A DNA stretch of 64,000 nucleotides, from positions 1 through 64,000 of IMG/VR virus record IMGVR_UViG_3300028827_000100; one strand, 5' to 3'. The DNA is from a virus. How positions within the stretch are numbered: the first letter of the stretch is position 1; every line of letters begins with the position of its first letter. The notes beneath the pieces were generated by a model. That model worked only from the letters and a program-made list of their open reading frames with translations. It was not told where the DNA came from and did not search any database. Both the position numbers and the translations under genes were made by a program. Of the stretch, positions 1-64,000 are shown one piece after another.

Positions 1-29
1 CCCCAGATTAATCTGGGGACGTTTTTTTT
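1..29 (+). terminator. Rho-independent terminator at left edge
   Basis: A perfect 18-bp palindrome (positions 1-18, CCCCAGATT/AATCTGGGG) is followed by ACG and a run of eight T (22-29). This is the form of an intrinsic terminator on the + strand and probably ends a transcript coming from left of the window. The gene it serves is outside the window. Confidence 0.75.
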
Positions 30-438
30 AAAAAAACGGTACAGAAGCCGTCTAAAGCCGTAAAAATGGCTTAAAAACGATTTCATTAAGCCGCTTTTCT
101 GTAAGTCCTTGAAAAATAAGGATTTTATATAGTATCGGAAAAACGGTATTTTTTCTGAAAAAGAAGAGGGAATATTTCTTGCAAAGAAGTTGCAAAAATC
201 ATACCGTTTCAAGACGATTTTTTTGAAGAGTTTTTTTAGAAATTTCGCTATAAATTTATTTATTAGTAATATTTAGTTTTTATATATATATAGCGAAAGT
301 GAATGTAAAAAAGTAAGATAAGTTATTGTTTTTAAATAAAAAAACAGTCTTTTTTCAGAAAAAACACACTTCTTGAAAAAAGTGTAAAAAAATACACGAA
401 AAACTGCTTGAAAAACTGCTTTTTGGAGGGTGAAAAAA
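30..438. other. AT-rich gene-free leader with small repeats
   Basis: No convincing gene lies here. The stretch is very AT-rich, with homopolymer A and T runs. I see a 9-bp inverted repeat AAACGGTAT (141-149) / ATACCGTTT (201-209), a small hairpin ACACTT/AAGTGT (366-371/380-385), and a perfect tandem 12-mer GAAAAACTGCTT (398-409 and 410-421) directly before the ribosome-binding site of the first gene. The stretch between the terminator and the first early gene is where a promoter or control region would be expected. I could not settle on a sigma-70-like -35/-10 pair. Confidence 0.5.
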
Positions 439-753
439 ATGGTCGAAAAAGACAGAAAAAACGGTAAAAACAGCACAAAAATACATACAAAAGATGTTGT
501 TGAAACATCTGATAGCAGATTTTCTTCAGATTATGACAGAATTACACTCTTTTTTGATGCGGACAGAAAAATTCTCGAAGTTTTTTTCGTTAGAAAAAAG
601 GGTGGAGTGTATCATATTGAAAAGCACGTTTTCAGGAATGTCAAACAGACTGCTTACAGAAATGTTGCTCACTTTCTTGAAAGAGAAAGGTGGAAAGATT
701 TTTGGGAATATTTGTCCACTCTTGAACTTGCTTGCGTGACGAGGGTTCTATAA
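439..753 (+). CDS. Small phage protein, paralogue of the 1963-2217 product
   Basis: A 104-residue protein of unknown function. ATG 439 is chosen because GGAGG lies at 425-429; an in-frame GTG at 430 overlaps that site. The C-terminal two thirds resembles the protein at 1963-2217: both have a beta-strand stretch (DRITLFF / EKITVFY), then LEV, a charged turn, a short Y/F-R-x-V motif and an end of the form W/FWQF or FWEYL. The two genes flank the methyltransferase at 776, which suggests duplication around it or insertion between copies. First gene after the leader, probably early. The N-terminus is Lys-rich and may bind nucleic acid, but that is only a guess. Confidence 0.75.
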   Translation: MVEKDRKNGKNSTKIHTKDVVETSDSRFSSDYDRITLFFDADRKILEVFFVRKKGGVYHIEKHVFRNVKQTAYRNVAHFLERERWKDFWEYLSTLELACVTRVL

Positions 754-775
754 GAAAGAAAGGAGGACAGTAGAG

Positions 776-1942
776 GTGAAGAAGGTGAGAAAGATATTAA
801 AGAGAAACAGAAGCAATGTTAATGTGATAGAGTTCGGTGACTGTCGTGAAATCCTGAAGCGATGGATTGACGAAGGGGTACAAGTTCATACTTGTGTAAC
901 ATCTCCACCTTACTACGGGTTAAGAGATTACGGCGTGGATGGACAGATAGGTATGGAAGAAACACCCGAAGAATATGTTGCTAACTTGGTTGAAATATTT
1001 CGTCTTGTTCGAAAGGTGTTGCGTGACGATGGGACGTTGTGGTTGAATTTGGGGGATAGTTATGCCTCCAATTTGTATATGAGAAATGCACATAAATACA
1101 AAGACAGAAAAGATGTTAGGGGTGGGGAGTATAAAATTAAAGCAAAAGATTTGATGGGTATCCCGTGGCGAGTAGCCTTCGCACTGCAAGCCGATGGCTG
1201 GTACTTGAGACAAGATATAATCTGGCACAAGCCAAATCCGATGCCAGAGGCTGTAGCTGATAGATGTACAAAGGCGCATGAATATATATTTCTGTTGAGT
1301 AAATCCAAGAAATATTATTATGACCAACTGGCTACACTGGAACCAGCTATTAGCGGAATTAAATCCCCTGGAAAGTCAAGAACAGATAGTTACCACAAAT
1401 TAATTTTACCGGATGGCACACCCCCGTTTCAGCAAGAAGTCAAATCTTGGGGAAGTATTGATGGTAATCGAAACAAACATTCTGTTTGGACTGTTACTCT
1501 AACCCCATACAAAGAGGCTCATTTTGCGACGTATCCACCGTCTTTGATAGAGCCGTGCATTCTTGCCGGAACATCCGAAAAAGGGTGTTGTCCGGTTTGT
1601 GGTTCTCCGTGGGAGCGCAAAATTAAAAGGAGAAAAACAGGTTCTGTCAAGCCAAGAACTTTTGGTAAATCTGGGAACAAAGACAGGACAGATATTGGAT
1701 GGGTATATGAAGGTTTGATTACAACAACCGTTGGTTGGAGACCTACTTGCAGTTGTAATGCGGGAGACCCCGTACCATGCATTGTTCTTGACCCATTTAT
1801 GGGGAGTGGTACAACAGCGGCGGTGGCTGTAAAGCATAATCGAAATTATATAGGTTGCGAACTGAACAAAGAATATAAAAAGTTACAAGATGAAAGAATT
1901 AAGTTGGCGAAAATCGACAAATATGGTTTTTTTTGGTTTTAA
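776..1942 (+). CDS. DNA methyltransferase (N4-cytosine/N6-adenine type)
   Basis: A 388-residue AdoMet-dependent DNA amino-methyltransferase. The catalytic motif IV is SPPYYG (about residues 43-48), near the N-terminus. The AdoMet-binding motif I, LDPFMGSGTT, lies near residue 340, so the order is the beta-class arrangement. SPPY favours N4-cytosine methylation, though N6-adenine cannot be excluded. Between them sit two cysteine pairs (CCPVC near residue 265 and CSC...C near 325) that could hold zinc. GTG 776 is used because AGGAGG ends 10 nt upstream. No restriction endonuclease is adjacent, so it is probably an orphan enzyme protecting phage DNA from host restriction or marking it. A second, different methyltransferase is at 8209. 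Confidence 0.93.
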   Translation: MKKVRKILKRNRSNVNVIEFGDCREILKRWIDEGVQVHTCVTSPPYYGLRDYGVDGQIGMEETPEEYVANLVEIFRLVRKVLRDDGTLWLNLGDSYASNLYMRNAHKYKDRKDVRGGEYKIKAKDLMGIPWRVAFALQADGWYLRQDIIWHKPNPMPEAVADRCTKAHEYIFLLSKSKKYYYDQLATLEPAISGIKSPGKSRTDSYHKLILPDGTPPFQQEVKSWGSIDGNRNKHSVWTVTLTPYKEAHFATYPPSLIEPCILAGTSEKGCCPVCGSPWERKIKRRKTGSVKPRTFGKSGNKDRTDIGWVYEGLITTTVGWRPTCSCNAGDPVPCIVLDPFMGSGTTAAVAVKHNRNYIGCELNKEYKKLQDERIKLAKIDKYGFFWF

Positions 1943-1962
1943 TGATTGAAGGGTTTTAAAGT

Positions 1963-2217
1963 ATGATTTTTGGAAAAGAGTTTGATTCAAAAAGATATGG
2001 GCGTGAAAAGATAACGGTTTTCTACAATGAGAACATGGCACAGCTTGAAGTTTATGTTGAAAGGGAAAAAGATGCGACTGTAAAAAGATATAAATATAGA
2101 GATGTGGCTCTGATAAATGCAGTGAGAATGAAAAAACATCTTGTAAACGGAAACGTTGGCAAGTTCTGGCAGTTTGCAAGAAAACATGAACTTATGGATG
2201 AAATGGACATATACTGA
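1963..2217 (+). CDS. Small phage protein, paralogue of the 439-753 product
   Basis: An 84-residue protein of unknown function. It lacks the basic N-terminal extension of its relative at 439 but shares the core (strand, LEV, Y-R-D/N-V, FWQF near the end). The ribosome-binding site is weak (GAAGGG about 10 nt before ATG). It lies 20 nt after the methyltransferase stop, so the three genes 439/776/1963 look co-transcribed. Confidence 0.75.
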   Translation: MIFGKEFDSKRYGREKITVFYNENMAQLEVYVEREKDATVKRYKYRDVALINAVRMKKHLVNGNVGKFWQFARKHELMDEMDIY

Positions 2218-2234
2218 ATGAGGGGGTGTTGATT

Positions 2235-2774
2235 GTGATAGCTTTTGATATTGATGGTGTTGTTGTGGATGTATATGATTCCGTGCACAGGGAAATCAGA
2301 AGGAGGACCGGTTTGTCTGAAACGTATTGTGAACCGTCTTATGATTTTTATCTTGATTACGGCCTTACACACGAAGACTTCATGGAAGCTTTTTCACATC
2401 TCGTTATGACGCACAAATTCAAGCCGATGAAAAATTCATTTCGTGTTCTCAAAAAATATGCGGACAAAACCGGAATGATATATTTTATAACGAACAGACC
2501 TGAACATCTGATTCCATATACGAGAGAGTGGTTTCTGGAGTACAGAGCCTGTTTCCCGTTTGAGATAGTGAATGTGGATGGTTCAAAAACAGAGGCGGCA
2601 AGGAAAATTGGATGTGATGGTATAGTGGATGACCACATGGACAACGTCAGAGATTTTGTAAATTCCGGCATGAAAGGTTTTTTGTTCTTCCAGCCGTGGC
2701 ACACTTTTTACGACCTGTCTGGATTGAATGTTGTAAATAGCTGGAGTGAACTTGCTGAAATTCTTGGCGTGTAA
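2235..2774 (+). CDS. HAD-superfamily phosphatase, 5'-nucleotidase-like
   Basis: About 179 residues. The N-terminus carries the HAD nucleophile motif FDIDG (DxD), followed mid-protein by FITNRP (motif II, Thr) and a C-terminal IVDDHMDN (motif IV acidic pair). This is the layout of NT5C/NrdC-like 5'-nucleotidases often found in phages, where they adjust nucleotide pools. GTG 2235 is preferred because GGGGG lies 8 nt upstream; GTG 2226 and TTG 2229 are possible in-frame alternatives. The exact substrate cannot be read from sequence. Confidence 0.85.
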   Translation: MIAFDIDGVVVDVYDSVHREIRRRTGLSETYCEPSYDFYLDYGLTHEDFMEAFSHLVMTHKFKPMKNSFRVLKKYADKTGMIYFITNRPEHLIPYTREWFLEYRACFPFEIVNVDGSKTEAARKIGCDGIVDDHMDNVRDFVNSGMKGFLFFQPWHTFYDLSGLNVVNSWSELAEILGV

Positions 2775-2803
2775 ATTCATTTAAGTAGGGGGTGATTCTT
2801 TGA

Positions 2804-2968
2804 ATGAGAGATGCTTTTGAAAAAACACTGTGCATGGATAACTTGCTTGTTGCTCAAAAAGTCTTGAGATATTTGGCGAAAGATGAGACAAATGCTGAAT
2901 TTGACAACACAGCCATTAATCATGTAATGAAACTGTTGGATGAAAAAATACGTGAAGTAAACAAATAA
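2804..2968 (+). CDS. 54-residue hypothetical protein
   Basis: A short, uninterrupted frame from ATG 2804 to TAA 2966-2968, with GGGGG about 14 nt upstream. It fills the gap between the HAD gene and the IS110-like gene. The predicted product is helical and mixed-charge (starts MRDAFEKTL, ends IREVNK). No family recognised. It is supported mainly by position, ribosome-binding site and codon habit like its neighbours. Confidence 0.6.
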   Translation: MRDAFEKTLCMDNLLVAQKVLRYLAKDETNAEFDNTAINHVMKLLDEKIREVNK

Positions 2969-2998
2969 GTTTTATCCGGTATGAGAGGAGGAAAAAAA

Positions 2999-3862
2999 AT
3001 GTTTGAAGTGATTGAAAAACTGAATAAGGATTTGAAGGAAGCGGCAAAGAGACTTGAAGGGAGGGAATGCAGGTATCTCGTTGATGCATATTACATGATT
3101 CAAGAGTATAGAAAGTCTCTTGCAAATCAAATCAGGATGTCCGGCGATGAACCTAACGCCCTGATTGGCTGGATGTTTGAGCAGGCAAAGGTTGTTGAGA
3201 ACAACATCAAAAGAGCGTTAGATGTTTACACTGACGAAAATCCTGTTGGCGTCTGGATGAAATCAATCAAAGGCATTGGCCCTGTTCTTGCGGCAGGATT
3301 ACTTGCTCATATAGACATAGAGAAAGCACCTACTGTTGGGCACATCTGGTCATTTGCCGGACTTGACCCCACGAAGAAGTGGGGGAAGGGGCAGAAGAGA
3401 CCGTGGAATGCACGGTTGAAAACTTTATGCTGGAAGATAGGAGATTGTTTTGTTAAGGTCTCAAATCGCCCTGATGATTTGTATGGTAAGCTGTACAAGG
3501 AGAGAAAAGAATATGAAATCAGCAAAAACTTGAGAGGGGAATATGCAGAGCAGGCGGCAGAAATTTTGAGAACAAAAAATATAGGTCGTGACACGGAAGC
3601 GTACAAATATTATGTTCAGGGGCTTCTGCCGCCGGGCCATATAGACATGAGGGCAAGAAGATATGCTGTTAAACAGTTCCTTGCTGATTTACACTATGTA
3701 TGGTATAGATACCATTTTAAGAAGGAGCCGCCAAAACCGTATCCTATAGCTATACTTGGCCATGCTCATGAGAGGGAAAAGCCATTGTTTAGAACGATTG
3801 TTCCGGCAAAGCGAGCCATAGAAAAGGATAGTACCCGGAATAGGGAGCGAAAAAGTATATAG
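2999..3862 (+). CDS. Orphan IS110-like protein (C-terminal Tnp/HhH part only)
   Basis: A 287-residue protein. ATG 2999 is used because AGGAGG lies just upstream and inside the longer frame from 2981. Residues 88-107 form a helix-hairpin-helix (IKGIGPVLAAGLL). It is followed by AGLDP at 120-124 and a basic stretch GKGQKRPWNARLKTL, the arrangement of the C-terminal domain of IS110/IS116/IS902 recombinases (Pfam Transposase_20). The usual N-terminal DEDD RuvC-like domain is absent: residues 1-85 are helical. No Ser stands where the catalytic Ser of the Tnp domain is normally found after GLDP; TKKWGKG is there instead. A further helical tail (150-245) is not typical of IS110. No IS ends are seen. 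The repeat array at 3775-4054 starts within the last codons. Probably a domesticated nucleic-acid-binding protein; recombinase activity looks unlikely. Confidence 0.85.
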   Translation: MFEVIEKLNKDLKEAAKRLEGRECRYLVDAYYMIQEYRKSLANQIRMSGDEPNALIGWMFEQAKVVENNIKRALDVYTDENPVGVWMKSIKGIGPVLAAGLLAHIDIEKAPTVGHIWSFAGLDPTKKWGKGQKRPWNARLKTLCWKIGDCFVKVSNRPDDLYGKLYKERKEYEISKNLRGEYAEQAAEILRTKNIGRDTEAYKYYVQGLLPPGHIDMRARRYAVKQFLADLHYVWYRYHFKKEPPKPYPIAILGHAHEREKPLFRTIVPAKRAIEKDSTRNRERKSI

Positions 3863-4054
3863 CCATAAGGATGGATAGCACCAACTTGGTTGAGTGAGCC
3901 TTATGAATTGCGGATGGGTTTATGCCATGTGAGTAGAGTGAGCCATCGAAAAAGAGCGAGTCATGATTAGTGAGAGTACCAAAAAAGTTAGAACGGGTCA
4001 TATCCATTGAGAGTACCACAACACCCGTGCGAATTATGTGACGAGAGTGCACCA
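3775..4054 (+). repeat. Degenerate 18/36-nt repeat array downstream of the IS110-like gene
   Basis: 10-nt cores recur with mostly 8-nt variable segments between them. Cores start at 3775, 3809, 3827, 3845, 3856, 3874, 3892, 3918, 3936, 3954, 3972, 3991, 4009, 4027 and 4045. Two types tend to alternate. Type A ends in GCCA/GTCA (AAGCGAGCCA, TATATAGCCA, GAGCGAGTCA, GAACGGGTCA). Type B resembles GAGAGTACCA (GATAGTACCC, GATAGCACCA, GAGAGTACCA twice, GAGTGCACCA). From 3936 to 4054 the spacing is 18, 18, 19, 18, 18, 18. Segments after type A cores all begin with T. The array overlaps the 3' end of the IS110-like gene by about 90 bp and leaves 3863-4089 without a gene. It is not a CRISPR: the units are too short and degenerate. 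It may be a transcribed RNA, perhaps guide-like, or a binding array for the adjacent protein. Confidence 0.7.
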
Positions 4055-4089
4055 AAATTCAAATTAAAACGAAAGGGGGTGATGATTGC

Positions 4090-4416
4090 ATGAAAGTAGG
4101 TGATACTGGCAATGTTAACGTGGAGAATCTTAAGGTTGAGGATGGTGCTACAAAAATGAATATAGTCGGCGGGTTTGGGATTGTGCATGATTATCTTTCT
4201 GAATTGAGTGCTGTAATTGATACTCTTGAGACAAGACTCAAACCTGTAACAGGGAAGATGTCCCTAAAGCCATGCGATGAAGAAAAGAAGATTAGCGGTG
4301 TCAGTTTTGTGGGGCATTTAGAATCCGAGGTTGGCGTAAATTTACGGGAGACGATTGCGCACGTACAGGAGGCAACTGAAAGATTGCATAATATAATTAT
4401 GAATCTTGAAATTTAA
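4090..4416 (+). CDS. Hypothetical protein downstream of the repeat array
   Basis: A 108-residue protein starting at ATG 4090 with a strong GGGGGTGATG ribosome-binding site in the gap after the repeat array. The N-terminus is Gly/Val/Asp-rich and the C-terminal half looks helical (SEVGVNLRETIAHVQEATER). No known family recognised. Two hairpins follow at once, so it probably closes a transcription unit that includes the IS110-like gene and array. It could be functionally linked to them, but that is only positional inference. Confidence 0.75.
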   Translation: MKVGDTGNVNVENLKVEDGATKMNIVGGFGIVHDYLSELSAVIDTLETRLKPVTGKMSLKPCDEEKKISGVSFVGHLESEVGVNLRETIAHVQEATERLHNIIMNLEI

Positions 4417-4419
4417 GTT

Positions 4420-4493
4420 CCCGCCATTAGCGGCGTGGCGGGCGAATACCTCCTTCTGATTTCGGGGTCGCATTTTGCGACCCCACTTTTTTT
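4420..4493 (+). terminator. Tandem hairpins, the second a rho-independent terminator
   Basis: The first hairpin is CCCGCCA (4420-4426) / TGGCGGG (4436-4442) with a 9-nt loop and no T tract. The second is GGGGTCGC (4464-4471) / GCGACCCC (4477-4484) with loop ATTTT, followed by ACTTTTTTT to 4493, a canonical terminator. It separates the 439-4416 unit from the genes beginning at 4510. Confidence 0.85.
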
Positions 4494-4509
4494 ATAATTG
4501 GAGTGAAAT

Positions 4510-4902
4510 ATGGAATGCAGGTATTTTGAGATAGAATGCAAGTATGCAGACGTGGACAGCAACGGGTTTGTCTGCCTTGGTTCTCCCGACGTTTGTCCAT
4601 ACGGAGAACCTGTAATGGAGAAAATCAAAGAAGGGCATACAAGGCACTGTGCATGTAGGATTGTTCACGGTGACGGCAAGTGCGAATGCGGCATGAGCGA
4701 CGGTTCACCCGAAAAGAAGCAACGGGAGTGCCCATCCTGTGGAGCGAAAGGGGCTTGGAAGGATTCAGTTGATTTGACTGATACGAAAGTTGATGTTGAA
4801 TTTGGTTGCCTGTTTTGTCATTGCAGGTGGCGGGAAAGATATATCTTAACGTATGTTGGAACTCAAATCCTGAAACAGGGAAATCAGAAAAATGAAGTGT
4901 AA
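4510..4902 (+). CDS. Cysteine-rich putative zinc protein
   Basis: A 130-residue protein with about 14 cysteines. The C-terminal half has a zinc-ribbon pattern: CPSCGAKGAW, about 30 residues later GCLFCHCRW. The N-terminal half has additional Cys/His clusters (HCACRI, CECG). Zinc ribbons of this kind usually bind nucleic acid or other proteins. The role here is unknown. First gene after the terminator at 4464-4493. No clear promoter seen in the 16 nt between. Confidence 0.8.
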   Translation: MECRYFEIECKYADVDSNGFVCLGSPDVCPYGEPVMEKIKEGHTRHCACRIVHGDGKCECGMSDGSPEKKQRECPSCGAKGAWKDSVDLTDTKVDVEFGCLFCHCRWRERYILTYVGTQILKQGNQKNEV

Positions 4903-4961
4903 AGCGGTTATATTCAAAATTGAAATTGTTGATACAAGGGGATAATTTTGCGGAGTTATCA

Positions 4962-5159
4962 ATGAAAAGATTAAAAATGACAATTGAGCTTGAATGTGAT
5001 GATAGGCTATTTAATGAAAGCGATCCTGAAGAGGTATCTTGGTTTTTCAATTATGTCATGAAAAAGAAGTTGTTATTGCATAGTAATGAAATTGGAGATG
5101 TTGTTGGGACTGTCAAAGTGATTAAATGCGATAATTTAACCATGGAAGGGAAGGGATAA
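4962..5159 (+). CDS. Hypothetical protein
   Basis: A 65-residue protein from ATG 4962, chosen because GGAG lies 6 nt upstream; an in-frame TTG at 4920 has no site. The sequence suggests alternating strands and one helix (ESDPEEVSWFFNYVMKKK). No family recognised. It is separated by 1 nt from the next start, so translation is probably coupled. Confidence 0.7.
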   Translation: MKRLKMTIELECDDRLFNESDPEEVSWFFNYVMKKKLLLHSNEIGDVVGTVKVIKCDNLTMEGKG

Positions 5160-5160
5160 G

Positions 5161-5433
5161 ATGACGTTGTATAGCATTGTCAAGGAGTGGTTGAAAGAGC
5201 ATGGCTATGACGGTCTTGTGTTAGATGGAAAGACCTGCCGTGGTTGTGGCCTTGATGCTCTTATGTCCTGTCTGGAGCCGGATGTGAACTGTGCACCGGC
5301 GAAAAGAGTTTTATGCAAGGATTGTAGAAGCAGGAAGGGTTGTTCTGTATACAGGGATTACAAAGAGGGAAAAATTCAGGGAGTTCCACATTGTTATAAA
5401 ATCCCGGAAGGAACTTTAGGGAGGAGTGAATGA
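5161..5433 (+). CDS. Cysteine-rich hypothetical protein
   Basis: A 90-residue protein with seven Cys in pairs (CRGCG, CKDC, plus single Cys), suggesting one bound zinc. Starts one base after the previous stop and its TGA overlaps the next ATG. This belongs to a run of small cysteine-rich phage proteins (4510, 5161, 5563, 6056, 7634, 10243) typical of early accessory regions. Function unknown. Confidence 0.75.
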   Translation: MTLYSIVKEWLKEHGYDGLVLDGKTCRGCGLDALMSCLEPDVNCAPAKRVLCKDCRSRKGCSVYRDYKEGKIQGVPHCYKIPEGTLGRSE

Positions 5434-5570
5434 TTAAAGTCAGTATAACAGCCATTAAAGAAGAAGGTTTGGAATGGTTGAGGTCATATACCATCTATTT
5501 GCCTTACCAAGACTGGACAATCATTGAAACCTTATTAAACAGGTTTGGCAGGAAGATCGACGATGCCTAA
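5430..5570 (+). CDS. 46-residue hypothetical protein
   Basis: An uninterrupted short frame from ATG 5430 (ATGA overlap with the previous stop, GGAGG at 5421-5425) to TAA 5568-5570. Mixed strand/helix composition with WLRSYTIYLP. No family recognised. Its start and stop both overlap neighbours, which supports it as a real coupled gene. Confidence 0.65.
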   Translation: MIKVSITAIKEEGLEWLRSYTIYLPYQDWTIIETLLNRFGRKIDDA

Positions 5571-5697
5571 CGTAAAGAAAGCAACATCTGTTGTCATTGT
5601 AACGGAGCCGGAGTATACGAACGAACCTTGGGAGCCGGACTCCAGCGAAAGAATCTGCCCGTTCTGCGATGGGACGGGGGTGATGGAGGATGAGTGA
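5563..5697 (+). CDS. 44-residue protein with CPFCDGTG motif
   Basis: Starts at ATG 5563, overlapping the previous gene by 8 nt, with AGGAAG upstream; stops at TGA 5695-5697, overlapping the next ATG. It contains ICPFCDGTGVM near the C-terminus, a CxxCxGxG half-motif like one repeat of the DnaJ zinc finger. With only one such motif, zinc binding would need dimerisation. The role is unknown. Confidence 0.6.
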   Translation: MPNVKKATSVVIVTEPEYTNEPWEPDSSERICPFCDGTGVMEDE

Positions 5698-6026
5698 TGA
5701 CCTTTGACGAATACCAGAAGAAAGCAAGACAAGTCGCAATCTATCCCAACAAGGGAAACAACATCATCTATCCAGCACTGGGTCTTTGCGGCGAGGCTGG
5801 AGAAGTTGCGGAGAAAATCAAAAAAATCCTTAGAGATAAGGGTGGCAATGTAAGTATAGAGGATAGAGAATCTATTGCCTACGAGTTGGGAGATGCCCTG
5901 TGGTACATATATGCACTGGCAGACGAGCTGGAACTATCCTTAGATGACATTGCAAGGATGAACCTTGAAAAACTGTTCTCTCGAAAAAGGAGAGGCAAAC
6001 TACAGGGAGATGGTGATGACAGGTAA
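5697..6026 (+). CDS. MazG-like nucleotide pyrophosphohydrolase
   Basis: A 109-residue single-domain protein of the all-alpha NTP pyrophosphatase superfamily. It has GLCGEAGEVAEKIKK (the ExxE helix) and about 40 residues later YELGDALWYIYALAD (the ExxD helix); these four acidic residues coordinate Mg2+. These enzymes hydrolyse (d)NTPs to monophosphates. Phage versions are thought to adjust nucleotide pools or host (p)ppGpp signalling; the substrate here is not determinable. ATG 5697 is preferred because GGAGG lies 6 nt upstream. Confidence 0.9.
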   Translation: MTFDEYQKKARQVAIYPNKGNNIIYPALGLCGEAGEVAEKIKKILRDKGGNVSIEDRESIAYELGDALWYIYALADELELSLDDIARMNLEKLFSRKRRGKLQGDGDDR

Positions 6027-6055
6027 GATTTCACATGAGAAAGGGGGTGGGTAAT

Positions 6056-6253
6056 GTGGATGGGTGTCAGGTGGTAAGTGGCAAGTGTCCGTATGGCATT
6101 GTAAATGCGTCTGATACTTTCATGAAAAATTGTATAAGGTGTGATCCCGTGCTTGGCAAGAAGTTTTTACTTGAATCTATTGCAAAAAGAAGTTTCATAG
6201 AGGTTTCAAGGCGAAGCATGAAAATGAAAAAGAGGGGCGGGGGTAATAAGTGA
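6056..6253 (+). CDS. Small cysteine-containing hypothetical protein
   Basis: A 65-residue protein from GTG 6056, preceded by GGGGGTGGG; ATG 6035 gives a 7-residue extension but lacks a site. It contains GKCPYGIV and NCIRCDP, a four-Cys set that could hold zinc, and a basic C-terminus (SRRSMKMKKRGGG). Last gene before the promoter region of the ring-nuclease gene. Confidence 0.65.
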   Translation: MDGCQVVSGKCPYGIVNASDTFMKNCIRCDPVLGKKFLLESIAKRSFIEVSRRSMKMKKRGGGNK

Positions 6254-6264
6254 TATTTATACGG

Positions 6265-6330
6265 CTATAAGTTATAGTCTTATATCTACAATAAATAGTC
6301 GAAAAGTCTTAAATGTGATATAATATATAT
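6265..6330 (+). promoter_or_regulatory. Extended -10 promoter with palindromic site upstream
   Basis: TGATATAAT (6316-6324) is a perfect extended -10 element (TG-N-TATAAT). The -35 position 17 bp upstream (TAGTCG) matches TTGACA poorly, which is normal for extended -10 promoters. Upstream lies CTATAA-G-TTATAG (6265-6277), a perfect inverted repeat and a candidate operator. The predicted leader contains CCGGG/CCCGG, a weak hairpin before the AGGAGG at about 6366. This gives the 6379 gene its own promoter. Confidence 0.7.
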
Positions 6331-6378
6331 GCCGGGGGTGGAGTGTCCCGGTAATAAAAAAAAGAAGGAGGTATTTTT

Positions 6379-6720
6379 ATGCTGGGTCCAGTTGCCATTC
6401 TTAATTCCCCAATTCTGACAGGGTGGGGTGTTTATTCATGGACACCCCTCACAGTGGAGGAGGCCAAAGAGCTCATAGCCAAGCATGGTTATGAGTCAGC
6501 GGTGGGGCATGAGGCTACCGCCGCTTTTCTCTCACGCCTCTTGGGGGTTGAAATCCCAATGAGGCGAATCCGTGTCGCCATGGGTGGCGATACGGAGGGG
6601 GAATTTCTTCACGCAATCGTCTTGCGGTTGCGTGAGAGACTCCCGGAGGGGAAGGTCCTCTCCGAAGAGGAGATGGCCAAGGTCGAGTATGACCTTGGTT
6701 ATCTCGAATGGGGGATGTAA
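6379..6720 (+). CDS. DUF1874 / AcrIII-1-type ring nuclease (anti-CRISPR)
   Basis: A 113-residue protein matching the DUF1874 family (AcrIII-1/Crn2). Members degrade cyclic tetra-adenylate and so switch off type III CRISPR immunity. Visible family marks: LNSPILTGWG at the N-terminus (family LANAFS-like strand); SAVGHEATAAFLSRLLG with His44 matching the catalytic His of SIRV1 gp29; IPMRR; and RLPEGKVLSEEEM near residues 88-99. It sits between its own extended -10 promoter and a strong terminator, with AGGAGG 7 nt upstream. Third-position G/C is clearly higher than in its neighbours (many CTC, CCC, ATC codons), which suggests recent acquisition. Family members also occur in bacteria and plasmids. 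The anti-CRISPR role is inferred from family. Confidence 0.85.
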   Translation: MLGPVAILNSPILTGWGVYSWTPLTVEEAKELIAKHGYESAVGHEATAAFLSRLLGVEIPMRRIRVAMGGDTEGEFLHAIVLRLRERLPEGKVLSEEEMAKVEYDLGYLEWGM

Positions 6721-6742
6721 TCCCCCTCCTCAATCCACCCGC

Positions 6743-6768
6743 AAGCCCCGCTTCGGCGGGGCTTTTTT
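6743..6768 (+). terminator. Rho-independent terminator after ring-nuclease gene
   Basis: AAGCCCCGC-TTCG-GCGGGGCTT followed by TTTT: a stem of nine or more base pairs with a UUCG tetraloop. Strong canonical intrinsic terminator, 22 nt after the stop codon of the ring nuclease. Confidence 0.95.
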
Positions 6769-6807
6769 ATTGCGCAAAACTAAACTAACTTTTAGGAGGT
6801 AAAAAAA

Positions 6808-7053
6808 ATGAACTTTCATGATTTTTTGGAAAAGTTTGATTATGGTGAAATATATGAGGATGAGACCGGGGCGTATGTGAAATTGCTTTCCCCGGATGAG
6901 GAGGGTATTGACAGGATTGAAGTGTGGAAATTGAGTCCAAATGGATTAACGGGTGATGGCTATTCCCCCTACCACGGGGAGTATTATGACGGGTTGATAA
7001 ATCCCGGCTTTGACGATGACAGCGAAAAGGCAAAATTAATTGAGGTAGTGTAA
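6808..7053 (+). CDS. Acidic hypothetical protein
   Basis: An 81-residue acidic protein (about 20 Asp/Glu), ATG 6808 after TAGGAGGT. Contains YSPYHGEYYDGLINPGFDDD. No family recognised. Its stop overlaps the next ATG (TAATG), so it is translationally coupled to the RuvC-like gene. Confidence 0.75.
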   Translation: MNFHDFLEKFDYGEIYEDETGAYVKLLSPDEEGIDRIEVWKLSPNGLTGDGYSPYHGEYYDGLINPGFDDDSEKAKLIEVV

Positions 7054-7529
7054 TGAAATATTACATAGGGATTGATAACGGGGTAACGGGGCATGTTGCT
7101 GTCGTAAGTGAAGATGGCAGGGTGTTGCATTATGCCCCAGTCCCGACAAAAAAAGAGCTTTCGTATACGAAGAAAGTACAACATATAACTCGAATTGACA
7201 ATCCGGCCTTGCGAAAGCTCTTGAGAAAATACAAGATGAAAGGGTTGACAAAAGTGGTCATAGAAAGGCCGCTTGTTACCCCGAAAAGATTTAAGGCGAG
7301 CCTTTCTGCAATGAGGGCACTTGAGTCTGTTCTTGTTGCTATAGAACATCTCAAACTTCCTTATCAGTACATAGACAGTAAGGAGTGGCAAAAAGCACTC
7401 CTGCCCGACAAGGTGAAAGAGACCAAAAAGGCGGCAGTGCAGGTTGCAGGGAGACTTTTCCCTGACGTCGATACCAAAGACGCCGATGCCTTGCTGATTG
7501 CAGAATACGCACGCAGAAACAATCTTTAG
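7053..7529 (+). CDS. RuvC-like Holliday junction resolvase
   Basis: A 158-residue protein of the RuvC/RNase H-like superfamily, resembling the short phage RuvC resolvases. Motifs: IGIDNG (Asp8), VVIERP (Glu71) and DTKDADALLIAEYA (Asp143/Asp145), the acidic set that binds two Mg2+ and cleaves branched DNA. In phages it resolves recombination and replication junctions before packaging. Length fits the family (about 150-190). It ends 3 nt before the tRNA gene. Confidence 0.9.
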   Translation: MKYYIGIDNGVTGHVAVVSEDGRVLHYAPVPTKKELSYTKKVQHITRIDNPALRKLLRKYKMKGLTKVVIERPLVTPKRFKASLSAMRALESVLVAIEHLKLPYQYIDSKEWQKALLPDKVKETKKAAVQVAGRLFPDVDTKDADALLIAEYARRNNL

Positions 7530-7532
7530 GGT

Positions 7533-7616
7533 GTCGGGGTGGTGGAATTGGCAGACACGGAGGTCTCAAAAATCTCTGGCTTGTCCGTGCGGGTTCGAGT
7601 CCCGCTCCCGACACCA
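7533..7616 (+). tRNA. tRNA-Leu(CAA)
   Basis: Acceptor GTCGGGG (7533-7539) pairs with TCCCGAC. The D-arm is TGGTGGAATTGGCAGAC. The anticodon stem GAGGT/ATCTC closes the loop CTCAAAA, giving anticodon CAA, which reads TTG. A short class II variable arm is present. The T-arm GCGGG-TTCGAGT-CCCGC is perfect. Discriminator A and an encoded CCA end it. TTG is frequent in the phage genes, so the tRNA probably supports late translation or replaces a degraded host tRNA. Confidence 0.93.
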
Positions 7617-7633
7617 CAGAAAAGGAGGCAAGA

Positions 7634-7996
7634 ATGGAAAAGTGTCATATATGCGGTGGGGTAGACACCTGCCCTGCTGGAAAATACAGTGATGTAAAAG
7701 CACCTGTTGACAATGTTGATATTCGATATTGGACAGGAGAGAAAATACCGGAAGGGTGGGTCTTGACTCACAGCCGCAAGCGATACTCTGTTATAGTGAG
7801 AGAGAAAAACGGTGACGGATACGGGCTGATATTCGTTGGTAGTATGCAAAGGCACAGGATTGAAGCTCATTATGGAGTTAGACCTGTTTGGGTCGGGCAG
7901 TGTGAGTATGCGATATATGTTCGGCCATGGGTGGAAGGGTATTTGACCCATAAACCTTTCAGTGAATTGGGGGAGGTGTGTCATGAATGGTTTTGA
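7634..7996 (+). CDS. Hypothetical protein with N-terminal CxxC pair
   Basis: A 120-residue protein, ATG 7634 after AAAGGAGG. Begins with CHICGG and a further Cys after three residues (possible metal site), then mainly beta-strand sequence. No family recognised. Its 3' end overlaps the next gene by 14 nt. Situated between the tRNA and the second methyltransferase operon. Confidence 0.75.
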   Translation: MEKCHICGGVDTCPAGKYSDVKAPVDNVDIRYWTGEKIPEGWVLTHSRKRYSVIVREKNGDGYGLIFVGSMQRHRIEAHYGVRPVWVGQCEYAIYVRPWVEGYLTHKPFSELGEVCHEWF

Positions 7997-8198
7997 CGTA
8001 ATGGGAATTTTACTTGGCAGTGTGATGTTTGTGTTTTTTATAGAGAACATTTCGGACTTTCTGTCTTACAGGGTTGAGTCGAGAAGGTGCGGCCCTTATT
8101 TGAAAAGAGAATATGTTGCAATATCAAAGAAGCATATGTGGAATGCGGTACTTTATCTGCTACTCGCAATTGCCGTGTTTGTTGCGGTTTTTGTTTAG
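7983..8198 (+). CDS. Small membrane protein
   Basis: 71 residues from ATG 7983 (GGGGGAGGTG upstream). Two hydrophobic segments: about residues 5-22 (VMGILLGSVMFVFF) and the last 18 (AVLYLLLAIAVFVAVFV), with a basic link (SRRCGPYLKRE). Probably an inner-membrane protein. No family recognised; superinfection-exclusion and host-takeover roles are both possible but unsupported. Confidence 0.75.
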   Translation: MNGFDVMGILLGSVMFVFFIENISDFLSYRVESRRCGPYLKREYVAISKKHMWNAVLYLLLAIAVFVAVFV

Positions 8199-8208
8199 GA
8201 GGAAAAGG

Positions 8209-9600
8209 GTGAGTGTTGAATTGTTTACTACTCAAGATTCGATAGCATGGCTTTTGCTTGGCAAATGTGAAAGGGCTATGGGGGAAATGCCAGACAACTA
8301 TGTGGATACTATTATTACTGACCCGCCTTATGGCCTTCAGTTTATGGGGAAGAAGTGGGATTATGATGTGCCAAGTGTAGAGACGTTTCAGGAAATGTTG
8401 AGGGTGGCAAAGCCCGGCGCAACATTGCTTTGCTTTGCGGGCGCAAGAACTCAACATCGGATGGCAGTGAATATTGAAGATGCGGGATGGGAACTGAAGG
8501 ATTGCATTATGTGGATTTACGGATCAGGATTCCCGAAGGCGACAGATATAAGTAAACAGATTGACAGGAAATTTGGGGTTAAGGGGGAAGTTATGGACAA
8601 GAGAAAGGGTTGTAGTCGAAAGCGTATTTATAATGTGGCGGTATATTCTGGATCATCAGGCAGGGAATATGAGATAGTTGCTCCTACCACCCCCGAAGCA
8701 AAACTCTGGAACGGCTGGAAATCACATGGGCTCAAACCTGCCTATGAACCTATTCTCGTAGCAATGAAACCAAACGAAGGTAGCTATGCACAGAACGCAT
8801 TGAAATGGGGTGTGAGCGGGTTGAATATAGATGGTGCGAGGATAGAATTAAAGGGTATTGAAGAACATACTACGGAAGCAAAAAGCGGTCTTGGTAAAAG
8901 GATATATGGAAAATATAAAAATAAACCAACCATAACATCTGATTTGCCGAGATATAACATTAAAGGTCGCTACCCCGCCAATATCATCCTTGACGAAGAA
9001 GCCGCAAGAATGCTGGATGAACAAATAGGCGACCAAGGCGGTGCATCACGATTCTTCTATGTTGCCAAGGCATCAAGGGCAGAAAGAAACATGGGGCTTG
9101 AAGACTTACCCGCCAAAGAGAGGGCCAATATCAATAAAATGATGGGAAGTGATGACAACAGTATGCTTACAGGTAGTGGAAATAAGCGGAATAATAAATT
9201 GCAAAACTTCCACCCCACTGTCAAACCTCTGGAGTTAATAGTATATTTGTGCAACCTTACCAAAACTCCATTTGGCGGGGTTGTACTTGATCCATATATG
9301 GGAAGTGGCACAACCGGAATTGCGTGCCTCATTACAGGTAGGGATTTTATTGGTATTGAAATGAAGCCTGATTATTATAAAGTGGCTTGTGAGAGAAGTA
9401 AGTATGTGAGTAGAAAGTTGCTCAAAATCAAACATAATCCTTTTGAACTCATATCTAATCTGGATGATTCAAATGAACTTGAAAGGTTGATTAAGAATTA
9501 TTCAAGGTTTGTGTGTGGGCACAAACTTAACAATCCAAAATTGAATAAAAGTAAGGGGGGTGAAAAAAACAGGCAAGGTGATACACTTTTTAAATATTGA
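8209..9600 (+). CDS. DNA methyltransferase (beta class, DPPY)
   Basis: About 463 residues from GTG 8209, chosen for AGGAGG at 8197-8202. Motif IV TDPPYG lies at residues 37-42. Motif I, LDPYMGSGTTG, lies near residue 360, followed by FIGIEMKPDYYKVA. The long central part includes a GGASRFFYVAKASRAERN segment seen in phage site-specific methyltransferases. DPPY fits N6-adenine modification, N4-cytosine being less likely. Organisation differs from the enzyme at 776 (SPPY), so the phage probably modifies two sequences. The C-terminal tail after residue 400 is Lys/Asn-rich and may be a recognition or accessory region. No restriction partner is seen. Confidence 0.93.
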   Translation: MSVELFTTQDSIAWLLLGKCERAMGEMPDNYVDTIITDPPYGLQFMGKKWDYDVPSVETFQEMLRVAKPGATLLCFAGARTQHRMAVNIEDAGWELKDCIMWIYGSGFPKATDISKQIDRKFGVKGEVMDKRKGCSRKRIYNVAVYSGSSGREYEIVAPTTPEAKLWNGWKSHGLKPAYEPILVAMKPNEGSYAQNALKWGVSGLNIDGARIELKGIEEHTTEAKSGLGKRIYGKYKNKPTITSDLPRYNIKGRYPANIILDEEAARMLDEQIGDQGGASRFFYVAKASRAERNMGLEDLPAKERANINKMMGSDDNSMLTGSGNKRNNKLQNFHPTVKPLELIVYLCNLTKTPFGGVVLDPYMGSGTTGIACLITGRDFIGIEMKPDYYKVACERSKYVSRKLLKIKHNPFELISNLDDSNELERLIKNYSRFVCGHKLNNPKLNKSKGGEKNRQGDTLFKY

Positions 9601-9641
9601 TTGAGAAATTTTAAATATCAATTGAGAAAGGAGAGACAGGT

Positions 9642-10067
9642 ATGAAGCCAGAAGATTTCAACAGGATAGTGGATTGTTTCCATTTGATTGAGAAGAAGGT
9701 GTCGTCAATCAAATCAAGGCAGTATTCGGATGACAATGACCGCCTTTACAATTTCAAGGAAGGTGCGAAAGACCTCAATATCGACCCGATAACTCACTGC
9801 CGCCACCTTATGCAGAAACACTTGACGGCACTGAAGCAGTTTTGCGAGGACATTACGGAGCAGGCAAAGTATGGAAAGCCCTTTGAGTTTCCGGTATCAA
9901 AGATTGTGGAGTATGTCAAGGACATCAGGTTGTATTGCCTACTGCTGTTTTCACTCATAGCCGAACTTTCGCAGGATACAACCGTTGAAAACCTGATTGA
10001 CGAACTCATGGTCGAGGCTGGATATGTCGGGCGTATCACAGAAACAGAAGAAGTGGAAATGGATTGA
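9642..10067 (+). CDS. Nmad1/DUF1599-like protein
   Basis: A 141-residue all-helical protein. The central part (YNFKEGAKDLNIDPITHCRH, then a conserved KHL, and later IRLYCLLLFSLIAEL) resembles phage proteins with the nucleotide-modification-associated domain 1 (DUF1599-like). These often sit near base-modification or methylation genes. The methyltransferase directly upstream fits this. The resemblance is recognised by pattern only. GGAGAG precedes ATG 9642. Confidence 0.6.
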   Translation: MKPEDFNRIVDCFHLIEKKVSSIKSRQYSDDNDRLYNFKEGAKDLNIDPITHCRHLMQKHLTALKQFCEDITEQAKYGKPFEFPVSKIVEYVKDIRLYCLLLFSLIAELSQDTTVENLIDELMVEAGYVGRITETEEVEMD

Positions 10068-10233
10068 GCCGGATGATGTATACGGCGGCATATTAATCCA
10101 TATAGCCACGGAAGAGCAGATAATAAAGCATATGAGAGAAAGGCTCAAAATGCAAGGCACGGACGACGAACTCCTTGACGAGTTCGTCGTTGTGCATTGG
10201 GCCGTCCCTGTCAAGGGGGATGAAACTTTATAG
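10024..10233 (+). CDS. Hypothetical protein
   Basis: 69 residues from ATG 10024, overlapping the previous gene by 44 nt; the in-frame start at 9997 has no site. Charged, with helix TEEQIIKHMRERLKMQG. A near-perfect inverted repeat lies within the coding sequence around 10157-10192 (GGACGACGAACTCCTTGACG / GACGAGTTCGTCG). No family recognised. Confidence 0.65.
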   Translation: MSGVSQKQKKWKWIEPDDVYGGILIHIATEEQIIKHMRERLKMQGTDDELLDEFVVVHWAVPVKGDETL

Positions 10234-10242
10234 GAGTGAGAA

Positions 10243-10647
10243 ATGAACGGGTGTAAAGATTGTATGTTGAAAGACACTTATCAGTGTCAGTTATATTCAA
10301 TGAAGGCATGCAGGGAATTGTGGAAATGGATTTTTGCAAACAGCGGAAAAAAACATGAATGGCCGGGATGGGAAAAATTCGGAAAGGCAAAGGCAGACTG
10401 TCCGGCCTGTGAACATGCGGCTCTCATGTGGTCGAATGGTGGTGATGGCGGAATTTGTGATTATTGCTTTCTTCGTGGAATTGCGTGGGACGAATACTGC
10501 TTGGAAGACCCATCCCTTTTTCTTCTTTGGGAAAACTCGTCAAGTGAGATTGAGGCGAAATACTATGCGTCATGGATGGTCTTTTGTATAGAAGAGGCGA
10601 TTGAAAATTTTAAAAGGAAGGAGTGTTTGTGCAATGTACAGGGTTGA
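10243..10647 (+). CDS. Cysteine-rich putative zinc protein
   Basis: 134 residues. N-terminal CKDCMLKDTYQC, central CPACEH and GICDYCF, and a C-terminal CLC: enough for two zinc sites. Aromatic-rich, with a conserved-looking WPGWEKFGKAKADCPAC. No family recognised. The last 14 nt overlap the next gene. Confidence 0.75.
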   Translation: MNGCKDCMLKDTYQCQLYSMKACRELWKWIFANSGKKHEWPGWEKFGKAKADCPACEHAALMWSNGGDGGICDYCFLRGIAWDEYCLEDPSLFLLWENSSSEIEAKYYASWMVFCIEEAIENFKRKECLCNVQG

Positions 10648-11038
10648 AAGTGTTTTTGCTATTTTGTGCATGTTTGTTGTTTTATCTTTTTTTCTTGGCA
10701 TTGACGTGAATGCAGAGGGTTATTCTGAATCCTGGTATCAGGAAAAGTTCTGTTCTCAAGTACAGGGTGAACGTGAAGTAAGACTTGACGATGGAACAAG
10801 AGTGGACTGTCTTACGGGTGAATACGCATATGAGTTGGGATTTGCAAAGTCGTGGGATTCGATACCACAGGCATTACATTATGCAATCAAGACAGGAAGA
10901 AAGCCTGCTATTGTGTTGATAGTCGAAGACTGGAGCAGGGATATAAAATACATTGTCAGGATTGTGAACTATATGCAGGCTTTGACAGGGCAGAGAATCA
11001 GAATTGCTGTGATGTACGGCGACAAAGTATATTGGTAA
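10634..11038 (+). CDS. Exported PD-(D/E)XK-like protein (putative nuclease fold)
   Basis: 134 residues from ATG 10634, with AAGGAAGGAG upstream. The first 24 residues are a Sec-type signal peptide (hydrophobic AILCMFVVLSFFLGI, then VNA-EG cleavage site). The mature part has strand-acidic patterns like restriction-endonuclease folds: REVRLDDGTRVDCLT, then EYAYELGF, then a helix SIPQALHYAIKTGRKP and strand AIVLIVE. The usual ExK is not clear (ELG). I recall many short exported bacterial and phage proteins with this arrangement, function unknown. Acting in the periplasm is inferred. Confidence 0.65.
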   Translation: MYRVESVFAILCMFVVLSFFLGIDVNAEGYSESWYQEKFCSQVQGEREVRLDDGTRVDCLTGEYAYELGFAKSWDSIPQALHYAIKTGRKPAIVLIVEDWSRDIKYIVRIVNYMQALTGQRIRIAVMYGDKVYW

Positions 11039-11047
11039 GGGGTAGCC

Positions 11048-11335
11048 ATGAGAACTACACAATTTATAGGGCTGAACAGAAGGGCTGAAGAATACAAGAA
11101 AAAGCACTTTGTGAATTTTAGCGAGTTTTGCGGTGAAGTGATCGGAATGTTCGGTGAGCCAGTTTGCGATTTAAAGAGATATAAATGTAAGGATGGCAGG
11201 GTCATAGAAGAATATGAACAGTGTGTTCCGTGGTCAAGCGGCCCTGTAATATTTACAGCGTTTAGGGACGCAAAAACAAAAGAACCGATAAAAGAGACGC
11301 TTTGGACAGAAGACGAGATAGAAAAATATTTGTAA
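11048..11335 (+). CDS. Hypothetical protein
   Basis: A 95-residue protein, ATG 11048 after AAGGGGTAGCC. Two well-spaced Cys (VCDLKRYKC) and KEPIKETLWTEDEIEKYL at the end. No family recognised. Followed by the DHHA1-like fragment, which is in a different frame. Confidence 0.7.
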   Translation: MRTTQFIGLNRRAEEYKKKHFVNFSEFCGEVIGMFGEPVCDLKRYKCKDGRVIEEYEQCVPWSSGPVIFTAFRDAKTKEPIKETLWTEDEIEKYL

Positions 11336-11345
11336 GGAGGGTAAG

Positions 11346-11471
11346 TGGACTGTTTCCCTGTATTCAACAAGAGACGATGTGGATTGCGGGGCAATAGCAA
11401 AAAGGTATGGTGGTGGCGGCCACAGGGGTGCGGCAGGGTTTCAGTGTGAAGAACTGCCGTTTGAGATATAG
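11346..11471 (+). pseudogene. DHHA1-domain fragment (DHH phosphoesterase remnant)
   Basis: Frame TGG 11346 to TAG 11469-11471 reads as 41 residues: VSLYST, then DVDCGAIAKRYGGGGHRGAA, then ELPF. The GGGGHRGAAG core is the hallmark of the C-terminal DHHA1 domain of DHH phosphoesterases (nanoRNase / c-di-AMP phosphodiesterase relatives). No DHH domain lies upstream. The frame has no start codon: AAGGAGGGTAA ends exactly before GTG-GAC in another frame, so a one-base shift separates the ribosome-binding site/GTG from the domain. It is either a decayed stub or a small protein broken by an indel or sequencing error. Confidence 0.65.
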
Positions 11472-11498
11472 GGCAATGCCATAGAAAAAGGAGGAGAT

Positions 11499-11954
11499 AT
11501 GACAGTTAAGTTTGAAAGCGAACAGGAAATGAGAAATGCCGATGTTCCCTGGTTTGACACGAAAGAGGAGTTAGTCGAGTACATCACGGCTCTTGAGTCG
11601 ATGTCTCATGATTATGGTACGGCTGTGTATGCCGTAAGCATGGCTACCGTTGCCATGTTTAATTACATGGCAAGGAAACTTGGAATTACGGGATTTCAAG
11701 CAGGTTGTGCCGATTTAGATGTAATCAGGAGAACGAGACATCTGGAGGATGGGTTCAGGCTGATTGATTACAACAGGCTGTTGTACCCTCAATACCTCAA
11801 TGAGGAGCATTTCCCAACGCATGAACAATTGTTAATGGAGAACAGAGGACATCTTGCCCGCAAAGCAAGAAAGTTGCTCAAAGAAAGCCCGGATGCTCAT
11901 CCCAATGTCATAGCGAGATGGGAATATGTTGCAAGTTTGGGGGATGAATCATGA
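11499..11954 (+). CDS. Conserved phage protein of unknown function
   Basis: 151 residues, ATG 11499 after AAGGAGGAG. The central segment SHDYGTAVYAVSMATVAMFN, followed by a YMARKLGITGFQAGCADLD stretch, looks strongly conserved and helical, and I recall similar segments in other phage proteins without a known role. The C-terminus is basic (RGHLARKARKLLKES). Stop overlaps the next ATG (ATGA). Confidence 0.8.
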   Translation: MTVKFESEQEMRNADVPWFDTKEELVEYITALESMSHDYGTAVYAVSMATVAMFNYMARKLGITGFQAGCADLDVIRRTRHLEDGFRLIDYNRLLYPQYLNEEHFPTHEQLLMENRGHLARKARKLLKESPDAHPNVIARWEYVASLGDES

Positions 11955-12193
11955 ATATTTTTGCAATGGCTTTTGTTGAGACGAGTTTCATAAAGACGAA
12001 TATGGAGAGTTTCAAGAAACATTTTTCACTTGAAAACGTGGAGACGGTATTGAATATTGCCTATAATGAGCTTGGGGTGTCCATATCCGCAGTAGATGCG
12101 GATGGCGATTTCATACTGAACAATATAAGTAAGGATGATTACCTGTCGTGGAAGGAAGGTGTAGAATCGGCATCACCTGTTTTCGTTAAGTGA
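11951..12193 (+). CDS. Hypothetical protein
   Basis: 80 residues starting at ATG 11951 within the previous stop (ATGA). Hydrophobic start MNIFAMAFVET, then VETVLNIAYNELGVSIS. Acidic overall. No family recognised. Coupled translation with 11499 is likely. Confidence 0.7.
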   Translation: MNIFAMAFVETSFIKTNMESFKKHFSLENVETVLNIAYNELGVSISAVDADGDFILNNISKDDYLSWKEGVESASPVFVK

Positions 12194-12200
12194 GGGTGTT

Positions 12201-12425
12201 ATGAGAATGTATGAATGGGACTATGAGTCCAATACTTACAGGATAATCCCTGATTCTTTTCATGTTCAGGTGTTGTGCAACTGTGATGAGGCAGAATTGA
12301 TGTATGGCATTTCAAGGTTGTCTTTCAGGGGAGAGCCTCTTACGAGAGAAGAGGTGAAAGAGAAAGTTGTCTTGAGCGAAAAGCTTTACGGTTCTCTTGT
12401 AAGCGGAAAATGGTTTCTGAAATAA
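12201..12425 (+). CDS. Hypothetical protein
   Basis: 74 residues, ATG 12201 after GAGGGTGTT. Strand-rich N-terminus (YEWDYESNTYRII), then LSFRGEPLTREEVKEKVV. No family recognised. Last gene of the early accessory region; a structured intergenic element follows. Confidence 0.7.
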   Translation: MRMYEWDYESNTYRIIPDSFHVQVLCNCDEAELMYGISRLSFRGEPLTREEVKEKVVLSEKLYGSLVSGKWFLK

Positions 12426-12460
12426 AATCAGAAAAAAATAACCGTATTACGCACCGCCCC

Positions 12461-12510
12461 TTTTTTCCTTACGAGGGGTGAAGTGTGCCTGTTTTCAGGT
12501 GTCATCCCTC
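12461..12510 (+). promoter_or_regulatory. Structured intergenic element shared with 46498-46533
   Basis: Positions 12461-12496 match 46498-46533 at 30 of 36 bases (core TTACGAGGGG, then GTGYGCCT). Here the element can also fold: GAGGGGTGA (12473-12481) pairs with TCATCCCTC (12502-12510) with one G-U pair, and inside it CCTG-TTTT-CAGG (12488-12499). The position between two gene clusters suggests a leader, attenuator or promoter-associated signal. No -10 box is obvious. Confidence 0.55.
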
Positions 12511-12535
12511 AATTTCATTTTAAGGGGTGATCATT

Positions 12536-13054
12536 GTGGAAATTAAAATTGCTTCTTCAGACAGAAATGTTTTGACAGAGGGGAAGGTTTATATCGGTTC
12601 TGGCGCTTATAGGGATGAGAGGGGTGTTGTCTGGAGTCTTGTGAGGGAGGGGGATGGATGGACTATCAGAAGACTCGCAGACAAAAACAGATATACTCAC
12701 ATTCTGAAGTGCAACGGGAGGGATGCAACGGATATTACCGTTGTGCCTTCAGAAGTTACAGCCTACCTTGATACGAATCCAGCCGTGTATACAGCATCGG
12801 TTACAATAGTAGACAACAACGAAAACGAATGGGAAAGTTTCGGGAAGCTCAACTTCAGAATTTCCATGTACAGGCGGGGAAGAAAGTATATCGTTGTTGC
12901 TGAAGACGAAGCCGATGACGAAAACAAAAAGGTTGTTCAGCTTCCAGAAAAAATATCCAGCGTGCTTGAAGGTCTTGAAGATATACAAATAGCAGAAGTA
13001 TTTGCCGACATGCTTCGGAACAAGAGTTTGTACGGCATTATATTTGGGGGGTGA
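12536..13054 (+). CDS. Hypothetical protein, first of the acidic cluster
   Basis: About 172 residues from GTG 12536 with AAGGGG 8 nt upstream; GTG 12527 is in frame but overlaps the site. The N-terminal 120 residues look beta-rich (RDERGVVWSLVREGDGWTIR, ASVTIVDNNENEW). The C-terminal 40 residues are helical with hydrophobic LEDIQIAEVFADMLRNK. No family recognised. Confidence 0.75.
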   Translation: MEIKIASSDRNVLTEGKVYIGSGAYRDERGVVWSLVREGDGWTIRRLADKNRYTHILKCNGRDATDITVVPSEVTAYLDTNPAVYTASVTIVDNNENEWESFGKLNFRISMYRRGRKYIVVAEDEADDENKKVVQLPEKISSVLEGLEDIQIAEVFADMLRNKSLYGIIFGG

Positions 13055-13057
13055 TGT

Positions 13058-13777
13058 ATGGCGAATTTCAAATATTTGAAAGGGCCTTACGAAGATGTGG
13101 ATGGTGACTATTACATAGTAATTCAAAAAGGGGGTTATGATGTATATGGAACGAGTGGAGGGGTGGGTTTCGGAAGCTCGATAGATGCCGCAAATATAAT
13201 AACTATTTTGGAGGGGCATGTCTGTCAGGGTGCTGGAGAGTATTTGGCTACTGTTGGTGGTGATGTAAGAAAAATGGAGGATGCTGTTGACCTTATTGTG
13301 AGAGCAGATGCGCCCGATGAAATATTGGAATGTCTTGACAATACAGTTGCTGAAATAATGGAAGAATATCCAGCTTTAGACGAGTCTCTATGGAGTGAAA
13401 TTGAGTACAGTTGGATAGAAGATATATTTTATAACAGTTTTATTTATGATGTTTTGGACTGGCTGAATATTAATGAGGCAAAATTTTATGGTGATGGTGG
13501 CTATGATAGTGTTGTTGATGCCACATCCACAATGTTTAAATTTTATTTTGAGATTGTTCATGACATGGGGCCTTATGCTGTTTCAGTAGAGGATTTTGTT
13601 GATGCCCTGTTTTCTGTTAATATTCATGCTCATCCAGAAATTCAAGAGCTTGTTGAAACTTTACCTGTTGTGATGAATGAGCCGGAACAATTTTATTCAG
13701 AGGATGAGATAGAAAGGGCATACAGGATATATGAGCATATCAAAGCTGAATATTACGGGCAGGAAAAATTAATATAA
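13058..13777 (+). CDS. Conserved phage protein, paralogue of the 18563-19291 product
   Basis: 239 residues, acidic. It shares with 18563-19291 the APDEILE motif, an EYPALDES/AYPILDEE segment, and a C-terminal helix of the form RIYEHIKAEYYGQEKLI / EYYEHILAEERGQERLF. This family (a motif like YPxLDExxxSExE after a charged helix) recurs in my memory of many unrelated phage genomes with no assigned role. The two copies differ enough to be an old duplication. GGGGGGTGATGT precedes ATG 13058. Confidence 0.8.
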   Translation: MANFKYLKGPYEDVDGDYYIVIQKGGYDVYGTSGGVGFGSSIDAANIITILEGHVCQGAGEYLATVGGDVRKMEDAVDLIVRADAPDEILECLDNTVAEIMEEYPALDESLWSEIEYSWIEDIFYNSFIYDVLDWLNINEAKFYGDGGYDSVVDATSTMFKFYFEIVHDMGPYAVSVEDFVDALFSVNIHAHPEIQELVETLPVVMNEPEQFYSEDEIERAYRIYEHIKAEYYGQEKLI

Positions 13778-13788
13778 GGAGGCATACC

Positions 13789-14358
13789 ATGACAAGAAAG
13801 GAAGTTTCAGAAAGAATAAGCAAGGTAAAATCCTATATAACACCTGAAAGCAACAGGAATTTTGTAGACGACCTTGCAAAAAGAATTGCAGACAGGAAAA
13901 CCGTAAGAAAAGTAAAGAGTAAGAGGTATGCTCCAGTGGAAGAAAAGCCGGACTTCAGGCAGGCCGCAGACGCACTTCAGCAGACCAGAATGTTTGAGAG
14001 GGCGTTTGCAAAGCGTGTGCGTGATGAAATAATGAATGTGGAAGTTCCGGTTGTTTCCATTGTAAATGCCGCAAGAAAGTACAGGGGTGACAGGACAGTT
14101 GAGGTTCTTTCACATATGCTTGTCAGGAATGCTGTGGATGAGACCACAAAGAACTACTTTGAAAAGTATCTTGGTGAGTATGGTCGCCAGTTGACGAGAG
14201 ACCTGAAAGAGATGCTGAAAGAGCGCACCCTGAAAGTTTCGTCTCTTATGGAAATAAGGGAAAAGATGGCAAGTTCATTTGGAGAGTGCCGGGCCACAAA
14301 CATCATAGACGACATCCTTTACAGGGTTGTTTATGGTGAAGGTTCGGCTGTAAGGTAA
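13789..14358 (+). CDS. Basic helical hypothetical protein
   Basis: 189 residues, unusually basic for this cluster (many Lys/Arg, e.g. KTVRKVKSKRYAPV). Nearly all predicted helix. ATG 13789 after AAGGAGGC. No family recognised. Being basic among acidic neighbours, it could be the nucleic-acid- or partner-binding member of the cluster; this is inference only. Confidence 0.75.
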   Translation: MTRKEVSERISKVKSYITPESNRNFVDDLAKRIADRKTVRKVKSKRYAPVEEKPDFRQAADALQQTRMFERAFAKRVRDEIMNVEVPVVSIVNAARKYRGDRTVEVLSHMLVRNAVDETTKNYFEKYLGEYGRQLTRDLKEMLKERTLKVSSLMEIREKMASSFGECRATNIIDDILYRVVYGEGSAVR

Positions 14359-14370
14359 AAAGGGAAGGGT

Positions 14371-14865
14371 ATGACGACAGAAGAATTTGTTGACAGTATA
14401 AACGATTTGATAAATACCAATGCGCTGGATATAGCGAAAAACTACTTTACGCTTGACCTCTACAATTACATTGGGACTATAGAAGTTGTGAATCCTGAAG
14501 GGGAGTTAAAAAGTATTTTTGATGCAAATTCAGTTCCGCAGGGTGAAGAGGGATATGACGACATCGTCAGATGTGATTTGTTTCGGGAGCTGTCCAATGT
14601 TCCAGATGGAGTTTACATTTTGATTGTATCGTTCGATGACGACGTTGACTATTACACCGTGGAAGTTTACGTCGATCCATCAGAACTTGTTGATGTGGAT
14701 TGGTGGCAGGAGAGAGAGCATGCATCTGTTTCCGTATACGTTGGAGATGTTGAAATATTTTACGAAAGTGACGAAGACGCCATGTCTTCAGTGGAAGAGG
14801 GTTTCTATACGTGGGAAAGTGATGTACGTTTGATGGAATATTTGATAGAGCATAGAATAATATAA
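14371..14865 (+). CDS. Acidic hypothetical protein
   Basis: 164 residues, strongly acidic (for example DDDVDYYTVEVYVDPSELVD). Alternating strands in the middle, helical ends. ATG 14371 after AAGGGAAGGGT. No family recognised. A DNA-mimic role is conceivable from charge but unsupported by any motif. Confidence 0.75.
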   Translation: MTTEEFVDSINDLINTNALDIAKNYFTLDLYNYIGTIEVVNPEGELKSIFDANSVPQGEEGYDDIVRCDLFRELSNVPDGVYILIVSFDDDVDYYTVEVYVDPSELVDVDWWQEREHASVSVYVGDVEIFYESDEDAMSSVEEGFYTWESDVRLMEYLIEHRII

Positions 14866-14913
14866 CGTTTGCGTTACAAACATGCGAAGAAAACAGAAAG
14901 GGGATGATTTAAG

Positions 14914-15717
14914 ATGATACCTGTTATTGATTTGATAAAAGCCGCTGTTTTTACCGGCGACGAAGAACTCGTTTCGTTTGTCAGGGTTAGTGCCATTGAT
15001 TCCATGCTTACTCTTACCGACAGGTTTGAGAAGAAGGCAATAGATGAGGCGGCGAAAAAATATTACAGGGAATATTTTGGTGAGGTAAATTCAGACTATG
15101 CTTCTGCACTTTCGATGGACGCAGTTGATTTTATGAAGGCAAAAGTGAGTTCTGCTTCTTCCATGTCGCTTGCGAGATTTGCCTCGTCCAATTTTGACGG
15201 TGGCTGGCTGTATGAAAAGTATATAACAGCCCTTGTCAAACTTGCAGACGTTCAGCTCGATATAGAGCGTGCGTTTGAAAGTTCTGGATGGAAAAAGGCA
15301 GATGACTACACGATTGAGAATATGCACTTTCAGCATGAAAAGAGACCTAAAAGCAACGATATTCTGATTACGATAGACCTTGACCCGATGGATGGAACGT
15401 GGTCGTATGTCATTACCGGAAAGATTGACAGGAAAAGTATCAGCGAGTCTGGAAGCGGTTTTACATATATGGGCGAGGCGGTATATGACATTCTTGAGGT
15501 GCTTGGGGCTTATGGTATAACGTCTGGCCGTGGTCGGAAGACGAAGAAGCGTAAATCAAACTTTATAGAGTTGAAAGCTAAAGAGCACATTGTAGACCTT
15601 GCAAACGACGTCCTTGTAAGAGAGGGTGAAGTGTTTTATGTTGACGTTGATACCGCAATGCTCGAAGAGGACTTGGGCAGGGTGTATGCAATACTCGAAT
15701 TTGAAGACAACTCTTAA
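14914..15717 (+). CDS. Hypothetical protein
   Basis: 267 residues, ATG 14914 after AAAGGGGATG. N-terminal half helical; residues about 150-215 strand-rich (NDILITIDLDPMDGTWSYVI, then GSGFTYMGEAVYDILEVLG), followed by a basic patch RGRKTKKRKS and an acidic end. No family recognised. The 120-200 segment may be a separate small domain. Confidence 0.75.
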   Translation: MIPVIDLIKAAVFTGDEELVSFVRVSAIDSMLTLTDRFEKKAIDEAAKKYYREYFGEVNSDYASALSMDAVDFMKAKVSSASSMSLARFASSNFDGGWLYEKYITALVKLADVQLDIERAFESSGWKKADDYTIENMHFQHEKRPKSNDILITIDLDPMDGTWSYVITGKIDRKSISESGSGFTYMGEAVYDILEVLGAYGITSGRGRKTKKRKSNFIELKAKEHIVDLANDVLVREGEVFYVDVDTAMLEEDLGRVYAILEFEDNS

Positions 15718-15740
15718 ATCTTAAAAAGGAGGTTGGGTAA

Positions 15741-16232
15741 ATGCCGGAAAAACTAACTATTGAGGTTTATTCTATTGATGAGCTTTCAGGTGATGCAAGG
15801 AAAAACGCAATTGAGCAGGTAGAAAAAGAGTATGATTTTCCATTTGAATGGTGGTATGAAAATTTACTTGATAATTATGCTGAGCTGGGCATAGAGGTAA
15901 AATCCTTTGATGTTTATTATGGTCTTGCCAAAGGTGAGTTCATACTTGATGCTGAAGAGGTTGCAGAAAATCTGATACGGGAAACGGGTGGGGATTTACA
16001 GGAAATAGGTCGAAGGTATAAGGAAGAGTTTGAAGCTCTGGATGAAAATTCAGAAGAATATGATTTTGATCGTGAACAGCTTGAGGAACAATTTAAAAAA
16101 GAAATTTTGCAGGTTGTTGTTGATGACCTCAGGTCAGAATACGAGTATTATACTTCTGAAGAAGGCGTTGTTGATTTCGCAGTAGCCAACGACATAATGT
16201 TTCTGGAGAACGGTAATATTTTTAATGGATAA
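15741..16232 (+). CDS. Conserved phage protein (ELSGDARKNAI family)
   Basis: 163 residues. The N-terminus has DELSGDARKNAIEQ, then a WWYENL and a LGIEVKSFDVYYGLAKGEF segment. This matches a pattern I know from many phage genomes: ELS-x-x-A-x-x-x-A-I, an aromatic motif, then a short strand ending near G-x-F. No biochemical role is known to me. Acidic; ATG 15741 after AAGGAGG. Confidence 0.75.
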   Translation: MPEKLTIEVYSIDELSGDARKNAIEQVEKEYDFPFEWWYENLLDNYAELGIEVKSFDVYYGLAKGEFILDAEEVAENLIRETGGDLQEIGRRYKEEFEALDENSEEYDFDREQLEEQFKKEILQVVVDDLRSEYEYYTSEEGVVDFAVANDIMFLENGNIFNG

Positions 16233-16327
16233 ACGGTAGGAGGTTTGAGAGTATAGGCGTATGAAGACAGGGGGTTATATTTGCAAAACCGTTACGGGTA
16301 TAAATCTTAACACTTAAGGAAGTAGTT

Positions 16328-16765
16328 ATGCCGAGAAAACCGATTTTTTCAGATATCACTTTTGAATCCAGGGGTTCTTTTTATGGATGTGAAGTTTTGT
16401 TATACAAAAGGGGAGACGCTGCCGTGGTTGATGAGATATGTCCACTTGATGATGTTCACAGCCCCAAAGAAATTGTCGATATTTATAACACCTTCTATGG
16501 CATTAAGGACTACCGTGACATTGAAAAGTTTATTGAAGAAAATGAAGGAAAGGAAATTTTGGCAAGATTTTCCACGTATGTATATGCTGACGAGGTTGCC
16601 GATGTAATTTCTGAAGGTGATCGTGGGGGTATAATAGGTTATGTAGGTGTGCGTGATGATGATTTGGCAGAATATGCTGTGATTGCTATAATTAGCGGTT
16701 GGTTGAATTATTATGGCTCAATTGATGATGAATATATAACAGTGGATGAGCTTGATGAACTTTAA
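16328..16765 (+). CDS. Acidic hypothetical protein
   Basis: 145 residues, ATG 16328 with GGAAG upstream. The 95-nt gap before it holds no convincing gene. Contains SPKEIVDIYNTFYGIKDYRD and ends EYITVDELDEL. No family recognised. AT-rich codon use like the genes at 13058 and 23603. Confidence 0.7.
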   Translation: MPRKPIFSDITFESRGSFYGCEVLLYKRGDAAVVDEICPLDDVHSPKEIVDIYNTFYGIKDYRDIEKFIEENEGKEILARFSTYVYADEVADVISEGDRGGIIGYVGVRDDDLAEYAVIAIISGWLNYYGSIDDEYITVDELDEL

Positions 16766-16786
16766 AACAAAAAAAAGGGGTTGGGT

Positions 16787-17446
16787 ATGAGAACTGTTGA
16801 AGAAATTTTCAATGTTGATGGTCTTGCCAACGACATCAACAGTACAATTGAGGAGCTTGCTTCAAATCCGGTGGAATATTCAACGCCGGAAGGGTATGCC
16901 GTTTACAGCATCGGCACTGTAGTGAGTGGTGCGTCTGGACGGTATCAAGTTGTTGAATTGATGGACATTCTTGGAGTTGACTATGCAGAGTGGTTGCTTG
17001 AGGGGGCAGATTCACCCGAAGAAAAGCAGGCTGTCCGTGATGCTGTTGCAGATGGTGATTATGAAAGGTTGCGTGAGATGGTAATGTATAATGAGTGGAC
17101 AGTTGAATGGATGATGGATGCGCTGGATAATTTGTCCACAATGCTAACGGATGAATTTTCCGACCTCCCAAATGGGGTAGGTGTGTATGTTGATTTCAAC
17201 GAGGTAGATGGAGCTATAGACATATTTGTTTCTTTGACTCCTGAAGAGTTTGTAGACGAATTGAGTATCGATCCTCAACTGGATGCATTTGAAAGCAACG
17301 TGGTTGTTTTCAGATATAACTCTGGAAGATTCTCTGGAAGTTTTGAGTTTGAAGTTCAGATACCTGATGACTGTGAAAGTTTGGAGTGTGTTGAATCTTA
17401 TGCGAAGTCCGAATTTGCGGATGTAATAAGTAACGCTTGGAGGTAG
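16787..17446 (+). CDS. Acidic hypothetical protein
   Basis: 219 residues, ATG 16787 (AAAAGGGG upstream; TTG 16781 is in frame). The N-terminal 125 residues look helical, with GVDYAEWLLEGADSPEEKQA. The C-terminal 90 residues alternate strands (GAIDIFVSLTPEEFVDELS, FSGSFEFEVQIPDD). No family recognised. Ends 3 nt before the repeat-WYL fusion gene. Confidence 0.75.
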   Translation: MRTVEEIFNVDGLANDINSTIEELASNPVEYSTPEGYAVYSIGTVVSGASGRYQVVELMDILGVDYAEWLLEGADSPEEKQAVRDAVADGDYERLREMVMYNEWTVEWMMDALDNLSTMLTDEFSDLPNGVGVYVDFNEVDGAIDIFVSLTPEEFVDELSIDPQLDAFESNVVVFRYNSGRFSGSFEFEVQIPDDCESLECVESYAKSEFADVISNAWR

Positions 17447-17449
17447 AGC

Positions 17450-18532
17450 TTGTTCGTCAAGAGGGCCGTCGAAGAATATGTTTTAAAAGATATAAAGCTC
17501 CCGGACAGGGAGATAGACGTACATGTTTATATCAGCGACATCTCATTCGACTTTGGCCCTCGTGGCGGTATACGCCTGAAGGACTATACGGTTGTAGATG
17601 TTGTTCCGTCAGAAGAATTGACGGAAGAAGATTATGACACCCTTGTAGACTCAATAGAAGATTGGCAAATAGAAGAACTTGAACAGAAAATACTGAACAG
17701 ATTGCGCTATATATCCGGTGGCTCCTACAAGATAAAGGGAGTGGATACCGGCGAGCGCAAGGTGGATGTTCTCGTCAAGGTTAGGGGTGTTGACTATCAC
17801 ATTTCGCCATCTGGCAATGTAACTCTGAATGACTATTTCGTTATAGACATCGTTCCGGTTGAAGAAGTAAGTGAAGAGGAGTACGACAATCTTGTTGACG
17901 AGATAGAGAGAAACAGAACGGATGAGCTTGAAGACAAGATAATAAAAAGACTGCAACGTGCGTCAGACAGGTCGTATGTATTGCGGGATGTTGTTATTCC
18001 CGGAAAGTCTGTTGATGTAACTGTTCAGATAGACGATGTAGAATACAGAATTGAAGACGGCGAAGTAGAGATTGAAGACTACAGCGTTATTGACGTTGAT
18101 ACATCTGTTGAGTTGTCGGATGCGGAGTATGAAGTCCTTGTTGACGCAATAGAAGACAGGCATATAGACGAACTTGAAGACCAGATAGCGGAGCGTGTAC
18201 AGGAGACGGTTGAGCAGACAAGGGAAGATGAAAAAGACATTACACTGTGTGATGCTATTTTCGGCACACTCGTTTTGAAAATAAGATATGGCGGTGGAGA
18301 CAGAATAATAGAGCCACATGCGTACGGCAGACATATAACGACGGGCAGGGAAGTATTGAGGGCGTGGCAACAATCGGGACACAGCAATTCCGGTATAAGG
18401 CGTGGCTGGAAGCTGTTTCTCGTTGACGAGATAAGAAATATAAAAGTGCTGAAAGGAGCAAAGTCTGGAGCACCAAGACCATTGTACAATCCAGACGACA
18501 GGCACATGGACGTTATATATTGTGCATTGTAA
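17450..18532 (+). CDS. Three tandem repeats fused to a WYL-like domain
   Basis: 360 residues from TTG 17450 (TTGGAGG upstream). Residues 1-262 are three repeats of about 85 residues. Each has a start like YVLKDI / YKIKGV / YVLRDV; a V-D-V/H-V strand; then DYTVVDV / DYFVIDI / DYSVIDV; then LTEEDYDTLVDSIE-type and IEELEQKI-type helices. The C-terminus (about 268-360) resembles small WYL-like ligand-binding domains: LKIRYGGGDRIIEPHAYGRH, GREVLRAWQ, GWKLFLVDEI and a final RPLYNPDD. WYL domains sense nucleic acids or ligands in regulators; fusion to three acidic repeats is unusual. No helix-turn-helix is seen. The assignment is by pattern. Confidence 0.75.
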   Translation: MFVKRAVEEYVLKDIKLPDREIDVHVYISDISFDFGPRGGIRLKDYTVVDVVPSEELTEEDYDTLVDSIEDWQIEELEQKILNRLRYISGGSYKIKGVDTGERKVDVLVKVRGVDYHISPSGNVTLNDYFVIDIVPVEEVSEEEYDNLVDEIERNRTDELEDKIIKRLQRASDRSYVLRDVVIPGKSVDVTVQIDDVEYRIEDGEVEIEDYSVIDVDTSVELSDAEYEVLVDAIEDRHIDELEDQIAERVQETVEQTREDEKDITLCDAIFGTLVLKIRYGGGDRIIEPHAYGRHITTGREVLRAWQQSGHSNSGIRRGWKLFLVDEIRNIKVLKGAKSGAPRPLYNPDDRHMDVIYCAL

Positions 18533-18562
18533 AGATAGTCCTGTATAAGGGAGGTAAAAAAA

Positions 18563-19291
18563 ATGACTAAACATCCAGAGTATCCATTGCTTGAAGCTAA
18601 CAGGTGGAGACGTGCCGACAATTATGCCGGAGAGACTTTTGAAGATTATTACGTGATTGTTGGCAGGTCAAGAGATTCCAATATTCTCGAAGAAGCAAAT
18701 TTTGAAGCGGCTTTGGAGAGGCTTGGCGGGGAGGATGATGTTAACGTTGTTATTGCAAGAGCAAGTCACTGGGCTGTTGGGTGGGTTGAAAGTTTGCTGG
18801 TATCCGACACTGCACCTGATGAAATTTTGGAAGAGGCAGAGCAGATTCTTGAGGACTTGCAGGCATACCCAATTCTCGACGAAGAGATTTACGTGGAGAA
18901 GGAAGAAGAAAAAATGCGAGAGGATGCGGTCACATATTCCAATGATATATATGAAGCGTTGAACATAGACACTGACAAAGTTGTGGAGCTTGGTCTTGAT
19001 AAGGTGGGGGATTTTGGCAAGTTTATAGAAATGCTACCAGCAATAATTATAGGTGATTTGTACTATTATTACAGAGAAGATTATCCACTTGATGAAGATA
19101 TTATCAGGGGAAGGCTTGATGGAGCGGTTGAGAATATGGGATGGGAAGAAGAGCTTAAACGGCTCTACAGACTTGCTCCCCTCATAGCACTTGACGAATC
19201 TGAATACACCAATGAAGAAGTGGAGAGCGCAAAAGAATATTACGAGCACATTCTTGCAGAAGAACGTGGACAGGAACGGTTGTTTGAATAG
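18563..19291 (+). CDS. Conserved phage protein, paralogue of the 13058-13777 product
   Basis: 242 residues, ATG 18563 after GGGAGGT. Family marks: YYVIVGRSRDSNILEEANF, ASHWAVGWVESLLV, APDEILEEAEQILED and YPILDEE, then a C-terminal EYYEHILAEERGQERLF. It is the more typical copy; I recall similar WAVGWVE/YPxLDE proteins in many phages and some bacteria, with unknown role. Acidic, probably soluble. Confidence 0.85.
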   Translation: MTKHPEYPLLEANRWRRADNYAGETFEDYYVIVGRSRDSNILEEANFEAALERLGGEDDVNVVIARASHWAVGWVESLLVSDTAPDEILEEAEQILEDLQAYPILDEEIYVEKEEEKMREDAVTYSNDIYEALNIDTDKVVELGLDKVGDFGKFIEMLPAIIIGDLYYYYREDYPLDEDIIRGRLDGAVENMGWEEELKRLYRLAPLIALDESEYTNEEVESAKEYYEHILAEERGQERLFE

Positions 19292-19300
19292 AGGGATGTT

Positions 19301-19951
19301 ATGGAATATGCCACCACAATAAATGTAAACGGGGAAGATATAAAAGTTGAAAGGTTGAGAGATGGAGCGCACACGCTTGCTGGCAGTTTCGACAAGGCGT
19401 CGAGGTGGTATCCAGATGAAGAATATGTAGTGCCCGGCAGTTTTGAAGTTCGCTCACCGTCGAGAAGGTGGCCGTTTTCATATCTGAAACATTTTTATAC
19501 CTTGAAGTATGCGCAGATGCTTGCTTATCACAGGCCGGATTTGTATATGTATTTGCAGGGGATTGACAACAAGAGCGTTGACAGAATGGACAATACTGAT
19601 ACGAGTATTACGGCAAAGGTGGCAGCCGAGCTGTTGAAAATAGCAGAAGAATTGCTCGAAGACGAAATACCTACAGACGACGACGTTGTAACAAAGAGTG
19701 ATATACCAGAAGAACACGTGGACGCCATTGAAGGCGGCTACGGTGCAAATCTTGACATAGAAGATGTTGACGAAACACAGCTTGTCATGGGGATACAGCA
19801 TGAACTTGAACATACCGTGGATTCAAATTTGTCAGAGGATGAGAGAATAGAGATAGCAACTGATATTGCTCTTGACCATCTTGCGGAAGACCCGGAGTAT
19901 TATACAAATCTTCAGGTATATGAAGAAAGCAGAATAGAGAAAGTGGAATGA
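19301..19951 (+). CDS. DUF5661-like acidic protein
   Basis: 216 residues. The last 60 residues read MGIQHELEHTVDSN, then IATDIALDHLAEDPEYYTN, a pattern I associate with DUF5661 (short domain with EHT/EIALDHLxExPxYY, frequent in phage and plasmid proteins). The middle has a helix AAELLKIAEELLED, like the short helix found in several other proteins of this window. Role unknown. RBS weak (GAGGGATGTT). Confidence 0.75.
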   Translation: MEYATTINVNGEDIKVERLRDGAHTLAGSFDKASRWYPDEEYVVPGSFEVRSPSRRWPFSYLKHFYTLKYAQMLAYHRPDLYMYLQGIDNKSVDRMDNTDTSITAKVAAELLKIAEELLEDEIPTDDDVVTKSDIPEEHVDAIEGGYGANLDIEDVDETQLVMGIQHELEHTVDSNLSEDERIEIATDIALDHLAEDPEYYTNLQVYEESRIEKVE

Positions 19952-20010
19952 ATGTGACTAATATTGCGGGTTGACGCAGGCGGATTGATAAAACAGGAGG
20001 TTGCGTTACG

Positions 20011-20712
20011 ATGCCGAGAAAAAGACAGCTTGAAACCGTATACAGGTATGAGCCTCGAAGTGTAAAACCGAGAGGGGTTGAGAAGCCAAAGAAAATAGAA
20101 CGAATAACAGAAAGAGAAGTAAAGAAAGCCTTTGACAAGATATGGAAGAAAACGGAAAAGTTGAGGGAGCTGAAAGATACACAGCTTGAAATCCAGAGAA
20201 ATCTCGATGCTGTTAAGAAGGAATTGGAACAGGAAATTGCAGATGTCGGCAGGGAACTGGAAAAGTACATGAGAGAGTTCAACACTGCCTTTGATGCGGT
20301 TGGGTATGTTCTTGACAGAGTGTATGCTCTTGAAGACAAAGAGGGTGTTATACTTGCGGCTGTCAGGCAAATGTCTGTTTATGAATCGGATGAAGCAGGT
20401 GTAGAGCCGAAGAAGAAAAGCCCGTCTGTGATATTGCAGACATTGAAAGATATGGGAAAAGTTACTGACGAAATGATAGCAGAGGCAGAACAGCAAATAG
20501 ACGACTTCAACAAAGCACTCGAAAAGATAGGAAGGTATTTATATACGTTCCCACCCGCAAAGAAGGATGTGATAGCATCCAGAGTCAGATTGGCTGGAAT
20601 AGTTGATTTTTTGAAAGGGCTGTGGAACAGGGTTAAGAAGTTTGCATCAAATATGTTTGAATACGCCGCAGAGTTTGACGCTCTTGCGGACGAACTTGAA
20701 TCTTTTGTTTAG
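20011..20712 (+). CDS. Coiled-coil hypothetical protein
   Basis: 233 residues. Basic N-terminus (MPRKRQLETVYRYEPRSVKP), then a long charged coiled coil (about 40-110), a second helix (about 140-175) and a hydrophobic-helical end (GIVDFLKGLWNRVKKFASNM). ATG 20011 is preceded by CAGGAGG. No family recognised. It could be structural or a scaffold for neighbours. Confidence 0.75.
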   Translation: MPRKRQLETVYRYEPRSVKPRGVEKPKKIERITEREVKKAFDKIWKKTEKLRELKDTQLEIQRNLDAVKKELEQEIADVGRELEKYMREFNTAFDAVGYVLDRVYALEDKEGVILAAVRQMSVYESDEAGVEPKKKSPSVILQTLKDMGKVTDEMIAEAEQQIDDFNKALEKIGRYLYTFPPAKKDVIASRVRLAGIVDFLKGLWNRVKKFASNMFEYAAEFDALADELESFV

Positions 20713-20722
20713 TGGTGTGACA

Positions 20723-21046
20723 ATGAGAAAAAGGGCTTACGTTGTAAAAGATTTTATTAATTTAATGCGACAGTATTTCCACGGCGTAAATAGGATTGTA
20801 AGTAGTAGTGGCGAGATTATCGCAATAGAGGGATGGTGTTCATCAAGGCACGATGATTATGGTAGCTACAGAATCATGCTTAATTTGTATGAAGAGGGTG
20901 GTCAGGTTTTCGGTGATAAACTTAATGTATTATATTACGCACCGGATGGTGAGGAGTTTGTGCACAGTAGCACCTTTGTCGAAGGTGATTTGGGCGAAGT
21001 TGAGCGGGAATTGCAGGTTGTTTCCAATGTTATTGATTGTTTTTAA
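20723..21046 (+). CDS. Small protein, first of a three-gene paralogous set
   Basis: 107 residues from ATG 20723; a longer frame from 20642 overlaps the previous gene and has no site. Shared pattern with 21062 and 21655: FINLMRQYFHGV / FENLMRRYFEHV / IENAMKKHFEDV at the N-terminus, a beta-rich body with EGWC, and a C-terminal GDLGEVERELQVV-type helix. Function unknown. Confidence 0.7.
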   Translation: MRKRAYVVKDFINLMRQYFHGVNRIVSSSGEIIAIEGWCSSRHDDYGSYRIMLNLYEEGGQVFGDKLNVLYYAPDGEEFVHSSTFVEGDLGEVERELQVVSNVIDCF

Positions 21047-21061
21047 GTTTTGGAGATTGCA

Positions 21062-21652
21062 ATGGAACTTAAAAAGTTTGAAAATTTAATGCGGCGGTAT
21101 TTTGAACACGTCAGTGTTGTTCCCGGTATAAGCCATTCTGATATAGAGGGATGGTGCTTTATTGGGGGCGGGCAGGACGCATACAGAATTGTGTTGCCAC
21201 TTTGCAGTGAAGACAATGGTGGCAACAGGCTTTCTGGTTGCGCTATTGAAGTTACATACTATGTCGGGAACAGGGAAAAAGAAAAAATGGACATTCCCCT
21301 CGTTACAGGGGATTTGGATGAGGTTGAGTGGACGTTGGGCAATCTGGTAAAGATGCTTGGGATGGAGTGTGGTAACAAGGATGTAAGGATATCTTCGAGA
21401 GAAATGCTACCAGCATTTGACTGGAGTGGTGGAGTATCTCCGCATTCTATAATATATCAGGTAAAGAGGGACAGGGTTGAAGAAATTGAAATTGGTGAAG
21501 GATTGTTTTTTGATGGCAAGTGGGAAAACTCACCATATGTTACCGTAAAAACGGAAAACGGAGGGTATCAAACGGTTAAATTCAGAACGTTTCAGCAAGC
21601 AGAGGAGTTTTACAGCTATATTACGTCAATTGATGAAAACAGGGAAGGGTAA
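21062..21652 (+). CDS. Second paralogue, longer with extra C-terminal domain
   Basis: 196 residues from ATG 21062, with GGAG 7 nt upstream. The N-terminal 105 residues align with 20723 (LMRRYFEHV, DIEGWCF, GDLDEVEWTLGNLV). The additional C-terminal part, about 90 residues, contains FDGKWENSPYVTVKTENGGY and looks beta-rich. Function unknown. Confidence 0.7.
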   Translation: MELKKFENLMRRYFEHVSVVPGISHSDIEGWCFIGGGQDAYRIVLPLCSEDNGGNRLSGCAIEVTYYVGNREKEKMDIPLVTGDLDEVEWTLGNLVKMLGMECGNKDVRISSREMLPAFDWSGGVSPHSIIYQVKRDRVEEIEIGEGLFFDGKWENSPYVTVKTENGGYQTVKFRTFQQAEEFYSYITSIDENREG

Positions 21653-21654
21653 AA

Positions 21655-21984
21655 ATGAAACTTAAAGAAATTGAAAATGCCATGAAAAAACATTTTGAGG
21701 ATGTTTGGAGTGACGACAGGTGGTTCGGTGGCGCAATAGTTACTGGTTCTTATTATACGGATGATGTGAATGTGAATTACGAGGTTATTGCTTATGCAAA
21801 TCCTATTGCAGGCATTGATGACGAATGGCAGGTAACAAGCGTTGAACTTGGAATGGTAGATTATTCCGACAATGAAGACGAATACGAGTATACACTTGTT
21901 GAAAGGCATGGGGTATATTCAAATGATATACACAAATTTGAAAAAGTGATAAGTTTGATAAGTTCTTTTTTGCTTAACATATAG
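21655..21984 (+). CDS. Third paralogue, short
   Basis: 109 residues, ATG 21655 with GGGAAGGG upstream, two bases after the previous stop. LKEIENAMKKHFEDV at the start matches the two preceding genes. The body is strand-rich and acidic, ending in helix KFEKVISLISSFLL. Function unknown. Confidence 0.7.
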   Translation: MKLKEIENAMKKHFEDVWSDDRWFGGAIVTGSYYTDDVNVNYEVIAYANPIAGIDDEWQVTSVELGMVDYSDNEDEYEYTLVERHGVYSNDIHKFEKVISLISSFLLNI

Positions 21985-22032
21985 GGGTGCTATCTTGTTG
22001 ATGAAAATACTGTACTTGAGGAGGAAATGGGG

Positions 22033-22416
22033 ATGGGATATGCCGGAAAGCATCAAAAACTTGATTTGAGGGATGTGGTAAAGAATGTTGCCATAGCCAG
22101 AGTTGAAACGTTCTTTTTGGGCGATGAAATAGATGAGCCGATCAGGGTTGGTGTTGTATGGGACGATTCCGGGTTCACCCCGCTTGGTGCTATGTTTGTT
22201 GCTGATGAGGCAACTTCTCCGTATGAAGTTATAGAAGCCTCGTTTGAGGTATTGACAAGTTATTATCTTGAAAACTGCATGGAATACATACAGGAAGCTA
22301 TTGATGAGGGTTATGATTTTGATGAAGGTTGGAGTGGCGAATATTGGGAACTTACTCTCAACGAGGCCATGTCAATTAAGGAATTGAGGGATGCTATCAA
22401 TTCATACTTGGAATAA
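22033..22416 (+). CDS. Acidic hypothetical protein
   Basis: About 127 residues from ATG 22033, spaced 8 nt from GAGGAGG; ATG 22027 is too close to it. Contains RDVVKNVAIARVETFFLGD and a helix YLENCMEYIQEAIDEGYDFD. No family recognised. Confidence 0.7.
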   Translation: MGYAGKHQKLDLRDVVKNVAIARVETFFLGDEIDEPIRVGVVWDDSGFTPLGAMFVADEATSPYEVIEASFEVLTSYYLENCMEYIQEAIDEGYDFDEGWSGEYWELTLNEAMSIKELRDAINSYLE

Positions 22417-22428
22417 AGGGTGGTAAAA

Positions 22429-23388
22429 GTGATAAAGAAAGCTTCAGATTTTTTTCAGGTCTGGATGCATTCGGATGGTACTTACAGGATAGTGGATTCG
22501 CACAGAGACTATATAGGTGAAATCGCAGAAACGATGAACCTTGAAGAGTTGAAAAAGTTTGGTCTCACTGTAGAAGATGCAAGGAAAATAGCAGAAAACT
22601 GGGATGTGGAATCGAGTGAGCGTGAATTGCCAGATTATATATGGCGCAAAATAATGCACAATGACAACTACAGGCTGGGTCTGTATGACAGAAACAGGAT
22701 ATACATAGAAACAGTTGAATACAGTGACAGGCTGTTGAGACTTTTTCAGAGAAACATGCCGGAAGAAATGTACAGGGCGAAGACGGTTATTTGGGACAAC
22801 ATAGACAGCAACGAGCCGCCTATCGAGGTTTCGTTTGACAGATTCATGGATGCAAGAAACCTTGATGAGTTGACTGGAAGGAGTAATGAGGACATGCCGG
22901 AATATCATCAAATTATAACGCAGTATCACGAAGGCAGAAAGAAGAAGTCGTGTCAGTCCGTGGAATCAATAGCACTTGCAATCATATCGCTTGCAGAGCA
23001 ATTGCTTGCCGGGGCAAGCCCGGACAGCGTTGCGGATGAAATAGTCAACGTTGTTGATTCGATTGGCGTGTGGCAGGGGGAAACAAGTGATATAGACAGA
23101 TATTTCGTCGATATAGATTCCGAAAGCGGGAGCATTTCAAAATACGACTATCTTAAATCGAGATTGTACTGGCACGATGGAAAGGGGCCTGTTCAGGTGA
23201 AAGACTTTTACAGGTATCTTGAGCCTGAAGATTTGTCTGGCGATATGTTGAGACATGACGTTGTTGCATTGACAACATATGAGACTCTAATGGAAGAGGG
23301 TGAAGTTCTTACACCTGAAATAGTTGAACTGTTGCTTTCTTTTATGAAAGAAAATCCTTACGTGCTTGGAGTTCCAAGTGTCGCATAG
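22429..23388 (+). CDS. Hypothetical protein
   Basis: 319 residues from GTG 22429 (AAAGGG 8 nt upstream; GTG 22420 overlaps the site). N-terminal 170 residues: FFQVWMHSDGTYRIVDSHRD, then charged helices. Around residue 185 a helix SIALAIISLAEQLLAG. The C-terminal part is helical and acidic. No family recognised. Confidence 0.75.
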   Translation: MIKKASDFFQVWMHSDGTYRIVDSHRDYIGEIAETMNLEELKKFGLTVEDARKIAENWDVESSERELPDYIWRKIMHNDNYRLGLYDRNRIYIETVEYSDRLLRLFQRNMPEEMYRAKTVIWDNIDSNEPPIEVSFDRFMDARNLDELTGRSNEDMPEYHQIITQYHEGRKKKSCQSVESIALAIISLAEQLLAGASPDSVADEIVNVVDSIGVWQGETSDIDRYFVDIDSESGSISKYDYLKSRLYWHDGKGPVQVKDFYRYLEPEDLSGDMLRHDVVALTTYETLMEEGEVLTPEIVELLLSFMKENPYVLGVPSVA

Positions 23389-23399
23389 GGGGTGAGTGG

Positions 23400-23606
23400 A
23401 TGTCTAAAACATATGTATTTGAAATTGACCACCCTGGGGAATGGGGTGCCGGAATTTGGCCTTACGATGATGTTGTGAGTATTACGGTAAAGAGTGGGAA
23501 TCCAGGTGGTGAAGAAGGTGAATTTGAAGAGTTCATGCTTGCGTGTTTGCAGGAATGGTATTGGGGAGCAAATGTTACATTGAAATATACAAGGGGTGGA
23601 AAATGA
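23400..23606 (+). CDS. Hypothetical protein
   Basis: 68 residues, ATG 23400 after GGGGGTGAGTGG. Strand-rich with GEWGAGIWPYDDVVSITVKS. No family recognised. Stop overlaps the next ATG (ATGA). Confidence 0.65.
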   Translation: MSKTYVFEIDHPGEWGAGIWPYDDVVSITVKSGNPGGEEGEFEEFMLACLQEWYWGANVTLKYTRGGK

Positions 23607-24115
23607 ATCCGGTAGAACTTAAAAATGATATGTCGTTTTGGCAGGAGATGGCAGAAGAAATATCTTATGATATAAGTTATGAAAATTTGAGCAAGGCTCT
23701 TTTAGAAGATATTGTGTCACAGTATGGCGATTATGAGGTTAGAATTTATGATGGTGTATCATATATTGTTTTGAATATGAAAATGAGAGGGTTGCCTGAT
23801 TGGGGTGAACTGCTGAATGCTGTCAGGGAGAAGTATCCAGACATTTCCGATGACGAATTTGAAGAACTGGAAGATGAATTGGGAGATTATTTAGATGATA
23901 AATTTTATCATGAAGTTTCCTCTTTTCATGGTGATTTGGTGGCGGAGGTTGGCAGTGAGGTTTCTGTTGTAGGAAGAAGTGGTGGTTGGTGGGGTTTTGA
24001 TGCTACTGATATTGATTTTATTATAAGGCCGGCATGTTTGAGAGATGTCGTGTTGAATGACGACGATATTGTAAGTGATATTGAGAATGCCGTCGACAGC
24101 GAGGGGGGCTTTTGA
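23603..24115 (+). CDS. Acidic hypothetical protein
   Basis: 170 residues from ATG 23603 (AAGGGGTGG upstream, overlapping the preceding stop). N-terminal helices (MSFWQEMAEEISYDISYENL), strand-rich centre, then EELEDELGDYLDD. Very AT-rich codons. No family recognised. Confidence 0.7.
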   Translation: MNPVELKNDMSFWQEMAEEISYDISYENLSKALLEDIVSQYGDYEVRIYDGVSYIVLNMKMRGLPDWGELLNAVREKYPDISDDEFEELEDELGDYLDDKFYHEVSSFHGDLVAEVGSEVSVVGRSGGWWGFDATDIDFIIRPACLRDVVLNDDDIVSDIENAVDSEGGF

Positions 24116-24119
24116 TATT

Positions 24120-24284
24120 GTGTATAATGACATTGCCTATGTTAATTTGGGCGAATGTATTGATGTTTCCAAAGAGTGGGAAACTAAATTGACATCGTTT
24201 TCAAATATCATGAGAGAAACGGCAGAGCGTTGGGAATCGTCACCAGATTGGTGGGTTGAAGATTTTTCGTGGAGGAAGGAATAA
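24120..24284 (+). CDS. Small hypothetical protein
   Basis: 54 residues if GTG 24120 is the start; GAGGGGGG lies about 11 nt upstream, within the end of the previous gene. Contains ECIDVSKEWETKLTSFS and a Trp-rich C-terminus (RWESSPDWWVEDFSWRKE). Start is uncertain. No family recognised. Confidence 0.5.
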   Translation: MYNDIAYVNLGECIDVSKEWETKLTSFSNIMRETAERWESSPDWWVEDFSWRKE

Positions 24285-24299
24285 TAGGGGTGTTCTGAA

Positions 24300-25031
24300 A
24301 TGGCTAAATACTCACTTGAAAATTTACCGGACAAAAACATTACAATGCAGTTTGATACTGATTGGCTTTTGGTTGATGTATTTAAATTGCTTGAAAGTCC
24401 TATTGAAGATACCATTGAGACCATGCAGGTGCAGGTATGGTCAGCGCATTACGAGCCTGTTAACATAGCAGAGACCATGCTTCATGTTGATGTTAGGGAT
24501 GGAGAGTATATTGATGCCAATGGTAATGTTATCAGTGAAGAAGCTGAAAGAGAAATAGAACAGGCTGTGTGGAGCGCAGAAGAATCCGGTATTATGAAAG
24601 CATTTGTGAATATGGCACTTGCAAAACTTGAAGAAGTGCTGGAACAATTTTCAGGTATACATGTGGAATATGATTACTATGACGAAGATGGGTTGATTGT
24701 TGACATTGTTGCAGAACCAAAAGGTATTTTGGACGCAAAGGTTGATTTTGACAAGACATATGTCAAGATGAACCTTGACATTGTTCATATAATAAATGGG
24801 ATGATAACAGGTTATGGGCTTGTTGGTATAGATGAGACTGAATGGAACAGTTTGAACGAAATAAAAGAATATATACGAACGAGATTTCACTGGCTCAATG
24901 AATATTGGGATATATATGGTGGCAGAAAGCCGTGGCTGTCTTACGACATTGCAGATGAAGGTTTCGACGAAGAATATTTTATTGAGCTTATTAGGGATAT
25001 TGAGCAAAGGTATGGGTTGGCATTGCTGTAA
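24300..25031 (+). CDS. Acidic hypothetical protein
   Basis: 243 residues, ATG 24300 after AGGGGTGTTC. N-terminal LPDKNITMQFDTDWLLVDVF, then LHVDVRDGEYIDANGNVISE, then a helix MNALAKLEE-like (ALAKLEEVLEQFSG) and a strand-rich second half ending in FIELIRDIEQRYGLALL. No family recognised. Confidence 0.75.
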   Translation: MAKYSLENLPDKNITMQFDTDWLLVDVFKLLESPIEDTIETMQVQVWSAHYEPVNIAETMLHVDVRDGEYIDANGNVISEEAEREIEQAVWSAEESGIMKAFVNMALAKLEEVLEQFSGIHVEYDYYDEDGLIVDIVAEPKGILDAKVDFDKTYVKMNLDIVHIINGMITGYGLVGIDETEWNSLNEIKEYIRTRFHWLNEYWDIYGGRKPWLSYDIADEGFDEEYFIELIRDIEQRYGLALL

Positions 25032-25058
25032 AAAAAGTAAGTGTAAAGGAGGATGGGT

Positions 25059-26090
25059 ATGACCGTGCATGAATTTTTAAAGGGCGCAACGCAGGAAGAA
25101 AAGGATACACTTGTTGAGTACGCAAAGATGCTTGGGAAAAGTACGTCGAAACTTACAGCGACGGATATGTACAACTATCTTACGTGGATAGAACAGGGTA
25201 TGCCGTCAGACTTTGATGTAAAAAAGAAAAGAAGAAAGAAATCGTTTTTTGACAGGAAGGCGGCAACGGAAGATGAATTGATTGCCGGATTTGCAGAGTT
25301 CAAGGGTGTTAATCCTAAAGATATTGAAATGTCAAAAGTCCCCACCTACAGCGACGTCGAGGTTGAAGTGGATGGTGAGGAGTGGTCTCTGTTTGAAAGT
25401 TACGATTCAGCGGAAGAGGTTGCAAGAGAGGTGTTGAGAGATAATATTGAGTCTGATTTGGAAGCATACAGCGATACGTTAATAAACAACTACCTCGATG
25501 AGGACAGGATAAGGGCAGACCTATCGTACGACGCTGGAAATGCTATTGCGGAAGAGATAATGGAGGGCGTATACGATGATGTGCTTGAAGAGTATTTTTC
25601 AGATGGCGATGGTGTGGACGAATATATGGAGTGGGTTGAAGAAAAAATAGCAGAAGATACAATATGGGGTGAGCTTGATGACGATATAGATTTTGAGAAT
25701 CCAGAATCAATAAGGGACAAGTATACAGAAGAGGATTTTGAAGACTTTGGTTTTGATGAGGACGATATTGAAAAAGCCATAGAGACAGTAAAGGATTATG
25801 AATCCATCTACCCGGTTGAAACATTTATAGAAGAACGTGGCAGAGAGATTGTGGCTGATGGCGAAGGGCCGTATGATAAGTTTGTTGAAAGTTATATAGA
25901 GAGTATGTTGAGTGAGATAAATTCATTCTTTACGAATGAACAACTATTAAACTATGTTGATATAGATTCTTTTGTTGATGATGTTGTCAGATATGACGGC
26001 ATAGGTTTTGTTCTCAATTCTTATGATGGTGAATACGAGGAGTTTGATTACGGGGATGGGCAAATTGGAATAGCAATAAGACTGGATTAG
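25059..26090 (+). CDS. Large acidic conserved phage protein
   Basis: 343 residues, extremely acidic in the second half. ATG 25059 is spaced 6 nt from AAGGAGG. A basic patch KKKRRKKSFFDRK lies near residue 55. The region from about 100 (VEVDGEEWSLFESYDSAEEV) to the end (FVLNSYDGEYEE) matches a pattern recurring in phage proteins: VxVDGxEYxVxxxYDxAE, many D/E, then SYDGxE near the C-terminus. Role unknown. Confidence 0.75.
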   Translation: MTVHEFLKGATQEEKDTLVEYAKMLGKSTSKLTATDMYNYLTWIEQGMPSDFDVKKKRRKKSFFDRKAATEDELIAGFAEFKGVNPKDIEMSKVPTYSDVEVEVDGEEWSLFESYDSAEEVAREVLRDNIESDLEAYSDTLINNYLDEDRIRADLSYDAGNAIAEEIMEGVYDDVLEEYFSDGDGVDEYMEWVEEKIAEDTIWGELDDDIDFENPESIRDKYTEEDFEDFGFDEDDIEKAIETVKDYESIYPVETFIEERGREIVADGEGPYDKFVESYIESMLSEINSFFTNEQLLNYVDIDSFVDDVVRYDGIGFVLNSYDGEYEEFDYGDGQIGIAIRLD

Positions 26091-26101
26091 GGACGGTGTG
26101 T

Positions 26102-26656
26102 ATGAACAGCATTGATGTTGCAAGAAGGTTAATCCATATTGCAGAAGAACTTGTAGGTGGCACAACTGGCGGTGAAGACGAAGTTGTGCTTTCGGCAAAA
26201 GAAGTTCTTTACGATTTGGTTGATTTTGTATCTCCTTTTGTTGGTGATTATGCTTACACTATCAGAACTTCTGTGGAAATTTATGTTCCAGACAATACAA
26301 AGTCCGGTCATGTATATGTTTCTGGAGAAGGAGATGCAGAAGACCTTGGTGTACATGTATCGAGTACGCTTGATGGTATGGATGGTTGGGATATGTTTTT
26401 TGGTGAAGGTCATGTTGAATATATCAACGATCAGGGGTTGTGGTATATAGATATTCCCGCAAAGTACAGGAGCATGAATATTGGCGTTTCCGGCATTCCT
26501 GTTCCTTCTGAAGAAGACCTGTTGAAAATACAGAGTCAAATGGATGATATGTGGTTTGAAATTGAAAGAGCATATGCGTCCATATACCATTTTGTTGTCA
26601 ATATATACGATGAGAGTAACAGGTTTGTCGGCGATATAAAAATTGGGATAGCATAA
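26102..26656 (+). CDS. Hypothetical protein with N-terminal ARRLIxIAEELV helix
   Basis: 184 residues, ATG 26102. Begins MNSIDVARRLIHIAEELVG, a short amphipathic helix that recurs (28164 gene N-terminus, inside 19301 and 22429). The body alternates strands with a long acidic character. No family recognised. Such N-terminal helices are common in phage structural or neighbouring proteins, but their role is not known to me. Confidence 0.7.
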   Translation: MNSIDVARRLIHIAEELVGGTTGGEDEVVLSAKEVLYDLVDFVSPFVGDYAYTIRTSVEIYVPDNTKSGHVYVSGEGDAEDLGVHVSSTLDGMDGWDMFFGEGHVEYINDQGLWYIDIPAKYRSMNIGVSGIPVPSEEDLLKIQSQMDDMWFEIERAYASIYHFVVNIYDESNRFVGDIKIGIA

Positions 26657-26667
26657 GGGGGTATAAT

Positions 26668-27804
26668 ATGCCTAACGAGAAGGTTGCGTCTGTTGTGGCT
26701 AAAATAAAAAAGCAAGGTTCGAGTGTCGAAAGGGATGAGCTGAAAAAAGAACTTGCAAGAATGATTGTAAATGGTGAAATAACAAAGCCTGAGGCTGTAC
26801 AGGTTTTGAACTTCTTTGACATTGAGGCCGGAGTAAAAAGGGCGCAGGATGGACAGCCGGACGTTGAAGCGATAGGCAAAGAGCTTGATAGGGCACAGGA
26901 ACAGTACGAGAAAGAACTTGAAAAATCCATAGGGGAAACAGAAGACTTTGAAAGCAAGGATGAAAATTTCGATGGAAAGAGGCTCTCAAATACGCAATGC
27001 ACGGCAGACCCATCCATACAGGTTACACTTGAAAGAAATATATGTCAGGACTTTGAGAAAATAGAGAAATGCGTCAGGGACTTTTGTTCTTTTTATCCTT
27101 CCACGAGAAAAGTTGTGCTTACGGAAACAGAAGCAAGTATATCCAAAGTATCTTTTGAAGTTGGGGACAGGGTTGTTTGCCCCAAGGGCTGGCATGGCAC
27201 TGTACAGGCCGTTAAGCCGAACAGGGTTATGGTTGAGTGGGATCACGACGGAACAAGAAGTGAAATAGACCCTGCAAAACTGAAAAGGGAATCGTCAAAA
27301 AATGACGACGACTACATAGAGGTGGATGGAAGAGTTTTCAGAATGGAAGGAAACACTTTTGGTGAGAAGATAAGAAATATCAGAGACAAACTTATGTCCG
27401 TGTTTGGTGCTAACAGAACAAGTGAAATAATAAATGGAATGGTGCACGACAAAAGGGCAAGTTCATTCCAGGGTGTAAGGTTGCACGGTTTGAAACTTGA
27501 AGCCGGAAAGAGATATGGCGTACTGGTAAAAGACTTTGATGGCGTGAAGACTGCCGGAGTGCTTGCATCTGTAGAATCGTACAAAGATGGGAGTGTTGCT
27601 GTGGTAGTTGACTTGGGCAATACCAGACTGTCAGTACCCGGTTCTTTCGTTTTGAAAGCGAGTGTTATATGCGGTTATTACATAGGTACGGACGGAACGT
27701 GTGTAAGGAATTGTCCTGAAGAAGGGGTGCTTGCCGGTGGGCCGTGTGCATATACGGAAATAGAACAGCCTCTGTGCGCATGCTATACAGAGGTAAGAGA
27801 ATAG
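26668..27804 (+). CDS. Hypothetical protein with SH3/KOW-like segment
   Basis: 378 residues. N-terminal 100 residues helical. At about 170-210 an SH3/KOW-like strand pattern: FEVGDRVVCPKGWHGTVQAV, then VMVEWDHDGTRSEIDPAKLK. Later strand-rich (RYGVLVKDFDGVKTAGVL), then a Cys-rich C-terminus with six Cys (ICGYY, CVRNC, CAYTE, CACYT), probably metal-binding or disulfide-bonded. No overall family recognised. ATG 26668 after AGGGGGT. Confidence 0.75.
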   Translation: MPNEKVASVVAKIKKQGSSVERDELKKELARMIVNGEITKPEAVQVLNFFDIEAGVKRAQDGQPDVEAIGKELDRAQEQYEKELEKSIGETEDFESKDENFDGKRLSNTQCTADPSIQVTLERNICQDFEKIEKCVRDFCSFYPSTRKVVLTETEASISKVSFEVGDRVVCPKGWHGTVQAVKPNRVMVEWDHDGTRSEIDPAKLKRESSKNDDDYIEVDGRVFRMEGNTFGEKIRNIRDKLMSVFGANRTSEIINGMVHDKRASSFQGVRLHGLKLEAGKRYGVLVKDFDGVKTAGVLASVESYKDGSVAVVVDLGNTRLSVPGSFVLKASVICGYYIGTDGTCVRNCPEEGVLAGGPCAYTEIEQPLCACYTEVRE

Positions 27805-27813
27805 GAGGTGTTT

Positions 27814-28164
27814 ATGCCATACGGAAGAGAAGAAGGAAGAAGATGTATAGAAATGAGGATTGACGAGATACGTGATCCTGTTGACAGGACGGTTGTATAC
27901 GACGTTGAGGTTGCGATAGAGTTTTATCAGTATTATGATGAGTCAACAAGAGCATATGAGACTACAGGTGAAGAAATCATAGACCTTGTTGTGTATCGTT
28001 CTGTTTTCGACAGCGATTTTTACGAGACTATCCAGTATGACATGATTGCAATGAACGACTTTTTCTATGGGGATTCTCTGAACAAACGGGCAAAGGATAC
28101 AATACTCGACGCTATATGGCGTGAGTTTTCGGAAAAATGGTATATAGGGGGGGTGGAGTGTTAA
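27814..28164 (+). CDS. Hypothetical protein
   Basis: 116 residues from ATG 27814 (AGGAGG upstream; GTG 27808 is too close to the site). N-terminus PYGREEGRRCIEMRIDEI, then strands and helices with acidic bias. No family recognised. Stop overlaps the next start by one base. Confidence 0.7.
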   Translation: MPYGREEGRRCIEMRIDEIRDPVDRTVVYDVEVAIEFYQYYDESTRAYETTGEEIIDLVVYRSVFDSDFYETIQYDMIAMNDFFYGDSLNKRAKDTILDAIWREFSEKWYIGGVEC

Positions 28165-28541
28165 TGGATGCAAGAAGCAGAGTTCTTATTGCAGGCAGGC
28201 TTGTAAGAATTGCACAGGAAATTCTGAATATGGAATCGGGAAGAAAAACGGGTGCAACAATTTCACAGATTGTGGAGGCGTTTGCTTCCGGCAAGCCTGC
28301 CCGGGGAAATTCATCCATGTATTCAACCGGAGACAAATTGTTTTCGTACTCAACTGTGTTGATGCAAAGGTTGAGTGATGGAACCGTGGTTGCAAATGTT
28401 ACAAGATATTCGGTTACAACATCACAACAGCGAAATAAGGCGTTGAGAATTATCCAGCCGGATATATGCGTTGACAACATTCCGAGAGGTGAGAGTGATT
28501 TGCAGGAGTATGTGAACACAAATTCAGTGAATTGTGGATAA
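28164..28541 (+). CDS. Hypothetical protein with N-terminal AGRLVRIAQEIL helix
   Basis: 125 residues from ATG 28164 (GGGGGGGGTGG upstream). Begins MDARSRVLIAGRLVRIAQEI, matching the helix at the N-terminus of the 26102 product. Then KTGATISQIVEAFASGKPAR and strand-rich YSTVLMQRLSDGTVVANVTR. No family recognised. Confidence 0.7.
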   Translation: MDARSRVLIAGRLVRIAQEILNMESGRKTGATISQIVEAFASGKPARGNSSMYSTGDKLFSYSTVLMQRLSDGTVVANVTRYSVTTSQQRNKALRIIQPDICVDNIPRGESDLQEYVNTNSVNCG

Positions 28542-28545
28542 TATC

Positions 28546-28758
28546 ATGCCAAGGTCGAGAGTCAAGGATTATATATTTGACGCAAACAGGCTTATTGACG
28601 AGATAAGGGAAACAAAAAAACTTGGTACAGACGAGATGTACCTTGACGAACTTGAGGATTTGCTGAACAGGATATATTCAACGTACAACTCAATAGAGAA
28701 AAGCATTGATGACATTAGGAGTATACTGAACTCGATAGACAGGAAGTTGATGAAATGA
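28546..28758 (+). CDS. Small coiled-coil protein
   Basis: 70 residues from ATG 28546; GTG 28534 (overlapping the previous gene) is an alternative, and neither has a strong ribosome-binding site. Heptad-like sequence LEDLLNRIYSTYNSIEKSID, then IRSILNSIDRKLMK. No family recognised. Stop overlaps the next ATG (ATGA). Confidence 0.65.
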   Translation: MPRSRVKDYIFDANRLIDEIRETKKLGTDEMYLDELEDLLNRIYSTYNSIEKSIDDIRSILNSIDRKLMK

Positions 28759-29222
28759 AGAAGTCGGAAGTTGTGAAACAGTGTAGAACGATGATGGTGT
28801 TTTCTGCACGACCCGGAGAGAAGCAGGTATTTTGTCCACTTTGCAGAAAGTGGAAGTTTGAGAGTCAATTGTGTGAATATTCTCCGGTTGGAAAGAATCT
28901 TGAGGAGATGGTGAAGGATGCGGAAAAGGAAAAGGAAAGGGAAAGGAAGAGAGTTAACGGGCAGAGATTTCATGGCGACGGTTTAAATCAGGTAAGGGTG
29001 AAGGAAAATATTGAAAGGGTCGGCAATGCCATTGAGAAAGGTGAAGGTCTGTTTTTTGTATATGTGGATTCAAAAGGTGAAGTGAGCGAGAGGGTTGTTG
29101 TCCCGGTTGAGGTACAGGGGTATACGGTTCTGGCGAAGTATAACGGGGAATGGAGAAGGTTTTATCTTGACAGAATGTATGCTGTTCGAGAAAGGAAGAT
29201 TGTGGAGGAGGAAAAGGAATGA
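28755..29222 (+). CDS. Hypothetical protein with CPLC zinc half-site
   Basis: 155 residues, ATG 28755. Contains FCPLCRKWKFESQLC, a probable three-Cys metal site, followed by a Lys/Glu-rich helix and a beta-rich C-terminal part (VVVPVEVQGYTVLAKYNGEW). The last bases overlap the endolysin start (ATGA). No family recognised. Confidence 0.7.
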   Translation: MKKSEVVKQCRTMMVFSARPGEKQVFCPLCRKWKFESQLCEYSPVGKNLEEMVKDAEKEKERERKRVNGQRFHGDGLNQVRVKENIERVGNAIEKGEGLFFVYVDSKGEVSERVVVPVEVQGYTVLAKYNGEWRRFYLDRMYAVRERKIVEEEKE

Positions 29223-29695
29223 GCAGGTCACTCAATTTATTGCATCCGCTTTTGCTTGACAAGTTTTTCGAGTTTAAGAAGGCAATGTCTGAAGCAGGTC
29301 TCGATTTCATCGTTACGTGTACCGGACGTTCGATACTTGAACAGATTGCTCTGTATGCACAGGGAAGAATGGATATATTTGACGTGAACAAGTTGAGAGA
29401 CGTTGCCGGACTTCCAGCAATTGGTTCGGAGTACAACAAAAAAGTTACATGGACTCTAAACTCACGCCACGTGATAAATATGTTTGATTCTGATTTAAAC
29501 AACGACTATTCAAGAGCATTTGACATTGCTCTTGAAAAATATTCGAGACCGCATTGGAATTTGAAAGTAGACGTAAACGAAAATGAGATACCGGATTACG
29601 AAGAGGCCGGAAGGATAGGAGAGAGTGTTGGTCTTGAGTGGGGTGGCAGGTGGAAACACAAGGATTATGTTCACTTTCAGTTGCCGGGGGTGTGA
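29219..29695 (+). CDS. Endolysin, M15-family peptidase (L-Ala-D-Glu endopeptidase type)
   Basis: 158 residues, peptidoglycan peptidase of the VanY/CwlK M15 type. An N-terminal helix (LLDKFFEFKKAMSEAG) precedes strand IVTCTGRSILEQIALYAQGR. The metal-binding motif is SRHVINMFD...AFDIAL (His and Asp ligands), and the C-terminal GGRWKHKDYVHFQ supplies the second His. It cuts the stem peptide of the cell wall at lysis. No signal sequence is present, so it needs the adjacent holin-like protein. Start overlaps the previous stop, AGGAGG upstream. Confidence 0.92.
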   Translation: MSRSLNLLHPLLLDKFFEFKKAMSEAGLDFIVTCTGRSILEQIALYAQGRMDIFDVNKLRDVAGLPAIGSEYNKKVTWTLNSRHVINMFDSDLNNDYSRAFDIALEKYSRPHWNLKVDVNENEIPDYEEAGRIGESVGLEWGGRWKHKDYVHFQLPGV

Positions 29696-29698
29696 GAA

Positions 29699-30064
29699 AT
29701 GTATGCACAGTATATAGCAATAGGGTTTGTATTTATAGTTGGACTTGTGTGCTTTGTAACAGGTATGCTTGCCGGTTCAAAGCAGAAAGTCAATCCGTGG
29801 ACTCTGTTTTGTGAAAAGGGAAAGAATGATGGAAGGCTCTCGATAACAAGGGTCGTTATAATCACAATACTTGTGTGGTTTCTGTATGAAGCGGATAAAA
29901 TCATCAACGCTACAATGGATACGATTAAGGCAGGTGGCAACATAGTTGTGCCGGATTTTCCAGAGGGTCTTGTGTGGCTGATTTGTGTAATATACGGGGT
30001 TAACAAGGGAGCACCTGTTTTTGAAAATATTGCTGAAAAGATGGGAAGGAAACATGGGGGTTAG
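29699..30064 (+). CDS. Holin-like membrane protein
   Basis: 121 residues, three hydrophobic segments: about 5-26 (IAIGFVFIVGLVCFVTGML), 51-66 (RVVIITILVWFLYEA) and 88-106 (EGLVWLICVIYGVNKGA). It lies 3 nt after the endolysin and before the spanins. The topology and position fit a holin that opens the inner membrane for the endolysin. The motif W-L-I-C-V-I-Y-G-V-N-K resembles other phage holins I know. ATG 29699. Confidence 0.8.
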   Translation: MYAQYIAIGFVFIVGLVCFVTGMLAGSKQKVNPWTLFCEKGKNDGRLSITRVVIITILVWFLYEADKIINATMDTIKAGGNIVVPDFPEGLVWLICVIYGVNKGAPVFENIAEKMGRKHGG

Positions 30065-30065
30065 A

Positions 30066-30593
30066 ATGGAAGAGCTTTCTATACAGGTATCGTCCCTAAA
30101 GACGAGTGTTGACCACATAGCAAAGGCGATAGACGAGCTGAAAAAGAGCCACGAGACAATTGTTGCCACACTTTCAAAGCTCGATGCCATGAACGAGAAG
30201 TTCAGAGCCAACGACGATTCGCACAGAATGATATGGGAATCCATACACTCTCTCGAAAAACTTGTTCGGGATGAAATCAAAAGCCTGTCTGCTTTTAGAC
30301 GTGACCAGTGCATGGATTGTATAGACAGGCTTTCGAGCATAGAAAGATTTGTAGAGGGGAGGGCCGAACCTTTTTTCGACATGGTTGATTCTCTCGAAGA
30401 CAATCACGGTATAGATTTGAAATCTATCATGATGTGGGTTGCGTCTGTAAGGAAAAACATAACTGGGGTAGTTAAGCCGCTGGTTGTATGGTTTATCATT
30501 GCTGTGACTGGTTTCATGCTTTTCATGTATGCAACTCACTACCCCTTTTCAAAATCGGATAAGAGCAAGCCACAGATTACAACGACCGAGTAG
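30066..30593 (+). CDS. Coiled-coil protein with C-terminal membrane anchor
   Basis: 175 residues from ATG 30066; the frame extends upstream into the holin gene but has no better site. Residues 5-110 are heptad-rich (VSSLKTSVDHIAKAIDELKK). At 142-162 there is one membrane segment (PLVVWFIIAVTGFMLFMY). The arrangement resembles XhlA-type lysis accessory proteins, though size and orientation differ. It is in the lysis cassette. Confidence 0.75.
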   Translation: MEELSIQVSSLKTSVDHIAKAIDELKKSHETIVATLSKLDAMNEKFRANDDSHRMIWESIHSLEKLVRDEIKSLSAFRRDQCMDCIDRLSSIERFVEGRAEPFFDMVDSLEDNHGIDLKSIMMWVASVRKNITGVVKPLVVWFIIAVTGFMLFMYATHYPFSKSDKSKPQITTTE

Positions 30594-30601
30594 GGGGTTG
30601 T

Positions 30602-30757
30602 ATGTCCTGTTACAACGTGTATATGTACATTGCCTTTGTAATTATAGCCGTGTCTATCTGGAAGATATGTTCGCATATAAGATTTTTTGTAAGGCACGGG
30701 ACAAAAAAGAAAGGGTGGTGGAAACGTGATGTCGATGTTGATGAAATTGGCAGGTAG
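30602..30757 (+). CDS. 51-residue single-span membrane protein
   Basis: ATG 30602 (AGGGGGTTGT upstream) to TAG 30755-30757. One membrane segment at about 7-23 (VYMYIAFVIIAVSIWKI), then a basic tail (RHGTKKKGWWKR). It overlaps the i-spanin gene by 29 nt in another frame. It could be an antiholin or small lysis regulator; this is positional inference. Confidence 0.65.
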   Translation: MSCYNVYMYIAFVIIAVSIWKICSHIRFFVRHGTKKKGWWKRDVDVDEIGR

Positions 30758-31142
30758 TGTTGCAGGATACAAAATGTACATAGCAGTTGCAGTTGCCGCA
30801 TTTCTGGTCGGGGCTGGCGGCGGCAGTTGCACGATGTCAAAAATAAAAAATATAGAGATAGAGAAGGGGAAAGTGGAGATAGAAAAACTTGGCGCAAAGG
30901 TTGAGAGGCTTGAAAACGAGAACAAAAGTATAAAAGATGCACTTGCAGGGTGTGACCTTGAAAAGAAGACAATTATTGATTCCTGTGACACAAGGGCAGA
31001 AAAATACAGGGTGATGGTTGAAAGGTTGAGAAAAATATGTTTCGCCGAAAACGGCAATGGAGGAGAACATGAAACGATTGGTGATACCGGCAATAGCACT
31101 ATTAACAATCTTCTTAACAGCATGTTCCCTGTGCAAAAGTGA
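30729..31142 (+). CDS. Rz: i-spanin (Rz-like)
   Basis: 137 residues. An N-terminal membrane segment at about 16-33 (MYIAVAVAAFLVGAGGG) is followed by a long coiled coil (EIEKGKVEIEKLGAKVERLE) and a tail with Cys. This is the topology of the inner-membrane spanin subunit, which spans the periplasm with the o-spanin to fuse the membranes at lysis. The o-spanin start lies inside it in another frame, the classical Rz/Rz1 overlap. ATG 30729 after AAAGGGTGGTGG. Confidence 0.85.
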   Translation: MSMLMKLAGSVAGYKMYIAVAVAAFLVGAGGGSCTMSKIKNIEIEKGKVEIEKLGAKVERLENENKSIKDALAGCDLEKKTIIDSCDTRAEKYRVMVERLRKICFAENGNGGEHETIGDTGNSTINNLLNSMFPVQK

Positions 31143-31395
31143 AGTAAGGACTGAAATAAAATACATAACACCTGAAATTCCGTCTATACCTGAAAGTCCT
31201 ACATATGAGCCGGTTACTTTCAGGGAGTATTCGATTGACGGGGTTACGTATCAGATGCTTGATACTGAAAACGCAAGAGCACTCTTGTTTAATGTTGAAT
31301 TGATGAAAGGACAAATTGAACAGCTCAAGCAGATTATATTCCAGATAGAGCAAACTGTTAGCACAGGGGAGGGTGGAGAAGATGGTACACGCTGA
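31069..31395 (+). CDS. Rz1: o-spanin lipoprotein (Rz1-like)
   Basis: 108 residues from ATG 31069 (GGAGG upstream), overlapping the i-spanin by 74 nt in another frame. Signal peptide MKRLVIPAIALLTIFLTAC with lipobox LTAC (Cys19) predicts an outer-membrane lipoprotein. A Pro-rich segment (PEIPSIPESPTYEP) is typical of Rz1 proteins. With the i-spanin it indicates a host with an outer membrane. Confidence 0.88.
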   Translation: MKRLVIPAIALLTIFLTACSLCKSEVRTEIKYITPEIPSIPESPTYEPVTFREYSIDGVTYQMLDTENARALLFNVELMKGQIEQLKQIIFQIEQTVSTGEGGEDGTR

Positions 31396-31759
31396 ATACC
31401 CGTCTTATTCCGACAATGGTATACATGCGACCATAGACCTCTTTGGATGTGATATGGAACAGATAGAAAATCCGAAGTACGTGATGAAAATTCTCAAAGG
31501 AGCGTCGGAGAAGGCGGGGGCGAAAATACTTGGGGAGATGGAACACAAGTTCAAACCGATGGGTTACACGGCCATTTTGATGTTGAGTGAGTCACATATA
31601 TCCATCCACACCTTTCCCGAAAGGGGGAGTTGTTCGATAGATGTATATGTGTGCTCTATCATGAAAAAAATGGATTTGCAGAAAGCAATAGAATATATCT
31701 GCAAAGCATTTATTCACAGCTACAAGCAGGTAAATACTTATGTAAGAGGGATAAGATAA
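31382..31759 (+). CDS. speD: S-adenosylmethionine decarboxylase proenzyme (class 1B)
   Basis: 125 residues from ATG 31382; a GTG at 31373 is in frame but lies on the ribosome-binding sequence. The pyruvoyl site is SESHISIHTFPERG, where Ser71 becomes the pyruvoyl group after self-cleavage following Glu70. His76 and Cys91 match the processing and catalytic residues (His68 and Cys83 of the Thermotoga maritima enzyme). It makes decarboxylated AdoMet, the aminopropyl donor for spermidine and longer polyamines, which stabilise nucleic acids in thermophiles and neutralise packaged DNA. The start overlaps the o-spanin by 14 nt. A virus-borne SpeD is uncommon. Confidence 0.95.
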   Translation: MVHAEYPSYSDNGIHATIDLFGCDMEQIENPKYVMKILKGASEKAGAKILGEMEHKFKPMGYTAILMLSESHISIHTFPERGSCSIDVYVCSIMKKMDLQKAIEYICKAFIHSYKQVNTYVRGIR

Positions 31760-31772
31760 AGAGGAGGTCGGT

Positions 31773-32081
31773 ATGGGCAGAAAGAAAAAGAGAGAGCACG
31801 AAGAAGACAGGTCAAAAAGAGAAGAAAAAAGTTTGAAGAAGAGAATAGAGTCTTTCTTCAGGGCGTGTGAGAAACTTGAAGACGTAAACAGTATCCGCAT
31901 CTATGACAAGAGTGGAACTGGAGAAAAGATGCTGTTTGTTGTTGACAGCAAACTTTCAAGGCAATCCGGGGTCAGCGAGTTGATTAAGAATGAATTTGCT
32001 GATTCTTCATGCAAAATTGTGTATGTCAGGTTGCCGGAAAAATTAAAGCCTGAAACAAAATTTGAATATGTAGTGGGGTGA
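31773..32081 (+). CDS. Hypothetical protein with basic N-terminus
   Basis: 102 residues, ATG 31773 after GAGGAGG. The first 30 residues are a mixed Lys/Arg/Glu helix (MGRKKKREHEEDRSKREEK). The rest alternates strands and helix (SIRIYDKSGTGEKMLFVVD). No family recognised. Confidence 0.7.
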   Translation: MGRKKKREHEEDRSKREEKSLKKRIESFFRACEKLEDVNSIRIYDKSGTGEKMLFVVDSKLSRQSGVSELIKNEFADSSCKIVYVRLPEKLKPETKFEYVVG

Positions 32082-32085
32082 CATG

Positions 32086-32445
32086 ATGGAAAAAATAGCA
32101 GTTGTAAAGAAGTGCAAGGAAAAAGACAGAAGAAATGCTGATGACGTGTGGTGTGTATACTCACACGACGAAAGCAGATTGCTTGGAAGGTACAAAACTA
32201 AAAGCGAAGCAAATAAAAGACTTCAGCAGGTTGAATATTTCAAACAGAAAGGAAGGATTGAACCTGTACACAACGAGCTTGGCGACCTGTTTTATGCTCT
32301 CGATTCACTTGCCACCATACTTGAAACAATAGACCTTGATGAAACAACAGTGCAAAGATACCCAAGTCAGATAGATGCGGCGACATGGCACTTGCTTGAA
32401 GCGGGACGTATTCTGTACGGCATTATGCCGGAGAACGTATCTTGA
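32086..32445 (+). CDS. Hypothetical protein
   Basis: 119 residues from ATG 32086 (GGGGTG upstream; 32083 is also ATG). The N-terminal half has WCVYSHDESRLLGRYKTKSE, then ANKRLQQVEYFK, a pattern seen in small phage proteins (strand, turn, then A-x-x-R-L-x-x-V-x-Y-F-K). The second half is helical. Role unknown. Confidence 0.7.
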   Translation: MEKIAVVKKCKEKDRRNADDVWCVYSHDESRLLGRYKTKSEANKRLQQVEYFKQKGRIEPVHNELGDLFYALDSLATILETIDLDETTVQRYPSQIDAATWHLLEAGRILYGIMPENVS

Positions 32446-32457
32446 CGGGGGTGTGAA

Positions 32458-33015
32458 ATGTATGGAGTTGGACACTACAGCAATTATGAATATGAGGCAA
32501 TAAGGCTTATACCCGGCGATGTTGTTCTTGCAAAGAAGCATGGGAATGTGGTGTCAGAAATTATAAGTGGATATAAAACTTCAAAATTTTCACACGTTAT
32601 GCCGGTTCTCGACTCGAACAGACTTGTAAGTGCGGAGTGGCCGAGGGTTGTATTCAGAAGTATATACGACTTTTGCAACGAAGACTACAGAATAAAGATA
32701 ATTAGACCGACTGTTGAATTGACACGTGAAGATGTCAGAAAGTGGTGTGCGGCTGGCGAAGAAGCTGTAAATAAAAAATATGATTTGTATTCATTCATAG
32801 GTCACATACTGAATAAGGTTGGTTTTCAGAAGAACAGCATGTTCAACTGTGCGGAAGTGACGTTGAGGTGCTTCAACTCGATTAACAGATATGTAAGCAT
32901 ACCTTTTGATTTTGTCAGCCCGCACACTTTTGAGGTGATGTCTTATACCAACGATTTTATTACGGTTTTCAGTGCCGATGTTATGTCGGCAAGTTTCAGA
33001 AAGATATTTGTTTAA
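32458..33015 (+). CDS. Permuted papain-fold (NlpC/P60-like) hydrolase
   Basis: 185 residues. Motifs of YiiX/DUF830-type circularly permuted NlpC/P60 enzymes: LIPGDVVLAKKHG, a His strand FSHVMPVL, then KYDLYSFIG and MFNCAEVTLRCF with the likely catalytic Cys. In the permuted family His comes before Cys, as here. Substrate unknown: wall peptide or lipid/amide bond. Near the lysis genes it may help cell-wall remodelling or entry. ATG 32458. Confidence 0.75.
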   Translation: MYGVGHYSNYEYEAIRLIPGDVVLAKKHGNVVSEIISGYKTSKFSHVMPVLDSNRLVSAEWPRVVFRSIYDFCNEDYRIKIIRPTVELTREDVRKWCAAGEEAVNKKYDLYSFIGHILNKVGFQKNSMFNCAEVTLRCFNSINRYVSIPFDFVSPHTFEVMSYTNDFITVFSADVMSASFRKIFV

Positions 33016-33026
33016 GGGGGTGTGGT

Positions 33027-33320
33027 ATGGACAGGTTGCTGAAATATATCCCTGCAACAATAATGATATTGAGTTCTGTTATAGGTGTTGTTATATACAT
33101 GGAAAACAACTATGCAAAAGCAGAGGATGTTCAGAGGGTGGAGCAAAGGCTCGACCAGAAAATACTTGAAGACAGATATTGGCAGATACAGAGCAGGATA
33201 TGGAGAATAGAGGACAGGCTCGAAAAGAGCAAAGACCCTGTTCTCAAAAAGGAATTGCGGGAACTTGAAGAAGAAAAAGAGATGATAAAGGGGAAACTTG
33301 ACAGGATAGGGAATGAGTGA
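33027..33320 (+). CDS. Membrane-anchored coiled-coil protein
   Basis: 97 residues. One N-terminal membrane segment (IPATIMILSSVIGVVIYM), then a coiled coil (DVQRVEQRLDQKI through KELRELEEEKEMIKG). Looks like a small i-spanin or tail-fibre-adjacent anchor. Overlaps the next gene by 8 nt. No family assigned. Confidence 0.7.
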   Translation: MDRLLKYIPATIMILSSVIGVVIYMENNYAKAEDVQRVEQRLDQKILEDRYWQIQSRIWRIEDRLEKSKDPVLKKELRELEEEKEMIKGKLDRIGNE

Positions 33321-33456
33321 ATGTTATTACAATCCACTCATAGCGGTAAAAATTGTAGATGGTATATGTTTCAGTTATATATCCACAATTGAGCTTTGTG
33401 ACAGATGTCCATACAAACCTATTGGAGGTGTGAATGTTCAGGGCAAAAGTCTTTAG
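33313..33456 (+). CDS. 47-residue cysteine-containing protein
   Basis: ATG 33313 to TAG 33454-33456, spaced normally from GGATAGGG, overlapping neighbours on both sides. Contains ECYYNPLIAVKIVDGICF and ELCDRCPYKP, four Cys. It fills the only gap here and has neighbour-like codons. No family recognised. Confidence 0.5.
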   Translation: MSECYYNPLIAVKIVDGICFSYISTIELCDRCPYKPIGGVNVQGKSL

Positions 33457-33682
33457 GGGGCCGACAGAAGGTTTTTTATATACCGGGGATGAGCACACAA
33501 ACATTCCGCTACAGCATGGAAAAATTTTTGTTGGAAGTGTTGACAATCTTGCTGTTGGAGTTGTTGTAAGCGGCGATATAACAATAGACGATGCGGGCGT
33601 TTCAGCTTTTACACAGCAGGCCGAAGATAAAATAGGCCAGTATGCAGAAAACAACATTTTACCTTTGGTGGTGGCGTTATGA
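33434..33682 (+). CDS. Small virion-module protein
   Basis: 82 residues, ATG 33434 after TTGGAGGTG. Beta-rich (VFRGPTEGFLYTGDEHTNIP, then VVVSGDITIDDAGVSAF), with a helix at the C-terminus. Begins a run of beta-rich structural-looking proteins. No family recognised. Overlaps the next ATG. Confidence 0.65.
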   Translation: MFRAKVFRGPTEGFLYTGDEHTNIPLQHGKIFVGSVDNLAVGVVVSGDITIDDAGVSAFTQQAEDKIGQYAENNILPLVVAL

Positions 33683-34632
33683 AATTTTTGGTTGGAGTTG
33701 ATATAGGGAATTATTCGTTTAATGTTGCAACAAAGACGATAACGTTCAGTAATCTCCCCGATCTTGTTTCGCAGGAACAGATACTTCTCGTTACCAACGT
33801 GAAGACCGGTACTGTGATTTATCAGTTCAATTCATATGATTTAGGTGGTACTTTTTCCGGTGGAGTTTTGACGTTGCGTACAGACCTTTCCGGGATGACT
33901 GATACAGACCCATTGCAGATATTTATTGAATATCCACACCCTATGAACGTGGAGAGTTTGCTTCGCAAAGGTGTGGCAGGTGGTGAACGTTCAAGATTTG
34001 ATACATCGCACGTATACAATCCAGAAACTTTCTTTCCACGCAATCATATGTTCAATATAAATACAAGAGAAATATTGAACAATACGCAACAGTATCCAAC
34101 TTTGCCGCTTGAATGGGTTGACCTGAATTGGATTACAGATTATCCAACTTCTGTAGTTGGAAACGGGAACAACAACGATTATCCGGACGGATTCAACGTT
34201 TTGTTTTATCACAATCCTACAATGACGAATGAAAGCGGATTTTATGTATATCCAAAACAGAACAGAACTCTGTATATTAAGGAAATTCACGTCATGTGCG
34301 AAGTTGCAAACAGAACAGATGTTAGCAAACCTATTGATAAAAATGGACAGGTAATGATATGGTCGCATTCTGGTTCTGAATATTGCAGAGCACGGACGAT
34401 AAGCGACCTCACCACAATAGCAGACTTTTCTTTTGTCAGGCCGTCATTGTTCAATCCGAATATGTGGACATACAAATACATAGTCAGGTCTGAACCGCCC
34501 GGCAGAATTGTAGGTGACAGCGGGGATTATTTTCAGATAAAGATGTCGGGTGATTCATTCCCGGACAACGACTACATGACAAGTTTGTATTTCTTTTTCA
34601 AGATGTGGGAACTTCACACGGACAAGGAGTAA
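33679..34632 (+). CDS. Virion structural protein (tail-fibre/receptor module)
   Basis: 317 residues, predominantly beta-strand and rich in Asn, Thr, Tyr and Pro, typical of fibre or appendage proteins. N-terminal strands (VGVDIGNYSFNVATKTITFS), central NHMFNINTREILNNTQQY and C-terminal FQIKMSGDSFPDNDYMTSLY. First of eight such genes preceding the packaging genes. No precise family recognised. ATG 33679. Confidence 0.65.
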   Translation: MKFLVGVDIGNYSFNVATKTITFSNLPDLVSQEQILLVTNVKTGTVIYQFNSYDLGGTFSGGVLTLRTDLSGMTDTDPLQIFIEYPHPMNVESLLRKGVAGGERSRFDTSHVYNPETFFPRNHMFNINTREILNNTQQYPTLPLEWVDLNWITDYPTSVVGNGNNNDYPDGFNVLFYHNPTMTNESGFYVYPKQNRTLYIKEIHVMCEVANRTDVSKPIDKNGQVMIWSHSGSEYCRARTISDLTTIADFSFVRPSLFNPNMWTYKYIVRSEPPGRIVGDSGDYFQIKMSGDSFPDNDYMTSLYFFFKMWELHTDKE

Positions 34633-34643
34633 GGAGAGTACAA

Positions 34644-35609
34644 ATGATAGAGACTTCAACGTATGCTGAAATCAAGGAGATAATAATATCGAGGCATATT
34701 TACCCTGTTATAGTTGAGTATGAGAATTATGTTGTTATTATAGCGTCGGATGGAGTTGTTGATGCGAGATATAACATTCTAAAGAAATCCGCAGAGTTTG
34801 CGGATTTGATAGCAGACAACTGGAAAACGGTCAGAAGGTCTGTATTAAGTTCCGGCAACAGAGTTATAACAAACATAACAAGAGATACGAGAGAGCCTGT
34901 CTGTGGTCTTTCAGCCCAACCGCACCTCGACAAAACGATAACAAATGTCACGTTTGATTCTATTGAATTTACAACATCGCCGTTGGTGAATGAATCTTTA
35001 ACAGCGGCGGTTGCAGAAAATACATTCAGTATACCTGTTGGTTCTTCCGTAAACTTTACTGTTGGAATGAGAGTTGTTGTAGAAGAGGCTGGAAAGCAAT
35101 TGTCTATAGGTATAGTTGAAAGTATACCGGACGGTACTACTGTTAACATAGTTCCCGGAACTAAAGATGCGTATACAACATCTGCCTTGTTGAGGCAATG
35201 CGTGAAAGGCAGGCAGGTGTATGTCAATTATGGAAATTCGTTAAGTAAATTCAGGGTGACGGTGTGCACGCCTACAAGTATAACAGTTGACAACAGGGGT
35301 ATAGATTTGACTTCGGTAACACAGACAGGAAATACAATCAGATTTAACGAAGAAGAACTGAAACTTGGTTCGATAACTATGGGAGGGTTTAACGACGCTT
35401 CATATGTTCTCGATGTGGTTTCGCAGGAGTTTTATGGAGACCTGAACAGATATATAATTTTTGAGAACTGGGGAAAGAGCCTTCCACAGGTTCATGGCGA
35501 AGCGTCAGTTATTGGGGCAAATTACGGATATTTTCTTGGCAGTGCTTACGATTTCAAACAGAAAGTGCCGGAAATATCGATGAGTCTTCTTGGGGAAATC
35601 TGGAGTTAG
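34644..35609 (+). CDS. Virion structural protein
   Basis: 321 residues from ATG 34644 (AAGGAGAG upstream). Mostly beta; Val/Thr-rich strands such as FTVGMRVVVEEAGKQLSIGI resemble repeating small beta domains. C-terminal QKVPEISMSLLGEIWS. It sits between other fibre-like genes. No family recognised; probable appendage component by context. Confidence 0.65.
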   Translation: MIETSTYAEIKEIIISRHIYPVIVEYENYVVIIASDGVVDARYNILKKSAEFADLIADNWKTVRRSVLSSGNRVITNITRDTREPVCGLSAQPHLDKTITNVTFDSIEFTTSPLVNESLTAAVAENTFSIPVGSSVNFTVGMRVVVEEAGKQLSIGIVESIPDGTTVNIVPGTKDAYTTSALLRQCVKGRQVYVNYGNSLSKFRVTVCTPTSITVDNRGIDLTSVTQTGNTIRFNEEELKLGSITMGGFNDASYVLDVVSQEFYGDLNRYIIFENWGKSLPQVHGEASVIGANYGYFLGSAYDFKQKVPEISMSLLGEIWS

Positions 35610-35619
35610 GAGGTAATTG

Positions 35620-36363
35620 ATGGCAGATGGAGAAATAGTATATCCAGTTGACTATACAACTTTATTGAAAAACAGGAGGCTGGCAAACGCTCCCCTGAAT
35701 TGTGTTGAATATGAAAAGACGGTTGAACTGCATGTTCCTACTGAATATGGAATATATGAAACAATACTGAAAAAGGACAGTGGGAATCAGGACTATCAGG
35801 ATTTTATCAATAACAGGAAGCAGTATTGCAACAGTCTCGAAGCAATAGCGTTGAGAGACCACAGGGTCGTGACGCACAATTTTGCAGACAGTTCGACGTG
35901 GATAAACGGAGCTGGAGACAGCACGTTTACAATCGCACCCGAAGATGGAAAAGTTTTTATAGTCACTTTCATGATGATAAGGTTTCCAAAGAAGCTGAAA
36001 CTCGAAAGCACCAACAGGTTGACATTCAAGGTGTGGCTGTCGCCCGATGGTATAAGTGCTCCAGTTCCAGTAATAAATCTTCAGTATGGTTCTTTGAAAG
36101 AATTGAGAAAGAAAAGCAACACACCAACATTTATACCCCCGGATATAGTTGAAGATATGGGGAGTGATAAAATGATAGAGATGATTTTTCACTATGCGGA
36201 CAACGATACACTGAAAGGGTCTCCAATAAGATTGCACAGCTCCCTGAATGAAAAGATAGAAATATATCTTGAAGCGCATCAGCCAGTAAAAGACATATCG
36301 GGTGGTTCGATAACGGATGACTGCATAGCAGTTGCAAACGGAAAGCAGGTAATAGAATTTTAG
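35620..36363 (+). CDS. Virion structural protein
   Basis: 247 residues from ATG 35620 (GGAGG upstream; TTG 35617 also in frame). Beta-rich centre FTIAPEDGKVFIVTFMMIRF and LTFKVWLSPDGISAPVPV, suggesting a jelly-roll-like fibre tip domain as in the 33679 product. No family recognised. Confidence 0.65.
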   Translation: MADGEIVYPVDYTTLLKNRRLANAPLNCVEYEKTVELHVPTEYGIYETILKKDSGNQDYQDFINNRKQYCNSLEAIALRDHRVVTHNFADSSTWINGAGDSTFTIAPEDGKVFIVTFMMIRFPKKLKLESTNRLTFKVWLSPDGISAPVPVINLQYGSLKELRKKSNTPTFIPPDIVEDMGSDKMIEMIFHYADNDTLKGSPIRLHSSLNEKIEIYLEAHQPVKDISGGSITDDCIAVANGKQVIEF

Positions 36364-36372
36364 GAGGGTTGT

Positions 36373-36693
36373 ATGAGAAAGATGATAATGACCGGAGTTA
36401 GCGGTGGTCTTGAAAGACTGTCTCCGGGCGAAGAAGTGGCAATAAGGCCGAGAGAGCCATATACACTTTACAAGCTCACAAACATCGGCCACTCCGGCGA
36501 CGTCGAGATAATAACTACAAATGGAGATGTTGAAGTAAAGATGGATAAGGATGATGGTGAGGGTTCGTGGATAGGTTATCCGTTTTATTCAACAGAAAAC
36601 AGGTATTACAAAATCAGAAATGTTGACAGTGGAGATATAAACATTTCATACGAAATAGAAATATATCAGATAATAGACTACAGGACGACATAA
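36373..36693 (+). CDS. Small virion-module protein
   Basis: 106 residues, ATG 36373 after AGGAGGGT. Beta-rich with LYKLTNIGHSGDVEIITT and YYKIRNVDSGDINISYEIE, the features of a compact beta-sandwich. No family recognised. Confidence 0.65.
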   Translation: MRKMIMTGVSGGLERLSPGEEVAIRPREPYTLYKLTNIGHSGDVEIITTNGDVEVKMDKDDGEGSWIGYPFYSTENRYYKIRNVDSGDINISYEIEIYQIIDYRTT

Positions 36694-36703
36694 GGAGGTA
36701 AGG

Positions 36704-37003
36704 ATGCCACTTATTACACAGCATACGGAAACGATTACAACTGAAAAGAAAATAGTAATGACAATAGTTAATACGGAAGACAGAGCGGTTGAATATCATA
36801 TTAGAACGATAAAAAAAGATACAGCCGGCAATACCATAAGCACAAGCATGAGTGTTGTGCGGGTTGAAAGAGGTGATTTTGAAGACCTTGCGAAACAACT
36901 CCCGGTTGATGTCGATGGGAATCAATTGACAAACGCAAAGCCAATATACGACAACGTTGCAGACATATCGTACCGATGGTTGCAGGAGAGGGGATTGATA
37001 TGA
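36704..37003 (+). CDS. Small virion-module protein
   Basis: 99 residues, ATG 36704 after AAGGAGGT. N-terminal strands with TITTEKKIVMTIVNTEDRAV and C-terminal ADISYRWLQERGLI. No family recognised. Stop overlaps the next ATG (ATGA). Confidence 0.65.
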   Translation: MPLITQHTETITTEKKIVMTIVNTEDRAVEYHIRTIKKDTAGNTISTSMSVVRVERGDFEDLAKQLPVDVDGNQLTNAKPIYDNVADISYRWLQERGLI

Positions 37004-37467
37004 AGTTTGTTATAAAAGCTGAAAATCATACTGTTGTTGCCACTCACAACGACAATCAGGAAATTGAAGATTTGTATCCGTTGTGTTACTTCCTTACTTT
37101 GCCGGACAGCACACCTGTGCCTGAAAACGGGATCTCCCCTTTGTTCGGCATGACTGTTGATGAAGCGAAGATAGTCAAAAAGGACGAGGTAAAGAGGGTT
37201 GCAAGAAGAAAAATACTGAAGATTATACCGGAGTGGAAGCAGGCAAACTACAACGCAAGGGCTTCCGAACTTATTGACAAGAAGGCGTCGGGTCAACAGT
37301 TGACACAGGATGAGCAAATAGAGCTTGACAGCATCAGGTCTGTTTGGGAAACCGTTAAGAATATAAGACTTGCTTCAGACTCCATAGAAATTGAAATAGA
37401 CAATCTTGTGGATATAAATGCAGTTGCAACCTATGACGTTGAAACAAATACTTTGTGGCCTGTATAG
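37000..37467 (+). CDS. Putative tail-fibre assembly-type protein
   Basis: 155 residues from ATG 37000 (GGAGAGGGG upstream). N-terminal strands, then a long basic helix DEVKRVARRKILKIIPEWKQ and a further helix with QQLTQDEQIELDSIRSVWE. Its size, helical body and place directly before the fibre-like genes recall fibre chaperones, but I have no motif-level proof. Confidence 0.5.
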   Translation: MKFVIKAENHTVVATHNDNQEIEDLYPLCYFLTLPDSTPVPENGISPLFGMTVDEAKIVKKDEVKRVARRKILKIIPEWKQANYNARASELIDKKASGQQLTQDEQIELDSIRSVWETVKNIRLASDSIEIEIDNLVDINAVATYDVETNTLWPV

Positions 37468-37476
37468 GAGGGCGAT

Positions 37477-38595
37477 ATGCCATCTGTTGGGAGTTTGACA
37501 GAACCTTTTTACAACAAAACATACAACGTCCCCGGTAGCACGATTGTGGACGAATCGAGCACTACCCTGTATCAGTTTCTTGAAGAGCTGGAAAGAACGA
37601 GGTTTGACAACAAGAACACAAACGACTACTATGATACATTTGTTGCCTCAATAAATGCTCCACGTTCAGAGTATCAGTTCAGGGATTCACTTCGCAATCT
37701 TGATAGTGTAAAAGTTGTGATAGACGGGAGTGCATCAACAGTACCTATCACCGGAAGTGTTCAAAGTGCGTCTGTCTTGAATGATGTATGGACTCTTACC
37801 ATCGGAAATGTTGCAAACGTATCTCTGGTTGCAGTTGATGACATTGTTGTTAAAGATGATTTTGTATATTATGGTATTTTGTCTGGATGCTGGAAGATAA
37901 CTTCAGTTGACACACAAAATTCGACTATTACAGTTGAGAAGTACAGCAAAAGAGATTTGAGTGGGGTTACTGGGTATACATTTAATGCCACTGTGTACCC
38001 TGTCGTATACAGGTTCAGTTCCAATTGGGCGTATATAGAGAATTGTTATATGGAATTTAGCAATATTTTATTCAGGGCCGGAACGACGTTTACAAAACTT
38101 TTGACGTATGGGTCAAAACTGAAATTCACCAACTGTGTATTTGACAATATAACTTTGACATGCCATGATACTTTTATATACGACAGTGGGTTTATGGCGT
38201 TTACACAGTATGGGGTTGAGTTTTACGATTGTAGAGTTTACAAAAACAATTATACGGATATAATTTCTTCTCACTATAGTGAGAACAATACAAATTTTAT
38301 TACAGCGGTAAATTCACACTTTAATTATTTAAGGGTTTTGTCAGATTCATTTGGGAACGGTATTGATGCGGTATCGAGTTCGTTTAATCTGTCAAGATTT
38401 TATATATATAACAATACAAACGGACTGAAACTTTCTTCTTCGTCTGTTATTGACGGTTACATTTTTGCGGGTGGGAATCAAACCGATATATATGCAGAGA
38501 ACAATTCCATGGTGAAAATTCCAATGAGTGGAGTTACCACGACTTCGCCTGCCATAGGCGTGGTTGGAAACAGGGAAGCCTTGATAACAACATAA
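37477..38595 (+). CDS. Beta-helix-like tail-spike or fibre protein
   Basis: 372 residues. N-terminal 80 residues helical/linker (NKTYNVPGSTIVDESSTTLY). From about 190 onward, short repeated strands with stacked Asn/Ser/Cys (KLKFTNCVFDNITL, VEFYDCRVYKNNYTD, NFITAVNSHFNYL) look like a right-handed parallel beta-helix, the fold of many spikes. No catalytic motif noted. Host binding is inferred. Confidence 0.7.
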   Translation: MPSVGSLTEPFYNKTYNVPGSTIVDESSTTLYQFLEELERTRFDNKNTNDYYDTFVASINAPRSEYQFRDSLRNLDSVKVVIDGSASTVPITGSVQSASVLNDVWTLTIGNVANVSLVAVDDIVVKDDFVYYGILSGCWKITSVDTQNSTITVEKYSKRDLSGVTGYTFNATVYPVVYRFSSNWAYIENCYMEFSNILFRAGTTFTKLLTYGSKLKFTNCVFDNITLTCHDTFIYDSGFMAFTQYGVEFYDCRVYKNNYTDIISSHYSENNTNFITAVNSHFNYLRVLSDSFGNGIDAVSSSFNLSRFYIYNNTNGLKLSSSSVIDGYIFAGGNQTDIYAENNSMVKIPMSGVTTTSPAIGVVGNREALITT

Positions 38596-38605
38596 GGGGT
38601 TTGGT

Positions 38606-40933
38606 ATGGCATATATTGGAAAATACAACATCAATGCAAACGTTGAATTGACTCTTGAAAATTTCAGTGGGCAGAGCCCGGATTCAACTCCACAGATCAG
38701 AATCAGCTCGATAGCAAAAAGCGGACAAAGGAGTGTTGTTTTAGACTGGTCTGATATGAGTGGGACTAATCCGTATACATATACATATATTCCGACTGTT
38801 GAAGCAAACTATCTTGCTGAATATAAAATCATTTTTTCCGGGAAGGTGTACGTATATGAAGACTCGTTTGTTGTGGAATCGTCTTTGGCCGGTTCTGAAA
38901 ACGACATAAGACATATTTATGTAGGATGGTTCAACAACGACAACAAAATATTTTACATGCCAAGAAAGCCCGATGGGTCACCGATAACAGATTCCGCTTT
39001 CGGGTCTCATGTCGTTGTCAAGGTATGGAGTGGTTCTTCTTGGATAACTTATGCCGATTACACAATAGTAAATGCAGGCTACCTTGCGGATGGTGGTGTG
39101 TGTTTTGGTATACTTTTTGGTGGTGAGTTTGTGAATAGATACGGTGGTAATCCCGGACAGACTTTGACTGTTATGGTTGAGTCAAGTGATTATGCTAACT
39201 ACCCAGTTATTCCAGTTATTTATGAAATAAAAAATGAATATAGTGAAAATGAAAAATACCTTCTCAATCTCTTGCTTGAGAAGGTAAACGGGATTTCAAA
39301 CGGAAGTTGTGAATATGCAGATGATTGGAGCAATCCATATGAAGTTGGAGTGTATTCATATGAGCACACAACTATAGACGATTCACGCAACGTTATAGCA
39401 ATGAACTACAGTCCAAAAGAGCTTGTGTGGGACAAAATAGAAAATGTCACATATTTCAGCGATCCAATAGGGCTTCCTTCGGCAAAAAAGGCAAGAAACA
39501 AATTGTGCAACATTTTGTATGATTCTATTTATGCTGTAAGGTGGTTCAGATATGGCATAATGATGCTTGTGGAATATGGTGGAATCTATAAATTGCTAAT
39601 GTCTTCTATAGGAAGTGCTGGAAAAACTTTGTCATTTATCAACGATGGGATTTTGGATTACGACATTTCAAACTTATATTCAGTTTTTTGGAATGACAGA
39701 CTTGGGAAAATGTATTTGCTGTTTAACAACAGCGGCAATGTAAGAATTATAGTGGTTGATGGAAATACTCTCATGTCGGCTGGGTATTGGGGTGAATCGC
39801 AGAATGTACCATATGAGGTAATAGATACCACCATACAGATTGCAGACTATACTTCTTATATATTTACACCACTTACAGGGGTGGCACGAAGTGCATTTGC
39901 AGTTGATTCAAGTGAGAATTTTGCCATAGTTGACTACAGCGGCGGCAAGGTTGATATATACAACTTGAGAACGAGCAATTCAACTCCACTGTATACCATA
40001 AATGAATTTTATGCGTCTGTGTCATTTGATGAGAATGACAGAATGTATCTTGGTTCATCTGTAGCTAATGGGTATCAGTCAAATTATCCTGTTGTTGACA
40101 TTTACGACAAAGCAATAAACGGAACGGTTGTAAGTCAGATAGTACAGTATACGGAGGGGCAGGATACATCATGGGATGTTATATGTCTTGAGGTGCGTGG
40201 TGGTGTATGCAAGTATTATGAAAGTGACTATGGCTATCTTTACACGTCTGTTGACAGAGGTTTCAGGAGAATACCTACTTTGAGTGATATAGATTCCAAA
40301 ACATCAAAGATGCAGTTTGACGCAAACAACTATATACTTTCTTCCAATCAAACGGGCGATGGAGTTGTGGGTTCTATAGTTGTTAGCATAAATGTTAAAC
40401 TCAATACTGGCGGTGTTCCGATTCCCGATGTTACGGTAACTGTAAAAAATTCAGATGGAAGCGTTGACCTTACAAGGGTTGTGACGGATACAAATGGTGT
40501 TGCAACTGTTGGTCTTGATGCCGGCGATTATCAGGTAGTATTGTCTAAAGCTGGATATGTATTTACTGTACCTGAAACAATAACTGTTGATGTAAATAAC
40601 AACTCTTTTGATTTATATGGTGATGAGCTTGTTATAAGTGTTCCAACTGCTGTTGATGCATGCACTGTATATGAATTTGGGTATACACAGGACGATCAGA
40701 CACCATTGCCGGAACTTGAAGGTATAGCAAAGATAGTATCGTTGCCGTATGATTACAACGGCAAACTCCACACGGGCAAACAGATGCGTGGTGAGTACGA
40801 CAGCAGTCAGGGTATTATATACTGGCAGATTGTGTATGGTGCTACTGTGGATTTCAGGATTCCAGACCTTGGTGTAAATGTTAGAAGGGTCATACCTTCT
40901 GTTGCTCAAGCAAGGTTGAGTGAGATAACGTAA
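38606..40933 (+). CDS. Large receptor-binding/fibre protein with Ig-like domain
   Basis: 775 residues. N-terminal about 200 residues beta-rich (YNINANVELTLENFSGQSPD). The middle has blade-like repeats (IVDYSGGKVDIYN, RMYLGSSVANGY), possibly a beta-propeller. At about 590-670 lies a carboxypeptidase-regulatory/Ig-like domain: VNVKL-like start, then VPIPDVTVTVKNSDGSVDL, VVTDTNGVATVGLDAGDYQV. Such domains are common in phage fibres and bind surface polysaccharide. Largest gene of the appendage module. Confidence 0.7.
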   Translation: MAYIGKYNINANVELTLENFSGQSPDSTPQIRISSIAKSGQRSVVLDWSDMSGTNPYTYTYIPTVEANYLAEYKIIFSGKVYVYEDSFVVESSLAGSENDIRHIYVGWFNNDNKIFYMPRKPDGSPITDSAFGSHVVVKVWSGSSWITYADYTIVNAGYLADGGVCFGILFGGEFVNRYGGNPGQTLTVMVESSDYANYPVIPVIYEIKNEYSENEKYLLNLLLEKVNGISNGSCEYADDWSNPYEVGVYSYEHTTIDDSRNVIAMNYSPKELVWDKIENVTYFSDPIGLPSAKKARNKLCNILYDSIYAVRWFRYGIMMLVEYGGIYKLLMSSIGSAGKTLSFINDGILDYDISNLYSVFWNDRLGKMYLLFNNSGNVRIIVVDGNTLMSAGYWGESQNVPYEVIDTTIQIADYTSYIFTPLTGVARSAFAVDSSENFAIVDYSGGKVDIYNLRTSNSTPLYTINEFYASVSFDENDRMYLGSSVANGYQSNYPVVDIYDKAINGTVVSQIVQYTEGQDTSWDVICLEVRGGVCKYYESDYGYLYTSVDRGFRRIPTLSDIDSKTSKMQFDANNYILSSNQTGDGVVGSIVVSINVKLNTGGVPIPDVTVTVKNSDGSVDLTRVVTDTNGVATVGLDAGDYQVVLSKAGYVFTVPETITVDVNNNSFDLYGDELVISVPTAVDACTVYEFGYTQDDQTPLPELEGIAKIVSLPYDYNGKLHTGKQMRGEYDSSQGIIYWQIVYGATVDFRIPDLGVNVRRVIPSVAQARLSEIT

Positions 40934-40948
40934 AGGGGGTGATGTTAG

Positions 40949-41347
40949 GTGGTGTTGTCAAAGTCTGAAATTATAGAGTTACTTGGTGGCAGGTACCTTT
41001 CGTTTATAGAGTGGCTGAACACGTCAACAGAGCCGGACGTTATTGCTGTCAGGGATTACTGGAATGCGAATGTAAGTTTTGACAGTGATAATCAAATAGT
41101 TTCTGAACTTGCGCAGGTAGTAAAGGATAAGTTTGGAGTTGATTTGTACGAAGAAGGAAAGTTGATATATGTGAAGAAAAACAAATACAGGGTGTCTGTA
41201 GGCAATGTTGAAAATATAACAGAGCTGATAAAGAAAGCGGCGATATATTCAACGGAGAGTGTTGGGTATGCAGGAAGGGATGATGAATATTATTACGTTG
41301 ATACGTATGGAGAGATAAACAGCAATTTGTTTGAACTTGTTGTTTAA
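40949..41347 (+). CDS. Hypothetical protein before the terminase genes
   Basis: 132 residues from GTG 40949 (GGGGG about 9 nt upstream; GTG 40952 follows). Helical N-terminus LSKSEIIELLGGRYLSFIEW, then a basic strand segment LIYVKKNKYRVSVGN. No family recognised. Small-terminase-like only in position. Confidence 0.65.
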   Translation: MVLSKSEIIELLGGRYLSFIEWLNTSTEPDVIAVRDYWNANVSFDSDNQIVSELAQVVKDKFGVDLYEEGKLIYVKKNKYRVSVGNVENITELIKKAAIYSTESVGYAGRDDEYYYVDTYGEINSNLFELVV

Positions 41348-41374
41348 AAAAAGGAGTGGGAAAGGAGGCAGGTG

Positions 41375-42196
41375 ATGGCAAAGGTTAGAAAAATTAAAAA
41401 GGTTTCGGGTCGGAAAAACAGGATTGGGAAAAAGGTTGACAGGAAGAAGGTCTACAGCCACAGAAACAGGGAGCAGAATCTTCCGGTTGTTTCGGATGTA
41501 TCAGAATTTTCCTTTCTTGATGACGGTCAGCACAGTTGTAGAATTTGCAGAACTCCAGCCGTGAGATTTTTCGTTGTTGAATGCATGGCAAGGGGTTTAT
41601 CTCTTTACAAAACGAGAGAACTTCTCAAAAAACATTTTAATTTTGGAATCACTCCAGCAACGATACGTGAGCATATTGAAAAGCATGATACACAGTACAC
41701 AAAGTGGTTCGGAATGGTTCAGTACAAATTTCCGACCGAAGAAGAAAGAAAGAGATACGAAGCGGCGTTTTTGAGTAGAGTGTCCATTGTAACAGAAATG
41801 TGGGACAAATACATGGTGATTTCAAAACTTTTTAGCATGGTGGTTGGTGATGCAAATAAGATAAATGAAAACGCCGTATTCAATGTTGATGATGTGGCAA
41901 AACTTTCCAACGTAATGAAGTCGTATCTGGAATCAATACTGAAACTCCAGAAGGAAAGGGATATATATGTAGAGGTTGCGAAGGTTGTGCTGTTTACAAT
42001 GGCTAACAACCTCGTTGACAGGTTGTCATCACTTGTAATGGATTTGCCGCAGGAAAGAAGGGATGCGATAGGCAAGGCAATTACGGAAGAGGTAAGGGCG
42101 GCGTTAGACCATGCAAAAAATCTTGGCAGGGAAAAAATAGAGAAGCTCATGGAGAAGGTGCAGGATGAATACAACAGGCTTGTCAAAAAGACATGA
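41375..42196 (+). CDS. terS: Small terminase subunit-like protein
   Basis: 273 residues from ATG 41375 (AAAGGAGG upstream). Basic N-terminus (VRKIKKVSGRKNRIGKK), then HSCRICR and a helical segment GLSLYKTRELLKKHFNFGIT...ATIREHIEKHD resembling a DNA-binding helix-turn-helix, followed by long helices for oligomerisation. It directly precedes and overlaps the large terminase. It would recognise phage DNA for packaging. Assigned by context plus the HTH-like segment. Confidence 0.75.
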   Translation: MAKVRKIKKVSGRKNRIGKKVDRKKVYSHRNREQNLPVVSDVSEFSFLDDGQHSCRICRTPAVRFFVVECMARGLSLYKTRELLKKHFNFGITPATIREHIEKHDTQYTKWFGMVQYKFPTEEERKRYEAAFLSRVSIVTEMWDKYMVISKLFSMVVGDANKINENAVFNVDDVAKLSNVMKSYLESILKLQKERDIYVEVAKVVLFTMANNLVDRLSSLVMDLPQERRDAIGKAITEEVRAALDHAKNLGREKIEKLMEKVQDEYNRLVKKT

Positions 42197-44087
42197 TAAT
42201 ATCCTGAAGATGAAACCTGTTGGCATTGACAGTTTTTGCCGTTCCATTTCACACAACAGTAAAATTGTTATTGAACTTCCGTCAGATACTCCGGTTGAAG
42301 CGGACGACGACCTGTTTCTGGAAGGGCTTGCTGTCAAGGTCGCCGGAGAAAAAGAAAAGAAAGTTGTAAGTGAAGAATATGGGAATATTATAGATTATGC
42401 GGTTAGAGCACTTGGTTTGAGAACGATATACAAGTATAAGCGGCAATATCAGGTGTTGAGAGACTTTTTCATGTTGCGATGTCCCGTCTGCAACGGAAAA
42501 GAAATGGATGTATGGAATATGACTGAAGAAGAAATTGAGAGAGAAGTGCTCATGCGACTTGACATGAAGTCTGAAAAACTTGTCTGTGACGGGTGCGGGC
42601 ACACCGTTGACAGGATGAAGTACAGAGACCTTGTTCTGTGTGTTGGCATGAGAAGCGGAAAAACTGTTACAGCGGCGATAATTGCCGCATATATATTTTA
42701 TCTGATTTTTGTTGTACCAAAACTTGACAGAAGGTTTCAGCTCATACCAGACCAGAGCTTGAGGGTGTCCATGGTAAGTACATCTTCGTCACAGACTGAA
42801 AAGACGGTTTGGTCTGCATTTACTTCATTGCTTGAGAACGCAATAGACGAAGATATAAAAAGAATTGTCAGGAACAATTCCAACTATGTTGAGATAGATA
42901 CGAATACAAAAGAGTGGAAAGTTGAAAACATAGAGTTTATGTCACTACACTCAAACTCCGGTTCACTTGCAGGTGGTACTGGCATACTTGCCGTGCTTGA
43001 GGAGTTTTCGAGATTTAACCTTGGCACTTCAAAGAGGAGTGCGGATGAAGTGAGAAACGTTTTGGACAGATCGCTTGCAACAACGAGGTCGGTTGCCAAA
43101 ACGTATCTCGAAGACCTCTTTACATTAATGGTAGTCATAAGTTCACCCTACTATGTTGTCGACGATCCTACAATGATGCTGTTTTATGATGTGGGCGAAT
43201 CGGGCGTTATCAATGTGAAATATGGCAGGCATATCAAAGGTGAACTGCTTGCATACCATTATCCAACTTGGGAATTTAATCCATTTATAGACAGAGGGGC
43301 ATCTTTCATAGAGAGGGCGTATTCTCTGGATGCGGCGGCGGCAGAAAGGGACTATGGGGCCAATCCTGTATCGTCGGCTGGTGGATTGTTTGAAAATGTT
43401 GAAAGCATTTACGAGAAAATTTTTCTGGATACAGACGACGGAATTATTTTTAATGTATATCCAAAACGAGAAGGAGACCTTGTAGCATTAACGGCTAAAG
43501 TTGAAAGCATAAAGAATTGTTTTGCCAAAGAGTATTATGTTCACATAGACCTTGGCTTGAATCACGACCTTCTGACTATGGTGTTTGCGAGGCCTGAAGA
43601 TGGGAATGTTTATGTTGACGGCATGCTTGTTATAAAGTCTGAACACAACATAGAGGCATACATTGATACACCGATTGAAATAATAGAAAGTATTAAAGAC
43701 AGGGTGAAAATAAATTATGTATCTTACGACAGATGGCAATCTGTTCCCGGCATACAGCGTTTGAAAAGGATGATGATTCCGGCTGGACTTTTCAGTGTCC
43801 GTGATGATGCGATAGTCACCTTGAAGTTTATGATGATGGCCGGAAAGGTTTACATACTTGACAACGACAAAAATGCAACGACAATTTTGAAACACGAAAT
43901 GAGAAGCGTGAGAAGGGTTAATGGAAAGTTAACTCATACAGATTTGCTTGTGTCTGTTTCCGGTGCTGTGAAGAACGCATTTACAGGTGTTACAAAGAAA
44001 ATGTATACCAAGGGCAGGAATGTCGTTTCCCATGTTACAGATTACAAAAACTTCATGCCGAGAACTGCAAAAATAGGCAGGCTTTAG
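42165..44087 (+). CDS. terL: Large terminase subunit (ATPase/nuclease)
   Basis: 640 residues. Walker A GMRSGKT (about 161-167), Walker B ILAVLEEF, then the C-terminal RNase H-like nuclease with YVHIDLGLNHD and VSYDRWQS. Just before Walker A there is a four-Cys zinc ribbon: CPVC (from 106) and CDGC (from 141), unusual at this position. It translocates DNA into the prohead and cuts it. Start ATG 42165 overlaps terS by 32 nt with GGTGCAGG upstream. Confidence 0.93.
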   Translation: MNTTGLSKRHDNILKMKPVGIDSFCRSISHNSKIVIELPSDTPVEADDDLFLEGLAVKVAGEKEKKVVSEEYGNIIDYAVRALGLRTIYKYKRQYQVLRDFFMLRCPVCNGKEMDVWNMTEEEIEREVLMRLDMKSEKLVCDGCGHTVDRMKYRDLVLCVGMRSGKTVTAAIIAAYIFYLIFVVPKLDRRFQLIPDQSLRVSMVSTSSSQTEKTVWSAFTSLLENAIDEDIKRIVRNNSNYVEIDTNTKEWKVENIEFMSLHSNSGSLAGGTGILAVLEEFSRFNLGTSKRSADEVRNVLDRSLATTRSVAKTYLEDLFTLMVVISSPYYVVDDPTMMLFYDVGESGVINVKYGRHIKGELLAYHYPTWEFNPFIDRGASFIERAYSLDAAAAERDYGANPVSSAGGLFENVESIYEKIFLDTDDGIIFNVYPKREGDLVALTAKVESIKNCFAKEYYVHIDLGLNHDLLTMVFARPEDGNVYVDGMLVIKSEHNIEAYIDTPIEIIESIKDRVKINYVSYDRWQSVPGIQRLKRMMIPAGLFSVRDDAIVTLKFMMMAGKVYILDNDKNATTILKHEMRSVRRVNGKLTHTDLLVSVSGAVKNAFTGVTKKMYTKGRNVVSHVTDYKNFMPRTAKIGRL

Positions 44088-44096
44088 GGGGTGTAG

Positions 44097-45944
44097 ATGC
44101 CAACTAAAAAGACAACCGGAAAAACAAAAAAGAAGACAGCGTCGTATAACGATGTGATTCCAAGAATAATTGGTGGTGCTGGTAGTGATGGTGGAATGAA
44201 GAAGAAAGCCAATCCAACTGTTGGAGGGCCGGGAACGGTTGGTGGCATTTCCGGTGGAATAGAGTCCGGCATGTCTTTTACAAGACCTGTCAGGTATGAG
44301 CCGGAGTTTGCTTCACCTGAAAGATGGTCTTTTCCAAAAAACATCAAAAAGATAAATGACTACTTCAGAATATTTTACAAGTTCGATCCGCTCGTTGGTG
44401 CTGTGATAGATATATACACAGAAATGCCATTGTCGGATTATGAGATAAGCGGCGACGGGGTTGACGGTGAAATCAAGGAAAGACTTGAAGAAATGTTTGA
44501 AGTGATTAATTTTCTGTCCTTGATGAAAAATATAGGGACAGAGTTTCTTGTTGTAGGTGAGGCGATACCACATCTCTTTTACAATAAAGACCTTGGATAT
44601 TGGGATGGGTATAGTCTTCACAGGCAGGAAGATATTGAAGTGGTGGATACTCACTTAATGGGTATAGAGCCGGTTCTTATTCTTCGACCGGACAAGGAAG
44701 AGGTTGCAAAGCTGAAAAAAATAAAAACGGCATATGAAAAATTCGGAATTGAGCAGGGTGAAACAAATCTTTACATGGAAGAGCTTTTGACAAAAAAGGA
44801 AGTTGCACTTGAAAACCTGAATGTGACGTTTATACCAAGAAGATTGCACGAGTATGAATTGCGTGGAACGAGTATATTGACGAGATTGTGGAGGGCGTTC
44901 ATGTACGAAGACGCTCTTGCAAATGCGAGTATACAGACCGCATACAGGCACGCATCTCCTGTCAAGGTTGTTAAAATGGGAGACCTTGCGAGCGGATACA
45001 TACCCACGGAAGAACAGATTAATGAATTGACAAGAGTTCTTGCGATGAGTGAGACAGACCCGCAGGCATGGGTTTTTGCTCCCCCCGGAACAACATTTGA
45101 AGCATGGGGTACAAATGACAGGATAACAGGGTTGAAATCTGATTATGAGATTATAGAAAATATGAAGTTGACAGCCCTTGGTGTAAGCAGAGATTTTATT
45201 ACGGGGGCGGCGAATTATGCATCGGCACAGGCCGGATTGCAGGTTTTGCTTTCAAGATTGCTTGCATTTAGAACTTTGATAGAACAGGCGTTTGTTTATC
45301 CAAAATTCATTTTTCCGATTGTTAAGGTGAACAAGTGGATTAGAAGGTCTGCCGCCGATTATGAACACAACGTGAGAACTACAAAAAATACGAATTATGT
45401 TATGCCGAAAATAGTGTGGAGCAAGAAGTTGAAAGTTACAGTTGATGCTGAACTGCTTGAGGCGTATTCAAGTCTTGTAAGAGATTTTGACGTTAAGTTG
45501 AGTGAGAGAACTCTTACCGAAGTAGTTGGTATTAACTGGTCAGATGAACAGAGGCGAATTATGGAAGAGAAAATGATAAAGAGTATTATGGAAAAAGGAG
45601 AGATGGAAGAAGGCGAAACGCCTGTTGGCGGTCTACCGGGTGGAGGAGGCAGAGGATTTGGTGGCTTTACCGGAGAGCCGAAAGCCCTTGGTGAGGGCGG
45701 TGGCCCTGAAGGTGGTGTTGAAGAAATTGCGCCAGAACCGAATCTGGAAGAAAGTCCCGGCGAAGTCAGAATGCACGCTTCCGCAAAAAGACAGCTTGGA
45801 GATGTATTTCTTTCCGGTGTTTACAAACCTAACGGTAGAGCAATGCGTGTTCTTGAAGACATATCTGTTGACGAACTCAAGGACAAGATAGGAAAATTGT
45901 ACAGGAACGGGAAGAAGGGTAAGGTAAAAAAAAATAAAAGGTAA
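44097..45944 (+). CDS. Portal protein
   Basis: 615 residues, located directly after the terminase. After a Lys/Gly-rich N-terminal tail, the core is YYKFDPLVG-type: INDYFRIFYKFDPLVGAVID, then DYEISGDG, VVGEAIPHLFYNKDLGYWDG and LRGTSILTRLWRAFMYEDAL. This matches large-myophage portal proteins (dodecameric ring through which DNA passes). The C-terminal 100 residues are Gly/Glu-rich. ATG 44097 after AGGGGGTGT. Confidence 0.88.
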   Translation: MPTKKTTGKTKKKTASYNDVIPRIIGGAGSDGGMKKKANPTVGGPGTVGGISGGIESGMSFTRPVRYEPEFASPERWSFPKNIKKINDYFRIFYKFDPLVGAVIDIYTEMPLSDYEISGDGVDGEIKERLEEMFEVINFLSLMKNIGTEFLVVGEAIPHLFYNKDLGYWDGYSLHRQEDIEVVDTHLMGIEPVLILRPDKEEVAKLKKIKTAYEKFGIEQGETNLYMEELLTKKEVALENLNVTFIPRRLHEYELRGTSILTRLWRAFMYEDALANASIQTAYRHASPVKVVKMGDLASGYIPTEEQINELTRVLAMSETDPQAWVFAPPGTTFEAWGTNDRITGLKSDYEIIENMKLTALGVSRDFITGAANYASAQAGLQVLLSRLLAFRTLIEQAFVYPKFIFPIVKVNKWIRRSAADYEHNVRTTKNTNYVMPKIVWSKKLKVTVDAELLEAYSSLVRDFDVKLSERTLTEVVGINWSDEQRRIMEEKMIKSIMEKGEMEEGETPVGGLPGGGGRGFGGFTGEPKALGEGGGPEGGVEEIAPEPNLEESPGEVRMHASAKRQLGDVFLSGVYKPNGRAMRVLEDISVDELKDKIGKLYRNGKKGKVKKNKR

Positions 45945-45956
45945 AGGAGGCAGGAA

Positions 45957-46322
45957 ATGGAAAAGGTGAATCCTTTTAAGGAGAGGCAGACGGTAGATGA
46001 ATCAAGGGCGAATATTCTCTATGGCAAACTGTCAGTGGCCTTTATGAAAAAGCCCGGTGGTTTGTTGTTTAAACTGTTTGACCTTGGAACATTGTCTTTT
46101 CAGGAAGACAACAGGCTCAAGGTGTACAAGGACAGGGTCGGTGATTCTGTGAGAAAGTTTTTGGCAAATATAAAAATTGGCAATGACCCGGTAAAGTGTT
46201 ATGAGGCATTGAGGTATGAATTGTTCAAGACGGCAAGGCTTGGTATAGGGGATGACAGCAAACACAATCTCTTTTGTGAGGCGGTTGACGAAATATTAAT
46301 GTCGATAGAAGAAGAGTTTTAA
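45957..46322 (+). CDS. Hypothetical head-module protein
   Basis: 121 residues, helical. ATG 45957 after AAAGGAGGC. Basic patch KVYKDRVGDSVRKFLANIK. It lies between portal and protease-like genes, so a head-assembly role is likely but unproven. No family recognised. Confidence 0.7.
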   Translation: MEKVNPFKERQTVDESRANILYGKLSVAFMKKPGGLLFKLFDLGTLSFQEDNRLKVYKDRVGDSVRKFLANIKIGNDPVKCYEALRYELFKTARLGIGDDSKHNLFCEAVDEILMSIEEEF

Positions 46323-46331
46323 GGAGGCCGT

Positions 46332-46478
46332 ATGTTTAAAAAAAATCAGAAGGTTACAGATATAAAAAGGGTTGGGGAAGCTGAAGTTGATAAGAGAATA
46401 TCAGAACTTGAAAAAAAGATAAGAAAGGTGATGAGAAACGGCAAAGCTCCACGAGACGTTAAAGTGGTGAAAAAATAA
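46332..46478 (+). CDS. 48-residue basic coiled-coil protein
   Basis: ATG 46332 (AAGGAGG 5 nt upstream) to TAA 46476-46478. Highly charged helix (EVDKRISELEKKIRKVMRNG). Fits an uninterrupted coding gap between head genes. No family recognised. Confidence 0.65.
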   Translation: MFKKNQKVTDIKRVGEAEVDKRISELEKKIRKVMRNGKAPRDVKVVKK

Positions 46479-46497
46479 CTTGTGGCGTTTTTTCTTC

Positions 46498-46533
46498 TTT
46501 ATTCTTTACGAGGGGGAAAGTGCGCCTTTTTTC
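46498..46533 (+). promoter_or_regulatory. Second copy of the 36-nt intergenic element
   Basis: 30 of 36 bases match 12461-12496, with the shared core TTACGAGGGG followed by GTGCGCCT and a T-rich end. This copy lacks the downstream half that lets the first copy fold into the long stem. GGCG (46483-46486) / CGCC (46523-46526) could close a weaker loop. It stands 20 nt before the start of the protease-like gene. Confidence 0.55.
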
Positions 46534-46552
46534 ATTTTTATGGAGGAGTGTC

Positions 46553-47272
46553 ATGCTGATTAAAACTGCAAAAGTCACAATAATTTCTGCAAGCAGGGAT
46601 ATGAGAAGCGGGGCGTTTTCATTCATGAAACGGATTGCAAACACGCCAGCCTCTTTTACAGAGGCAAAGTTTGCAGAACTTCTCGATGTGGTACACAAGC
46701 CGTATAATATATCCAACAATCCAGACGACTATATGTTTCTTGTTGCGAGAGCTTTGACGGCAGATGTACCAAACGAGAACAAAGACGCTTTCGGAGAGTA
46801 TGAGTTGTTGTCTGTCAAGGAAGCTGGAGTGTTCACATACGAGACGTTCAGGATGACACCCCTTCTTGAAGAACATGACGATTCGGACATACCCACAGTT
46901 GCAGGTGGTTTCAATATTGATGCTTATTATGACGATACTAACAGTGATGATAAATTTGTCGCTTTGCTTATAGCACTTGACACTTCAAAGAAACCTCATA
47001 TAGCGTCCAAAATTCTCAATGGTGACAAAGTGGATTTTTCAATGGGTTGTATCTGCATGAGAACAAGGTGCTCAAAGTGTGGCAATATTGCATATGATGA
47101 GAAAGATTTTTGTAATCATGTAAAAAACAAGTTTGCCTTTGGAAAGGACGTTTTTGAGTGGTGCGAAGATGTAACATACAGAGAACTTTCCCATGTTGCA
47201 GAGCCAGCCGATCCTAATGCAAGCAGTATACAGGCTTGTTATAACGATGGCGGCAAAATAATATGTAAATGA
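46553..47272 (+). CDS. Prohead protease-like / head maturation protein
   Basis: 239 residues from ATG 46553 (GGAGGAG upstream). It resembles large-myophage head proteins: an N-terminal strand/helix region, LLEEHDDSDIPTVAGGFNID, then a strongly conserved Cys patch DFSMGCICMRTRCSKCGNIA...CNHVKNKF, which may bind zinc, and a C-terminal HVAEPADPNASS. The S-x-G and H-x-x-E features could be protease residues, but I could not place a catalytic triad. Position between portal and scaffold supports the role. Confidence 0.7.
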   Translation: MLIKTAKVTIISASRDMRSGAFSFMKRIANTPASFTEAKFAELLDVVHKPYNISNNPDDYMFLVARALTADVPNENKDAFGEYELLSVKEAGVFTYETFRMTPLLEEHDDSDIPTVAGGFNIDAYYDDTNSDDKFVALLIALDTSKKPHIASKILNGDKVDFSMGCICMRTRCSKCGNIAYDEKDFCNHVKNKFAFGKDVFEWCEDVTYRELSHVAEPADPNASSIQACYNDGGKIICK

Positions 47273-47286
47273 CAAGGGGGATAAAA

Positions 47287-48885
47287 ATGGAAAAAGAGCT
47301 TCTGTGGAAGATAGCATCCGCAAACAACAGACTTGCAGTTTTGAAGTTTGCAAGGGCCATCGTGTATGCAGACAGGAATGAAAAGGAAATAGACGAAACG
47401 CTCGTAAAGAAGATTGCAGATTCAGTTGACGCCGATGACATGGAAAAGTATGTGGATGAGTTTGTTTGCAAGGTTGCTGGAATCGGTGATGGCGATTGCA
47501 ACATGGCATCGGTTGAAATTGCAGATGATATGATACGAGAGGCTGTTAAAGGTATAAAGGAAGTGGAATCATTTTATCTTGGTGAATGGAGAACTTATCC
47601 GGTATTTACAATTGAGAGCATGAGAAGGGCATACGTAAACAACAGAGTTGTTGTTGCCAGCAATGAAGAAGAAATGCTCGACAGGTCTTTCAGGATAATT
47701 TCAAACATACTTGATGACGAAGAGGAGGCTTACAATCTCGTTAAGGCTGGAATTGGAGAGTTTTTGGCTGGTAGCAAAAAGAAGAAGGCTTTGAATGTTT
47801 CAAAGGGTGATGTTGTATGTTTGAATGAAAATCCCGATGTGTGTGGAAAGGTTGTGGACGGCCCCCTCAAGTTCAGGGGGAATATGTATATAATCAGGGA
47901 CAACTCCGGTAAAGAGTTGTCTCTTTATCCGAATGAATTTCATCTGAAGTCTATAGGTGTGGCCGCAAGTGTCAATCCATATCTCAATCTCAAAAAGGTT
48001 GTTGCGGATGCTAAAACTATATACGTTTCAGACAACGAAATAGCAGAGGTTGATGAAGGTGGCAGTGTTGTTGTAAGGGACAAACAGTCGGGCGAACAGA
48101 AGAGAGAAGAAAAATATGAGTCTGCACAGGAAGCTGTTAATCAGGTTACACAGAGCGGGTTTAAGCCTGTTTCTTACTACACCGGGAGTAAGCCTGATAT
48201 AGAGGTGTCAATAATACGTGCAAATAAGGCAGTCATATACGATTTGCGAAACGGGGATAAAAAGAGAAAAATACCTGTTTTTGCAAACAACGAATTTGAC
48301 CTCATACAGGCCATATATGACGAGACGGAAAAGTTGTGCAATTGTGGACTCAAGGCTTACAGGGTTATTGAAGCCGCTGTTAAAAAGTGGTCTGCTGAAA
48401 ATGGAGAGTCGGATGGATATGATCCATTACAGGACACAATAGACCCGATAACCGCCAATCAGGACGTTGTTCTTGATACCGCATGGATGATTTATGATGC
48501 CGGAAAGGAAGTGACGCCTAAAAACATTTTTGCTAAGGTTAAAGATTTTATAGGTATGAGTGACAGCGATTACAATTCTGAAATAGCAGAATCGATAAAA
48601 ATAGTTCTTGCGGATAATGGCTGGCAATCCCTGAAGCAGAAAGAGAAACAGGAGCAGAATGTTGAAAAGGTTGCTGCCGGATGGGAAAAGTTGCCGAAGG
48701 GGTGGACGGAAGAGTCTCTTAAAAAATTCTGGAACTCGTTGACTGGAAACGTGAAACACAAAACGAAAAAGTGTATAAGGAAGTTTGAAGGTATAGTTGA
48801 TGATCCCGGAGCTTTTTGTGCTTCCTTGAGAGATAGGGTAGAGGGGACTACAAAATGGAGGGGAAGTTCAACAGAAAACTCATAG
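47287..48885 (+). CDS. Head-module protein with C-terminal GWTEESLKKFW/TTKWRG domain
   Basis: 532 residues from ATG 47287 (CAAGGGGG upstream). N-terminal 170 helical and acidic; about 170-230 a strand module (SKGDVVCLNENPDVCGKVVD). C-terminal 55 residues: LPKGWTEESLKKFWNSLTG, KCIRKFEGIVDDPGAFCASL, GTTKWRG. This last pattern is common at the ends of large phage proteins (Cys-Ile near the start, FCA, then TTxWR). Role unknown. Confidence 0.75.
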   Translation: MEKELLWKIASANNRLAVLKFARAIVYADRNEKEIDETLVKKIADSVDADDMEKYVDEFVCKVAGIGDGDCNMASVEIADDMIREAVKGIKEVESFYLGEWRTYPVFTIESMRRAYVNNRVVVASNEEEMLDRSFRIISNILDDEEEAYNLVKAGIGEFLAGSKKKKALNVSKGDVVCLNENPDVCGKVVDGPLKFRGNMYIIRDNSGKELSLYPNEFHLKSIGVAASVNPYLNLKKVVADAKTIYVSDNEIAEVDEGGSVVVRDKQSGEQKREEKYESAQEAVNQVTQSGFKPVSYYTGSKPDIEVSIIRANKAVIYDLRNGDKKRKIPVFANNEFDLIQAIYDETEKLCNCGLKAYRVIEAAVKKWSAENGESDGYDPLQDTIDPITANQDVVLDTAWMIYDAGKEVTPKNIFAKVKDFIGMSDSDYNSEIAESIKIVLADNGWQSLKQKEKQEQNVEKVAAGWEKLPKGWTEESLKKFWNSLTGNVKHKTKKCIRKFEGIVDDPGAFCASLRDRVEGTTKWRGSSTENS

Positions 48886-48896
48886 GAGGAGAAACT

Positions 48897-49103
48897 ATGC
48901 CTAACAATTCCAAAGAGGTGGCAGATTTTATAGCAAGACTTGGAATGATGATAGCGGCGGGTACTGATTTGTCAACTTTGCAGTACCATACGTTGCAGGC
49001 TGTTAATCAGATGAACATGACTGGTATAGAAAAAATGCTTTTTATAAGCATGGTAAACAAGACACTCAAAAGCATGGGTGTCAGCGGAGAAATAAAGGTA
49101 TAG
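48897..49103 (+). CDS. Small hypothetical protein
   Basis: 68 residues from ATG 48897 (ATAGGAGGAG upstream). Helical: VADFIARLGMMIAAGTDLST, then TGIEKMLFISMVNKTLKSMG. No family recognised. The following 103 bp (49104-49206) hold no gene or clear signal. Confidence 0.65.
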   Translation: MPNNSKEVADFIARLGMMIAAGTDLSTLQYHTLQAVNQMNMTGIEKMLFISMVNKTLKSMGVSGEIKV

Positions 49104-49206
49104 CAGGTTGTAAAGGCTGTTTGGTGCAAGGTGTGGTGAGTGGTATTTGGAGTAAGGGAAGTGGCAAAAGGCGACGGGTAATATATCAAAATCAAGGAGG
49201 AGTTGC

Positions 49207-50175
49207 ATGGATAGGCGACAGAAGATTAAAAGACTTGCAAGAATGTTGAGAATGCGTGCCGAAGCCAAAAGGAAGGGTGTGGCAGCATCTCCTGCAAGAA
49301 GAAAGGCTGCTCTGAAAAATGCAATTGCGAGAAAGAGAAAGTCGGTTGCAGGAAAAGCTCCGGCCATTACCGGTAGCAAAAAACTTGCGGTTCTGAAGAA
49401 GATAAACGAGCTGAAGAAGGAACTCCGCAAACGCAAACTTGCAAGAGCTGGCTCCACTTCCGCATTGAGTAAACGCAGGTTGAGAAAGCCGTCAGCACGT
49501 TCTCGTATTCTTTCCACGAACTTGAGGTCGAGGCTTCGCAGGAGAAGGGCTATAGAGGAGTCCAACAGCATCCTTGAGAGGGCAGATGACAACATCAACG
49601 AGGACACGATGAATAAGAATTATGGTATGCCCGCTCCGAAGCCAACGTTTGTTACGGGGCCACAGTTGAAGAAGCTCAAGGATGAACAGCTGAAGGATGC
49701 GCCTCCCACCCTTTTGGCAGAAGATGTCAGAGAATCTTTTAAGAGGGCAATTAAGATTGCTTACAAGAAGTTTGCAAAAAATCTTGAAGCAATCGGTCAT
49801 CCCCTCAAGGCATCTCTTTGGGAACACTTTGCCAACACTGGCAGGTTGAATCCCTCTGTCATAACGGCGGCTATTGACTCGGCATTTGAGGAGGCTGGAG
49901 ACGAGTTTCTCGAAATTCTCTTCAAGAGAGCGGAAGAAATTGCAGACTATTCACCCGAAACGATTGCTGAAATGGAAAGAGAGATTGAGTTGACGTGTCA
50001 GGTTACACCTACTGTTGAGCCGCCTGAAGAAGAGGAGGAGTTTGAAGAAGAAGAGAAAGAGGCTGAAGAAGTTGAGGAGAGACTCGTTGAAGGAAGTCTC
50101 AAAATACCAAGGAGTGCTACCAGCAAGAAAGCATCACTGCTTTCTATGGCAGTTCCATCTTACAACATCGAATAG
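49207..50175 (+). CDS. Scaffold-like bipolar-charge protein
   Basis: 322 residues. Residues 1-120 are almost all Lys/Arg/Ala (SKRRLRKPSARSRILSTNLR), the middle is helical, and the C-terminal 60 residues are Glu-rich (PPEEEEEFEEEEKEAEEVEE). The bipolar charge and the place just before decoration and major capsid genes fit a scaffold or internal core protein. ATG 49207 after AAGGAGGAG. Confidence 0.7.
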   Translation: MDRRQKIKRLARMLRMRAEAKRKGVAASPARRKAALKNAIARKRKSVAGKAPAITGSKKLAVLKKINELKKELRKRKLARAGSTSALSKRRLRKPSARSRILSTNLRSRLRRRRAIEESNSILERADDNINEDTMNKNYGMPAPKPTFVTGPQLKKLKDEQLKDAPPTLLAEDVRESFKRAIKIAYKKFAKNLEAIGHPLKASLWEHFANTGRLNPSVITAAIDSAFEEAGDEFLEILFKRAEEIADYSPETIAEMEREIELTCQVTPTVEPPEEEEEFEEEEKEAEEVEERLVEGSLKIPRSATSKKASLLSMAVPSYNIE

Positions 50176-50187
50176 GAGGATGTCACG

Positions 50188-50874
50188 ATGATAGACCTTA
50201 CAAGAAGCGTTTTTACTGTCAACCTTGGCATCCGTGACGTTGATCCGAACGCTCAAATTCTTCAGGGGCAGATAGTGGCCCTTGATACGGAAGGAAGGAT
50301 TACGCTTGCGGATGGAGTTGATGCTTATGGAGTTGCGAAATGGAACAAGGCGGATACTTTCTATTCACCTGTTGTGGATGAGTCCATACAGTTGAATGGA
50401 ACGACCCCTTCCAACCTTGACCATGCAAATATCAAGTCTGGTTCTGTCCGTGTTACAAGCTCGGATGGCTCTACTGTCTATGCCGAAACTACGGACTACA
50501 CGGTTAACTACACCAATGGTCAGATAACAAGGGTTGGTGCGGGAAATATCCCGGATGGAGCAACGGTTCTCGTCACTTACTCGTATCAGATGACGGAGTA
50601 CGAGTTGAAGGTTATTCGTGGTACGAATTACCAGAACGCAACGGACGACACACTCGGTAGTGGTAAGATGACTGTAGCACAGGATTTCTTTGAAATCTAC
50701 ACCGACCAGTACGACACTTCGCAGGGTTATACACCGGGTGATGTTTTGTATGTGGGTTCAGGTGCTACTGCCGGGCTTTTTACCACCGACAATGCCAGTG
50801 GTAAGGCTTACGGCATAGTGGTAAAAGCTCCTTCGGCATCCGATCCGTTGCTTGGAGTGCAAGTAGGAAGGTAG
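50188..50874 (+). CDS. Capsid decoration-like protein
   Basis: 228 residues, beta-rich, ATG 50188 after ATAGGAGG. Strands such as YAETTDYTVNYTNGQITRVG and GATVLVTYSYQMTEYEL. Located directly before the major capsid gene, as head decoration or vertex proteins often are. No family match that I can name. Codon use here is more G/C-rich at third positions, like the neighbouring capsid gene, consistent with high expression. Confidence 0.65.
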   Translation: MIDLTRSVFTVNLGIRDVDPNAQILQGQIVALDTEGRITLADGVDAYGVAKWNKADTFYSPVVDESIQLNGTTPSNLDHANIKSGSVRVTSSDGSTVYAETTDYTVNYTNGQITRVGAGNIPDGATVLVTYSYQMTEYELKVIRGTNYQNATDDTLGSGKMTVAQDFFEIYTDQYDTSQGYTPGDVLYVGSGATAGLFTTDNASGKAYGIVVKAPSASDPLLGVQVGR

Positions 50875-50887
50875 GAGGTAAGAGAAT

Positions 50888-52051
50888 ATGAGAAATCCAT
50901 ATAAGAAGGCTAATAATGGCAAGGGAGTCAAGAGGACTGTTGGAGCTATAAAGAAGAGAAGAAGCGTTCCAAAGATTGCTTCAAGACTGGCAAGAAAAGA
51001 TTTGCGTACAAGGATGCTGGACGACAACAGGAACATCAATCCCATGTTGAGTACCGGCGAGAGAATGTTCAACAAGGAGGGTTCTCTCAACGCATATGAC
51101 AAGAGAGATGCTATTGCGATGATACACAGGCTGTTGAACGATACCCACCTTGGCAAGGTTCGTTCTGCATCCTATAGAAAGGAATCGGATTTGAAGCCTG
51201 AAGAAAGAAGGGAGATTCTCATTCAGGCATTTAAGTCCGATGATGGAATCAGAAAGTTGGGCGAGGAGTTGCTTGCTCCGATTAAGAACGTGCTCGACTA
51301 TGAAGGTTGGGCCAGAAAGATTCTCCGAATCAAGGAGATTGGTCAGGGTGAAATCCACAGGATTTCAAAAGACATTTATGTGGTCGCCTTCATCGTTGGG
51401 CAGGATGGTCAGAGTGTAAGTTCGCAGGCCTTCGGTTCTTACATCTACCCTTCAGAGTTCAAGGTTACGGCCTTTCCTGAAGTTGACATTCAGGACATCT
51501 ACCAGATGAATTTTGATGTTCTTGAACGTCAGCAGGATTTGGCGAAGCAGATGATTATGCTGAAGGAAGACAAGGCCCTCGTTTCTGCTCTCGATCAGGC
51601 GTCTACCGCAGTCAATGATGTTGTGTATTTCTCCACGTTCAACATTGGTACTTTCGAGGACATAAGGTATCAGGTTGAGCGTCACAGGTTGATAGTTGAC
51701 AAGTTCATCGTCAACAGGCAGGAGATAAACAACCTCATCAAGAATATGCACAACTATGTTGACATTGTGACGGAGCGTGAGCTGATACTCATGGGCTATA
51801 TCGGAAACGTGCTCGGTACACAGATTATCACTACTGCCGGAACGGGTGTTCAGGAAGTTGTTCCTGCTGGTAGCGTGTACGTTGTCACACAGGGTTCGTT
51901 CCTTGGTGAGATGGGAATCAGGCTCGACCTCCAGAGCGAACAGTACAACAAGTTCAATCAGCAGGAGACGAAGAAGGGTTGGATGTTCCTTGAGATAATC
52001 GATCAGGCTATCGCAAATCCAAGGTCGGTTGCAAAAGGCGTCCGCATATAG
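50888..52051 (+). CDS. Major capsid protein
   Basis: 387 residues. Basic N-terminal 60 residues (removable arm or scaffold-domain candidate), then a HK97-like pattern with an early helix, EGWARKILRIKEIGQGEIHR, strands DIYVVAFIVGQDGQSVSS and FPEVDIQDIYQMNFDVLERQ, a long helix (E-loop/P-domain), and a C-terminal strand LGEMGIRLDLQSEQYNKFNQ. ATG 50888 after GTAGGAGG. A strong terminator follows. Length and position fit a capsid gene. Confidence 0.88.
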   Translation: MRNPYKKANNGKGVKRTVGAIKKRRSVPKIASRLARKDLRTRMLDDNRNINPMLSTGERMFNKEGSLNAYDKRDAIAMIHRLLNDTHLGKVRSASYRKESDLKPEERREILIQAFKSDDGIRKLGEELLAPIKNVLDYEGWARKILRIKEIGQGEIHRISKDIYVVAFIVGQDGQSVSSQAFGSYIYPSEFKVTAFPEVDIQDIYQMNFDVLERQQDLAKQMIMLKEDKALVSALDQASTAVNDVVYFSTFNIGTFEDIRYQVERHRLIVDKFIVNRQEINNLIKNMHNYVDIVTERELILMGYIGNVLGTQIITTAGTGVQEVVPAGSVYVVTQGSFLGEMGIRLDLQSEQYNKFNQQETKKGWMFLEIIDQAIANPRSVAKGVRI

Positions 52052-52060
52052 CCTGCATGT

Positions 52061-52094
52061 GGCGGGGTACTGTATTGTACCCCGCCTATTTTTA
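52061..52094 (+). terminator. Rho-independent terminator after the capsid gene
   Basis: GGCGGGGTAC (52061-52070) pairs with GTACCCCGCC (52077-52086) across the loop TGTATT, followed by TATTTTT. This is the position expected after the most highly expressed gene. Confidence 0.92.
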
Positions 52095-52113
52095 ATGGCA
52101 CGGGGGTGAGCAA

Positions 52114-52521
52114 GTGGTAAACAGGGTTTCATACAAGGAAACTGTAGGTGCTGGAGCAACAAAAACAATTGTTATTCCACCTGAAAATATAGAATTGAGG
52201 GATTTTACGTTTTTATCCTACCCTAATATTGCAATGACCGGGAATATAGATTTTGGTATTTATGATGAAATAGACGGGGTGATGTGGCACACGCTGAAAA
52301 GCGTGACTTTCACGAATGAAAAAAAGATTGCATTTTTCTCTCCGGAAGTTGATGGGAATTTTCCAAGAATGTTTCCTGCTACAAGGAAGGGGAACTTTGC
52401 AGGTTCAGACCTTGTAGTTGACGATAGATTCAGGCTTGCATGTCAGGTTGTAAATGGCGGGGCGGGAGATATAGAGATTGTTCTTCACTTCATGAAAATT
52501 TACAGTGATGCAGATTATTAA
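52114..52521 (+). CDS. Head/neck structural protein
   Basis: 135 residues from GTG 52114 (CGGGGGTGAG upstream). Beta-rich: ATKTIVIPPENIELRDFTFL, then FAGSDLVVDDRFRLACQVVN, IEIVLHFMKIYSD. It follows the capsid terminator, in line with a minor head protein. No family recognised. Confidence 0.7.
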   Translation: MVNRVSYKETVGAGATKTIVIPPENIELRDFTFLSYPNIAMTGNIDFGIYDEIDGVMWHTLKSVTFTNEKKIAFFSPEVDGNFPRMFPATRKGNFAGSDLVVDDRFRLACQVVNGGAGDIEIVLHFMKIYSDADY

Positions 52522-52538
52522 GGTGAAAGGAGGATGTA

Positions 52539-52769
52539 ATGGCAGAAAAGAAGAAATCTTATGTTGCAGACATTGAGGTTGTTCTCGATGCTGCCGAAAC
52601 AATATGTAAGCATATTGACAAAGCCGCTTCGAGAATTGAAAAACTGAAGAAGGTAGACCCTGTAGTTAAGCGCAACATACTGGAGCTGAAAAAGAGGTTG
52701 TATACGAAGTATCAGGTGCATTCAGTTGTCTCTGTTATAAGAGAGACTTTAGAAGCGATAAGAGATTAA
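52539..52769 (+). CDS. Small coiled-coil structural-region protein
   Basis: 76 residues, ATG 52539 after AAAGGAGG. Helical, with IEVVLDAAETICKHIDKAAS and VVSVIRETLEAIRD. No family recognised. Ends before a strong terminator. Confidence 0.7.
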   Translation: MAEKKKSYVADIEVVLDAAETICKHIDKAASRIEKLKKVDPVVKRNILELKKRLYTKYQVHSVVSVIRETLEAIRD

Positions 52770-52799
52770 TCGCTTCCTTACCCCTCTCTCGTACCGCTC

Positions 52800-52833
52800 G
52801 GTGGGGTCTAAAAGACCCCACCACCTTTTTTTT
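52800..52833 (+). terminator. Rho-independent terminator
   Basis: GGTGGGGTC-TAAAA-GACCCCACC (52800-52822), followed by ACC and a run of eight or more T to 52833. Closes the 52114-52769 unit. Confidence 0.95.
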
Positions 52834-52886
52834 AGGGGAATGCCTGTTTTTAACGGGTAAAAGGAAAAAGGACGGAGGTTAAGGTG

Positions 52887-53561
52887 ATGGACACGACAAG
52901 TTTCAGGGAAAGGGCAAGGATTAACATCGATCAGTATTTTAATCAGCAGGATTCTGTAATAGTTGTTAACAGAACGGAGCCGCTTGGAATTGTTTCAATT
53001 GCTTTGGGGGAAAAGGGCGATATGTCTTACACCCTTTTGAAGACAAGTGATCCAGTTGTGATAACGGATTATGTTCCGAAAAAACACGTTGTTGAGTCTG
53101 CAAATTTCAGAAGTATGGTACAGAGGGGTATAATAGAATTAATGACGCTTGACGAGTATGAAAAGTGGCTGGACGCAAATCCGGGCAGGGTTGAACAGAT
53201 AAGGAAGGAAATGAATATTTTAACGTCCCGTGCCACAATTTCAGATGAGACACCGGCTTCTCTTGAAGAAACGAGTGAGGCGGTGGACGAAAGCAACGCC
53301 AATATAAGCCCACGCATAATTCAGTTGATGCATGGTCTTGCGGCGGGAGATGAAAGGTCTCCTTCAGAAGAATCGGTTATTCAGGAATTGCAAAGCATGA
53401 ATATGTCACAGGAAGAAAAAGCATATGTTCTTACTCATGCTGTCGGGAAAGTGAAAAATTGGATAGTGGGAATTATATATGGCGAGGCCGCTGAAAGCAA
53501 AGAAGATGGTGAAGTGAAGAAAAAGAAAATAAAGAAGATAAAGAAGGTGAGAAGAAGTTAA
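52887..53561 (+). CDS. Hypothetical neck-region protein
   Basis: 224 residues from ATG 52887 (CGGAGG upstream; GTG 52884 also in frame). N-terminal strands (SVIVVNRTEPLGIVSIALGE), Glu-rich middle, helical C-terminus, then a very basic tail KKKKIKKIKKVRRS. Position after capsid genes and before the connector genes. No family recognised. Confidence 0.7.
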   Translation: MDTTSFRERARINIDQYFNQQDSVIVVNRTEPLGIVSIALGEKGDMSYTLLKTSDPVVITDYVPKKHVVESANFRSMVQRGIIELMTLDEYEKWLDANPGRVEQIRKEMNILTSRATISDETPASLEETSEAVDESNANISPRIIQLMHGLAAGDERSPSEESVIQELQSMNMSQEEKAYVLTHAVGKVKNWIVGIIYGEAAESKEDGEVKKKKIKKIKKVRRS

Positions 53562-53582
53562 AAGAGATTTGGGGGTGATTTA

Positions 53583-54422
53583 ATGATAGATGTTGGCTGT
53601 CCGAAGTTTGATATATTGAGAAACAATACCAACCTTGCAGGTATGCAGATGGGTTTTGTCAATTCTGAAACGAGATTGACGGTACAGGTTCTTGATGACA
53701 ACGGACAGCCGCATCAGCCCCCGGCTGGTGTTGAGCTGAAACTGTTTAATCAGGACGGGGGTGAGATAGAGACGAGTGGGCCTCCACAATATGATTCCAA
53801 CGGTCAATACTACTATTATGATTATACGCCTGAATTTGTTGGAACAACTTTGTTCAGATGGAAAAACAACGACAACAGTGACTACGGACTTCAAATGTTG
53901 TTGTCGATAGATGCGAAGATACAGTATTTTATGTTTTTGCTGAAAGGCATAATAGATAAATCCATGAAGGACAGTACGAAAACATATGGGTATACGGACG
54001 CTGATTTGTTTATGTACATAGTCAATGGTATAGCATACTTCAATGTTATACCGCCGCCGACCGCTTTTTACATTTCAAATATTCCCAATTATTTACAGGG
54101 GATAATAATAGATATTGCAACTTTGTTTGCCGTTCAGGCGCAAAGTATGTATGCAATAGACACGGACGTTATTTACAACGATCAGGGTATAAGCCTTACC
54201 ATAGACCATTTTAACAAACTTGGCTCTGTGTATAACAATTTGTATACAAGGGTTACTGAAAACGCAAAGAAAATAAAATGGACTATGATGAGGTCAAGAG
54301 CACTTGTTGCTTATAATCCACAAAGGTCGAGAGGTTTCATGTTTTCACAGATAGTAACGTCAGGATTCCCATTTATGGGAATTTATGGTGGTGTTGACGG
54401 CTCGATAATATTCAGGGGTTGA
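53583..54422 (+). CDS. Head-tail connector/neck protein
   Basis: 279 residues, ATG 53583 after GGGGGTGATTT. N-terminal Ig-like strands (ETRLTVQVLDDNGQPHQPPA), then a helical-hydrophobic part with YTDADLFMYIVNGIAYFNVI and LQGIIIDIATLFAVQAQSM, ending in strands. It lies among neck genes of a contractile-tail phage. No family named. Confidence 0.7.
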   Translation: MIDVGCPKFDILRNNTNLAGMQMGFVNSETRLTVQVLDDNGQPHQPPAGVELKLFNQDGGEIETSGPPQYDSNGQYYYYDYTPEFVGTTLFRWKNNDNSDYGLQMLLSIDAKIQYFMFLLKGIIDKSMKDSTKTYGYTDADLFMYIVNGIAYFNVIPPPTAFYISNIPNYLQGIIIDIATLFAVQAQSMYAIDTDVIYNDQGISLTIDHFNKLGSVYNNLYTRVTENAKKIKWTMMRSRALVAYNPQRSRGFMFSQIVTSGFPFMGIYGGVDGSIIFRG

Positions 54423-54423
54423 T

Positions 54424-55320
54424 ATGGGACACAGACCTTTCAGAAACATAGACCCGTGCCCGTCTGAATCTACAAGTTGGTGGAGTGGGAAAGATACCCC
54501 ATCGATAAGAGACAGATTTTTGTCTTTTAATTCGTTTGACAAAATAAGAGGGATGCAGGAAGAGCTTTTAAATGCCGGTGGCAAAAAGTGCCATGTATGG
54601 TTTAGAGTTTATACGCATGGAAGCTGTACCTGTGTTGAAGAGGATGGGCAGGCAAAATCAAATCACCCTGTTTGTTATGGAACAGGTTTTATAGGTGGAT
54701 ATGAAAAGTATGGGTATGATACCTTTGTCGTTTACAGGAAAGATTCAAATACATTGAGGGTTGTAGGTGATGGTGTTGATGAGACAGTGCCGATATTGAG
54801 CAATCAGGTTGAGTTTGACTGGATTCAGGCAAAGGACGAATACGGTGGAGACGTTGAATACAAGCTGGAAGGTAAAAGGAGCAGGGCAACTGTTGAGTTT
54901 TCATCTAACGGAGTTGACTGGAGCGGAACGTTGACATTTCCAGTTCAGACAGGACAGTTTAAGGTCAGGATTACTTCCATAGATGGTTTTCTTGAGTCGT
55001 TGCGCTTCAGGGTCAAAAAGGTCGATGATGTTTTCATAAGGTTGTCGGAAAATCCTCCAAGAAGACTTGAACAATTGTTGCGGGAAGGTTTAATTCAGGA
55101 GCCTTTTGACATTAGGGCATGGACAATATCGAGAGATTTTATAATTACGAGTGGAGATATAATAGAGTGGATTGAGGGTGTGTGGACGGGAGAGAGATAC
55201 ATAGCCACAACATTAACACAGTCTCAATTTGTTTTGGATGCTGAACAGTCCTCATTTCTTACACAAATTCTCGGAATGAGAAAGATAAGGAGTGTTGAAC
55301 AATTGTACAGGGTGTGGTGA
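54424..55320 (+). CDS. Neck/connector protein with C-C-C-Y motif
   Basis: 298 residues, 1 nt after the previous gene. N-terminus PFRNIDPCPSESTSWWSGKD, then GSCTCVEEDG and NHPVCYGTGFIGGYEKYGYD, a Cys pattern characteristic of phage neck proteins. The rest is beta-rich. No biochemical role known. Confidence 0.72.
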   Translation: MGHRPFRNIDPCPSESTSWWSGKDTPSIRDRFLSFNSFDKIRGMQEELLNAGGKKCHVWFRVYTHGSCTCVEEDGQAKSNHPVCYGTGFIGGYEKYGYDTFVVYRKDSNTLRVVGDGVDETVPILSNQVEFDWIQAKDEYGGDVEYKLEGKRSRATVEFSSNGVDWSGTLTFPVQTGQFKVRITSIDGFLESLRFRVKKVDDVFIRLSENPPRRLEQLLREGLIQEPFDIRAWTISRDFIITSGDIIEWIEGVWTGERYIATTLTQSQFVLDAEQSSFLTQILGMRKIRSVEQLYRVW

Positions 55321-55321
55321 A

Positions 55322-56197
55322 ATGTTCAAGTATGAAAGATTTATAGATGTTGCAGATGCAATAATAAAAAAAGATTTTGAGTATTGGTTTAACAATCTTG
55401 CCGCAGAAGATGTAACATTTGCTTATGAGTACATAAATCAGTATGACGATGGAAATTTTAAAATATCAAATATATTTGCTTCACAACAGGCAACATTGCC
55501 GTATGTGACATTTGAATTGAGAGACCTTTCGGAAAGCGTTGTGGATTTTAGCGGGAATATGCTTGGCAGAGTGGGTATAGTCGAATTTGATTTTGAAGGC
55601 CCCGTTTACAATCTTGACGGAGCCGTGTGGGCATTTACAAGTAAAAGGTATGGCAGGAAGTACGTGGTTGACTTTCCATCTGTTCTGTTTGATGATCCGA
55701 CAAGTGTTCCGCTTTCACATTTTACATCTGTTATATTGCCGCAGTTACCTGCTAATGCAATGTTGTTTGAGAACGGTGATACTGTAAAAATAATATTCGT
55801 GAATGATGTAATAACGGTTGAGTCTGATTTCCTTGGAGTTGTGGCGGGTGAATATGAGGGAGTGTGGCGTTCGTACAGACACAGAATTTACAATGCCAAT
55901 TTGCTCGTAAATATAGGTGCGGAGTCATACAAGACGAGAGAACAGCTTGAAGATATTGTATTGATATACTTCAAAAGGGTCAGGGATGAGAAAAGATCGC
56001 TTGGCTCTATTGAAGACATGGTTGTTGTAAACCTGTCTTCAGAGTTTAATATAACTGGAAGGAATGAAATATCTTTTGGGGCATCGGATATGTTAAGCCT
56101 TCTGTATTCTTCTTCCGTAAGCGGGAAAGTTATTATAGAAGGAACGGATATAGAAGGAGTTGAGTTGAAAAAGGTAACTGGTATAACACCACTGTAA
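55322..56197 (+). CDS. Neck/tail-completion protein
   Basis: 291 residues from ATG 55322 (ACAGGGTGTGG upstream). Helical start FIDVADAIIKKDFEYWFNNL, then beta-rich, C-terminal MVVVNLSSEFNITGRNEISF. It sits directly before the tail sheath, where tail-completion or terminator proteins are usual. No family recognised. Confidence 0.68.
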   Translation: MFKYERFIDVADAIIKKDFEYWFNNLAAEDVTFAYEYINQYDDGNFKISNIFASQQATLPYVTFELRDLSESVVDFSGNMLGRVGIVEFDFEGPVYNLDGAVWAFTSKRYGRKYVVDFPSVLFDDPTSVPLSHFTSVILPQLPANAMLFENGDTVKIIFVNDVITVESDFLGVVAGEYEGVWRSYRHRIYNANLLVNIGAESYKTREQLEDIVLIYFKRVRDEKRSLGSIEDMVVVNLSSEFNITGRNEISFGASDMLSLLYSSSVSGKVIIEGTDIEGVELKKVTGITPL

Positions 56198-56209
56198 GGA
56201 GGTAAGAAA

Positions 56210-58222
56210 ATGCCATATGTAAAACCTGGAGTTTATATTCGACAGAAATATGTACCTACAAGTTCCACACCCGGCGTTTTTCTGATTCCGTGCATAATAG
56301 GAAAAGGTCTTGAAGACAAGAGGGTGTGGGGTGAAGAAATAGTGCGTGGTCAGATAAGGGAAACGATAACAGTCGATCCCAACACTGGAGCATTTACAAT
56401 ATCCGGTGGGCAGAGTGACCAGTTGAATCAGCACACCACCCTGATAAGAGATGGTGTTGACCTTGGGCATGATGCTGTTACATGGACGAGTGCTACAGGC
56501 GGTAATGTGAAGATGGAATATGTAATTGCCGGTTCAGTATATGAAATTGTCTATCTTGCCATTGATACAACATCGGACAAGCTGAACAACAATGCTAACA
56601 GGGTACATTTTGTGGCTTCAACGCCGGACGGTTCTTCTCAATATGAGAGAGGAGTTGACTATTCATGGTCTGAAAGTACACCGGATGAAATAGACTGGAG
56701 TATATTGCAGGAAGCAAAAATAATCGGCAATGCTGAAACTTACGACTTGTCTGCAAATGACACTGTGAAAATTTCCGTGGATGGCAAAACACCTATTGAG
56801 GTTACAATAGTTGGTGCAACTCAATCCGCAGTAACGGCGGCTGAAGTTGCGACAGCGATAAATGGAGCGGCACAGACGGCATGGGGGAGTGCTTACTCAA
56901 ATATAGCTGTTGACAATGCCGGGACGATAGAATTGCACAGTGTGCAAAAGGGGTTGAATGGCAGAATTAATCTGTACGTTCCTTCTGCAAACGATGCAAC
57001 ACAGATAATTTTCAATGTTACCGCTCCATCTTACGCAACCGGAACTGGTCAGATGCCAGCACTTGGTGAATCTTACTATGTGAGGTATGATTATGACAGG
57101 GATGATGTTGAATATAACAACATGACACTCTATTACAGTTATTCTGATGCTCTTGATGCCCTTGGCCCAATGAAGCCCGGAAATGATTTGCTGATAGCTG
57201 TTGAAAGTGCGTTTCAGAATGGTGCACCGATAGTTGGCGTCATACAGGTGAAGGATGCAGACGGAGACGGTCTGTATATGGATTCGGACTGGTTCACTGC
57301 AATAGACGAGCTTGACAATGCAAGGGAGGTTACAGACGTTGTTCTTCTGTCTCACGATCAGGAAGTTAAGGCGTATCTTGTCAGGAAGATAGAGGACAGG
57401 GCTTCACAGCTTGTGGGGCATCATATGGCTGGATGGTTTGGGATGCCAGCAAACAGCAACATTGGAAACATAGATACTCCCGATACTGCCATATATGTTT
57501 CGCAAAAAACCTTGCAGGTATCAGCACAGAGTCAGGGTAGGGGCAGGTATATCAATGTATTTGTTCTTACAACCGGCGATTATGATTTTTCTGGTATAAA
57601 CAAGGAGATAGTAGATACTGATTCGAGAGTGACATTTACAGTTACACTTGGGACTGAATATGTTGCCGCCGCACTTGCAGGGTTGCAGGCAAGTTTCAAT
57701 CCGATAAGTGAATCGCTGTTAAGGCGTTCAATAGTCGGGTTTGACACAAGCAATATAATAGAGCATGATACAAAAGCGTCGTATGCTACTGCAAATGGGG
57801 TGTTTGTTTTGCAGAACATCGGTGGAAGGCTTGTTGTGTTTGACCCTGTTACAACTGATACGGGTGGTGACGAAGTTTTTTCAGAGCCGAGCGTAAGAGT
57901 CCAGAAGGACTATCTTGCTGGAAGAATAAAAAACAGGCTTGACCAGTACGTTGTCAGTGTTGTGCCGGACAATCTTGACGATTTTCTTTTTGAAATAAAG
58001 TATCACATAGCAATAGAGATAAATGCCGCTATTGTTGGGAGGGCCATAGCACCGTATACAGACGACAACAACGTTGCAAGGCCACTTGACCTCGTTAGCG
58101 ACATAAAGGTTTACAAATTTCCTACCTCAAATACCGAATACGGGTTTGTGTACTGGTTTCAGCCGAGATGGGTTTCCAAGAAGATTTTTGGTGAGTATGT
58201 CGTTGCACAACCTTTAATGTAA
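56210..58222 (+). CDS. Contractile tail sheath protein
   Basis: 670 residues, ATG 56210 after AAGGAGGT. N-terminus MPYVKPGVYIRQKYVPTSST and PGVFLIPCIIGKG, the classical sheath start. Central long beta and helix domains (YYVRYDYDRDDVEYNNM, EVTDVVLLSHDQEVKAYLV). C-terminal pattern LDQYVVSVVPDNLDDFLFEI, then AIEINAAIVGRA and VYWFQPRWVSKKIFGEYVV, which extends arms to neighbouring subunits. Identifies the phage as a myovirus. The tail tube gene follows. Confidence 0.93.
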   Translation: MPYVKPGVYIRQKYVPTSSTPGVFLIPCIIGKGLEDKRVWGEEIVRGQIRETITVDPNTGAFTISGGQSDQLNQHTTLIRDGVDLGHDAVTWTSATGGNVKMEYVIAGSVYEIVYLAIDTTSDKLNNNANRVHFVASTPDGSSQYERGVDYSWSESTPDEIDWSILQEAKIIGNAETYDLSANDTVKISVDGKTPIEVTIVGATQSAVTAAEVATAINGAAQTAWGSAYSNIAVDNAGTIELHSVQKGLNGRINLYVPSANDATQIIFNVTAPSYATGTGQMPALGESYYVRYDYDRDDVEYNNMTLYYSYSDALDALGPMKPGNDLLIAVESAFQNGAPIVGVIQVKDADGDGLYMDSDWFTAIDELDNAREVTDVVLLSHDQEVKAYLVRKIEDRASQLVGHHMAGWFGMPANSNIGNIDTPDTAIYVSQKTLQVSAQSQGRGRYINVFVLTTGDYDFSGINKEIVDTDSRVTFTVTLGTEYVAAALAGLQASFNPISESLLRRSIVGFDTSNIIEHDTKASYATANGVFVLQNIGGRLVVFDPVTTDTGGDEVFSEPSVRVQKDYLAGRIKNRLDQYVVSVVPDNLDDFLFEIKYHIAIEINAAIVGRAIAPYTDDNNVARPLDLVSDIKVYKFPTSNTEYGFVYWFQPRWVSKKIFGEYVVAQPLM

Positions 58223-58247
58223 AAAATGAAACTGGAGGTATTGTACT

Positions 58248-58700
58248 ATGGCTAAAATACCAAACACTAAAGTAAGAACAGGACATGCTGTTGCTATCAG
58301 GGTGCGTGGTGTTACGATAGGGTTTATAACTTCGTGGGCATACAATCTCAACAGGGACATATCGGCTGTTTACGAACTCAATCCGCAGACGAGTGGAGAG
58401 CCCGTGGAGAATGTTCCCGGCAACGTGACCAATTTGACAATATCAGTCCAACGTGCCGACCTGTATATATCAAAGATGGAAGAAGCATTTGGCGGTCAGG
58501 ACATATCAATGCTTTCAGACCAAAGCATTCCGTTTGAAGTGTATGAAGTATGGAACAATCCAGACGGGACGAGAGAAATGTATGTGTACACTGATTGCTG
58601 GTTTAGCAGGATAGGCAGGCGTATAGAATCAACAGGTGACAGGGTTGTTAGGGCTGATGCTGAAATCACTTATGTGAGAAGGGTAAAAGTAAGCAGTTAG
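58248..58700 (+). CDS. Tail tube protein
   Basis: 150 residues, ATG 58248 after CTGGAGG. Starts MAKIPNTKVRTGHAVAIRVR, then GVTIGFITSWAYNLNRD and SGEPVENVPGNVTNLTI, fitting the small beta-barrel tube protein of contractile tails (hexameric rings inside the sheath). Follows the sheath gene as in most myophages. Confidence 0.85.
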   Translation: MAKIPNTKVRTGHAVAIRVRGVTIGFITSWAYNLNRDISAVYELNPQTSGEPVENVPGNVTNLTISVQRADLYISKMEEAFGGQDISMLSDQSIPFEVYEVWNNPDGTREMYVYTDCWFSRIGRRIESTGDRVVRADAEITYVRRVKVSS

Positions 58701-58713
58701 TGGAGGTATTTAG

Positions 58714-59355
58714 ATGAATAAAATTGCCTATATCAAATACAGGGTGGCTAAAATAAGAAATGCTGATGACGAAGAAAACAAGTCAGAACTTGTAATAGAT
58801 TTTCTTGTTGATGTTATGGGTTCAGACGACCTTGAAGAGGCAAAAAATCAGCTCGAAGCATTACAGGAAACAAACATCATATACGAAGAAGAGGCGCAGG
58901 AAGTCCTTGATAAAATTAAGGATATACATGAAGAGGTTGCTGAAGAAATAGCAGAAGAAGATACTGGATTTGAATTTGAGCCGCCGGAAGCAGGTGGTGA
59001 AGAAGGCCCAGAAAATCAGACACCGGAAGAAGAAATATTCATACCCAAAATAGAACTTTCTGCAAGTGTGAAAAGAAATGTTGAATACATAAATGCTGAA
59101 TTGTTTGATGGCGACGGCATTGTTGAGTATCTTATCAAGGGTGGGGGTAGACCCATGAGGTTGAGGCCGATGAATATAACGGATCAGACATGGAGTCATT
59201 TTCTGGACTGGATGAAACAGGAAGGTTTTGAAACAATAGAGGAGTTTAAGAGTGCTGTCGTCAGCAATCCAGAACTGCTTGACAGGGCAATGGCTAAAAT
59301 AAAGGAAATAAAAAGGAGGGTTATGGCTGATACGGAGTTGGCATATGGTGTTTAA
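58714..59355 (+). CDS. Acidic tail-region protein
   Basis: 213 residues, ATG 58714 after GTGGAGG. Helical with a long acidic linker (EEIAEEDTGFEFEPPEAGGE) and C-terminal helices (WSHFLDWMKQEGFETIEEFK). Between tube and chaperone genes. No family recognised. Confidence 0.72.
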   Translation: MNKIAYIKYRVAKIRNADDEENKSELVIDFLVDVMGSDDLEEAKNQLEALQETNIIYEEEAQEVLDKIKDIHEEVAEEIAEEDTGFEFEPPEAGGEEGPENQTPEEEIFIPKIELSASVKRNVEYINAELFDGDGIVEYLIKGGGRPMRLRPMNITDQTWSHFLDWMKQEGFETIEEFKSAVVSNPELLDRAMAKIKEIKRRVMADTELAYGV

Positions 59356-59376
59356 AAAGGTGAAAGGGGTGAAGGT

Positions 59377-59823
59377 ATGAGAAATGATATTATTGATTCG
59401 ATTAAAAAAACATTTTGGGAGGGTTCGGAATCAAAGGAGGTCGTGCTTGCCGGAAAAACTTGGACGCTAAAATCCCTGAACAATTCAGAACAGGTATTCA
59501 GGGACAGATTTATTCCCGCCTCTGCAACAGCGTCTTTCTTGTCAGCAAGGAAGGCTCCTACCGTTGCATTAGCAATTTCTCACATTGACGGAGTACCAGT
59601 TGAAGAAGTGTTTGGTGACAGCGATGAAACAAAAGACGAAGTGGTAACCGAATTATTGAAGACAACCGGACTTGCAAAAGAAAAAAGATTTATTATTGCA
59701 GAGAGAGTTCTTGAGTTTTTGAATGAGTTGCCGCCAGAAGTTGTGGATACCCTGTACGGAGAGTATGTTGAGATAGAAAACAACAGGCGCAAAGCACTTG
59801 ATGAGATATTGAAAAAAAAATAG
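59377..59823 (+). CDS. Tail assembly chaperone (short form)
   Basis: 148 residues, ATG 59377. Strand/helix mixture with WEGSESKEVVLAGKTWTLKS and REFIIAERVLEFLNELPPEV-like helix (FIIAERVLEFLNELPPEV). Ends ILKKK at a run of nine A (59812-59820) just before TAG. Lying directly before the tape measure, with an overlapping open frame, it has the hallmarks of the gpG-type chaperone that holds the tape measure during tube assembly. Confidence 0.82.
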   Translation: MRNDIIDSIKKTFWEGSESKEVVLAGKTWTLKSLNNSEQVFRDRFIPASATASFLSARKAPTVALAISHIDGVPVEEVFGDSDETKDEVVTELLKTTGLAKEKRFIIAERVLEFLNELPPEVVDTLYGEYVEIENNRRKALDEILKKK

Positions 59824-60188
59824 ATGATACGGACGAAATTGAAGATGTAAAGACGAGAGTATTGCTTGAACTTGGATTGACACCAAACGATCCTCGTGTG
59901 GCTGAATTTACGGATGTTCACTGGTTCATATATTATCGTGCAATAATGAAGCGTGAGCATGAAAGATTTAATATGCTTAAAGAACTCATTGTTGGTTTGC
60001 TTGGGTTAAAAATACCGGCGACCGATTCCGTTTTACCTTTGTCGTATTTTATTGCACCTGAATTTTTCAGGTCTTTGATGGAAGAAGAAAGAGTAATATA
60101 TGAAAGTGACGTTGTAGATATGGATGACAGTGAAAGAATGCAGGTTCTTGACGAACTTGATAAACAACTTGAAGAGAAAGGGATTTAA
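59812..60188 (+). CDS. Frameshift extension of the tail chaperone (long form)
   Basis: A -1 shift on the A9 run at 59812-59820 moves ribosomes from the 59377 frame into this frame. It then continues IDDTDEIEDVKTRVLLELGL and so on to 60186-60188, adding about 122 residues. There is no good independent start or ribosome-binding site (the first candidate is TTG 59862), so translation by frameshift is the better explanation. The extension is helical, with HWFIYYRAIMKREHERF and a final LDELDKQLEEKG. This is the G/GT arrangement of long-tailed phages. Confidence 0.8.
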
Positions 60189-60190
60189 AG

Positions 60191-62257
60191 ATGCCGGAAG
60201 AAGGTGGTCAGATAATAGGTGGTTCAAAATATGGTTCGCCACAGGAACAGGCACAGGAGAGCAGGGAATATCAGGAAGCTGTAAAGTTTGCAAGGGAATT
60301 TGCTGAACAGAGGCGTTCGTTTGAAGAACTGTCGAGCAACCTTGGAAATCTTGCAAATACAATGAGGGAGTTTGTTGCTGAATACAGAGATGCAAGTAAA
60401 AATCTCGACGATACAATAAAGAGCACTGCAAGGAATCTTGATGAGGCTGTAAAGAATGTAAAAGACAGTATAGCCAAGAGTGCGGAAGAGTTTGCGCATG
60501 GACTTATTGCGCCAGCAGAAGAAGCCAGAAGACAGGCTGGGGTTCTTGGTGGCGTCATAGACAAAATAAGAGAAGGGATAGAAGGATTACCCTTTGGCAA
60601 GGCTGTTGTGATGGCGGGTCTTGTTGCAACGAGCGCAGGGCTGATAAGACTTGCTATAGAGTCAAATGCCCAAAAAGCCCTTGCATCGATAAGGCAGTTT
60701 ACAAGCGGCGTTGACATGGAGACGGAGGGCTTGAAGGAGGGGATTTCTTCTGTTGCGGATGAATGGAATGAAGATTGGTCTGTAATATCTGAATATTTCG
60801 GGAAAATAGGAACTGCATTAAGGGTTAATTTTAAGGAGTATGGCACGGCGTATCTTGAAGCATTTACTGATGAGATATTTTCTCTTTCTGTATCTACAGG
60901 TCTTGCAAGAGATGAGATAATATCTGATTTTGAGGATATAAGCAAATATGCTTGGGATGCGGCAGACTCTTTTGGTGGAATAGCAACATCGGCAGAAATT
61001 TTATACACAGTAGGAAAAACAAGTGCTATGGGAATAGAGATGTTCAAGGGGACTTTGATGTCGGCCCTTGAACCGATGAAAATGTATGCCCTCACACAGG
61101 AAAATATAGTTGAGGGTGCATTAAGAATGAGGGGTCTTGAAGAAATATTCGGAGGTATGGAGGGCGGTATTGCAGGATTTCAGGGGGTTATGAAGAACAT
61201 AACCTCTATTGAATCAATGATAACATCAAGTCCGGGATGGATGATGCTGTTAACCGGAAATATTCCTGAAACAGGTGGAACGAGAGAATTATGGGGTGCC
61301 ATGACTGAAGCCGCAAATGCTCTTAAAGGAGAAGGTGGCGGCGGCATATTTATAAAATACATAGACAAATTGAGTGAATATGCGGCATCACAGGCAGATT
61401 TAAATTTGATGCTGTTTGAACAGTTTGGTGGCAACATAGAGGCAATTGAAATGATAAATACAATGTTTAAGGATTTGGACAGATTGCGGAGTGTTCTTGC
61501 CGGTGTTGACAACTCAAACAAATTGTTGAGTGAGTCATTGACGACAGATAAATTCAGGGAAGCGCTGGTACAGGCTGGTCTTGAGAAAAGAAAAATAGAT
61601 GAAGCCGTAACTCTCTACAAAGAGATGATGGAGAATCAGAAAAAACTGTTTGAAAATCTCCAGAATCCACTTGAGAGATTGCGTAACATAGCAGAAAACA
61701 AACTGAAAGAAATACTCGATGCTATAGGCCAACTTTCAGGTGGAACTATAAATTTACTTACGAGCCTTGTTACCGGGTTGCAGACGCTTATTGCGACAGT
61801 TGCTATAGGACTTGACAAGTTTGGAATAACAGAGGATGTGTTTGAGAAGGTTACAGGAGTTGGTATTAAAAATGCTGAAAGATTCTTTTCAGCAGTTGCG
61901 GCAAGATTCGGATATTCGGTAGACCAATTCACATCGGGTCTTGAAGAAGTTGCGAACCTGCCGGAAAAAATAGGTGGTGCGGCAGGCAAGATAGCGGGAA
62001 ACATACTTGAATCTCTTGGGGTTGCTCCTGTAGTTATAAGAGGTGAAAAGGATATAGATTTGATAGAAAGGCTCGTGAAAAAGCAGGTTGCGAGGAGGGA
62101 GGCAAAAGACCTCGTTATACCCTCTGCATACTCTTACGATGTTGAAAGTACAACATTTACATACAAGCCACATGCTATAGATATAAATTTGAGACTAACA
62201 CCAAAGACAATTGAATATTTAAACTACATTAACGAGGTAAATCATGGCGGACGTTAA
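60191..62257 (+). CDS. Tape measure protein
   Basis: 688 residues, ATG 60191, 2 nt after the chaperone extension. Helical throughout; a long N-terminal coiled coil (SFEELSSNLGNLANTMREFV, SARNLDEAVKNVKDSIAKS-like) and internal Gly/Ala-rich hydrophobic helices (GKAVVMAGLVATSAGLIRLA; GTINLLTSLVTGLQTLIATV), as in tail length regulators. Short compared with many tape measures, implying a moderately short tail. The C-terminus is strand-rich (TFTYKPHAIDINLRLTPKTI), the end that meets the baseplate. Overlaps the next gene by 14 nt. Confidence 0.85.
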   Translation: MPEEGGQIIGGSKYGSPQEQAQESREYQEAVKFAREFAEQRRSFEELSSNLGNLANTMREFVAEYRDASKNLDDTIKSTARNLDEAVKNVKDSIAKSAEEFAHGLIAPAEEARRQAGVLGGVIDKIREGIEGLPFGKAVVMAGLVATSAGLIRLAIESNAQKALASIRQFTSGVDMETEGLKEGISSVADEWNEDWSVISEYFGKIGTALRVNFKEYGTAYLEAFTDEIFSLSVSTGLARDEIISDFEDISKYAWDAADSFGGIATSAEILYTVGKTSAMGIEMFKGTLMSALEPMKMYALTQENIVEGALRMRGLEEIFGGMEGGIAGFQGVMKNITSIESMITSSPGWMMLLTGNIPETGGTRELWGAMTEAANALKGEGGGGIFIKYIDKLSEYAASQADLNLMLFEQFGGNIEAIEMINTMFKDLDRLRSVLAGVDNSNKLLSESLTTDKFREALVQAGLEKRKIDEAVTLYKEMMENQKKLFENLQNPLERLRNIAENKLKEILDAIGQLSGGTINLLTSLVTGLQTLIATVAIGLDKFGITEDVFEKVTGVGIKNAERFFSAVAARFGYSVDQFTSGLEEVANLPEKIGGAAGKIAGNILESLGVAPVVIRGEKDIDLIERLVKKQVARREAKDLVIPSAYSYDVESTTFTYKPHAIDINLRLTPKTIEYLNYINEVNHGGR

Positions 62258-62945
62258 TTACACTGGCAATTGGCGAATAGGTAAGGTGTATAAAAACGAA
62301 AGCGGAGAGGTAGTGTCAAAAGAAAATATAGATGTTTATATAAATCCGGTGAGTGTTGTGCCTGAACTTGTACAGAGAGTAAATTATACGGATACGGTTG
62401 GTGGTACAGCAATATCTGCATGGTCATATGACCCACTTGCTAATTACAGTGGGTATAGCAGGTTTTCTTTCAGGATTGCAGGTGTTGCAATATCATATAC
62501 TGTCAGAGGGAATGTGGTAAATACAAGCCCAAGTCATCAAACGGTAATGGCTTCGGCGATAGCAAACAATTTCAACATCACGATAGGTAACAGGAATGAG
62601 CTTGAAGCATCACGTGCAAATGAAGATGCGAAGGCCGGAGTTTTTAAGGATATAAAGAGAAACGCCATAGACCTGTTTACATTTTTCAACGCAAAATTTG
62701 TTGATGTTATAGATGGTGAGACAGTTTATGCTGAATGGGAAATAGACATTTCGACACCGTTAATGAGCCCGGTTGATTTTGACAACAGAAAGGAATACTT
62801 GAGTGTCGTTGGCATTGTGACAACGCCATTCACTCTCAACGAAGATGCTGGACGTCCATATATGCCAACATGGAGTGTTGGGTTTACAGTCTTTGATGAG
62901 GATGTTGAGAGTGTCATGAATCATATAAAATCGTTTTCGAGGTAA
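62244..62945 (+). CDS. Baseplate/tail-tip region protein
   Basis: 233 residues, ATG 62244 within the tape measure end. Beta-rich (WRIGKVYKNESGEVVSKENI; FSFRIAGVAISYTVRGNVVN). Follows the tape measure, the usual place of baseplate hub or tail-initiator genes. No family assigned. Confidence 0.7.
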   Translation: MADVNYTGNWRIGKVYKNESGEVVSKENIDVYINPVSVVPELVQRVNYTDTVGGTAISAWSYDPLANYSGYSRFSFRIAGVAISYTVRGNVVNTSPSHQTVMASAIANNFNITIGNRNELEASRANEDAKAGVFKDIKRNAIDLFTFFNAKFVDVIDGETVYAEWEIDISTPLMSPVDFDNRKEYLSVVGIVTTPFTLNEDAGRPYMPTWSVGFTVFDEDVESVMNHIKSFSR

Positions 62946-62949
62946 TTGT

Positions 62950-64000
62950 ATGTACAGACAATCTTATTCGTACAAATTGCTGATAAATGGTATTGAGATA
63001 CCGCACAACATGATTAGTGATTTTGATATTTCATACAACGTTGTTCCAGAGTTGTCAATATGTAATATAGGGTTGATAGATTCAAAAAAAGAACTGGTAT
63101 ATAATCCTAATAGGGTTTCAAAGAGCAATTTAACAAGGCTTATTGAAAATGCCGCCCTGAAAAGAGGTGTAAGGCTTGAATACATGAAGCCTTATTTCAA
63201 GGATAACGACGTTGTTACTCTTTTCATAAAAGTTGGTAACGAATGGCATTGGGGTTTCTTTGGATATGTCAGTTCTGTCTCGCTGGGGATAGGTGTTGCA
63301 GGTGAAGCTCCGATAACATTACATGCAGAAAGTTCACTGAAACCGTTTAGATACAATTACATATCTTTTAATTCATTGCTTGTACCGTCTGAATTGAAAG
63401 AAAAAGATTTGGAGGGCTTGTATACAGCATACTATTCCCCTTTTGACGGGATTGATACACACGGAAAAGATATTTACGAACAGGTTAAATTTATTTTTGA
63501 CAACAGCAGATACAGGGCGAGTGAAGTAGTTGTCGGTGATGGGTCGTTTTCTGATATGACAGAGATTGTTATAGGTAGCCCTGAAGACATGATAGGCATT
63601 TTTGATTCTTTTAAGAGTATTACAAGAATTGGGAGTGATGCAGACCTTGAACAGTATATAAGTTCCGTTATTAAATCAGAAGGATGGGGAACTGAAACAT
63701 TATATCCGCAAAGACAGATATACATGATAAAGATAGATACAGACAAAAGCAAAACATGGAAAACATTGACCGCAAACGTTGAGTTTAGTGCTCCATCGCT
63801 GTCGCAACCTGCAATAAATAACAAACTTGATTATTTGCATCAATGCGTATCCAATTGGACTTATATCGTTTATACACTTCAAAACGGGGACGTTGTTATA
63901 GAGCCGTTGTTGTTTGGAACAATTGCAGGTTATACTGTACTTGATTCAAAGAGGGTTGGCAGTAATTCTACATATACTTTTAATGGTACATCTATTGCCA
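62950..64000 (+). CDS. Baseplate/tail protein, cut by the window end
   Basis: Open from ATG 62950 to the window end, 350 codons without a stop, so the gene is partial at its 3' end. N-terminus YSYKLLINGIEIPHNMISDF, then INYNVVPELSIC-like strands (ISYNVVPELSICNIGLIDSK) and a strand-rich body with GWGTETLYPQRQIYMIKID. A baseplate hub or tail-lysin role is possible by position, but the missing end prevents an assignment. ATG is preceded only by GAGGTAATT. Confidence 0.75.
   Translation, partial: MYRQSYSYKLLINGIEIPHNMISDFDISYNVVPELSICNIGLIDSKKELVYNPNRVSKSNLTRLIENAALKRGVRLEYMKPYFKDNDVVTLFIKVGNEWHWGFFGYVSSVSLGIGVAGEAPITLHAESSLKPFRYNYISFNSLLVPSELKEKDLEGLYTAYYSPFDGIDTHGKDIYEQVKFIFDNSRYRASEVVVGDGSFSDMTEIVIGSPEDMIGIFDSFKSITRIGSDADLEQYISSVIKSEGWGTETLYPQRQIYMIKIDTDKSKTWKTLTANVEFSAPSLSQPAINNKLDYLHQCVSNWTYIVYTLQNGDVVIEPLLFGTIAGYTVLDSKRVGSNSTYTFNGTSIA

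Follow-up and report, generated by a model that had tools for sequence, protein, structure and literature searches.

The 64,000-nucleotide stretch of viral DNA analysed here (the window), part of the 105,878-base record of a tailed phage of the myovirus type, carries a speD gene whose product is a class 1b S-adenosylmethionine decarboxylase (AdoMetDC) with an intact predicted catalytic triad, and this gene is inserted into the lysis operon (Table 1). Based on sequence and predicted structure, it is probable that the product acts as a bona fide AdoMet decarboxylase that feeds host polyamine synthesis and is transcribed with the lysis genes.

Table 1. Positions of speD, its predicted key codons and the neighbouring genes in the window
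Feature	Position	Strand	Basis
speD, class 1b S-adenosylmethionine decarboxylase proenzyme, 125 aa	31382..31759	+	profiles, alignment, AlphaFold model
Ser71 codon TCA, predicted pyruvoyl-forming serine	31592..31594	+	alignment to T. maritima S63; PMC10407285
His76 codon CAC, processing residue	31607..31609	+	alignment to T. maritima H68
Cys91 codon TGC, catalytic residue	31652..31654	+	alignment to T. maritima C83
Endolysin, M15 peptidase	29219..29695	+	PF13539 43.4 bits; PHROG 465 endolysin E 2e-23
Probable holin	29699..30064	+	PF05105 E 0.0043, below cut-off
Coiled-coil protein, C-terminal TM, function not assigned	30021..30593	+	PHROG 739 E 0.00035
Probable i-spanin, N-terminal TM and coiled coil	30726..31142	+	PHROG 739 Rz-like spanin E 0.0055
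Probable o-spanin, lipoprotein with lipobox LTAC	31057..31395	+	architecture; PHROG Rz-like spanin E 0.005
102-aa protein, 13 bases past speD	31773..32081	+	family searches gave no match worth reporting

Identity and predicted processing of SpeD

The speD reading frame starts with ATG and comprises 125 codons; an alternative in-frame GTG at 31373 would lengthen the protein by three residues, and a purine-rich, Shine-Dalgarno-like stretch lies upstream, with GGAG close to the start. The product matches PF02675 (E 3.9e-29; 101.6 bits against a cut-off of 25), the NCBIfam equivalog TIGR03330 for Bacillus-type class 1b enzymes (102.1 bits, above the cut-off of 75.65) and PHROG 3125, annotated 'S-adenosylmethionine decarboxylase' (E 3.8e-27), and the SpeD structures of T. 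maritima and Aquifex (A. aeolicus) are matched by sequence at E of about 1e-17. The AlphaFold model (pLDDT 88.6, pTM 0.81) superposes on T. maritima AdoMetDC (1tmi_A) with a TM-score of 0.84 and an rmsd of 1.5, and 1tlu was matched as well; in size and fold, the model is a single AdoMetDC half-sandwich within the class range of about 110-140 residues. The family profiles, the structure matches and the predicted fold agree and confirm the class 1b assignment first made in a sequence-only reading of this DNA. The gene is the sole one of its type across the entire record.

The residues which that reading had named, Ser71, His76 and Cys91, are correctly numbered, and all three are invariant in the alignment, in which the columns E70-S71, H76 and C91 correspond to S63, H68 and C83 of T. 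maritima (for Ser, His and Cys); the roles of the catalytic and processing residues are taken from PMC10407285. The protein is predicted to cleave itself between Glu70 and Ser71, and the enzyme is probably active.

Substrate preference and alternative readings

Two types can be told apart among SpeD homologues. One, the short-loop type, to which the proteins of T. maritima, A. aeolicus, S-PM2 and P2559S belong, has the motif HxFxPxG ahead of the processing site, whereas the other, the insertion type, carries about 15 extra residues there and is common among CPR bacteria, DPANN archaea and delta-proteobacteria. Arginine and ornithine decarboxylases (ADC and ODC) have been found in groups that match the insertion type (PMC10407285). 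Genes of both types are adjacent in some bacterial and archaeal genomes (L160, at 1474 and 2840; L043, at 3974 and 4324; L044, at 3938 and 4377); this arrangement suggests a different job for the insertion type, as expected for paired AdoMet and ornithine/arginine decarboxylases.

The window SpeD belongs to the short-loop type: it reads FKPMG and HTFPE and lacks the insertion of roughly 15 residues. Its motif, EHKFKPMGYT...SESHISIHTFPE, may be compared with EHKFEPQGYT...AESHFAIHTFPE of Croceibacter phage P2559S and SHKFHPQGVT...AESHISIHTWPE...DVYTC of S-PM2; an E. coli speD mutant regained spermidine with either of these two phage proteins (PMC9992855). Phe78 of HTFPE, at the position of T. 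maritima Trp70, and Tyr89 of DVY have an insertion-type look; since the Phe is shared with P2559S and the Tyr with S-PM2, both residues are compatible with AdoMetDC activity. A conserved proline separates AdoMetDC from ADC, and four residues, Gln, Thr, Phe and Tyr, are diagnostic of ODC (PMC10407285). The two candidates for this proline, in FxPxG and HTxPE, are kept in the window protein.

The division into two types was supported at 100/98 in a first tree and 100/100 in a second, with the window protein on the short-loop side. With 108 columns and long branches, its exact placement varied between the trees: it joined the base of the insertion clade in the first (92/64) and lay among phage AdoMetDCs, with weak support, in the second, and its grouping with the insertion clade was not rejected by the AU test (p 0.078). 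The label of the insertion clade comes from the taxa and gene contexts in it, the rows of the tree not including enzymes published with ADC or ODC activity, and HTVC201P, the ADC anchor, was not among the matches in the phage collection. In the second tree, the insertion clade also contains a proven AdoMetDC, that of phage phiN3, which agrees with the published tree, so clade membership alone is no proof of substrate. The phiN3 protein (Sinorhizobium phage; L168, open frame from 1420) is itself a strongly altered AdoMetDC, reported functional, in which QDSHSSAHFCD replaces ESHxxxHTxPE. No other polyamine gene is linked to the window speD; thus, a gene-context clue to the substrate is missing.

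We regard AdoMet as the likely substrate, and the switch to arginine or ornithine raised in the sequence-only reading is disfavoured, given the short loop, the position outside the insertion clade, the retained motifs and the likeness to phage enzymes of proven AdoMetDC activity. In such a switch, a neofunctionalised homologue would decarboxylate L-arginine or L-ornithine and supply agmatine or putrescine, as several phage SpeD homologues do (PMC9992855). The phage record has no speE, the Phe and the Tyr (two before the Cys) recur in many CPR, DPANN and delta-proteobacterial homologues, and the first tree puts the window protein nearest the insertion clade; however, the insertion common to that clade is absent, a proline distinguishes AdoMetDC from ADC and both candidates are present, and AdoMetDCs of proven activity also carry this Phe and Tyr, which leaves this reading unlikely. 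The more specific version, an arginine or ornithine decarboxylase that arose independently on a short-loop scaffold without the insertion and is put to use late, together with the lysis genes, appears slightly less likely again.

It is improbable that the protein is a relic that has lost catalysis or processing, or that it serves as a regulatory subunit in the manner of the trypanosome prozyme. Its terminal branch is long (1.2 to 2.0 changes per column), its catalytic Cys is flanked as Val-Cys-Ser, the usual Thr-Cys-Gly surroundings being lost, and close relatives for a purifying-selection test are lacking, but the ORF is full-length with every processing residue present, its codon use is ordinary for the phage, and the AdoMetDC fold is confidently predicted. 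The family chemistry would consume AdoMet and, according to PMC7877911, phage SAM lyases exist, so SpeD might be imagined as an AdoMet sink that blunts host methylation or restriction, like the T3 SAM lyase; the phage's own three DNA methyltransferases need AdoMet, however, and a position in the lysis operon is probably too late for counter-defence. This reading was set aside as very improbable. Host-sequence contamination, which the sequence-only reading had allowed for, or misassembly is the most remote explanation of all and was likewise set aside; no point in its favour was found, and it is opposed by phage genes on both sides, the overlap with the o-spanin ORF, and phage-like GC content (41.3%; rank 60 of 115 phage genes) and codon use (rank 41 of 115). 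Because of these ordinary values and phage flanks, speD is a resident phage gene. An AdoMet decarboxylase remains the preferred reading.

Position of speD in the lysis operon

The M15 endolysin, the holin, the coiled-coil membrane protein, the spanin-like pair, speD and further small genes follow one another in this order on the same strand with tiny gaps. The ORFs of the probable i-spanin and o-spanin overlap by 86 nt, which is the overlapping Rz/Rz1-type spanin architecture, and the probable o-spanin ORF in turn overlaps speD by 14 nt, as had been noted earlier. The spanin and holin labels, which are probable, derive from architecture and weak profile matches (spanin PHROG E about 0.005).

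No plus-strand terminator-like site was found inside the endolysin-to-speD run, and speD is likely co-transcribed with the lysis genes, since it is inserted into a late operon. The proposal that it is expressed with them is supported by strand and by the uninterrupted run, while its late timing is suggested by the neighbouring genes. The position had also been called unexpected for a metabolic gene. The position is real, but the surprise is weakened because other phages too place speD beside late genes: MTATph1, and ZRG1, in which it lies near the terminase. The analysis gave no sign of a link between the SpeD enzyme and lysis itself, and no direct lysis role is proposed. Downstream of speD in the operon, the protein encoded at 32458-33015 weakly matches permuted papain-like C92 peptidases, and no relatives of it were found in viral contigs.

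The phage genome and the relatives of speD

Identified structural and packaging genes include those for the terminase, portal, major head protein and baseplate wedge, and those for replication and repair include a DnaE-type polymerase, primase, RecA/UvsX, SbcD and an exonuclease; one tRNA-Leu gene and no other tRNA gene was found. Among named phages, the major head protein is closest to that of virus Rctr197k (48%), followed by the jumbo phages Lu11, PaBG and Motura. None of the eight records found via the capsid protein (two of 175 and 188 kb, some of them fragments) carries speD, so a gain in this lineage or a loss elsewhere is likely. A search for relatives sharing the lysis cassette yielded endolysin homologues, with no speD or spanin homologue beside them within the stretches fetched. 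The search with the protein encoded at 56210-58222 found no relatives. Three DNA methyltransferase genes (776-1942 and 8113-9600 of the window; 86683-87483 of the record) have their best match in one PHROG (67), and in the protein encoded at window positions 2981-3862 a short segment matches the IS116/IS110/IS902 transposase domain (PF02371, 29.1 bits).

Polyamine genes of phages are under active study, and the majority come from marine cyanophages. When other viruses were searched for speD, as had been advised, 141 phage records in the collection matched, and phage speD genes have been tested biochemically (PNAS 2023); phage speD is thus already well documented, and the window gene is a divergent addition. 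Its best identity to anything found in viral and cellular searches is about 40%, and the tree row with the highest identity to it (40%) is an insertion-type homologue from Patescibacteria. No donor lineage emerged, as no viral or cellular sequence exceeded about 42% identity over most of the length. The genome-contig search used the peptide pattern HISIHTFP, which is biased towards the insertion type; consequently, the CPR/DPANN organisms among its matches are no host signal.

The composition of the phage proteome, with (E+K)/(Q+H) of 3.7-3.9 and IVYWREL of 0.42, hints at a warm or thermophilic host and is suggestive only: the ratio is 1.8-2.3 in freshwater cyanophage-like loci and 5.5 in a phiYS40 stretch, and high values also occur in a stretch of a Bacillus cohnii phage (3.4) and in one capsid relative of low GC content (3.8).

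Possible role in infection

The activity, substrate, timing and benefit that we infer for SpeD would fit together as follows. Once the 125-residue proenzyme cleaves itself at Glu70-Ser71, Ser71 would become the pyruvoyl cofactor, with His76 and Cys91 completing the active site, and AdoMet would be converted to decarboxylated AdoMet. Neither a spermidine synthase (speE) nor an arginase/agmatinase was found in the phage record; the product would thus feed a host enzyme, SpeE or another aminopropyltransferase, and any effect on host polyamines would depend on the host. Spermidine supports translation, and charge balancing of packaged DNA has been suggested as a role. Spermidine or longer polyamines might in this way stay in supply during particle assembly, both for translation and to neutralise packaged DNA, a demand that expression from a late operon would suit; a role of SpeD in packaging may accordingly be envisaged. 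Infection by phage JG004 fails in a P. aeruginosa speD mutant (PMC3120641), which implies that phages can depend on the SpeD step.

The significance is modest. The gene adds a divergent speD to a myovirus lineage that has Rctr197k/PaBG-like phages among its relatives and whose searched capsid relatives lack one. As a phage auxiliary gene it is of an ordinary kind, and only its position inside the lysis operon is somewhat unusual. If the transcript is late, this placement would tie SpeD to particle assembly and not to early metabolic takeover.

Comparison with other phage and cellular SpeD proteins

The SpeD of P2559S (AFM54845; activity proven, PMC9992855) resembles the window protein in EHKF-x-P-x-GYT and HTFPE, the short loop, its phage-borne gene and the lack of an adjoining speE (about 42% identity over 61% of the query); unlike in the window, its host is a marine Bacteroidetes bacterium and speD follows an ORF with a methyltransferase domain, not lysis genes. 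Those of the Synechococcus phage S-PM2 (AdoMetDC activity proven; 45% identity over 67% of the query) and other cyanophages (PHROG 3125) are likewise class 1b with a short loop, but they have Trp in place of Phe (HTWPE), and their genes lie in nucleotide-metabolism or auxiliary modules and not in a lysis cassette. The Moorella phage MTATph1, a thermophile's phage, has a SpeD of putative activity with EHKFYPLGYT and late structural neighbours, which joins the window protein weakly in the second tree; it differs in HTYPE and in that the gene (L130, 2998-3354) has on either side one annotated as a major head protein. Thermus phage phiYS40 offers a proven AdoMetDC in a thermophile's phage (PMC9992855), but this protein is very divergent (GESHLSWHYWIDEG) and its gene lies near those for thymidylate synthase and dUTPase. 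The pyruvoyl arginine/ornithine decarboxylases SpeDA/SpeDC (PMC10407285) share the fold and the catalytic residues, with Phe and Tyr in many homologues, whereas homologues assigned to them have the insertion of about 15 residues and SCK/TCK at the Cys.

Three further phage loci carry speD in other arrangements. In Microcystis phage MaAM05 (MW495066.1, 1998-4776), a short-loop speD, an insertion-type speD homologue, speE and speB (agmatinase) are adjacent, and with these four genes a single phage record could encode the complete route from arginine to spermidine; in the report on Microcystis phage PhiMa05 (PMC8093824), SpeD is the only polyamine gene mentioned. In Bacillus phage vB_BcoS-136 (2252-3325), the SpeD domain lies inside a 357-residue protein with N-terminal and C-terminal extensions. 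In Synechococcus phage S-EIVl (2992-3275), speD is split over two frames, the annotated protein having about 52 residues, and this split is a frameshift or a sequencing error.
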